Below, one piece after another: positions 1 to 37,365 of a stretch of DNA of 37,365 nt (within the stretch, counting starts at the first letter, position 1; each line of letters starts with the position of its first letter). Below the pieces are notes generated by a model. The model was not told where the DNA came from and did not search any database. It saw nothing but the letters and a program-made list of their open reading frames with translations. Position numbers and translations under genes: made by a program. The DNA comes from Stenotrophomonas sp. 278 (GTDB taxonomy: Bacteria > Pseudomonadota > Gammaproteobacteria > Xanthomonadales > Xanthomonadaceae): NCBI RefSeq assembly GCF_003935715.1, contig NZ_RHPP01000025.1, forward strand, positions 1-37,365, in the 5' to 3' direction.

Positions 1-839
1 GCATCCACGGCGGCCCAGACCTTGAGCGCATCGACGGTCGCCGCGACGTCGTGCACGCGCAGGATCATCGCGCCGCGCTGGGCGGCAATCAGGTGCGCTG
101 CGACCGAACCGGCTACGCGGTCACGCGGCTGTTCGCGCCCGGTGAGCTCGCCGATGCTGCGCTTTCGCGACAGCCCGGCCAGCATCGGCACACCCAGCTC
201 CAGAAAGCGTTCGGAGCGGGCCAGCAGGGCCATGTTGTGCTCGGTGGTCTTGCCAAAGCCAAAACCGAGGTCGATCACCAGGTTCTTTTTCGCGATGCCG
301 GCCATCTCGGCCGAGAACATGCGCTCGGCCAGGAAACGGTGCACCTCGGCGACCACGTCGTCGTAGTGCGGGGTGTCCTGCATGCTGCCCGGCTCGCCCT
401 GCATGTGCATCAGCACCACCGGCACCCCCAGTTCGGCGGCTGCAGCCAGCGCGCCGTCCTGACGCAGCGCGTGGATGTCGTTGATCATGCCGGCACCCGC
501 GGCCACGGCCGCGCGCATCACTTCCGGCTTGAAGGTGTCGATGCTGATCGGCACCTGGGTGCGTTCGGCCAGCGCCTGGATCACCGGCACCACCCGGCGC
601 AGTTCTTCTTCGACCGACACCGGCGCGGCACCGGGGCGGGTGGATTCGCCGCCGATGTCGAGCAGGTCGGCCCCTTCGGCCACCAGTTGCAGGCCATGCG
701 CCACCGCCGCGTCGGTGGTGTCGTGCGCGCCGCCGTCCGAGAACGAATCCGGGGTGACGTTGACGATGCCCATCACACGCGGGCGATCCAGTCGCAGTAC
801 GCGGCCGCCGCAGTCAAGCTGGGGAGAAGTGTCGAACAT
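1..839 (-). CDS. folP: dihydropteroate synthase (partial, runs off the left edge)
   Basis: FolP condenses 6-hydroxymethyl-dihydropterin pyrophosphate with p-aminobenzoate to give dihydropteroate in cytosolic folate synthesis; it is the sulfonamide target. Reading the minus strand from the ATG at 839 gives a protein starting MFDTSPQLDCGG. It contains the family signatures GIVNVTPDSFSDGG (from about residue 24), the loop DIGGESTRPGA (about 61-71), ISIDTF, MINDI, LMHMQG, and near the cut GLSRKRSIGEL followed by RVAGSVAAH. About 279 codons are present, so only the last few C-terminal residues are missing. It lies 56 bp after the exported protein gene and reads in the same direction as ftsH, which fits the common ftsH-folP neighbourhood of gammaproteobacteria. 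The start was chosen because it gives the usual distance to the first motif. Confidence 0.96.
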   Translation of the reverse strand, partial: MFDTSPQLDCGGRVLRLDRPRVMGIVNVTPDSFSDGGAHDTTDAAVAHGLQLVAEGADLLDIGGESTRPGAAPVSVEEELRRVVPVIQALAERTQVPISIDTFKPEVMRAAVAAGAGMINDIHALRQDGALAAAAELGVPVVLMHMQGEPGSMQDTPHYDDVVAEVHRFLAERMFSAEMAGIAKKNLVIDLGFGFGKTTEHNMALLARSERFLELGVPMLAGLSRKRSIGELTGREQPRDRVAGSVAAHLIAAQRGAMILRVHDVAATVDALKVWAAVD

Positions 840-895
840 GGGCCATCCACGAAATACGCCAGCGCACAGTTTACGCTGGTGCCCCCGGGTAACCG

Positions 896-1393
896 TCAGA
901 AATCGCCGAGCTTGGCGTTGTCGGTCGGATTGCCCAGCCATTCGGCCAGGTCGCTGCCGATGGCGGTCACCACGCGCTCGAGCACGTCGCAGGAGCCCTT
1001 GAAGCCGCCAAAGGCCCCGCCGCGCGAGACACGACGCGCGGTCACCGTGGCCACCTTCTGGCCGTCGTCCAACAGCACGCCACGCACGGTGGCTGACTTG
1101 AAGTGTCCGCTGAAGGCATTGCCCGCACTCTGCGCTTCCACCAGTTCCAGTTTCAGTACCCGGCCCTGCTCGCCGAGCTCGCCACTGAATTCAATGGTGT
1201 TGCCGAACTTGGCCGCGTTGCTGCCCAGCGCGGTCGCCAGCTGCGCGCCCATGCGGCACTCCGCCTTGATGTTGTCGGCGATATAGGCCGAGTCGGAGAA
1301 CGGAACCGGGTCCTGCACCTGGACGGTGGCAGCGAACGCGGGCGAGGCACAGCACAACAGCGCGGCAGCGGCCGCGCGGATCGGATGACGCAT
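896..1393 (-). CDS. hypothetical exported protein
   Basis: This 165-residue protein begins with a clear Sec signal peptide (MRHPIRAAAAALLCCASPAFA, cleavage expected after AFA at about residue 21), so it should be periplasmic or outer-membrane associated. The mature part has two cysteines (in KAECRMG and GSCDVL) that could form a disulfide, and a region rich in short beta-like segments (LKLELVEAQ, SATVRGVLLDDGQKVATVTARR). A purine-rich AGGGGGA sits about 6 bases before the ATG, supporting the start. I do not recognise the family beyond its resemblance to small conserved exported proteins of Stenotrophomonas/Xanthomonas; function unknown. It lies between ftsH and folP on the same strand. Confidence 0.75.
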   Translation of the reverse strand: MRHPIRAAAAALLCCASPAFAATVQVQDPVPFSDSAYIADNIKAECRMGAQLATALGSNAAKFGNTIEFSGELGEQGRVLKLELVEAQSAGNAFSGHFKSATVRGVLLDDGQKVATVTARRVSRGGAFGGFKGSCDVLERVVTAIGSDLAEWLGNPTDNAKLGDF

Positions 1394-1482
1394 GGTATTC
1401 CCCCTGGAATGATGTCCACGGCCGCGTCATGCGACCGTGCCCGCGCATCGTGCCCAGTGCGGTGCCTTCACGCAAGGGAGAT

Positions 1483-1665
1483 TCAGCCTTTGCGGCGCTT
1501 GTGATCCAGGTACAGGGTCTTGGCCACGCTCAGGCCGATGCCGAGCGCCACGCCAATGCCGATGCCGAGCAGGTAGTTTTCCGTGGTCAGGCCGACGGCG
1601 GCACCGACGACGGTGGCGATCACCATCTCAGTGGTGTGCGAGATCGGGGGCGGTGGGGTGGACAT
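1483..1665 (-). CDS. small two-helix membrane protein, unknown function
   Basis: The 60-residue product starts MSTPPPPISH. It has a hydrophobic, glycine- and alanine-rich stretch from about residue 14 to 50 that can form two membrane helices with a short polar turn (TTENY), then a strongly basic tail (LDHKRRKG), which suggests the C-terminus is cytosolic. A weak GGAA lies about 8 bases before the start. The gene is separated from ftsH by a strong hairpin terminator (1683-1706), so it is probably transcribed on its own. No family was recognised. The clean hydrophobic pattern and basic end make it more likely to be real than chance. Confidence 0.6.
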   Translation of the reverse strand: MSTPPPPISHTTEMVIATVVGAAVGLTTENYLLGIGIGVALGIGLSVAKTLYLDHKRRKG

Positions 1666-1682
1666 GAAGGGTTCCAGATGAA

Positions 1683-1706
1683 GAAGGCCGGGTTGCCCCG
1701 GCCTTC
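1683..1706 (-). terminator. hairpin terminator after ftsH
   Basis: On the minus strand a perfect 10-bp stem GAAGGCCGGG / CCCGGCCTTC encloses a GCAA (GNRA) tetraloop and is followed by TTCATC. It lies 20 bases past the ftsH stop. The T-run is short, so efficiency is uncertain. Confidence 0.7.
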
Positions 1707-1725
1707 GTGAGTCGTGCAGTGATGC

Positions 1726-3675
<1,950 letters not shown>

Positions 3676-3722
3676 TGGCTCCGTGGTTCCTCTAATGCCT
3701 GACGCGATTGGTATGGTCGAGC

Positions 3723-4355
3723 TTACTTGATCTGGGATCGTTTGCCCTGCCCCAGGGCATAGACCTCGGGCGAGCGCTTACGCGAGGCTTCAGGCTTGCG
3801 GATGACCACCTTGTCGTACCGCCGGCGCATTTCACGCACGTAGTCGTCAAAGCCCACGCCCTGGAACAGCTTGATCAGGAACGCGCCACCGGGCTTGAGG
3901 TGGTTGTCGGCAAAATCCAACGCCAGCTCGGCCAGGTGCATCATCCGCGGCTGGTCCACCGCGTCCATGCCACTCTTATTGGGGGCCATGTCGGAAAGCA
4001 CAAGGTCCACCGGCTGGTCGCCCAGCATGGCTTCAAACTGCGATAGGACCGACTGTTCCCTGAAATCGCCGTGAAGGAACTCCACCCCGGCCAGCGGCGG
4101 CATCTCCAGAATGTCCAGGGCCAGGACCCGGCCGGTGTCGCCGATCTGGCGGCGGACCTGCTGGGACCAGCCGCCGGGGGCTGCGCCGAGGTCGACCACC
4201 ACCATATGCGGCTTCAGCAGCCGGTCACGTTCGAGCAGCTCCTCCAGCTTGTAGGCCGCGCGCGAGCGCATGCCCTCTGCCTGCGCCTTCTTCACGAAGG
4301 GGTCGGAAAAGTGCTCTTTCAACCAACGTTGACTGCTTTTGCTGCGCGTTGCCAT
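3723..4355 (-). CDS. rlmE: 23S rRNA (uridine-2552-2'-O)-methyltransferase RlmE (FtsJ/RrmJ)
   Basis: RlmE methylates the 2'-hydroxyl of U2552 in the A-loop of 23S rRNA, using S-adenosylmethionine, late in 50S assembly. The 210-residue length matches the family. The SAM-binding segment [13 protein letters not shown] (53-65) is intact, and the catalytic K-D-K-E tetrad can be placed at K36, D122 (LVLSDMAPN), K162 (LIKLFQG) and E197 (SPEVYA), two residues earlier than in the E. coli enzyme. It is transcribed towards ftsH and divergently from yhbY with 65 bp between the starts, an arrangement also found in enterobacteria, which suggests a shared control region for ribosome assembly and quality control. 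Confidence 0.98.
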
Positions 4356-4420
4356 GGGACTGGGGGCCTTTTGGGACGGTCATGATACCCTGATCGCCCT
4401 GATTAACCGTCCGTTCCTGA

Positions 4421-4726
4421 ATGTCTACTGCCCTCACCTCCTCCCAGACCCGCTTCCTCCGCGGCCAAGCCCACGATCTGAAGGCCCTGCTGCAGATCGG
4501 CGGAAAGGGGATCACCCCGGCTTTCCTGGCTGAACTGGAGGAGGTGCTGGAGCGCCATGAGCTGGTGAAGGTGAAGGTCGGTGCGGAAGACCGCGACACC
4601 CGCGACGCCATGGTTGCCGAGCTGACCGAGGCCACCGGCAGCGCGCTGGTGCAGCGGATCGGCCACACCGCCGTGCTGTACCGCCCGAGCAAGGAACAGC
4701 GCAAGATCGTGCTGCCGCGCGGCTGA
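4421..4726 (+). CDS. yhbY: YhbY-type CRM-domain RNA-binding protein
   Basis: This 101-residue protein is a single CRM (chloroplast RNA splicing and ribosome maturation) domain, related to E. coli YhbY, which associates with pre-50S particles. Visible features are the opening FLRGQAHDLKALLQIGGKGIT with the RNA-contacting GxxG loop (GGKG at about 27-30), the helix LEEVLERHELVKVKVG, and the end VLYRPSKEQRKIVLPRG, closely like YhbY. It starts 65 bp from the divergent rlmE, reinforcing a ribosome-assembly role. No good Shine-Dalgarno sequence precedes the ATG, so translation may be weak or the mRNA leader very short. Confidence 0.95.
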   Translation: MSTALTSSQTRFLRGQAHDLKALLQIGGKGITPAFLAELEEVLERHELVKVKVGAEDRDTRDAMVAELTEATGSALVQRIGHTAVLYRPSKEQRKIVLPRG

Positions 4727-4733
4727 TCCGGTC

Positions 4734-5108
4734 ATGCAGCTCAGCCACGAACTGCCCGATTACGCCTACACGCTGCGCGCCGCCAGTGGCCACAGCGCCA
4801 CGGTGAACGACAAGGCGCTGGCGGCGAGCTTCATCCTCACCCCGGACCGGCTGGTGGAAAACTGGCCGGTGGCGGTGGGCGCGGCGTTGACCGTGGCCGA
4901 CCTGGAGCCCGTGCTGGCGCTGGAGCCGGAACTGATCGTGCTGGGCACCGGGGACACCCAGGTGTTCCCGTCAGCCGAGGTGCTGGGCCGCTGCCTGGCC
5001 CGCGGCATCGGGCTGGAAGTGATGAACAACCAGGCTGCGGCGCGGACCTTCAACCTGCTGGCCGCCGAAGGCCGCAAGGTCGCCGCCGCGTTCATGTTGG
5101 CGGGTTGA
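4734..5108 (+). CDS. Mth938-like domain protein (NDUFAF3/DUF498 family)
   Basis: The 124-residue product matches the Mth938-like fold family. It has an N-terminal part ending in the conserved SFILTPDRLVENWPV (about 31-45), then EPELIVLGTGDTQVFPS (about 63-79) and the end GLEVMNNQAAARTFNLLAAEGRKVAAAFML. Bacterial members are small cytosolic proteins without an established reaction; the eukaryotic relative NDUFAF3 assists complex I assembly. It follows yhbY after 7 bases and is almost certainly cotranscribed with it. A SMAG palindrome dimer separates it from convergent nlpD. Confidence 0.9.
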   Translation: MQLSHELPDYAYTLRAASGHSATVNDKALAASFILTPDRLVENWPVAVGAALTVADLEPVLALEPELIVLGTGDTQVFPSAEVLGRCLARGIGLEVMNNQAAARTFNLLAAEGRKVAAAFMLAG

Positions 5109-5128
5109 GGCCGGGCCGAACGTTTTCC

Positions 5129-5196
5129 GTAGAGCCACGCCCTGCGTGGCTGCGCGGCAATCGTTAACGGCGCAGCCACGCAGGGCGTGGCTCTAC
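5129..5196. repeat. SMAG (GTAG) palindrome dimer in inverted orientation
   Basis: GTAGAGCCACGCCCTGCGTGGCT and its inverted copy AGCCACGCAGGGCGTGGCTCTAC face each other around a 22-base spacer, so the whole can form one long hairpin or two small ones. The GTAG end and imperfect palindrome match the SMAG repeats known from S. maltophilia. It lies between convergent genes (Mth938-like and nlpD) where a bidirectional transcript end is needed. Confidence 0.9.
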
Positions 5197-5232
5197 GGTC
5201 GATCTGGCCCCCCATAAAGGCGGCATTGGCGC

Positions 5233-6012
5233 TCAGCGCGCCGGCAGGTACTGCTGCGGGTCGACCGGCTTGCCGTTGTAGCGGATCTCGAAGTGCAGCA
5301 TGTCGCGGGTGGTGCCGGTGCGGCCCATTTCCGCAATCTGCTCGCCGGCCTTCACGTTCTGGCCTTCGTTGACCAGACGCTTGCGGTTGTGGCCATAGGC
5401 CGACAGCCACTGCTCGTTGTGCTTGATGATGATCAGCTCGCCAAAGCCGACCAGTCCGGCACCGGAATACACCACCACGCCCGGGGCGGTGGCCCGCACC
5501 GGCTGGCCGCTGGTGCCGGCAATGTCGATGCCCTGCTTGGTCACGTCGGCTGCCACATAACGCCCCACCAGCGCGCCATCGGCCGGCCAGCGCCAGTTGA
5601 TGTTGTTCTTGATCGGGGTGTTGGTCGGCACCGGGGCTGGCGTGGGAGCCGGCGTGCTGGTGCCCGGACGCGGCGCGGTGACCACGGTGGTCGGGGCGCG
5701 GCCCGGCGTGGCACCACCTGGATACAGGCGGATCCGCTGCCCGGGATAGATGGTGTAAGGCTCGCTCAGCCCGTTCCATGCGGCCAGATCACGCGGGGTG
5801 ATGTTGTGGATGCGGGCCAGCGCATACAGCGTGTCGCCCTTGCGCACGGTCGCGGTCTGGCCCGGCTTGGCGACCGAGGTCTGCGGGGTGCTGTGTCCGC
5901 CACGGGGACCAGAGGACTTGACCACGGTGGCAGTGCCGCACGCACTCAGGGTGACCGCTACCGCCACGGCCGTGGCCAGCTTCAGCCCGATGTTCCAACG
6001 CTGTGCACTCAT
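5233..6012 (-). CDS. nlpD: NlpD-like lipoprotein: LysM plus degenerate LytM (M23) domain
   Basis: NlpD activates the periplasmic amidase AmiC during septal peptidoglycan splitting. The 259-residue protein has a lipobox LSAC with the lipidated cysteine at 25, a LysM domain (about 54-97, VRKGDTLYALARIHNITPRD ... YPGQRIRLYP), a Pro/Thr/Ala-rich linker, and a C-terminal LytM domain (about 140-255). The LytM metal site is degraded: the expected His before GIDIA is replaced (KQGIDIAG) and the HLH motif is reduced to MLHFEIRY, as in NlpD and EnvC regulators, so it is predicted to be non-catalytic. Its ATG overlaps the yqaA stop (ATGA), placing it last in surE-pcm-yqaA-nlpD. The rpoS gene that follows nlpD in enterics is absent here. 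Confidence 0.95.
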   Translation of the reverse strand: MSAQRWNIGLKLATAVAVAVTLSACGTATVVKSSGPRGGHSTPQTSVAKPGQTATVRKGDTLYALARIHNITPRDLAAWNGLSEPYTIYPGQRIRLYPGGATPGRAPTTVVTAPRPGTSTPAPTPAPVPTNTPIKNNINWRWPADGALVGRYVAADVTKQGIDIAGTSGQPVRATAPGVVVYSGAGLVGFGELIIIKHNEQWLSAYGHNRKRLVNEGQNVKAGEQIAEMGRTGTTRDMLHFEIRYNGKPVDPQQYLPAR

Positions 6013-6623
6013 GCGAATTTCGCCCTCCAGACAAGCCAGCCAATCAGCAGCACCACCAGCGCGGTCGCAATCCAGCCCAGCGGTTCGATCCAGCGACGTA
6101 ACGCCGCTTCAGCACGCGCGCCACCGATGCGGATCACCGCCGCCAGCACATACACGCGTTTGCCACGGCCGATCAGCATGCTCAGCACATACTGCGGCAT
6201 CGGCACGCCGACAATACCCGAGGCCCAGGTGAAGACCTTCATCGGGATCGGCATGAAGCCGCCCAGCACCAGGAAGGTGAAGACCGCCCACGGCGATTCG
6301 GCCATTTTTTCCTGGACGATGGCGATGCCGCCTTCGATGCTGGGCAGCATGCCCAGGGCGGCGAACAGCGGCTTGACTGCTTCGAATGCGAAATGGCCCA
6401 GTGCGTAACCGACCAGCGCGCCGGCCATCGACCCGGCCAGGCTGAGCGTGGCGAACCACCAGCCGCGCCTGGGCTGGGCCACGCACATCGGGGCCAGCAT
6501 GACTTCCGGCATCACCGGGAAGATGATGGCTTCAATGAAGCTCAACACGGTGAGATAGGTCGGGGCGCGCTCGTGCGCGGCCCACTTCATTGCCCGCTCG
6601 TACAGCGGACCAAAAATCTTCAT
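6009..6623 (-). CDS. yqaA: YqaA family DedA-like membrane protein
   Basis: The 204-residue product starting MKIFGPLYERAMKWA belongs to the YqaA branch of the SNARE-associated/DedA-like (VTT) membrane proteins. Hydrophobic segments lie near residues 25-45, 58-85, 115-140, 145-165 and 178-200, with conserved-looking FIEAIIFPVMPEVMLAP and GGFMPIPMKVFTWASG re-entrant motifs. The start was placed at 6623 rather than further upstream because AAGGAG lies 8 bases before this ATG and family members begin here. It lies between pcm (19 bp gap) and nlpD (4-base overlap), so it belongs to one operon with them. A lipid-related role is inferred from the superfamily only. Confidence 0.9.
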   Translation of the reverse strand: MKIFGPLYERAMKWAAHERAPTYLTVLSFIEAIIFPVMPEVMLAPMCVAQPRRGWWFATLSLAGSMAGALVGYALGHFAFEAVKPLFAALGMLPSIEGGIAIVQEKMAESPWAVFTFLVLGGFMPIPMKVFTWASGIVGVPMPQYVLSMLIGRGKRVYVLAAVIRIGGARAEAALRRWIEPLGWIATALVVLLIGWLVWRAKFA

Positions 6624-6642
6624 GAAACGCAGCTCCTTGAAT

Positions 6643-7320
6643 TCAGTCCAGCATGCCAGACAGCAGGGGAACGAACGTGACCGGCGCCAATACCTCATGC
6701 GCCACGCTGCCGTCCTCGCGGCGGGTCAGCTGGACCAGCGACTGCGCGCCGGGCCCGCCTACGGGGGCCACCAGGCGCCCGCCCACTGCCAACTGCTCGA
6801 CCAGCGCATCGACCAATGCCGGCGCAGCGGCGGTGACCACGATGGCGTCGAACGGACCATGTTCAGGCCAGCCGATGCGTCCGTCGTCATGCTTGCTGCG
6901 GATGTTCATGCCCAATGCGCGGAAGCGCTTGCGCGCCTGCCGCAGCAGGTCGCCGATGCGCTCGACGGTGTACACCTCCAGGCCCAGTGCGCCGAGCACG
7001 GCGGCTTGGTAGCCCGAGCCGGTGCCCACTTCCAGTACCTTCTTGGGCGCGCTCTGCAGCACCGCTTCGGTCATCCGCGCCACCACCCAGGGCTGGGAGA
7101 TGGTCTGGCCATGGCCGATCGGCAGCGCGGTGTCTTCGTAGGCACGCGAAGCCAGCGCTTCGTCGATGAACAGATGCCGCGGCACCACACGGATGGCATT
7201 GAGGGTGGTTTCGTCGACGATGCCGCTTTCGCGCAGGCGATCGACCAGGCGGTCGCGCACGCGCTGCGAGGTCATGCCGATACCGACCGCTTCCGGTTGC
7301 AGGCGCAGGCGCTGGCTCAT
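6643..7320 (-). CDS. pcm: protein-L-isoaspartate O-methyltransferase
   Basis: Pcm methylates L-isoaspartyl residues formed by spontaneous damage, using S-adenosylmethionine, and so starts repair of aged proteins. The 225-residue enzyme shows the family's [10 protein letters not shown] (about 47-56), the SAM motif [14 protein letters not shown] (about 97-110), the acidic [18 protein letters not shown] (motif II) and the C-terminal PVGG/LVQLTR region. The ATG overlaps the surE stop codon by four bases (ATGA), indicating translational coupling, the same surE-pcm pairing as in E. coli. Confidence 0.98.
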
Positions 7321-8096
7321 GCCGGCTGATCCAGCGACGCGGTCAGCCCGCCGACCCAGCTGGCGACCTTCTCCAGCGCCTGGTAGCGGGTCAGGTCGAC
7401 CTGGATCGGGGTGATCGAGATATGCCCGCTGCGCACCGCGTGGAAATCGGTGCCGGGACCGGAGTCCTGCTCACGACCGGCCGGGCCGATCCAGAACACT
7501 TCGTTGCCGCGCGGGTCGCGCTGCGGAATGCAGCCTTCGGCACGATGCCGGTTGCCCAGCCGGGTGACTTCGAAGCCACGCACCTGGTCCCATGGCAGGT
7601 CCGGCACATTGACATTGAGGATGGTGTCGGCGGGCAGCGGGTCGGCCTTGAGCCGGGCGACGATTTCCACCGCGGCACGGGCCGCGGTTTCAAAGTGCTT
7701 CGGGTCGTGGTTGTGTGTGACCAGCGAGACCGCCACCGCAGGCAGGCCGAGGAAGCGACCTTCCATCGCCGCCGACACGGTACCGGAGTAGATGACGTCA
7801 TCGCCCAGATTGGCGGCATTGTTGATGCCTGACACCACGATGTCCGGCTCGTAGTCGAGCATGCCGGTCAGGGCCAGATGCACGCAGTCGGTCGGGGTGC
7901 CCGCCACCGCGCAGGTGTAGTGGTCCACGCGCTTGGTGCGGATCGGCAGGTCAAGGGTGAGCGAGTTGCTGGCCCCGGAGCGGTCGCGATCCGGGGCAAC
8001 CACCATCACTTCATGCCCGGCCTCGCGCAATACGCTGGCGAGCATCCGGATGCCCGGCGCATCGACACCGTCGTCATTGCTGACCAGGATCCGCAT
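7317..8096 (-). CDS. surE: 5'/3'-nucleotidase SurE
   Basis: SurE is a divalent-metal-dependent phosphatase acting on nucleoside 5'- and 3'-monophosphates, linked to stationary-phase survival. The 259-residue product begins [16 protein letters not shown] with the metal-binding Asp pair at 8-9. It continues with [15 protein letters not shown] (Ser ligand), [11 protein letters not shown], and [26 protein letters not shown] (Asn ligand). Family members almost always begin at this ATG, so it was chosen, but its GGAG directly touches the start; an in-frame ATG 23 codons upstream is a less likely alternative. It is the first gene of surE-pcm-yqaA-nlpD and is divergent from the Smr-domain gene. Confidence 0.97.
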
Positions 8097-8283
8097 CTCC
8101 GATTTAACCGCTTGATTTTTCAAGACTTCGATTCCATCACTCTGCTGCGTTGGCGTGACCGGCACTCCCCTCTCCCGGGATCACCCGCCACGCAAGTGCG
8201 TCCGCTATTGTGCCGCATGCGGACAGATCGTCCTACCCTGCCGAAAGGTAGGCAGCGCCGATTCAGCACATTAGGCTGTACGC

Positions 8284-8823
8284 ATGTCACATTCTGAAGA
8301 CGAAGATCCGGCGGCCCTGTTCCGCGCGGCCATTGGCGAGGTGAAGCCGCTGCGCAAGCCGGTGGCGACGCCCCCCTCCACGCCGCGGCCGAAGCCGCGC
8401 GCGCGCATGGCTGAACAGGATGATGCCGAGGCCCGGGGCGAATTCGCGCAGCTGCTGCGCAGCAGTTCACCGCTGGAGGCGGGCGACACCGCCAGCTACC
8501 GGCGCGAGAACCTGCCGGCGCGGATGTTCCAGCGGCTCAAGCGCGGGCAGTACTCGGTGCAGGACGAACTGGACCTGCACGGGGCGACCGCCGCGCAGGC
8601 CGAGAACCTGCTGCGCCAGTTCCTGGCTGACGCGCATGCGCACGACCATGGCTGTGTGCGCATCATTCATGGGAAAGGGCTGCAGTCCGATGGCGGTGCG
8701 CCGGTGTTGAAGAACCTTGTCGACCGGCTGCTGCGGCAGCGCAATGACGTGCTGGCGTTTCATTCGGCCCCGCCGGGGCAAGGCGGAACCGGGGCGGTGC
8801 TGGTGTTGCTGGCGAACCGGTAG
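8284..8823 (+). CDS. Smr-domain protein (SmrA/SmrB-like putative nuclease)
   Basis: The 179-residue product has a basic, proline-rich N-terminal half and a C-terminal Smr domain (about 95-178) carrying the hallmark DELDLHGATAAQAENLL, IIHGKG and the end GTGAVLVLL. SmrB of E. coli cuts mRNA at collided ribosomes, and the LDLHG motif is part of the active surface. This protein has the layout of that short proteobacterial group, but which paralogue it is cannot be decided here. It is divergent from surE with a 187-bp gap. Its TAG stop is part of a SMAG repeat's GTAG end. Confidence 0.92.
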   Translation: MSHSEDEDPAALFRAAIGEVKPLRKPVATPPSTPRPKPRARMAEQDDAEARGEFAQLLRSSSPLEAGDTASYRRENLPARMFQRLKRGQYSVQDELDLHGATAAQAENLLRQFLADAHAHDHGCVRIIHGKGLQSDGGAPVLKNLVDRLLRQRNDVLAFHSAPPGQGGTGAVLVLLANR

Positions 8824-8880
8824 GGGCGCACGACCAACGGTCGTGCGCTACCGGTAGGTCACGACCGTTGGTCGTGACCG
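8820..8880. repeat. two SMAG (GTAG) palindromes between convergent genes
   Basis: Two imperfect palindromes with the core ACGACC..GGTCGT follow one another: one from GTAG at 8820 to CTAC at 8851, and one from GTAG at 8854 to about 8879. They fill the gap between the convergent Smr gene and truD. The first supplies the stop codon of the Smr gene (8821-8823). Confidence 0.88.
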
Positions 8881-8885
8881 CACGT

Positions 8886-9929
8886 TCAATCGGGCGACAC
8901 GGCTCCGCCTACGTCCTGCACCGGGCCCAGCTCGTGCAGCACGGCGGTGGCGTAACAGCCCGGCGGCAGCGCAAAGCTCAGTTCCAGCACATCCGGCTGC
9001 AGCCACTGATGCTGCATCAACGCCGGGCGCAGCCGCAGCGCGCGCCGCTCCTGCTTCAAACGCGCGTCCTCCAGCCCGGCACGCAGCTGCAGTGACTGCT
9101 CGTCACTGATCGCGCCCCGTTCCAGCGCAGCGGCATCGCCCGTGCTGCGCAGCTCACCCTCGCCCCACAACGGGCCGCTGGGGTGAATATCGAAACGCGC
9201 CAGTCGCTCCGCCAGCGCGTCACTCCACGCCTCCGGCCCGAACACGCTGCGGCTGCCATCCAGCATCCAGACCTCGCCGTCCAGCGCGGTGTCCCACGTC
9301 CCCTGCTCCACCCGTGCCGCCAGCACCTGGTTGAACAGTGCCGAGCGTGCGGCCGACAACAGCAGCGAGCGCTGGTCCTTGCGCATGCGCCGCCCCTGGA
9401 ACATCGCCAGCGCGGCCGGCACGTTGCCGCCGTCGCGGCCGAAGCGCTGCTCGCCGAACCAGTTGGGCAGGCCGCGCGTGGCGATCTGGGCCAGACGTGC
9501 ATCGATCAGGGCGGCATCGCCCTGCACGTCACGCAGCACCAGTTTGAAACGGTTACCGGCCAGCGCGCCGCGCTGCAGCTTGCGGTTGTGCCAGGTCGAC
9601 TCCAGTACCTCGATCTCGGCATCATTCAGCAGCGCCGGATCCGGCGCGACGCGCTTGGGCAGATGCACGCTGAAGCGCTGGGTCGTCACCGCGTGGCGGT
9701 CTTTCATTCCCGCGTAGCTGACGCCCATCTCCGGCAGCCCGGCCCAGCGCGCGATCTGCCTGGCCACATGCACCGTGTTGGCTCCGCGCTTGCGCACGGT
9801 CAGCAGCAGATGCTCGCCCTCCCCGCTTGGCTCGAACGCGGGCAGTTCGTCAACCTGGAAATCTTCCGGCGTGGTACGGATCTTCCCGGTGAGCAGCGGC
9901 GCGCCAAACGCCAGCGGCAACGGAATCAC
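8886..9929 (-). CDS. truD: tRNA pseudouridine(13) synthase TruD
   Basis: TruD converts U13 in tRNA-Glu to pseudouridine. The 347-residue length agrees with E. coli TruD (349). Visible signatures are the start [18 protein letters not shown], the motif with the catalytic Asp in [22 protein letters not shown]-like [12 protein letters not shown], and [13 protein letters not shown]. The start is a GTG at 9929 whose GTGA overlaps the ispF stop, a common coupling; no downstream ATG would keep the N-terminal family residues. It is the last gene of the eno-ftsB-ispD-ispF-truD run. Confidence 0.97.
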
Positions 9930-10423
9930 AGCGCCACCAGCAGCACCACGGCCTGCGCGGCGATGCCTTCGCTGCGACCGGTGAAGCCCAGCTTTTCGGA
10001 GGTGGTGGCCTTCACACTGACCGTGTCCAGCGCATTGCCGAGCAGCCCGGCAATGCGCTCGCGCATGGCCAGCGCGTGCGGGCCGACCTTGGGCCGCTCG
10101 CAGATCACCGTGATGTCGGCATTGCCGACCTGCCATCCGCGCTCGCGCAGCAGGCTGTTGCAGTGCTGCAGGAACTGGCTGCTGTCGGCGTCCTTCCAGC
10201 GCATGTCCGACGGCGGAAAGTGCTGGCCGATGTCACCCAGCGCAAGTGCGCCCAGCATGGCATCGCACAGCGCGTGGAGAATCACATCGCCGTCGCTGTG
10301 CGCCAGCACGCCGCAGACGTGCGGCACGCGCACGCCGCCGAGCATGATGTGGTCGCCCTCGCCGAAGGCGTGGACGTCGTAACCCTGGCCGATACGGACC
10401 GGGGGAAATGCAGGCGTATTCAT
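9926..10423 (-). CDS. ispF: 2-C-methyl-D-erythritol 2,4-cyclodiphosphate synthase
   Basis: IspF forms the cyclic diphosphate intermediate of the MEP isoprenoid pathway as a trimer with zinc at the subunit interfaces. The 165-residue enzyme shows the N-terminal [11 protein letters not shown] with zinc ligands D16 and H18, the segment [20 protein letters not shown] containing H42 and the third zinc ligand H50, [11 protein letters not shown], and the C-terminal substrate loop [21 protein letters not shown]. It overlaps truD by four bases and follows ispD after 49 bp; the gap contains one SMAG unit. Having ispD and ispF adjacent matches their consecutive MEP-pathway context. Confidence 0.98.
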
Positions 10424-10437
10424 GACCTAGACCTAAC

Positions 10438-10462
10438 GTAGAGCCGGACTTGCCCGGCTTGG
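10438..10462 (+). repeat. single SMAG (GTAG) palindrome between ispD and ispF
   Basis: GTAGAGCCGGACTTGCCCGGCTTGG forms a short imperfect hairpin starting with GTAG. Unlike the other copies it lies between two co-directional genes, inside the ispD-ispF gap, where it could affect mRNA stability or the relative expression of ispF and truD. Confidence 0.8.
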
Positions 10463-10472
10463 CAATACAAAA

Positions 10473-11168
10473 TCACGATCCGCGTCGCGACAACTCGAAC
10501 TCAAAACGGGACAGATCAGCCGGCGTGGTGACCTTGAAGTTGTCTTCATTGCCCTCCACCAGCAAGGGACGCAGACCCTGCCGCTCCATCGCCATGGCTT
10601 CGTCGGTGATCTCGACACCGGCGGCGGCGGCCTCCTGCAGAGCGCGCGCCAGCTGATGCCGGCGGAACAGCTGCGGGGTCAGCGCACGCCACAGGCGGGC
10701 ACGCGGCTCGGTGCCGTCGATGCCACCATCGTCGCCAGCGCGCTTGAGGGTATCGCGCACCGGTGCGGCCAGAATCGCACCGACCGGATCATTGCGTCCC
10801 ACTTCCAGCAGGCGGCCAAGGTCGGCAGCGGCCAGGTTCGGGCGTGCGGCATCGTGCACCAGCACGAACTCGTCGGCGCGCACGTCTTCCGGCAGGGCCT
10901 GCAGCCCGGCGAGCACCGATTCCGCGCGGGTAGCCCCGCCGGCGCAGGTCAGGATGGGCTTGTCGGCCAATGTCACCCAACCGGGCCAGTCGGCGTCGTT
11001 CTCGGCAATGACCACCATCGCCCCGGCCACCGCCGGATGCGAGAGCAGCGCTTCCAGGGTATGCGCCAGCAGCACACGATCACCCGCGACCAGATACTGC
11101 TTGGGCGTCGCCCCGCCAAAGCGGGTACCGCGACCCGCGGCCGGAACCACCGCCCAGATGCCGCCCAT
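10473..11168 (-). CDS. ispD: 2-C-methyl-D-erythritol 4-phosphate cytidylyltransferase
   Basis: IspD couples CTP to MEP to give CDP-methylerythritol, the third step of the MEP pathway. The 231-residue protein has the nucleotide-binding [19 protein letters not shown] (about 8-26), the [12 protein letters not shown] segment, VHDAARP (conserved Asp), AAPVRDTLK, and the C-terminal [12 protein letters not shown]...[16 protein letters not shown], as expected. Its ATG overlaps the ftsB stop in TGATG, so the two are translationally coupled, the same ftsB-ispD-ispF-truD order as in enterobacteria. It uses CTP, the product of the nearby PyrG. Confidence 0.98.
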
Positions 11169-11521
11169 CAGGGCACCTCCGGAGCCGGGTTGCCGGGGTC
11201 GGCATGGAGCACGGCGGGCGCACGCGGCGCGGCGACCGGCGCGTTCTCGACCACGCGGTAAAACTTCTCGCCAGGCCGGATCATGCCGAGCTCGCTGCGC
11301 GCGCGCTCCTCGATGGCGGCCTCGCCTTCCTTGAGGTCTTTCACCTCGGCAGCGAGCGCGTCATTGCGCTGCTGCAGGCCTTCATTGTCGCGTTTCTGGC
11401 TTTCGACCTGGGCCTCGAGCACCATCACTTCACCCGAATTGCCCGGGCCGAACCAGAAGCGGTACTGCAGCCATGCCAGCAGTACCGCGAGCACCAGCAG
11501 CAGCCAGCGCCAGTTGCGCAT
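11168..11521 (-). CDS. ftsB: cell division protein FtsB
   Basis: FtsB is the small bitopic divisome protein that with FtsL and FtsQ links early and late septation proteins. The 117-residue product has a short basic start (MRNWRW), one membrane helix at about 5-22, then a periplasmic coiled coil (about 32-75) and the conserved [22 protein letters not shown] proline-rich tail of about 25 residues extends past the usual end. It starts 4 bp after eno and overlaps ispD, so all three share a transcript. Confidence 0.96.
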
Positions 11522-11525
11522 GGGG

Positions 11526-12878
<1,353 letters not shown>

Positions 12879-12925
12879 TTATTACCCAGCGGCGCGCGCG
12901 AAGCCACGCACGGCGTAGCTGCGCT

Positions 12926-15183
<2,258 letters not shown>

Positions 15184-15345
15184 GGGGTCTCCTCGCGAAT
15201 GGCTTCGGATGGGGCTTCCGGAACACCCGGAAATCCACCGTGCACAGTGTATCGCGCCCACTTCGGCCGCCCCCTGAACGTACGGCGTGCAAAAAACCCG
15301 TCCAGACCGCACACTTCGCCGTCGCTTTGCGCTTTATGAAGACAG

Positions 15346-17235
15346 ATGAACGCCCGCTATAACGCCGCCGATATTGAAGTCCTGTCCGGCCTGGACCCGG
15401 TCAAGCGCCGTCCCGGCATGTACACCGACACCGCGCGCCCGAACCATCTGGCCCAGGAAGTCATCGACAACGCCGTCGACGAAGCCCTGGCCGGGCACGC
15501 CCACACCATCGAAGTCACCCTGTACAAGGATGGCAGCTGCGAGGTCAGCGACGATGGCCGCGGCATGCCGGTGGACATCCACCCGGAAGAGAAGATTCCG
15601 GGCGTGGAACTGATCCTGACCCGCCTGCACGCGGGCGGCAAGTTCAGCAACAAGAACTACACCTTCTCCGGCGGTCTGCACGGCGTGGGCGTGAGCGTGG
15701 TGAACGCGCTGTCCACCCTGGTGGAAGTGCACATCAAGCGCGAAGGCAACGAACACCGCATCACCTTCCGCAACGGCGACCGCGCCACCCCGCTGGAAGT
15801 GGTGGGCAGCGTGGGCAAGAAGAACACCGGTACCCGTGTGCGCTTCTGGGCCGACCCGAAGTACTTCGACACCCCCAAATACAACCTGCGGGCGCTGCGC
15901 CATCTGCTGCGCGCCAAGGCGGTGCTGTGCCCGGGCCTGACCGTGAAGCTGCATGACGAAGCCACGGGCGAACAGGACAGCTGGTACTTCGAGGACGGCC
16001 TGAGCGACTACCTGAAGGCCGAGCTGGGCGAGCGCGAGATGCTGCCGGCGAACCTGTTCGTGGGTTCGCTGAAGAAGGACACCGAAGTGGTGGACTGGGC
16101 GGTGGCCTGGTTGCCGGACGGTGAGCTGGTGCAGGAAAGCTACGTCAACCTGATTCCCACCGCGCAGCACGGCACCCACGCCAACGGCCTGCGTACCGGC
16201 CTGACCGAAGCGCTGCGCGAGTTCTGCGACTTCCGCAACCTGCTGCCACGCGGCGTGAAGCTGGCCCCGGAAGACGTCTGGGACCGGGTCTCGTTCGTGC
16301 TGTCACTGAAGATGACCGACCCGCAGTTCAGCGGCCAGACCAAGGAGCGGCTGTCCTCGCGTCAGGCGGCAGGCTTCGTGGAAGGTGCCGCGCATGACGC
16401 CTTCAGTCTGCTGCTGAACCAGAACGTGGCGCTGGGCGAGCAGATCGCGCAGCTGGCGATCGAGCGCGCGAGTGCGCGCCTGAAGACCGAAAAGCTGGTG
16501 GTCCGCAAGAAGATCACCCAGGGCCCTGCCCTGCCCGGCAAGCTGGCGGACTGCATCAGCCAGGACCTGTCGCGCACGGAGCTGTTCCTGGTGGAAGGCG
16601 ACTCGGCGGGCGGCAGTGCCAAGCAGGCGCGCGACAAGGACTTCCAGGCGATCATGCCGCTGCGCGGCAAGATCCTGAACACCTGGGAAGTGGCCTCGGG
16701 CAGCGTGCTGGCGTCGGAAGAAGTGCACAACCTGGCCATTGCAATCGGTTGCGACCCGGGCAAAGACGACATCAGCGGGCTGCGTTACGGCAAGGTGGTG
16801 ATCCTGGCCGACGCGGACTCGGACGGCCTGCACATCGCAACGCTGCTGACGGCGCTGTTCCTGAAGCACTTCCCGGCACTGGTGGCCGCGGGCCACGTGT
16901 TCGTGGCGATGCCGCCGCTGTTCCGCGTGGACGTGGGCAAGCAGGTGTTCTACGCGCTGGACGAAGAAGAAAAGCGTTCGCTGCTGGACAAGATCGAGCG
17001 CGAGAAGATCAAGGGCCAGGTCAGCGTGACCCGCTTCAAGGGTCTGGGCGAAATGAACCCGGAGCAGCTGCGCGAGTCGACCATCCACCCGGACACGCGC
17101 CGCCTGGTGCAGCTGACCGTGGACGACGACGAGCAGACCAGCGCACTGATGGACATGCTGCTGGCCAAGAAGCGCGCGGGCGACCGCAAGCAATGGCTCG
17201 AAAACAAGGGCGACCTGGCCTCGCTTGAGGTCTGA
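15346..17235 (+). CDS. parE: DNA topoisomerase IV subunit B
   Basis: ParE is the ATPase subunit of topoisomerase IV, which with ParC decatenates daughter chromosomes. The 629-residue protein has a GHKL ATPase domain with QEVIDNAVDEALAG (about 37-50), DDGRGMPV (69-76), the ATP lid GGLHGVGVSVVNAL (109-122) and QTKERL with the catalytic lysine K333. The TOPRIM domain carries EGDSAGG (417-423) and DADSDG (489-494). At 629 residues it is ParE-length, not GyrB-length, and lacks the GyrB insertion. It is followed 16 bp later by a strong terminator. parC is not in the window. Confidence 0.97.
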   Translation: MNARYNAADIEVLSGLDPVKRRPGMYTDTARPNHLAQEVIDNAVDEALAGHAHTIEVTLYKDGSCEVSDDGRGMPVDIHPEEKIPGVELILTRLHAGGKFSNKNYTFSGGLHGVGVSVVNALSTLVEVHIKREGNEHRITFRNGDRATPLEVVGSVGKKNTGTRVRFWADPKYFDTPKYNLRALRHLLRAKAVLCPGLTVKLHDEATGEQDSWYFEDGLSDYLKAELGEREMLPANLFVGSLKKDTEVVDWAVAWLPDGELVQESYVNLIPTAQHGTHANGLRTGLTEALREFCDFRNLLPRGVKLAPEDVWDRVSFVLSLKMTDPQFSGQTKERLSSRQAAGFVEGAAHDAFSLLLNQNVALGEQIAQLAIERASARLKTEKLVVRKKITQGPALPGKLADCISQDLSRTELFLVEGDSAGGSAKQARDKDFQAIMPLRGKILNTWEVASGSVLASEEVHNLAIAIGCDPGKDDISGLRYGKVVILADADSDGLHIATLLTALFLKHFPALVAAGHVFVAMPPLFRVDVGKQVFYALDEEEKRSLLDKIEREKIKGQVSVTRFKGLGEMNPEQLRESTIHPDTRRLVQLTVDDDEQTSALMDMLLAKKRAGDRKQWLENKGDLASLEV

Positions 17236-17245
17236 GTTCTTCGCG

Positions 17246-17272
17246 AAAAACCCCGCTTCGGCGGGGTTTTTT
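17246..17272 (+). terminator. intrinsic terminator after parE
   Basis: AAAAACCCCGC, a TTCG loop and GCGGGG followed by six T form a canonical terminator. The A-run on the left side means it could also act on the opposite strand. Confidence 0.93.
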
Positions 17273-17291
17273 GTTGCCTGCTTGATTGTCG

Positions 17292-17512
17292 TGTCGGCAT
17301 TCGACGCGCTGCGTGCCGCCGGGCTCTGCCCGGCTGCTGTTGGAATCGTGCGAAAAGCCGGTGTTCATCGGTTTCCGTGTTTGGGCGCACCGGGGTGGGT
17401 TTGCGGGACACGCCGTGAATCCATCCATGGAGGCTACTCGGACGCCATCCATGGCGCCGAGTGTCCCGCAAACCCACCCCGGCACGCCCCAGACAGATGG
17501 CCGGTGGCCACG
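17292..17512 (+). repeat. structured 221-bp intergenic element, copy B
   Basis: This non-coding segment starts with TGTCGGCATTCGAC and ends at CCGGTGGCCACGG. It contains a small hairpin GCCGGGCTCTGCCCGGC and then a very long one: 17390-17411 is perfectly complementary to 17461-17482 (22 bp). Inside the 49-base loop is a hairpin CGCCAT-CC-ATGGCG (17443-17456) and the sequence GTGAATCCATCCATGGAGGCT. A diverged copy of the same length lies inverted at 17650-17870. No protein-like frame is visible. Confidence 0.8.
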
Positions 17513-17622
17513 GAAGATCAAAAGCCATGACAGGCTCCGGTGGAATCGGAAATGCCCTGGCGGGATCGGTCGACAGACGATCGCCGTGAAATCCTCAACA
17601 ATCGGTGGCGCATGACCCCGGA

Positions 17623-17640
17623 TCAACGTTGCCGTTGATG
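17623..17640. repeat. small perfect hairpin between the two structured elements
   Basis: On the minus strand ATCAACG, a GCAA loop and CGTTGAT form a 7-bp stem capped by a GNRA tetraloop. It sits in the 137-bp spacer between the two 221-bp elements. Its role is unknown. Confidence 0.5.
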
Positions 17641-17649
17641 TGGCATTTC

Positions 17650-17870
17650 CCATGGCCACCGGCTCTCCTTCGATGGCGGATCGGGGTGGGCTGGAGGGGG
17701 CACGAGCCGCATGGATGCGGCGATGAGCTTACATGGACGTATTCACAGCGTCCCCCGGAACGCCCATCCCGAGCCGCCAACCCAGGGAAGCCGATGACCA
17801 CCGGCTGTTCGCCCAGATCCGTCAACAGCCGGGCAATGCCCGGCGAGACGTAAACCGTCGAATGCCGACA
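17650..17870 (-). repeat. structured 221-bp intergenic element, copy A (inverted)
   Basis: Read on the minus strand this element has the same layout as the copy at 17292-17512: TGTCGGCATTCGAC start, GCCGGGCATTGCCCGGC hairpin, a long stem (17681-17691 with 17762-17772, and 17697-17703 region with 17748-17756), the motif GTGAATACGTCCATGTAAGCT, an inner hairpin CCGCAT-CC-ATGCGG (17707-17720), and the end CCGGTGGCCATGG. Stem bases differ from the other copy but pairing is kept. Both copies are 221 bp. Confidence 0.78.
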
Positions 17871-17884
17871 ATCCCGCAGCCAAC

Positions 17885-17911
17885 AAAAAACCCGGCCGAA
17901 GCCGGGCTTTT
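17885..17911 (-). terminator. intrinsic terminator after pit (probably bidirectional)
   Basis: CCCGGC-CGAA-GCCGGG is flanked by six A on the left and CTTTT on the right. On the minus strand it ends in six T, 22 bases after the pit stop. Confidence 0.9.
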
Positions 17912-17933
17912 CGCATGGAGATTCAACAACCGA

Positions 17934-19055
17934 TCACGCCCAGCCGACCAGCTCGAACAGCTTGAGGATGAGGTAGGCGCAGCCGGCGGCGGCCGGGATG
18001 GTCAGAATCCAGGCCCAGATGATGCGTTCGATCACGCCGAAGCGCAGTGAGCGCGGGTTCTTGGCGTAACCCACGCCCATGATCGCCGTCGAAATGCTGT
18101 GCGTGGTCGACACCGGCATGCCGAAGTGCGCGGCCAGAGTCAGGATCGTCGCCGAGCTGGTTTCCGCGGCGAAACCGTGGATCGGGTGCAGCTTGACCAT
18201 CTTGTGGCCCAGGGTCTTGATGATCTTCCAGCCGCCCGAAGCGGTACCAGCCGCCATCACCACCGCACAGGTCAGCACGATCCACATCGCAATGCCTTCG
18301 CCTGCGCTCGCGTCCGGGTGCAGGAAGGCCAGCCACGTCGGCAGGTCGTCCAGCGCGCCGGTCGCTTCAGCGCCGATCAGCGTCATCGCGATGATGCCCA
18401 TGGTCTTCTGCGCGTCATTGTGGCCGTGCGCGAAGCCCATGTAGGCCGCCGAGACGATCTGCGCCTTGCCGAAGAACGCGTTGACGATGCGCGGGCGGGC
18501 CAGACGGCCCAGCCAGCCACCCACCTTGGCCATGCCCGCGATGATCGCCCACAGCAGCATCATTACCACGATGCCCAGCAGGAAGCCGGCGATCGGCGAG
18601 GTGATCATCGGCAGGAACACCTTCCACAACAGGCCCTTGTTCTGGGCCCAGGTGCCGATGCGCTCGGACCAGATCAGCGCGTCCCAGTTGTTGTGCGCCG
18701 CGGCCAGGCCGGCACCGCACAGGCCGCCGATCAGCGCGTGCGAGGACGAGGACGGCAGGCCCTTCCACCAGGTGATCAGGTTCCAGATGATGCCGCCCAG
18801 CAGCGCGCACAGGATCACCTGCGGGGTCACGTCGACCACGTTGGTGTTGAGCAGGCCCGAAGCGATGGTCAACGCCACCGCCGTGCCGGTGAGCGCGCCG
18901 ATGAGGTTCATGAAGGCGGCCAGCATTACCGCCCAGCCGGGCGAGAGCACTTTGGTCGCCACCACCGTGGCAATGGAGTTGGCAGTGTCGTGGAACCCGT
19001 TGATGAACTCGAAGACGAGCGCAGCCAGGATCACGACCAGAACGAGGGTCAGCAT
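17934..19055 (-). CDS. inorganic phosphate transporter, PiT family
   Basis: PiT proteins are inner-membrane symporters that take up phosphate, usually as a metal-phosphate complex with protons or as a cation symport. The 373-residue protein is very hydrophobic with about ten membrane segments and holds the two inverted family signatures: INGFHDTANSIATVV near residue 20 and GFAHGHNDAQKTMGIIAM near residue 215. The segment SSSHALIGGL is also characteristic. It follows the DUF47 gene by 12 bp, a very common pairing in which the PhoU-like protein modulates the transporter. A strong terminator follows. I give no gene symbol because pitA and pitB types cannot be separated here. Confidence 0.95.
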   Translation of the reverse strand: MLTLVLVVILAALVFEFINGFHDTANSIATVVATKVLSPGWAVMLAAFMNLIGALTGTAVALTIASGLLNTNVVDVTPQVILCALLGGIIWNLITWWKGLPSSSSHALIGGLCGAGLAAAHNNWDALIWSERIGTWAQNKGLLWKVFLPMITSPIAGFLLGIVVMMLLWAIIAGMAKVGGWLGRLARPRIVNAFFGKAQIVSAAYMGFAHGHNDAQKTMGIIAMTLIGAEATGALDDLPTWLAFLHPDASAGEGIAMWIVLTCAVVMAAGTASGGWKIIKTLGHKMVKLHPIHGFAAETSSATILTLAAHFGMPVSTTHSISTAIMGVGYAKNPRSLRFGVIERIIWAWILTIPAAAGCAYLILKLFELVGWA

Positions 19056-19067
19056 GCTGGAGGCCCG

Positions 19068-19694
19068 TCAGCTGTTCTTGAGCACGATCTGGTAAGCCAC
19101 CACGCCCGCCTCGCGGCAGCGGTCGATGGCCTTTTCCAGGATCTCGAAGAATTCCTTGAGCAGGAACATCTGCAGGTTGTCCAGGCGACCGGAGTAGATG
19201 TCGCGGTACAGCTCCAGCATCAGGCGGTCGGCTTCGTTTTCCAGCGAGCGCAGCTTTTCATTCAGCGCGGTCATCCGGTCCAGGTTCATGTGGCGCAGGT
19301 CGGCCACCATCTCCACCACCACGCTGGCGGCCTGCTCCAGCATCGCTGCGCGCGGGGCGAAGTCGATGTGCTCCAGGTGGGTGGTCGCCAGCGAATAGCG
19401 GTCGGCGAACTTCTCGATCTGCTTGGGAATCTTGTACAGCGCCGAACCCAGCGCTTCGATGTCCTCGCGCTCGATCGGGGTCATGAAGCTGTCCACCAGC
19501 GCCTGGCTGATCTTGTCCGAGGCCGCGCGCTCGCGCAGGCGGGCCAGCTTGAAGGCGTCCAGCGCCGGCTGGCGGTCAGCGGCGCGCAGCATGGCGTGGA
19601 GGGCTACGGCGCTGTCTGAAGCGGCTTGGGCGGCCTCGTCGAGCAGGGTGTAGAACTGCTTGCCGGAGCCAAAAATGGTCTGCAGAGAGAACAT
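19068..19694 (-). CDS. DUF47/TIGR00153 PhoU-like protein
   Basis: The 208-residue product starting MFSLQTIFGSGKQFYTLLDEAA is all-helical and matches the DUF47 PhoU-related family (FYTLLDEAA near the start, LRERAASDKI, DSFMTPIEREDIEALGSAL, LENEADRL and the C-terminal LKEFFEILEKAIDRCREAGVV). The conserved acidic residues in these helices bind metals in relatives. The start at 19694 was preferred over an in-frame ATG 12 codons upstream because family members begin with this motif. It sits directly upstream of the Pit gene on the same strand and is thought to regulate such transporters. Confidence 0.95.
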   Translation of the reverse strand: MFSLQTIFGSGKQFYTLLDEAAQAASDSAVALHAMLRAADRQPALDAFKLARLRERAASDKISQALVDSFMTPIEREDIEALGSALYKIPKQIEKFADRYSLATTHLEHIDFAPRAAMLEQAASVVVEMVADLRHMNLDRMTALNEKLRSLENEADRLMLELYRDIYSGRLDNLQMFLLKEFFEILEKAIDRCREAGVVAYQIVLKNS

Positions 19695-19967
19695 GGGGAA
19701 ACCTGATTCGCCGTCGAGGAAGGACGGCACCGGGCGGAATTATGACGGTTTGATGTCCATTCCGGGTACTCCCGTCATCTTCACGCCGGCTCCGGGGCTC
19801 CTGAACGACCCTGTTTGCACCCCTCCCCCAGCCTTTTGTTAAGATGCGCAGGCACCCTCGGGTGCACTCTATGGACGACGACCCTTACCCCCCGCCGCAC
19901 CGCCGCGCCCGCGCGCTCTCCGGTTGCCGCTCCAGCTTGAACACGCCCTCCCTGCCACCAACCGGGG

Positions 19968-21290
19968 ATGACGCCCGTGTTTGACCTGATTCTGCTTGTT
20001 TTCGCCCTGATCCTGCTCAACGGCTTCTTCGCCATGTCCGAAATGTCGGTCATGACGTCGCGCAAGAGCCGGCTCAAACAGATGGCCACCAGTTCCAAGC
20101 GTGCCGCCAAGGCGCTGGAACTCTCCGAAAAGCCGGAAAGCTTCCTTTCAACCGTACAGATCGGCATCACCGTGATCGGCGTGCTGACCGGTCTGCTGGG
20201 CGGTGACGCCATTGGTGAAGCCATTGCCGTGTGGATCCGCGACCTGATGCCGGGCTTCGGCTATGCCGAGCTGGTTGGCAAGGGCCTGGCCGTCACGTTG
20301 ATTACCTTTGTGACGCTGATCTTCGGCGAACTGGTGCCCAAACGCCTCGCCCTGACCCGCTCGGAAGACATTGCCGGCCTGGTCGCCCTGCCGATGGGCT
20401 GGCTGGCCAAGCTGGCCTTCCCGTTTGTCTGGCTGCTGTCCAAAACCACCCAGCTGGTGCTGCGCCTGCTGGGACTGGGCAAGGACGAAGTGGCCACCGT
20501 CAGCGAAGAAGAGATCCGCATGCTGGTGGCCGAAAGCCACGAGGCTGGCGTGATCGACACCCACGAGCGCGACATGATGAACCGCGTGATGCGCCTGGGT
20601 GACCGCACTGCCGACAGCCTGATGACGCCGCGCAACCGCATTGCCTGGCTGGACACCGCGGCCAGCGCCGAAAAGAACCTCGCCGCGATGCGCGAGCATG
20701 AATTCTCGCGCTACCCGGTTTACCGCGACAACGACCAGGAGATCGTCGGCATCCTGGAAGTAAAGAGCCTGGTCACCCGCCTGGTGCGCGACGACCAGTC
20801 ACTGTTCCAGCAGCTGCGCGAGCCACTGTATGTGTCCGAGTCCACCCATGCGATGAAGCTGCTGGAAATCTTCCGCGAGGAACAGCAGTCGATGGCGCTG
20901 GTGGTGGACGAGTACGGCGAGATCCAGGGTCTGGTGACCATCAGTGATCTGATGGGCGCGGTGGTCGGTCGCCTGCAGTCGGTGGAGAACGTCGACGAGG
21001 ATGCGCTCGTGGTGACCCGTGAAGACGGGTCCTTCCTGGTGGACGGTTCGCTGTCGATCGAGGACCTGCGCGAACTGATGGGCAATGTGGAACTGCCCGA
21101 TGCCGAGGACGGCGACTACTACACGCTGGCCGGCATGTGCATTCACTACTTCGGCCGCATTCCGCACGCCGGCGAGTACTTCGACTGGGCCGGCTGGCGC
21201 ATCGAGATCGTCGACCTGGACGGCGCGCGCGTGGACAAGCTGTTGCTGCGCACGCTGGCCGAAGAGGAAACCGATGAGCTCACCGGCTGA
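19968..21290 (+). CDS. CNNM/CorC family transporter (DUF21-CBS-CorC, 'hemolysin family')
   Basis: These inner-membrane proteins are implicated in Mg2+/Co2+ handling; the old name hemolysin is misleading. The 440-residue protein has a DUF21 domain with four hydrophobic segments (about 4-25, 60-80, 103-123, 135-160) and the motif FFAMSEMSVMTSRKSRL, then a CBS pair (about 215-335, with SLMTPRNRIAWL and ALVVDEYGEIQGLVTISDL), and a C-terminal CorC domain (about 350-435). The ATG has little spacing to its GGGG; a GTG three codons later (19977) is better spaced and is a credible alternative start. The 3' end overlaps the exoD-like gene by 17 bases. Confidence 0.93.
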   Translation: MTPVFDLILLVFALILLNGFFAMSEMSVMTSRKSRLKQMATSSKRAAKALELSEKPESFLSTVQIGITVIGVLTGLLGGDAIGEAIAVWIRDLMPGFGYAELVGKGLAVTLITFVTLIFGELVPKRLALTRSEDIAGLVALPMGWLAKLAFPFVWLLSKTTQLVLRLLGLGKDEVATVSEEEIRMLVAESHEAGVIDTHERDMMNRVMRLGDRTADSLMTPRNRIAWLDTAASAEKNLAAMREHEFSRYPVYRDNDQEIVGILEVKSLVTRLVRDDQSLFQQLREPLYVSESTHAMKLLEIFREEQQSMALVVDEYGEIQGLVTISDLMGAVVGRLQSVENVDEDALVVTREDGSFLVDGSLSIEDLRELMGNVELPDAEDGDYYTLAGMCIHYFGRIPHAGEYFDWAGWRIEIVDLDGARVDKLLLRTLAEEETDELTG

Positions 21291-21927
21291 CCCGTCGCCG
21301 GACCAGAGCCGGCCCGAGTATCAGAACGAGGGTATCCGTACCCTGCTGGCGATGTTCGACCATGGCGACCCGGACGAGCATCTCAAGCTTGGCCAGATCC
21401 TGCAGAACCTGCAGCAGAGCGCCTTCGGCGTGTTCCTGTTCGTTGCGATCCTGCCGTCGTTCATTCCCATTCCCGGTCTGGGCGGCGCGGTCAGTGGACC
21501 GCTGGTGATCCTGATCGGTGCGCAGATGCTGTGCGGCATGCGCCGGCCCTGGCTGCCCGGCTTCATCGCCAATCGCGGGCCGCGTCGCGGCACCATGCAC
21601 CGCTTCCTGGCCCGGATCGACGGCCCGCTGCGCCGCCTGGACCGGCTGCTCAAGCCGCGCAACCCTGCCCTGCTGGTACCGGTGCCGGCGCACGCGTTCA
21701 GCGGCCTGCTGCTGGTCCTCGTGGGGGTGCTGCTTTCGCTGCCGATCCCCTTCACCAATTACCTGTTCGGCCTCCAGCTGCTGCTGTTCTCGCTGGCGTT
21801 GCTGGAGCGCGACGGCGTGCTGATGGCGATCAACTGGATCGGTGCGATCGCCGCCGTGCTGTTTTTCGGTTTCAGTTCCGGGCAGCTGGTGCAGTACGTC
21901 GGGAATCTGCTGCAGAAGTGGTTCTGA
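21274..21927 (+). CDS. exoD: ExoD family membrane protein
   Basis: The 217-residue product matches the ExoD family, named for a Sinorhizobium gene affecting exopolysaccharide and symbiosis; the biochemical role is not established. It has a polar N-terminus with GIRTLLAMFDHGDPDEHLKLGQILQNLQQ, then hydrophobic segments at about 50-70, 75-95, 145-165, 165-185 and 190-205, with the family pattern ILPSFIPIPGLGGAVSGPLVILIGAQML. The start at 21274 (MSSPADPSP) overlaps the end of the CNNM/CorC gene by 17 bases, implying one transcript and coupled translation. Confidence 0.88.
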   Translation: MSSPADPSPDQSRPEYQNEGIRTLLAMFDHGDPDEHLKLGQILQNLQQSAFGVFLFVAILPSFIPIPGLGGAVSGPLVILIGAQMLCGMRRPWLPGFIANRGPRRGTMHRFLARIDGPLRRLDRLLKPRNPALLVPVPAHAFSGLLLVLVGVLLSLPIPFTNYLFGLQLLLFSLALLERDGVLMAINWIGAIAAVLFFGFSSGQLVQYVGNLLQKWF

Positions 21928-21930
21928 GAG

Positions 21931-21959
21931 GGTGTACCGACCAACGGTCGGTACCTACC
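21931..21959 (-). repeat. SMAG (GTAG) palindrome, minus orientation
   Basis: On the minus strand GGTAGGTACCGACCGTTGGT and its continuation form a palindrome with the GTACCGACC/GGTCGGTAC arms. It starts 4 bases past the exoD-like stop. Confidence 0.82.
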
Positions 21960-21994
21960 GCCAGCGTCCGTTCAACCATGGTCGTATGCACCGC

Positions 21995-22066
21995 GCGTGA
22001 CCGGTAGGGCACGACCGTTGGTCGTGCCACGCGTGACCGGTAGGGCACGACCGTTGGTCGTGCCAC
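21995..22066 (+). repeat. perfect tandem duplication of a 36-bp SMAG unit
   Basis: Two identical 36-bp units (GCGTGACCGGTAGGGCACGA, then CCGTTGGTCGTGCCAC) lie head to tail at 21995-22030 and 22031-22066. Each holds one GTAG palindrome with GGCACGACC/GGTCGTGCC arms. They end 3 bases before the convergent stress-protein gene. Lack of any mismatch suggests a recent duplication. Confidence 0.9.
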
Positions 22067-22069
22067 GCG

Positions 22070-22570
22070 TCAGCGCAGGTCGACCTTGCCGCTGTCTGCC
22101 AGCGCCGCCGGCTCATCGCTGACCGCGGACAATACGAAACTCAACGCCTTGCCCAGCAACGTGCCGGGGCCGTCCCAGTACTCGGCCGATTCGGCGCGCA
22201 CGTGGATCAGGCGCAGGTTGGGATCGTCCTTGCCGCCGGGGAAGAACAGCTTCATCGCCGGCGACCACAGCTCCTCGACCTTGGCGCGGTCATCGACGAT
22301 GCGCGCGGTCCCTGCCACCGAGACGTAGGTGTTCTTCGACGGCGACGCGTAGGCCACGTTGACCTGCGGATTGAGCGAGATCTCGGCGACCTTTGGGCTG
22401 TCGGCGGCCGTGGCAAACCAGAGGTCGCCATCGAATTCAACCTCCTGGGTGCCCAGCGGCCGACTGTACAGCCGACCGTCCACGCCCGTGGTGGTGAACA
22501 TCGCGATGTCGACATCGCGGATCAGTTCGGCCAGTTGTTCGATCTGCTGGGAATGGGTGTGACGATTCAT
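22070..22570 (-). CDS. pyridoxamine 5'-phosphate oxidase-like FMN protein (general stress protein 26 type)
   Basis: The 166-residue product starting MNRHTHSQQIEQLAELIRDVD fits the split-barrel flavin-binding family typified by general stress protein 26. Motifs are DIAMFTTTGVDGRLYSRPLGTQ (flavin phosphate region), DLWFATAADSPKVAEISLNPQVNVAYASP, YVSVAGTARIVDD and the C-terminal SAEYWDGP. The start at 22570 fits relatives and avoids a basic upstream extension with no match. It lies 67 bp after the luciferase-like oxidoreductase on the same strand and might share its transcript. The substrate is unknown; a redox or stress role is only inferred from the family. Confidence 0.88.
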   Translation of the reverse strand: MNRHTHSQQIEQLAELIRDVDIAMFTTTGVDGRLYSRPLGTQEVEFDGDLWFATAADSPKVAEISLNPQVNVAYASPSKNTYVSVAGTARIVDDRAKVEELWSPAMKLFFPGGKDDPNLRLIHVRAESAEYWDGPGTLLGKALSFVLSAVSDEPAALADSGKVDLR

Positions 22571-22637
22571 GAGCGGGCTCCGGTTACGGGAGCCCTGATC
22601 AGACCCGATTGCGGTCAATGGCAGCGTGACCGGGCGG

Positions 22638-23630
<993 letters not shown>

Positions 23631-23722
23631 GAAACCGTTCCATCAGGGGTATTTCCATGTGATGGGGGCGGTTCCGGGCAGGCACAGGGCCATCTGCGGA
23701 ATGCTGATTCCTGCCGCTCGGA

Positions 23723-24469
23723 TCAACGCGTTTCCGAATCCACCAGCGGTTTCAGCTCGGCATCCAGCGCGACGCGTTCGTCGAACACGAAACAACGCCC
23801 TTCGTATCCTTCCCCGCCCACTTCCTCGAAATAACCGAGGATGCCGCCTTCCAGCTGCAGCACGTTGTCCATGCCATCGTTGCGCATCCACAAGGCCGCC
23901 TTTTCACAGCGGATGCCACCGGTGCAGAAGCTGACCACGGTGCTGTCGCGCAGGGCCTCGCGGTGCGGTGCCAGGGCGTCGGGCAGGTCGGTGAATTTGG
24001 TGATCGGCAGCACCAGCGCGTTTGCGAAGGTGCCGTACTCGATCTCCTGCACATTGCGGGTGTCGAGCATCACCACCGGCTTGCCGCCGTCATCGTGGCC
24101 CTGGCGCAGCCAGCGCTGCACGGTGGCCGGATCCACCGCCGGCGCGCGCGGAAACTCCAGCGGCTGGCCGTCGTCGATGCGGAAACTGATGATCTCCGGC
24201 TTTACCTTGGCCTTGAGCCGCGCAAAGGGCTGCATCTGGCTGTAGCTGGTCTTGACCCGCATGCCGGCAAAGCGCGTGTCGTCAGCCAGCGCGGCATAGA
24301 AGCCATCGATACCGTCCTGGCTGCCGGCCAGGAACAGGTTGATACCCTCGCCTGCCACCAGGATCGTGCCGCGCAGCCCGCCCGCTTCAGCGCGTTCGAG
24401 CAAGGTGGCGCACAGCGCCTGCGGATCGGCGATGACGGTGAAATGGTAGGCGGCGGTATTGGCGATCAT
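23723..24469 (-). CDS. trhO: tRNA uridine(34) hydroxylase TrhO (YceA, rhodanese-like)
   Basis: TrhO hydroxylates the wobble uridine U34 of several tRNAs in an oxygen-dependent way, giving ho5U, the precursor of cmo5U/mo5U. The 248-residue protein has the N-terminal acylphosphatase-like part with GLRGTILVAGEGINLFLAG (about 31-49), the KTSYSQMQPFARLKAKVK linker, and a rhodanese domain (about 112-225) with VVMLDTRNVQEIEYGTF and the active loop FCTGGIRCEKA containing C182 and C188. The ordinary family enzyme is longer at the C-terminus; this one is the short form without a zinc-finger tail. Confidence 0.93.
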   Translation of the reverse strand: MIANTAAYHFTVIADPQALCATLLERAEAGGLRGTILVAGEGINLFLAGSQDGIDGFYAALADDTRFAGMRVKTSYSQMQPFARLKAKVKPEIISFRIDDGQPLEFPRAPAVDPATVQRWLRQGHDDGGKPVVMLDTRNVQEIEYGTFANALVLPITKFTDLPDALAPHREALRDSTVVSFCTGGIRCEKAALWMRNDGMDNVLQLEGGILGYFEEVGGEGYEGRCFVFDERVALDAELKPLVDSETR

Positions 24470-24522
24470 CCGGGCATTTTACCCGGCGGCCGCCCGCGCT
24501 GGCGCATCCGCCAGCCCGGTGT

Positions 24523-24888
24523 TCAGCCGCGCAGCAGCACGAATGGCAGCAGCACCAGCGCTGCAGCGCCGACCATGCCCAGCAGGACCAGCACCACGAA
24601 GACCGGCCGCGCCCGCAGCAGGCTCCCAAACGTTTCGGCGGTGCCGTCGCGCAGGGCGGCCTGGCGCTCGGCCCGGACCCGCTCGCCACGCGCCTGCTGG
24701 TACTCGGCCATCAGTGCCTTGGCGCGGGGTTGGTCGGCGTCGTCACGGATCCAGATGCCGCCCCACGAGATGCCCCATGGGCTGGGTTCGGTGCGGTAGT
24801 GGGCAATGCCCGCCTGCTCCAGCAGCGCGGTCACGTCCTCGATTTCATCGTCTGCGACATTGCGCAGGTTGAGCAGCAGTTTCGACAT
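24523..24888 (-). CDS. DUF6164-like conserved membrane protein
   Basis: The 121-residue protein starts MSKLLLNLRNVADDEIEDVTALLEQAGIAHYRTEPSPWG. This resembles the DUF2007-like fold found in putative signal-transducing proteins, followed by a helix rich in Arg/Glu (about 55-83) and one or two C-terminal membrane helices (about 93-119). Such proteins are widespread in Xanthomonas and Stenotrophomonas with no known function. It lies 53 bp upstream of trhO on the same strand and is divergent from the FKBP gene. Confidence 0.78.
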   Translation of the reverse strand: MSKLLLNLRNVADDEIEDVTALLEQAGIAHYRTEPSPWGISWGGIWIRDDADQPRAKALMAEYQQARGERVRAERQAALRDGTAETFGSLLRARPVFVVLVLLGMVGAAALVLLPFVLLRG

Positions 24889-24952
24889 GCGTCCATGATA
24901 GCGCCCGGCGATGCGCTACCCTTGCGTCCCCTGTACACCACCCGGTGCCGCC

Positions 24953-25393
24953 ATGCGTCGTCTGCCGAAGTTCCTGATCGCTCCCCTGCTGTTGTCCCTG
25001 CTGGCTGGCTGCACGCCCCCGGGCCCGCCGCCGGGTGGCACGATTGCCGCCTTCGAAAAGATCGACACCCAACCGGGCAGCGGCGCTGAAGCCACGCCTG
25101 GCAGCACTATTTCGGTGCACTACACCGGCTGGATCTACGACGAAAACGCGGCCGACAAGCACGGGGCCAAGTTCGACAGTTCGCTGGATCGCGGCGAACC
25201 GTTCAGCTTCCAGCTGGGCCAGGGTCGCGTCATCAAGGGCTGGGATGAAGGTTTTGCCGGCATGAAGGTCGGCGGCAAGCGCACCCTGATGATTCCGGCC
25301 GAGTACGGATACGGGGCCGGCGGGGCCGGCCCGATTCCGCCGAATGCCTCACTGGTGTTCGACGTGGAACTGCTTGACGTCAAGCCGCGCTGA
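24953..25393 (+). CDS. FKBP-type peptidyl-prolyl cis-trans isomerase, lipoprotein
   Basis: The 146-residue precursor has a lipoprotein signal (LLAGC, lipidated cysteine at 20), so it should be anchored in the envelope facing the periplasm. The rest is one FKBP domain with [53 protein letters not shown] and [30 protein letters not shown]; the aromatic pocket residues (Y, F, W, Y, F) are in place, so activity is likely. The start at 24953 was chosen for the lipobox spacing. The flavoprotein gene follows after 2 bases, indicating cotranscription. Confidence 0.93.
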
Positions 25394-25395
25394 AC

Positions 25396-26637
25396 ATGAC
25401 CGCACTGCAGCACCCTGCCCGCGTGGCGATCATCGGTGGCGGCCCGGCCGGCCTGATGGCCGCCGAAACCGTGCGCGCCGCTGGCCACACCGTCGACCTG
25501 TATGAAGCCAAGGGCTCGCCCGGGCGCAAGTTCCTGATCGCCGGCAAAGGGGGCCTGAACCTGACCCACTCCGACCCGCCGGCGCTGTTTGTCAGCCGCT
25601 ACCGCGAACGCGCGGACGCGGTTGGGACGTGGTTGGCCGACTTCGATGCCGATGCGCTGCGCGCCTGGGCGGGGGCGTTCGGCGTGGAGACCTACGTGGG
25701 CAGTTCCGGCCGCGTGTTTCCGGTTGACCGCAAGGCCGCGCCACTGCTGCGCGGCTGGGTGCGACGGCTGAAAGACCAGGGCGTACGTTGCCATGTGCAG
25801 CACCGCTGGACCGGGTGGACGCCTGACGGAGGCCTGCGCCTGCAGACGCCTGACGGTGAGGTCACAGTGCAGGCCGATGCGGTGGTACTGGCACTGGGCG
25901 GCGGCAGCTGGCCGGAACTGGGCTCGGATGGGGCCTGGGTCGCTCCCATGCAGGCGCGCGGCGTGGATATTGCTCCGCTTAAGCCCGCCAACTGCGGCTT
26001 CGATATCGACTGGACGCCCTACTTCCGCGAACGTCAGGCCGGTGCCCCGCTCAAGCCGGTAGTGGCGCATTGGACCGGACTGGACGGTACACCGCATGCC
26101 CTGCAGGGCGAGTGCGTGATCACCGCCAACGGCATCGAAGGCAGTCTGATCTACGCACTGGCGGCTGACCTGCGCGGCACGCTCGCGCGCGACGGCCAGG
26201 TCCAGCTGCAGCTGGACCTGCTGCCGGGCCAGACCGAGGCGCAGTTGCTGGACAAGCTGCGCAGGTCGCGCCAGGGCCGCAGCTTCGGCGAACACCTGCG
26301 CCGCCAGCTGGGGCTGGGCGGGGTGAAGTCGGCACTGCTGTTCGAAGTGCTTGGGAAGGACGCCGGTCAGCTGCCCGCCGAGGCGGTGGCCGCCGCGCTG
26401 AAGCGGTTGCCGTTGTCGCTGCTGCGGCCGCGCCCGATCGACGAGGTGATCAGCACCGCCGGTGGCGTGCGGCTGGAGGCGCTGGATGATGCGTTGATGC
26501 TGCGCGCCCTGCCCGGCACGTTCTGCGCCGGGGAGATGCTGGATTGGGAAGCGCCGACCGGCGGGTATCTGCTCACCGCGTGTTATGCAAGCGGGTTGCG
26601 GGCCGGGCGTGGGGTGGTGGCGTTTCTCGAACGGTGA
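25396..26637 (+). CDS. HI0933-like FAD flavoprotein (TIGR03862 type)
   Basis: The 413-residue protein is a cytosolic FAD-dependent oxidoreductase of the HI0933 family, TIGR03862 branch. Near the N-terminus it has the Rossmann motif VAIIGGGPAGLMAAE (9-23) and the family mark GRKFLIAGKGGLNLTHSDP (about 43-61). Further features are VVLALGGGSWPELGSDG, the inserted domain with ECVITANGIEGSLIYAL, and the C-terminal FAD end PGTFCAGEMLDWEAPTGGYLLTACYASG. The reaction of this branch is not established. It is in one operon with the FKBP gene. Confidence 0.92.
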   Translation: MTALQHPARVAIIGGGPAGLMAAETVRAAGHTVDLYEAKGSPGRKFLIAGKGGLNLTHSDPPALFVSRYRERADAVGTWLADFDADALRAWAGAFGVETYVGSSGRVFPVDRKAAPLLRGWVRRLKDQGVRCHVQHRWTGWTPDGGLRLQTPDGEVTVQADAVVLALGGGSWPELGSDGAWVAPMQARGVDIAPLKPANCGFDIDWTPYFRERQAGAPLKPVVAHWTGLDGTPHALQGECVITANGIEGSLIYALAADLRGTLARDGQVQLQLDLLPGQTEAQLLDKLRRSRQGRSFGEHLRRQLGLGGVKSALLFEVLGKDAGQLPAEAVAAALKRLPLSLLRPRPIDEVISTAGGVRLEALDDALMLRALPGTFCAGEMLDWEAPTGGYLLTACYASGLRAGRGVVAFLER

Positions 26638-26640
26638 CGC

Positions 26641-26750
26641 GTCGTACCGACCAACGGTCGGTACCTGCCGGTGTCGCATGCCCCATCGGTGTCGCATGAC
26701 CCCCGGTGTCGCATGACCCACCGGTAGCGCCCGACCGTTGGTCGGGCGGC
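26641..26750. repeat. SMAG palindromes flanking a 17-18 bp triple repeat
   Basis: A GTACCGACC/GGTCGGTAC palindrome (about 26643-26664) and a GTAG palindrome (26724-26750, arms GCCCGACC/GGTCGGGC) flank three copies of CGGTGTCGCATG at 26669, 26687 and 26704. The array fills the gap between the convergent flavoprotein and glutamate-synthase-like genes. Confidence 0.82.
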
Positions 26751-26751
26751 T

Positions 26752-28374
26752 TTATCGCGATTTGCTCGAACGAAGCGCCTGGATGCGGGCCGGCGGCTGG
26801 AACGAATCACTTCGGGCATCACCCCAGAAATCATGGAACACCGCATGGTCAGGCACCCGGCGCAGCAACTCGCCCGGACTGAGATAACGATACAGCGAGG
26901 CCAGCGAGCGGATCTCCACCGGCGAAACACGACGCAGGATGTGCTCCGGCCCCAGCTCGGCCGGATGCTGCAGCCCGGCCGCGCAGAGCAGGTCGCGCAG
27001 CGCGCGCAGGGTGTTCTCATGGTAGCTGTGCACCCGGCTGGATTTGTCGGCCGCATCCAGGTGCCGCCAGCGGCTGGGATCCTGCGTCGCAATGCCGGTG
27101 GGGCATTTGTCGCTGTGACAGCTCAGCGACTGGATGCAGCCCAGCGCGAACATGAAGCCGCGCCCGGCATTGCACCAGTCCGCACCCAGTGCGATGGTGC
27201 GCGCGATCTCGAAGGCACTGGTGACCTTCCCGGCCGCGCCGATCTTGATGCGGTCGCGCAGGTCCAGCCCGACCAGGGTGTTGTGCACCAGCAGCAGTGC
27301 CTCATGCATCGGCACGCCGACGTGATCGATGAACTCCGCGGGCGCAGCCCCGGTACCGCCTTCCGCCCCGTCGACCACGATGAAATCCGGCAGCAGCCCG
27401 GACTCCTGCATGGCCTTGGCGATGCCGAACCACTCCCACGGATGGCCGATGGCCAGCTTGAAGCCCACCGGCTTCCCGCCGGACAAAATGCGCAGCCGCT
27501 GTACGAACTGCAGCAGCTCCACCGGCGTGTTGAACGCCGAATGCTTCGACGGCGACACGCAGTCGATGCCCATCGGCACCCCACGGGTCACCGATATCTC
27601 CGCGCTGACCTTGGCCGCCGGCAGCACGCCGCCATGACCGGGCTTTGCGCCCTGCGAGAGCTTGATCTCGATCATCTTGACCTGGTCATGGGTCGCATTG
27701 GCGACGAAGCGTTCCTCGCTGAAGCCACCGTGTTCGTCGCGGCACCCGAAGTAGCCTGAGCCGATTTCCCAGACCAGATCCCCGCCGTTCTCACGGTGAT
27801 AGGGCGAGATCGAGCCTTCGCCGGTGTCGTGGTAGAAGCCGCCGCGACGCGCACCTTCGTTGAGTGCGCGGATCGCGTTGGCCGACAGCGAACCGAAGCT
27901 CATCGCGGAGATGTTGAAAACGCTGGCCGAATAAGGCTTTTCGCAGTTGGGCCCGATCAGCACGCGGAAATCGTGGTTGGCCACTTCGGTCGGGGCCAGT
28001 GAGTGGTTGATCCACTCATAGTCCACCGCATACGTGCTGCGCAGGGTGCCGAAGGGCACCACATCCATCTGGTTCTTGGAGCGCTGGTAGATCAGCGCGC
28101 GCTGCTGGCGGGAAAACGGTACGTCTTCCAGGTCGCTCTGGACGAAATACTGGCGGATTTCCGGCCCGATGGATTCCAGTCCATAGCGGAAATGCGCCAT
28201 CACCGGGTAATTGCGCCGCAGGGTACTGCGCTTCTGCAGCAGGTCCCAGGTGCCGAGCACGACCAGCGCGGCGGAAAGGCCCACGCCCCAGTACCAGGCG
28301 GGCCAGATCGTGGCCAGCCACAGGCAGACCGGGAACAGCAGGATGGCGAGCAGGTAGACCAGGTACCGGTGCAT
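26752..28374 (-). CDS. membrane-anchored FMN-binding glutamate synthase family protein
   Basis: The 540-residue protein has two N-terminal membrane helices (about 4-22 and 28-45) and then a domain like the synthase half of GltB: FNISAMSFGSLSANAIRALNEGA (FMN site, about 153-175), KLSQGAKPGHGGVLPAAKVSAEI (239-260), SPSKHSAFNTPVELL, and FIVVDGAEGGTGAAP. The cysteines C413, C419 and C424 have the C-x5-C-x4-C spacing of the GltB 3Fe-4S cluster. It lacks the glutaminase domain and central domain, so it is not a full glutamate synthase; its substrate is unknown. The start at 28374 has GAGG six bases upstream; an ATG four codons earlier is possible. Confidence 0.93.
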   Translation of the reverse strand: MHRYLVYLLAILLFPVCLWLATIWPAWYWGVGLSAALVVLGTWDLLQKRSTLRRNYPVMAHFRYGLESIGPEIRQYFVQSDLEDVPFSRQQRALIYQRSKNQMDVVPFGTLRSTYAVDYEWINHSLAPTEVANHDFRVLIGPNCEKPYSASVFNISAMSFGSLSANAIRALNEGARRGGFYHDTGEGSISPYHRENGGDLVWEIGSGYFGCRDEHGGFSEERFVANATHDQVKMIEIKLSQGAKPGHGGVLPAAKVSAEISVTRGVPMGIDCVSPSKHSAFNTPVELLQFVQRLRILSGGKPVGFKLAIGHPWEWFGIAKAMQESGLLPDFIVVDGAEGGTGAAPAEFIDHVGVPMHEALLLVHNTLVGLDLRDRIKIGAAGKVTSAFEIARTIALGADWCNAGRGFMFALGCIQSLSCHSDKCPTGIATQDPSRWRHLDAADKSSRVHSYHENTLRALRDLLCAAGLQHPAELGPEHILRRVSPVEIRSLASLYRYLSPGELLRRVPDHAVFHDFWGDARSDSFQPPARIQALRSSKSR

Positions 28375-28421
28375 GGCGTTCCTCATTCAACACATGCGCC
28401 CCAGTCTACCGCCCACAGGGT

Positions 28422-29702
28422 CTACAGCCGGTCGTCGACGACCTCGCGCGGCCACACCGACTTCACGTCGTACACCACACCGTGCGGGCGCAGCAGCTCG
28501 CGGATGGCGGCGTTGTCCATGCTCCGGAACTGGTCATGCGCGACCGCCAGCACCACCGCGTCGAACGCATGTGCTTCCGGTGCCTCGACCAGTTTTACGC
28601 CACTGCCAGCCAGCGCCGCCGGTCCCACCCAGGGGTCCTGGACCTGCACCTGGGTGCCGGCGGCCTGCAACGCTTGGGCCAGCTCCAGTGCACGGCTGTT
28701 GCGCAGGTCCGGGCAGTTCTCCTTGAAGGTCACACCGAGCACCAGCACGCGCGCCTGCGAACGGCCGGTGCCGCGCGCATCCAGCAGTGCCAGCACGCGT
28801 TCGGCCACGTGCGCGCCGACCCGGTTGTTCACCTGGCGCGCGGTGTGGATCAGGTCGGGGTGATAACCCACGCTTTCGGATTTGTGCAGCAGGTAATACG
28901 GGTCCACGCCGATGCAATGCCCGCCCACCAGGCCGGGCCGGAAGGGCAGGAAGTTCCATTTGCTGCCGGCCGCGTCCAGTACGTCCTGCGTGTCGATGCC
29001 GAGCCGGTCGAAGATCAGGGCCAGCTCGTTGACCAGTGCGATGTTGACGTCACGCTGGATGTTCTCGATCACCTTCGCCGCTTCGGCCACACGCATCGAC
29101 GGGGCCGGCCAGGTGCCGGCGGTGATGATGCGTGCGTACAGCGCATCGACCACGGCCGCGATCTCCGGCGTGGAGCCCGAAGTGATCTTGCGGATGTCCG
29201 CCAGGCGGCGCTGGCGGTCACCGGGATTGACCCGCTCGGGGCTGTAGCCGCAATGGAAGTCCTGGTTGAAGCGCAGGCCCGAGCCGGCTTCCAGCAAGGG
29301 TACGCATACCTCTTCGGTGGTACCGGGATAGACGGTCGACTCGTAGATGACCAGGTCACCGGGCTTGAGCACGCCGGCGATCAGCGCGCTGGCGCTGCGC
29401 AACGGCCCCAGGTCAGGCTGTTCATGGGCATCGATCGGCGTGGGCACAGTCACGATGTACACCGTGCAGGCAGCCAGCTCGGCAGGATCGGCGCTGTAGC
29501 GCGCATGCACGGCCGCCGCCAGTTCGTGTGGATCCACCTCCAGGGTGTGATCACGCCCCTGCCGCAGCTCCTGCACGCGTGCGGCATCGATGTCATAGCC
29601 CAGGGTCGGCAGATGCTGGCCGAAGGCAACCGTCAGCGGCAACCCCACATAGCCCAGCCCGATGACGCCGATGCGTGCCTGCGCGGCGCGGTCGGCCACC
29701 AT
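28422..29702 (-). CDS. nucleotide-sugar dehydrogenase (TviB/WbpA-like UDP-sugar 6-dehydrogenase)
   Basis: These cytosolic NAD-dependent enzymes oxidise the C6 hydroxyl of a UDP-sugar to a carboxylate in two steps for surface polysaccharide synthesis. The 426-residue protein has an N-terminal Rossmann motif GVIGLGYVGLPL (12-23), VPTPI, YESTVYPGTTEEV, the central EAAKVIENIQRDVNIALVNE with K210 and N214, and the catalytic cysteine C263 in VGGHCIGVDPYYL. The C-terminal domain carries LGVTFKENCPDLRNS. The GGHCIGVDPYYL form is typical of the TviB/WbpA group acting on UDP-HexNAc rather than the UDP-glucose type. The start was set at 29702, where homology begins. No other polysaccharide genes are in the window. 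Confidence 0.93.
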   Translation of the reverse strand: MVADRAAQARIGVIGLGYVGLPLTVAFGQHLPTLGYDIDAARVQELRQGRDHTLEVDPHELAAAVHARYSADPAELAACTVYIVTVPTPIDAHEQPDLGPLRSASALIAGVLKPGDLVIYESTVYPGTTEEVCVPLLEAGSGLRFNQDFHCGYSPERVNPGDRQRRLADIRKITSGSTPEIAAVVDALYARIITAGTWPAPSMRVAEAAKVIENIQRDVNIALVNELALIFDRLGIDTQDVLDAAGSKWNFLPFRPGLVGGHCIGVDPYYLLHKSESVGYHPDLIHTARQVNNRVGAHVAERVLALLDARGTGRSQARVLVLGVTFKENCPDLRNSRALELAQALQAAGTQVQVQDPWVGPAALAGSGVKLVEAPEAHAFDAVVLAVAHDQFRSMDNAAIRELLRPHGVVYDVKSVWPREVVDDRL

Positions 29703-29822
29703 CAACGTGCGCCTCGCGATGCAGGACCGGCACTTCGGCGGGAAAGCAGAGGTCGATGGACGGTCATGCGCAGCTGTAGATCGAAGGGGTGTGACTAGCC
29801 TAGCGCGACCAGCCTGCCACCA

Positions 29823-29945
29823 CAAAGAACAAAGCCGCCGCCCGCGGAGAGTACGGGCGACGGCCAATGAAAGTGGTCCAGCTGCGGTTACTACCCTTTC
29901 AGACAACTCCGGGAGGCCCGGAACCGGTCACAGCTGGTAGATGCA
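29823..29945 (-). ncRNA. candidate structured small RNA or BLUF-gene 3' RNA with terminator
   Basis: On the minus strand CCAGCTG plus CGGTT (29937-29931, 29926-29922 side) pairs with AACCG plus CAGCTGG (29889-29878) around an inner CCGGG-CCT-CCCGG hairpin. It is followed by a terminator stem 29864-29854/29844-29834 and TTTGTTCTTTG. One stem position is a U-G wobble on the minus strand but a C-A mismatch on the plus strand, which points to minus-strand transcription. It begins 43 bases after the BLUF stop and ends about 120 bases before the next start. No known RNA family was recognised. Confidence 0.45.
29831..29864 (-). terminator. terminator of the BLUF gene or small RNA
   Basis: An 11-bp minus-strand stem GCCGTCGCCCG/CGGGCGGCGGC (one wobble) with a 9-base loop is followed by TTTGTTCTTT. 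It separates the BLUF gene from the dehydrogenase. Confidence 0.75.
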
Positions 29946-29988
29946 GACTACGGCCACCGACGTGAGATTCCTGTTACGACCCGGCCCT

Positions 29989-30444
29989 TTAAGAGCCAAG
30001 GCTCAGCGCCGCCGGTTCCAGTTCGCCGGAAACCCCGGTCCACAGTTCAAGCAAGCGGGCAAACCCGATCCGGCGTTCGCCGGTAACCGGTGCCGCCGCG
30101 GTGAACCCGTCCCACGGCGGGTCGGCGATGTCGGCAAGCACGTCCGCATCGATCCGCGCCGAGGCCATGGTCCATCGTGGGAACTGGCGGGTGGGTACCT
30201 CGCCCTTGGCCAGCTGACGGAGATGGTGGTGGCTGCGGGCATTGAGCACGCGCGGGTAGACCGAACGCATGCCGTCATCGGGTCCTTCCAGGTACTGCAG
30301 GAAGCGGACCCCGTCGAACATCAGCACGCTGGTCACGCCGGCCATGCGGTTGTGCGCGGCGGCGTCGGCAAGTATGCGGTCAATGTCCGCACCGCCGATT
30401 CCTTCGACTGCTTCGCTGACATAGGCGACCGCCCGCAGAGACAT
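29989..30444 (-). CDS. stand-alone BLUF-domain blue-light photoreceptor
   Basis: BLUF proteins bind FAD and switch hydrogen bonding on blue light. The 151-residue product starts MSLRAVAYVSEAVEG and has the key flavin residues: Y8, N32 (AHNRMAGVTSVL) and Q50 (VRFLQYLEGP), plus W91 and M93 in FPRWTM, so it should be photoactive. The domain ends at about residue 100, leaving roughly 50 residues of helical and linker sequence but no recognised output domain. It therefore probably signals by protein contact, as other short BLUF proteins do. The partner is not evident from neighbours. Confidence 0.92.
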   Translation of the reverse strand: MSLRAVAYVSEAVEGIGGADIDRILADAAAHNRMAGVTSVLMFDGVRFLQYLEGPDDGMRSVYPRVLNARSHHHLRQLAKGEVPTRQFPRWTMASARIDADVLADIADPPWDGFTAAAPVTGERRIGFARLLELWTGVSGELEPAALSLGS

Positions 30445-30527
30445 GCGCGTACTCCCCGTGATGTGGAATCGACTATGCCATGAACGCAACAGCCGCGAAA
30501 AGCGCCGCGCCGGCAGCGCTACAGGGC

Positions 30528-31541
30528 TCAGGGCTCCTGCACGCTGTAGCCAGCCTGCTTCAATCGTTCCAGGTAACCGGTCGGCGAGACCAGCAGATAG
30601 ACCGGTACTGTCGCAAATACCACCTTATGGTCGGTCAGGCCCTTCTGTGCCGCGCGCATCCAGGTCTGTGCCGCACGTGCATCCAGATCACCCAGCCCAC
30701 GCCGCTGACCGAATGCGCTGCGTGTTATCGCGCCCACGCAGGCGTCATACGGACCGGTCGTCGAGAGGCGCCGCAGCGCCTCGACGTCACCCACCGACCA
30801 GGCGTTGGCCCGCTCCACCAGCAGCGGCAACTCGTGTTCCACCCGGTCCATGGTGCGCTCCAGGCACTGCACGTCATCCAGCGCATTGGCCTGCATCTCC
30901 TTCAGCGCCCTGCGGGGATCGTCGACCTTGATCACGAGCCGGGTTTCAACCGGCTTGAGGCCACGCGCCTTGTAGGCCTTTTCCAGCACCTTGGTCACCG
31001 GCGAGCGCTGCTCGAGGCCGATCCTGTCCAGCGCCGCCGCATACAGGCGGGTGGCCGCGACCAGCGGGCGGTCTTTCTCCACCCCGCGATCCCGGCCCAG
31101 GTAAGGCTGCTTCAGGCGCAGCCAGCGCGCGTAGAGGTCGGGCGCAAGAATCTGCTCCAGTCGACGGCCTTCCGGGTCGTGCGCGGCCTTCATGGCCGGA
31201 CGGATCAGGGTCAGCCGGCCAAAGAAACCCACGTCCGCATCCACGGTCCAACCCGGGCTGGAAAGCACGGCGTCGGCGCTGGCGATCACGGCCTTCACCT
31301 CATCTGCGCGCCAGTCGATCTTCTTCGGCAGGGGCGTGACCGTGCCGAGTATCCACAGCGTATTACCGTTGGGTGCCCTCACCTGCCACAGGCCGGGTCC
31401 GGGCTGCACGCCTGACACGACCACCGGAGCCAGGTCGACCACCTCGCCCGTCGGTGGTGCGGGTGCGTCCTGCGCTGCTGCTGCACCGGCCTGGGCCAGC
31501 GCCAGTGCGACCCCCATCCAAGCTGCCATCCATCTGCTCAC
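30528..31541 (-). CDS. TraB/GumN family exported protein
   Basis: The 337-residue protein carries a signal-like N-terminus (hydrophobic about 5-22, ending AAAAQ) and fits the TraB/GumN (TIKI-type) family: LWQVRAPNGNTLWILGTVTPLP near the start in place of the usual SGTLHLLGSxH, PEGRRLEQIL, and the C-terminal HKVVFATVPVYLLVSPTGYLERLKQAGYSVQEP. Metal-ligand motifs (GxxH and GxxHLxG) look degraded, with VTPLP and VPVYLL replacing the histidines, so proteolytic activity is doubtful. The GTG start at 31541 is supported by a perfect AGGAGG six bases upstream. It lies 34 bp downstream of the GST gene. Confidence 0.85.
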   Translation of the reverse strand: MSRWMAAWMGVALALAQAGAAAAQDAPAPPTGEVVDLAPVVVSGVQPGPGLWQVRAPNGNTLWILGTVTPLPKKIDWRADEVKAVIASADAVLSSPGWTVDADVGFFGRLTLIRPAMKAAHDPEGRRLEQILAPDLYARWLRLKQPYLGRDRGVEKDRPLVAATRLYAAALDRIGLEQRSPVTKVLEKAYKARGLKPVETRLVIKVDDPRRALKEMQANALDDVQCLERTMDRVEHELPLLVERANAWSVGDVEALRRLSTTGPYDACVGAITRSAFGQRRGLGDLDARAAQTWMRAAQKGLTDHKVVFATVPVYLLVSPTGYLERLKQAGYSVQEP

Positions 31542-31575
31542 GGCCTGCCTCCTGTCGCGGCTGATACCAGCGCGG

Positions 31576-32268
31576 TCAGGCCTGATCCTGCGCGCTGCGA
31601 TACGGCTCCTCGAAGGGCCGGAAGTCATGTTCGGCCAGCGCCCCGTCGATCCACCTGCTCACGCCGGGAAGCGCCCTCACCGCGTCCATATACTGCTGCA
31701 CGCGCGCGCCGACCGGCACCGCGTAGGTGCCCAGGCGCATCACCACCGGCGCGTAGAAGGCGTCGGCAATGGTGAAATGGTCGAACAGCAGCGGCCCTTC
31801 GTGCCGCGCCAGCAGCCGCTCCCACAAGGCCAGCAGGCGCTGCAGGTCAGCGGCCACGGCGGGCTGTTCGCGCAGCACGCGCGCGCCCACCTCCGGCAGC
31901 TGGGCTTCGATGTTCATCGGAAAGTGCTGTCGCAATGCGCCAAACCCGGCGTGCATCATTGCAGTAGCGCTCCGTGCCAGTGCCCGTTCGGTCGCATCCT
32001 GCGGCCATAAACGACATTCCGGGAAGCGCTCGGCCAGGGTCTCGGCGATGGCCAGGGTATCCCATACCACCTGGGTTCCATCGACCAGCACCGGCACCGT
32101 ACCGGACGGTGACAGCGCCTCGGCGGCCTGCTTGAAGCTCGAATCCGGCTCGAAGCTGTCAAAACGCAGCAGAACCTCCTCGAAGGGAATGCCCGCCTGG
32201 GTCATCAGCACCCAGGGGCGCATCGACCACGACGAGTAATTCTTGTTGCCGATGTGCAGTTTGAGCAT
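31576..32268 (-). CDS. glutathione S-transferase family protein
   Basis: The 230-residue cytosolic protein has a thioredoxin-fold N-terminal half with the active-site stretch IGNKNYSSWSMRPWVLM (about 6-22, Ser as likely glutathione-activating residue) and SPSGTVPVLVDGTQVVWDTLAIAETLAERFP (the cis-Pro and glutathione gamma-glutamyl site). The all-helical C-terminal half holds HEGPLLFDHFTIADAFYAPVVMRL. It belongs to the branch found with YfcF/maleylacetoacetate-isomerase-like proteins but the substrate cannot be told. It is upstream of the TraB/GumN gene on the same strand and probably cotranscribed. Confidence 0.93.
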   Translation of the reverse strand: MLKLHIGNKNYSSWSMRPWVLMTQAGIPFEEVLLRFDSFEPDSSFKQAAEALSPSGTVPVLVDGTQVVWDTLAIAETLAERFPECRLWPQDATERALARSATAMMHAGFGALRQHFPMNIEAQLPEVGARVLREQPAVAADLQRLLALWERLLARHEGPLLFDHFTIADAFYAPVVMRLGTYAVPVGARVQQYMDAVRALPGVSRWIDGALAEHDFRPFEEPYRSAQDQA

Positions 32269-32353
32269 GGCTGTGCGCTCTTCGTGGCAGATGCGACATG
32301 CTAGCGGGAAAACGGATCGGGAACTTCTACCCGGCGCGGGGTCAGGATTCAGC

Positions 32354-32359
32354 TACAAT
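32354..32359 (+). promoter_or_regulatory. putative -10 hexamer of tRNA-Leu
   Basis: TACAAT lies 16 bases before the first base of the tRNA, followed by a GC-rich discriminator (TCCCGCC) typical of stringently controlled stable RNA promoters. No good -35 was seen. Confidence 0.45.
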
Positions 32360-32375
32360 TCCCGCCGTCAGACCG

Positions 32376-32462
32376 GCCCGGATGGCGAAACTGGTAGACG
32401 CATCGGACTTAAAATCCGCCGACCGCAAGGTCATGCCGGTTCGATTCCGGCTCCGGGCACCA
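32376..32462 (+). tRNA. tRNA-Leu (anticodon UAA)
   Basis: An 87-base cloverleaf with encoded CCA: acceptor GCCCGGA (32376-32382) pairs with TCCGGGC (32452-32458), discriminator A, CCA at 32460-32462. The anticodon loop CTTAAAA gives anticodon TAA at 32410-32412. The long variable arm GACCGCAAGGTC and the T loop GTTCGATTC are present, as expected for a class II leucine tRNA reading UUA/UUG. Confidence 0.97.
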
Positions 32463-32583
32463 TATCTCGCACGTTGCAACGTTCTTCATTGCATTCGAGC
32501 CACCTCCGCCAACCGTGCGATGAGCCGCAAAAATCGGCAGACGGCTGGGCATACACTGCGCCGACATCATTAGGGAGGTCCTC

Positions 32584-32946
32584 ATGGACGCCAGAGTCGA
32601 CGCGGAAATCACCAAGCTGAAAGTGGAAATCTTCAAGGTCATGGAAGAGTCCCGCAAAGCGCACGCTGAAACGCTGAAGGCCTACGAAGAGGCCCGAAAC
32701 ACCCGGGCAGACACCTTCCTTACTGTTGAGGAAGTGCATCGGACCCGTGCCGAGGCCAACAAGGCCGTCGAGGACATGCGCAACGCCTACGCCGAGTCAG
32801 TGAAAGCGCATGCCGAGGCCCGCCGTATCGACATCGAGGCGGCCAAACTGAGTCGCGAACATCGTTGGACTCCGGTAATCATGGGCTCCGGCATCATCGT
32901 CTCGTTGCTGACCGCTGCCGTCGCCCTGCTCAAGGCCAGCAGCTGA
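32584..32946 (+). CDS. coiled-coil protein with C-terminal membrane anchor, unknown function
   Basis: The 120-residue product is almost wholly charged and alanine-rich up to residue 93, with repeated segments such as KAHAETLKAYEEARNTRAD and ESVKAHAEARRIDIEAAKL that predict a long coiled coil. A single membrane helix follows (about 96-117, VIMGSGIIVSLLTAAVALL), so it looks like a tail-anchored inner-membrane protein with the coil in the cytosol. GGGAGG lies 6 bases before the ATG. It lies 121 bp after tRNA-Leu and ends 12 bp before convergent hemN. Function unknown; similar small proteins occur in phage-derived and host loci. Confidence 0.8.
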   Translation: MDARVDAEITKLKVEIFKVMEESRKAHAETLKAYEEARNTRADTFLTVEEVHRTRAEANKAVEDMRNAYAESVKAHAEARRIDIEAAKLSREHRWTPVIMGSGIIVSLLTAAVALLKASS

Positions 32947-32958
32947 GCCGAGAGCGCG

Positions 32959-34368
32959 TCAGATCGCTCGCGAGTAGCGCGCGGTTGACTCGACCTTGCC
33001 GAGATACCGGTCGAAGCACATCGCCAACAGGCGCAGCAGCGGCCTGCCCTGCTCGGTGGCGCGGACCACGCCATCGGCATACTCGGCCAGACCGTCATGC
33101 TGCAGCGCCTGCAGCGCGATCAGCGCATCACTGAAGTAGCTCTCGAAGTCCACGCCATGGCGCGCGGCCAGCGCATTTCCGTCCACCTCGCCCTGGCACA
33201 TCAGCTGCCCGATCAGCTCCGCGCGCAGCGTATCGTCGGCATCCAGGGTCAGCCCGCGCCACACCGGCAACCGTCCCGCATCCACCGCGTCCTCCCAGCC
33301 CGGCAGATCGCGCGGGTTCTGGCTGTAGCTGTCGCCGATGCGACTGATCGCACTGGTCCCCAAACCCACCAGATCGGTCTGCGCATGCGTGGTGTAGCCC
33401 ATGAAGTTGCGGTGCAGCTGACCGGCACGCTGCGCCCGCGACAGGTCTTCTTCCGGTAGGGCGAAATGGTCCATGCCGATGTACTGGTAACCGGCCAGCG
33501 ACAGGCGACGCACCGCCAGCCCCAGCAGTGCCAGCTTCTGTTCCGGGCTGGGCAGCGCCTCGTCCGGAATCTGCCGCTGTGCCTTGAACAGGTTGGGCAG
33601 GTGCGCGTAGCCATAGATGGCCAGCCGGTCCGGGCGCTCGCGCAGCACCGTTTCCAGCGTCTGCGCAAAGCCCTCGAGGGTCTGGTGCGGCAGACCGTAG
33701 ATGAGGTCCACGTTGACCGAGCGCAGGCCGAATTCGCGGCAGGCGCGCAGCACTTCCAGGGTAGGTTCCACGCCTTGCTCGCGGTTGATCGCGCGCTGCA
33801 CCGTGGGGTCGAAGTCCTGGATGCCCAGGCTGGCGCGGTTGAAGCCCAGTGCGGCCAGCCCGGCGATGTCTTCGCGGCTGACGTGGCGTGGATCCAGCTC
33901 GATGGAGAAGTCGCGGCTGGCCGCTTCACTGAAGGAAAAGCGCTGGCGCAGGCCGTCAATCAGCTCCCGCATCTGCTCGGCCGCCAGGAAGTTGGGCGTA
34001 CCGCCGCCCAGATGCAGCTGGATGACTTCACGGCTCGGGTCGAACAATGGCGCGATCTGGTCAGCCTCGCTCAGCACACGTGCCACGTAAGCCACGCCTT
34101 TGCCATGGTCCCGGGTGATGACCCGGTTGCAGCCGCAGTAGAAGCACGGACTGCTGCAGTACGGCACATGCACATACAGCGAGAGGGCGCGTGCGTTCAC
34201 GTTGCTGCGAGCAATGGCCTCGCGCAGCTGATGCTCGCCGAAGCCGTCATGAAAATGCGGCGCGGTCGGATACGAGGTGTAGCGCGGACCAGGGCGGTCG
34301 TGACGACGAAGCAGTTCCGGATCGAACTGCCAGGCAAGGCCGGCGGCGGCGGGCGAGAAGGTGTCCAT
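32959..34368 (-). CDS. hemN: oxygen-independent coproporphyrinogen III oxidase
   Basis: HemN is the radical-SAM enzyme that decarboxylates coproporphyrinogen III to protoporphyrinogen IX without oxygen, in haem synthesis. The 469-residue protein has the N-terminal RPGPRYTSYPTA (26-37), the cluster motif CSSPCFYCGC with C71, C75, C78 as CxxxCxxC, HLGGGTPNFL, and the C-terminal ARHGVDFESYFSD HemN domain. The start at 34368 gives the usual N-terminus. An FNR/Anr-type box lies exactly 41.5 bases upstream of the ATG, implying activation under low oxygen. It is 60 bp downstream of the truncated haemoglobin gene. Confidence 0.97.
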   Translation of the reverse strand: MDTFSPAAAGLAWQFDPELLRRHDRPGPRYTSYPTAPHFHDGFGEHQLREAIARSNVNARALSLYVHVPYCSSPCFYCGCNRVITRDHGKGVAYVARVLSEADQIAPLFDPSREVIQLHLGGGTPNFLAAEQMRELIDGLRQRFSFSEAASRDFSIELDPRHVSREDIAGLAALGFNRASLGIQDFDPTVQRAINREQGVEPTLEVLRACREFGLRSVNVDLIYGLPHQTLEGFAQTLETVLRERPDRLAIYGYAHLPNLFKAQRQIPDEALPSPEQKLALLGLAVRRLSLAGYQYIGMDHFALPEEDLSRAQRAGQLHRNFMGYTTHAQTDLVGLGTSAISRIGDSYSQNPRDLPGWEDAVDAGRLPVWRGLTLDADDTLRAELIGQLMCQGEVDGNALAARHGVDFESYFSDALIALQALQHDGLAEYADGVVRATEQGRPLLRLLAMCFDRYLGKVESTARYSRAI

Positions 34369-34402
34369 GGGCACAGCCTGCGCGCACCCGCCGGTACGCG
34401 CA

Positions 34403-34416
34403 TTGAGCCAGATCAA
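34403..34416 (-). promoter_or_regulatory. FNR/Anr box upstream of hemN
   Basis: TTGAGCCAGATCAA differs from TTGAT-N4-ATCAA at one base. Its centre is 41.5 bases before the A of the hemN ATG. At -12 to -7 relative to that ATG stands CAGGCT, which keeps the two most conserved -10 positions (A2, T6). Confidence 0.65.
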
Positions 34417-34428
34417 TCGGCGTCCCGG

Positions 34429-34926
34429 TCAGTCCTCGTTGGCCGCCCCTGCCCCGATGCAGCCCTGCCCGGCCACATGTCCGCAGCCGTCGCGCAGCTG
34501 GGGACGACCGGCCACGGGAATCTGCGGCCAGCGCAGCATCTGGTAGCGCCGCCAGATGGTGTCGCCGATCCGCCGGGCCACGTCGTCAGCCAGCTGCTGC
34601 ATCGGCACGTTGCCGCTCTCGGCGGTGGTCAGGCGGAACTGCACCAGCCAGCGGTCGAACAGGTCGCGGTCGAGGTCGTCCATCGCCATGTGCTTGGGCA
34701 TCGGCGCGCCACTGAAGCGGCGGGTGCCGCGCAGCATTGCCGACCAGAAGTCCACCAGCTGCGCCAGGTGCGCGTCCCAGTCATGCACGCGCTCAGTGAA
34801 GATCGGCCCCAGGCGCGGCTCCTGGCGAACCCGCGCGTAGAAATCGTGGACCAGCCGGGTGACCTCTTCTTCGCTGCACAGGGACAGCGACGCAAGGGGC
34901 AGCGGGTGGGGAGATGGGTCCAGCAT
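34429..34926 (-). CDS. group III truncated haemoglobin
   Basis: Group III (trHbP) globins bind haem in a 2-on-2 fold and are linked to oxygen-poor, nitrosative-stress conditions. The 165-residue protein has EEVTRLVHDFYARVRQEPRLGPIF (Y30 as B10 tyrosine), HLAQLVDFWSAMLRGTRRFSG, and the proximal histidine H79 in PMPKHMAM. It then extends past the usual end with a tail containing C148, H150 and C156 (RDGCGHVAGQGC). A GAGG lies about 7 bases before the ATG. It is divergent from the small membrane protein gene with a shared FNR box, and upstream of hemN. Confidence 0.93.
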   Translation of the reverse strand: MLDPSPHPLPLASLSLCSEEEVTRLVHDFYARVRQEPRLGPIFTERVHDWDAHLAQLVDFWSAMLRGTRRFSGAPMPKHMAMDDLDRDLFDRWLVQFRLTTAESGNVPMQQLADDVARRIGDTIWRRYQMLRWPQIPVAGRPQLRDGCGHVAGQGCIGAGAANED

Positions 34927-34979
34927 GGGGGCCTCGGCAACAGATGCGGCACAACGTCGCGCGGATGATGCGCCCCGCC

Positions 34980-34993
34980 TTGATCAGGATCAA
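34980..34993. promoter_or_regulatory. perfect FNR/Anr box in the divergent region
   Basis: TTGATCAGGATCAA is an exact match to the TTGAT-N4-ATCAA consensus and lies between the divergent globin and membrane protein genes. Its centre is exactly 41.5 bases before the ATG at 35028 and 60.5 before the globin ATG. Confidence 0.85.
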
Positions 34994-35015
34994 TGTGGCG
35001 AGCTGTCGCAGGGCC

Positions 35016-35021
35016 TAGTCT
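35016..35021 (+). promoter_or_regulatory. -10-like hexamer of an FNR-dependent class II promoter
   Basis: TAGTCT sits at -12 to -7 relative to the A of the ATG at 35028, with the FNR box centred at -41.5. This is the standard class II layout if transcription starts on the ATG itself. Confidence 0.6.
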
Positions 35022-35027
35022 TCGGCC

Positions 35028-35324
35028 ATGAACGACACCCCCGACATGCCCCCACTGAGCCGCCGCCGGCTGTTGATCCGGCAATGGGGCGCGATCCTGT
35101 GGCCCAGCTTCGTCGCCGCCGGCCTGGCCAGCATGGTGTTCTTCGCCTTTGTCGACCCCCTGCGGCTGCGCGACATCACCTTTCCGCAGCATGCGATCAG
35201 CCGCGAAATGGGCTACACCCTGGGCTTCTTCATGTTCTGGGCGGTGACCGCCGCCGCCAGCGCGGTGACCTGGTATCTGTTGCGACCGTTGCGTCGCGAC
35301 GACGACGAACTGCCCCTGGGTTGA
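35028..35324 (+). CDS. small two-helix membrane protein upstream of ccoG
   Basis: The 98-residue product has a twin-Arg-containing polar start (LSRRRLLIRQWG), two membrane helices (about 22-42 and 62-86), a short loop with DPLRLRDITFPQHAISREMGY, and an acidic tail (RRDDDELPLG). It resembles proteins of unknown function found next to cbb3 oxidase assembly genes in xanthomonads. No Shine-Dalgarno is visible before the ATG, which fits a leaderless mRNA starting at it. The ccoG gene follows after 2 bases, so it likely acts with it at the inner membrane under low oxygen. Confidence 0.8.
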   Translation: MNDTPDMPPLSRRRLLIRQWGAILWPSFVAAGLASMVFFAFVDPLRLRDITFPQHAISREMGYTLGFFMFWAVTAAASAVTWYLLRPLRRDDDELPLG

Positions 35325-35326
35325 GC

Positions 35327-36412
35327 ATGCCGCGCCGCCTGCATCTGCACCTGATCGACTCCACGCCACCGCCCTCGCCGCCTCCGGCATCGCGACCGCG
35401 GCTGCGCTGGCGCGCCCTGCTTCCGGCTGCCCTGCTGGCCGGCTTCTACCTGCTGCCGTGGCTGCGCTGGAACGGCCGCCAGGCGCTGCTGTTCGACCTC
35501 CCGGGCCGTCGTTTCGACCTGTTCGGGCTGACCCTGTGGCCGCAGGACCTGGGCGTGCTGCTGGGCCTGATCGCGGTGCTGGCGACCTCGCTGGTCCTGC
35601 TGACCAACCTGGGCGGACGCCTGTGGTGCGGATACGCCTGCCCGCAGACTTTGTGGAGCGGCCTGTTCCGCAGGATCGAGCTGGCCTGCCAGCGGCACCT
35701 GCGCCCGCCCCGCCTGGCCACCATGGTCAAGCACCTGGCGTGGGCGGTCGTCGCGCTCTGGACCGGGATCACCTTCGTGGGCTTCTTCAGCCCGATGGAT
35801 CAGCTGGTCACCGGACTGTGGCCGCTGGCATGGAGCGGCTGGGAGATCTTCTGGGTGCTGTTCTACGCGCTGGCCACCTGGGGCAATGCCGGCTTCCTGC
35901 GCGAGCAGGTCTGCATCGACCTGTGCCCCTATGCCCGTGTCGCGCCGCTGCTCAGCGATGCCGACACCCCGCAGGTCTGCTATGACGCGAGGCGCGGCGA
36001 GCCGCGTGGTCCACGCGCTGCTGGACAGGGTGGCGTCGATGAACGCGGGCGCGGCCTGCTCGACCCGGTAAGCGCCAGCGACTACGCCTTCCGCGCCGCG
36101 CACCCCGCCCTGGCCGGACCGATGCCGCGCTTTGCCGCTGACCGGCTGGGTGACTGTGTGGATTGCGGGGCCTGCGTGGAGGTCTGCCCGATGCAGCTGG
36201 ACGTACGCAGCGGACCGCTGCCGGACTGCATTGCGTGCGGGGCCTGCGTGGATGCCTGCAATGCGCAGATGCGGGCGCAGGGTTTCCCGCCGGGGCTGAT
36301 CAAGGTGGCCAGCGACAATGCGATGCGTCAGCAGCTGCGCCGCTGGTTGCGCCCGCGCACGCTGGCGGCGCTGGCAACCCTGATAGTGCTGTTAGCGGTC
36401 GGCTTGCTGTAG
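35327..36412 (+). CDS. ccoG: cytochrome c oxidase accessory protein CcoG (short form)
   Basis: CcoG is an inner-membrane iron-sulfur protein needed for cbb3 oxidase maturation, where it helps reduce copper. The 361-residue product has membrane segments near 32-45, 78-97, 128-150 and 160-180, the motif LWCGYACPQTLWSGLFRRIE, QVCIDLCPYAR, and two 4Fe-4S clusters CVDCGACVEVCP and CIACGACVDACN at about 275-310. It ends with one last helix (RTLAALATLIVLLAVGLL) and a TAG. Full CcoG proteins are about 470-490 residues with a periplasmic Ig-like C-terminal domain, which is missing here; the TAG is part of a SMAG repeat. Confidence 0.9.
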   Translation: MPRRLHLHLIDSTPPPSPPPASRPRLRWRALLPAALLAGFYLLPWLRWNGRQALLFDLPGRRFDLFGLTLWPQDLGVLLGLIAVLATSLVLLTNLGGRLWCGYACPQTLWSGLFRRIELACQRHLRPPRLATMVKHLAWAVVALWTGITFVGFFSPMDQLVTGLWPLAWSGWEIFWVLFYALATWGNAGFLREQVCIDLCPYARVAPLLSDADTPQVCYDARRGEPRGPRAAGQGGVDERGRGLLDPVSASDYAFRAAHPALAGPMPRFAADRLGDCVDCGACVEVCPMQLDVRSGPLPDCIACGACVDACNAQMRAQGFPPGLIKVASDNAMRQQLRRWLRPRTLAALATLIVLLAVGLL

Positions 36413-36522
36413 AGCCACGCCCTGCGTGGCTAAGCGCGGTCCATGATCGGCCGTAGAGCCACGCCCTGCGTGGCTGAGCGCGGTCCATGACAAGGTCGCA
36501 GCCACGCAGGGCGTGGCTCTAC
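36409..36522. repeat. three SMAG (GTAG) palindromes, two tandem and one inverted
   Basis: GTAGAGCCACGCCCTGCGTG starts at 36409 and again at 36453; the tandem copies share the following GGCTnAGCGCGGTCCATGA tail and have 44-base period. An inverted copy (AGCCACGCAGGGCGTGGCTC plus TAC) ends at 36522. The array separates convergent ccoG and the 77-residue protein gene and gives both their TAG stops. Confidence 0.9.
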
Positions 36523-36752
36523 GAACGCTCGCTCCGCGACGGCACCATCTGTGCACGCCGCACAATCCCCAACTGCTCAATGATCAACGCCAGCTCATTG
36601 GTGACCTGCGTGCGGCTCCTGCCCTGGGGCACCAGGCGCTCCAGCACCTGTTGGTAGGTGGTCCAGAACTCCGGGCCGCAGCCATGCTTGCTGTAGCTGG
36701 CCTCCAGCTCGGAGCGCACGCCGTCAGCCAAGTCATTAGTGCCGTATCGCAT
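36519..36752 (-). CDS. small hypothetical protein
   Basis: The 77-residue product starts MRYGTNDLADGVRSELEASYSKHGCGPEFWTTYQQVL and looks like a compact helical cytosolic protein with a basic C-terminal end (RRAQMVPSRSERS). GGGAGG lies 4 bases before the ATG. Family unknown. Its stop TAG (36521-36519 on the minus strand) comes from the GTAG end of a SMAG repeat, so its last residues may be set by that insertion. Confidence 0.6.
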   Translation of the reverse strand: MRYGTNDLADGVRSELEASYSKHGCGPEFWTTYQQVLERLVPQGRSRTQVTNELALIIEQLGIVRRAQMVPSRSERS

Positions 36753-36801
36753 ACGACCTCCCTGAACTTGTCATGCTTCGGTGACGAGTTGCCCCTGTCA
36801 A

Positions 36802-36826
36802 CGCGCTGTGTGGACCACATAGCGCG
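36802..36826. promoter_or_regulatory. 25-bp near-perfect palindrome, operator-like
   Basis: CGCGCTGTGTGG and CCACATAGCGCG are inverted copies around a single A with only one mismatch. Such a tight centre suits a protein-binding site better than an RNA hairpin. It lies upstream of the antitoxin fragment. Confidence 0.4.
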
Positions 36827-36915
36827 CTTCACTCGCGGTTCACCTGAACTTTGCACGCTCTTCGCGACAAGTCAATTGCGAGCGCCAAATTGATGGCGCT
36901 CGGGATGAAGCATTC

Positions 36916-37173
36916 ATGTATGTGAAAAATTGTCCAGCGATGGACGTTACGGGGTCGAAGTTGCCATTTTGGCGACACCGGCCAATCGGACAGGAACAGC
37001 ATTCGATCATTCGACTGGGCCAGGAGGACATGAAGCGCTTTGTTGACGCCCTCGACAACCCCAAGCCGATCTCTGACCGTCTCGCTGTCTCTCTGAAGCA
37101 GCACCTGGAGACACGACAGCATGACACTGGAAGTAGCCGTAGTACCGTTCGATGGGTGCCCAAGCCGCGCTGA
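36916..37173 (+). pseudogene. remnant of a DUF1778 (TacA-like) antitoxin
   Basis: The frame from about 37000 reads HSIIRLGQEDMKRFVDALDNPKPISDRLAVSLKQH. This matches the C-terminal, toxin-wrapping half of DUF1778 antitoxins (pattern: LS-x-x-D-x-x-x-F-x-x-x-L-x-N-P-x-x-P-x-x-x-L). The upstream part (MYVKNCPAMDVTGSKLPFW) has no ribbon-helix-helix domain, so the DNA-binding half is lost. The usual GNAT toxin gene should start near the end; only an ATG at about 37120 with a short frame interrupted by SMAG sequence is found. I judge this a decayed toxin-antitoxin module. Confidence 0.55.
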
Positions 37174-37204
37174 CTGCGACGCGGCATGCACACGCCGGGA
37201 ACCC

Positions 37205-37271
37205 GTAGAGCCGGGCTTGCCCGGCTTCCCAACGCGCGCGGGCTCCGTCAGCCGGGCAAGCCCGGCTCTAC
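37205..37271. repeat. SMAG (GTAG) pair in inverted orientation
   Basis: GTAGAGCCGGGCTTGCCCGGCTT and AGCCGGGCAAGCCCGGCTCTAC face each other around about 21 bases, able to fold into one long hairpin. The core differs from the copies at 5129 and 36409 but is like that at 10438. Confidence 0.88.
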
Positions 37272-37351
37272 AACAGCGATGCGCCGACTGAACCTGCCCC
37301 GCTGAAACGGACGCCAAGAAGCGATAATTTACTCGCACTTGGAGGTTCCCT

Positions 37352-37365
37352 ATGTCACGTCCCCC
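37352..37365 (+). CDS. start of a gene running off the right edge
   Basis: ATGTCACGTCCCCC begins 6 bases after a perfect GGAGG (37341-37345), and GATAAT at about 37322 could be its -10. Only MSRP is visible, so nothing can be said about the product. Confidence 0.5.

Follow-up and report, generated by a model that had tools for sequence, protein, structure and literature searches.

A facing pair of structured elements between parE and pit of Stenotrophomonas sp. 278 and its probable place in a mobile repeat family related to YPAL/RU-2

The gap between parE and pit in the window analyzed here (the whole 37,365-nucleotide stretch of contig NZ_RHPP01000025.1 from Stenotrophomonas sp. 278) is filled by two diverged, inverted copies of one element, designated A (17292-17511, plus strand) and B (17650-17870, minus strand). 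As judged by sequence and covariance-model comparisons, A and B are copies of a putatively mobile, non-autonomous repeat family of Gammaproteobacteria, in the wider family of YPAL/RU-2. The initial annotation, made from the letters of the window alone, had offered two readings, an RNA family and a non-autonomous mobile element, and both are favored by the evidence: the mobile-element reading follows from the high copy number, the patchy and site-variable distribution, the intergenic location, and the lack of genes of its own, and the RNA-family reading follows from strong covariation and from G.U and G.A pairs that are specific to one strand. What that annotation could not see were the abundance of copies, the kinship with YPAL, the identity of the folding strand, and the GGA loops.

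Copies A and B and the surrounding gap

The gap is bordered by parE (15346-17235, plus strand) and pit (17934-19055, minus strand), names taken from the initial annotation that fit the translations. An inverted-arm search identified arms at 17292-17399/17763-17870 (76% complementary) and 17465-17518/17645-17698 (70% complementary), and A (220 nt) aligned end to end with B (221 nt) at ∼72% identity, bearing out the earlier description of two facing, diverged copies. Both are full elements, made up in A of a head hairpin, a core, and a right end. Present as annotated are the ends common to both copies, the conserved GTGAAT..TCCATG..GCT, the inner hairpins CGCCAT-CC-ATGGCG and CCGCAT-CC-ATGCGG, and, in A, the perfect outer stem. 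The outer stem of B, annotated as about 10 of 11 pairs, is no clean helix, as a purine internal loop interrupts it. The sequence of the A head hairpin is GCCGGGC-TCT-GCCCGGC (17318-17334, plus strand). Among the 36 aligned full copies of the genus, 12 have GTAG ahead of this hairpin, A and B not being among them; we take the GTAG-tagged form to resemble a REP of the GTAG type, presumably the one labeled SMAG.

Beyond A and B, inverted similarity runs outward into two terminator-like hairpins (17243-17291/17866-17914, 88%). The first, with its T run, follows parE at 17245-17270 (plus strand) and was matched by the RsmY model at its terminator end (28.1 bits); its inverted counterpart follows pit at 17887-17912 (minus strand; 24.7 bits in the Rfam scan). 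A simple terminator scan of 17200-17960 listed neither hairpin, and a simple scan of the same interval gave no sigma-70-like promoter. Between the copies lies a spacer (17512-17649) from which both folding strands point away. At the gathering score, Rfam reported only a tRNA in the whole window and nothing at the parE-pit gap. The core model also matches weakly at a third place, near the right-hand end of the window (37203-37276, minus strand; 27.1 bits, E 1.1e-5), perhaps a decayed copy.

Fold, folding strand, and loops of the core

The core is a three-way junction with a ∼23-bp outer stem enclosing two hairpins. An alignment of 36 full copies comprises the head hairpin and the core, with core stems that change yet stay paired, and a core of ∼103 nt is conserved outside the own genome. 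The folding (GGA) strand of core A is the minus strand of 17386-17489, that of core B is the plus strand of 17674-17776, and the two scored 101.7 and 81.5 bits, respectively, with the covariance model R1, figures to be read with the presence of both among its 62 training sequences in mind. In core A, hairpin 2 (17436-17462, minus strand) carries the loop AUGGAU at 17447-17452, and hairpin 1 (17412-17434, minus strand) carries the loop AUGGAU at 17423-17428 and a conserved 5-nt bulge, UUCAC. In core B, the hairpin 2 loop is AUGGAU (17711-17716, plus strand) and the hairpin 1 loop, placed with the consensus structure, is AUGGAC (17733-17738, plus strand). Core B is of type II, a class that carries tandem G.A in hairpin 2, and has the purine internal loop in its outer stem. 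The predicted fold of core A reaches −79 kcal/mol (z −8.8). In each core, either strand outperformed all 200 of its shuffles in folding (z −4.0 to −8.8). When B is folded by itself, the minimum-energy structure keeps hairpin 2 and pairs the hairpin 1 region otherwise than in the consensus.

Pairing was evaluated in alignment A2, where 90.9% of pair cells are standard and 37 of 39 pairs show double changes. The covariation score was 0.760, whereas shuffled controls gave 0.203 and slid partners no more than 0.171. Deriving the structure from this very alignment favors the score, but the gap to the controls is large. Of 163 candidate cores, 62 went into R1; roughly alternate entries of a list were taken and some then dropped by hand (among them L084 and L115, with a broken outer stem or hairpin), which makes the pairing figures somewhat favorable. 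The initial annotation had staked its claim of selection on pairing on covariation above background, and pair counting against the shuffled and slid controls upholds it.

The mismatches within the stems reveal which strand folds. For outer stems of the wide set, which includes Stenotrophomonas and Xanthomonas loci and was scored symmetrically between G.T and A.C, the plus strand shows 124 A.C versus 32 G.T (p 5.5e-14; 58 versus 7 when loci are counted). Outer stems of the genus (44 of 94 unique cores) contain 43 A.C versus 2 G.T, or 27 versus 0 by core. Read on the GGA strand of a MAFFT alignment, the counts are 31 G.U versus 2 A.C in genus rows and 75 versus 34 in wide rows, the latter a weaker bias than the duplex method gives for the wide set. 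The GGA strand also favors A.G over C.U, by 49 to 21 in 41 wide rows of A2 and by 33 to 0 in 21 genus rows. Since the mismatches are G.U on the minus strand and A.C on the plus strand, folding, whether as RNA or as single-stranded DNA, belongs to each element's minus strand. The strand described in the initial annotation must accordingly be exchanged for its reverse complement. That a strand-specific fold is under selection we regard as almost certain.

Both hairpins display GGA. Among 121 full-length matches, GGA was found in the hairpin 2 loop of 118 and the hairpin 1 loop of 119; the count leans on R1, which was trained on such loops, and in pattern-found copies hairpin 1 is largely fixed by the search pattern. 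The exact motif C-A-N-GGA-N-G occurs in 83 of the 121 for loop 2 and 119 for loop 1, with the remaining loop 2 sequences differing in closing pair or loop length. These matches come from 98 sources, namely 80 of 120 pattern-found loci, with those of Stenotrophomonas and Xanthomonas largely set aside, and 18 of 30 loci from the model search; of the 131 rows obtained, the 10 with fewer than 85 letters were removed. Where R1 and not the pattern had located the loci (19 rows), GGA is present in 18 (loop 2) and 19 (loop 1). A count of 112 of 112 was discarded; the hairpin finder required TCC, and the result arose by construction. The GGA-GGA spacing is 22 to 28 nt in 60 of 61 measured cases, most commonly 23. 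Measured against the longer CsrA site consensus, C-A-N-GGA-N-G is of the CsrA/RsmA type. The core thus carries two GGA hairpin loops at a spacing suitable for a CsrA/RsmA sponge. CsrA dimers are described as binding GGA-loop hairpins, two per dimer (PMC7366521, PMC4333381).

The gene csrA was detected in all but one (33) of the 34 repeat-bearing class genomes. It is missing from 22 of 184 class genomes, and the repeat occurs in 1 of these 22 versus 33 of the 162 with csrA, an association that falls short of significance (Fisher one-sided p 0.056, 184 class genomes). Genome G230, assembled in 270 contigs, has 10 copies and no csrA above the cut-off. RsmU of Xanthomonas is described as an RNA that is released from a 3′ UTR by cleavage and sequesters RsmA (PMC7694677). 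A whole-word search of the available literature collection found no papers naming both YPAL and CsrA.

Copy number, relatives, and mobility

A DNA search returned 66 matching stretches in the own genome, many as facing pairs and some being opposite-strand echoes of a single copy owing to the palindromic core; matches were also found in 23 of 41 sampled genomes, 19 of them of the genus. With R1, the own genome contains at least 61 cores, a floor in that the repeat probably breaks the draft assembly. R1 matches were present in 31 of 41 genus genomes and absent from the other 10, with up to 97 candidates scored per genome, which makes any count close to 97 a minimum; in the complete genus genome G011, a more exhaustive search gave 125 cores. 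More widely, R1 matched 34 of 184 class genomes (32 of 164 genera) and 22 of 199 phylum genomes, all 22 of the same class, in searches of ∼20 to 97 candidates per genome under strict filters that make the copy numbers floors. The further copies in related genomes on which the initial annotation depended are therefore abundant. A 25-letter pattern for one hairpin occurs in at least 118 stretches of genome contigs. The matches listed include Marinobacter, Shewanella, Xanthomonas, Microbulbifer, Rheinheimera, Alteromonas, and others; we take the organisms named to be Gammaproteobacteria from general knowledge, and two of the matches listed carry only the label Proteobacteria.

Several draft contigs of the own genome (G000 C68, C55, and C154) start inside element copies. 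Loci from other families of the order (L048, L049, and L051) come from genomes with few matches (2, 4, and 1, respectively) and have high model scores of 93.5 to 95 bits. The repeat does not look like a phage element: the 681-bp gap was unmatched in phage records, and only two stretches in IMG/VR carry the hairpin 1 pattern. In plasmid records, nothing beyond 43 bp on the terminator side of this gap was matched.

The closest described system is YPAL/RU-2, a mobile, intergenic palindromic sequence of Yersinia of about 168 bp, for which the RU-2 sequence is printed in PMC2759123 (Table 1b). The printed sequence has the same core on the same strand, with hairpins GCGCC-AAGGAT-GGCGC and TAC-ATGGAT-GTA together with TTTACGGCG. 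It was matched by the genus core HMM (E 3.9e-10 in a one-sequence search), and locus L198, which lies outside the R1 training set, is 98.2% identical to it and scores 69.5 bits with R1. Core sequence and fold thus both indicate homology. The available description places YPAL/RU-2 in Yersinia and Erwinia, with three matches in E. coli, whereas the elements found here span many gammaproteobacterial genera; they also differ in forming outward pairs and, in the own genome, in having a REP-like head and a unit of ∼220 bp with that head. We consider it very probable that the elements are a mobile repeat of the wider YPAL/RU-2 family.

Other known systems share some features. The TwoAYGGAY RNA (RF01731), proposed as a CsrA-binding RNA (PMC4333381), has a similar outer stem, two hairpins, AYGGAY loops, and tandem G.A in a stem; its description, as far as it is accessible, does not call it a repeat, in contrast to the element here. 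It shares an Rfam clan with RsmX and RsmY. The GGA strand of copy A scored 31.9 bits (E 0.005) against TwoAYGGAY, below the cut-off of 43 for membership, and MIR898, a microRNA model with no relation to it, reached a better E value (1e-4) over this stretch. TwoAYGGAY was not listed for 57 other loci scanned (E up to 0.5 in some, the cut-off in the rest). The GTAG REP/SMAG sequences with RAYT, which form REPIN-like dimers, are likewise intergenic, often 3′ of genes, and arranged as inverted dimers, but their units are 20 to 40 bp rather than ∼220 bp, and the element here has a core with conserved loops and a junction. A GTAG plus hairpin head, seen in one-third of the full genus copies as noted above, occurs in 5 of 127 wide-set copies, so the family as a whole does not qualify as a GTAG REP palindrome. 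The CsrB/RsmX/Y/Z sponge RNAs also carry several GGA hairpin loops on one RNA; the known ones are single genes with promoters and terminators, whereas the sites here lie two by two on dispersed repeats with no promoter seen. Ysr224, a Yersinia RNA in Rfam that shares the core, matches the plus strand of many copies, opposite to the GGA strand, with a best score of 39.9 bits versus a cut-off of 70. Matches to sRNA-Xcc1 (RF02221) adjoin but do not overlap the elements at L016 927-1026, L020 1341-1442, and L021 934-1028, and one of them is above the cut-off.

The copies are arranged in a characteristic manner. According to a crude gene finder, the 94 unique cores lie in 37 convergent, 35 codirectional, and 3 divergent gaps, with 4 in genes and 15 at contig ends. 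In G011, 88 of the 125 cores form 44 neighbor pairs, and the folding strands point outward in 43 of these; at wide-set loci, 28 of 39 neighbor pairs face each other in the plus-strand sense. By geometry alone, a transcript crossing such an outward pair from either side contains one GGA-displaying copy. Independent single 3′-UTR elements were rejected as the genus default on the basis of the 43 outward pairs. A recent inverted duplication was also rejected, as the partners of 35 pairs were no more alike than random ones (0.66 versus 0.655). Of the 34 typed pairs, orthologous ones included, 24 are hetero-type, which exceeds one half only mildly. Single copies in codirectional gaps of the wide set show no strand preference relative to the upstream gene (19 versus 19), leaving a fixed 3′-UTR role unsupported, and the 37 single copies of G011 show no replichore bias (22 of 37, p 0.32), with the origin assumed near position 1 given a gyrase match at 5.6 kb. 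In S. maltophilia-like genomes (L269, L271, L277, and L282), a perfect hairpin that starts GGGGTCAGATCCGTTTTCC is found repeatedly midway along the pair spacer, and at L284 (G055) the pair spacer is expanded, within a ∼1.1-kb gap that follows the left gene, by tandem copies of another palindrome-rich repeat.

Comparison of equivalent sites suggests movement. One orthologous gap, with both flanks present in 20 of 30 fetched loci, contains cores in 10 and none in the other 10; the core type there differs between genomes, and L276 holds only the terminator palindrome. Such filled and empty sites suggest mobility of the YPAL type, and loss by deletion would also fit. Of 26 fetched parE loci, core matches occur in two, the window's own and that of G014. 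No core follows parE in G002, which has a 98% identical ParE, and short GTAG dimers stand after parE instead in G001, G006, G008, and G009. Outer terminator palindromes flank both sides of the filled site in inverted rather than direct orientation, and dimers confuse a test for target duplications (3-26 bp).

The search for a mobilizing enzyme covered Y1 transposases. These occur in the genus, also in the repeat-free G004 and G007, and the repeat is absent from all 12 fetched Y1-transposase (RAYT-type) loci, 8 of them in the genus and including 1 of the own genome's 3. At L073 (826-4557, G000:C82), two elements in inverted orientation bracket 3.3 kb of DNA. The interior contains two ∼80% identical repeats, and inner inverted repeats continue inward of the elements; one ORF looks to us like a T4SS effector by its XVIPCD-like ending, with what we take for a lipoprotein-like ORF alongside. 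An autonomous copy was sought in these 3.3 kb, and reading of the ORF translations brought no evident transposase to light.

Possible roles of the folded strand

As the best reading, to which we give an even chance, the element would be a non-autonomous mobile repeat selected as a putative CsrA-binding RNA. Readthrough or an unseen promoter would transcribe the folding strand, which would act as RNA in the form of a three-way junction showing two GGA loops ∼23 nt apart, and one CsrA/RsmA dimer could clamp both loops. An outward pair would guarantee exactly one loop-displaying copy per transcript crossing the gap in either direction, and the 60 to 125 copies in genomes such as these could form a dispersed CsrA decoy or CsrA-responsive 3′ ends. 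More tentatively, each insertion may add decoy sites for one CsrA dimer, with outward pairs allowing the decoy to be read from whichever side transcription comes, such that the repeat tunes a global regulator by copy number or uses CsrA to maintain itself.

A single-stranded DNA fold could yield the identical strand asymmetry, and the main rival to the CsrA-binding reading is built on this point. The GGA strand would fold as single-stranded DNA for some transposase or recombinase, much as RAYT reads REP hairpins and IntI reads attC, and the loops would be enzyme contacts of no benefit to the cell. We treat this as a serious possibility, although one below even. Strand-specific folding suits it as well, as do the high copy number, the patchy spread, the presence or absence of cores at one site between related genomes, the single copies unlinked to transcription direction, the GTAG REP-like heads of 12 of 36 full copies, and the Y1 transposases of the genus. 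It is weakened by the 12 Y1 loci that lack the repeat, by the Y1 genes of G004 and G007, and by the unbiased replichore distribution of the 37 single copies in G011. Loop variation, in addition, falls on positions that CsrA sites leave free by their consensus.

Alternatively, the element might serve as a REP-like 3′ end whose long stem protects or terminates flanking mRNAs or acts on supercoiling, the loops being incidental. The preference for convergent gaps near stop codons (37 of the 94 unique cores) agrees with this role, which has been described for GTAG REPs (PMC3733652), and YPAL has been suggested to affect mRNA stability (PMC2229807). We consider it unlikely, as it leaves unexplained both the GGA loops kept in the two hairpins across genera and the selection for folding on one strand despite both orientations to genes. 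A plus-strand small RNA in the direction of the Yersinia Ysr224, with UCC loops pairing to Shine-Dalgarno sequences, is highly improbable, as the sub-cut-off Ysr224 matches to the plus strand of many copies are set against a wobble and purine-mismatch asymmetry that strongly favors the other strand.

The repeat described in Yersinia and its relatives is very probably one branch of a large gammaproteobacterial family in which structure is selected on one strand and two regulator-type loops are displayed. If the loops bind CsrA, post-transcriptional control would gain a layer that is inherited with dispersed "junk" repeats and depends on their copy number. Should the loops not bind CsrA, the strand asymmetry still provides a handle on how YPAL-like elements move.
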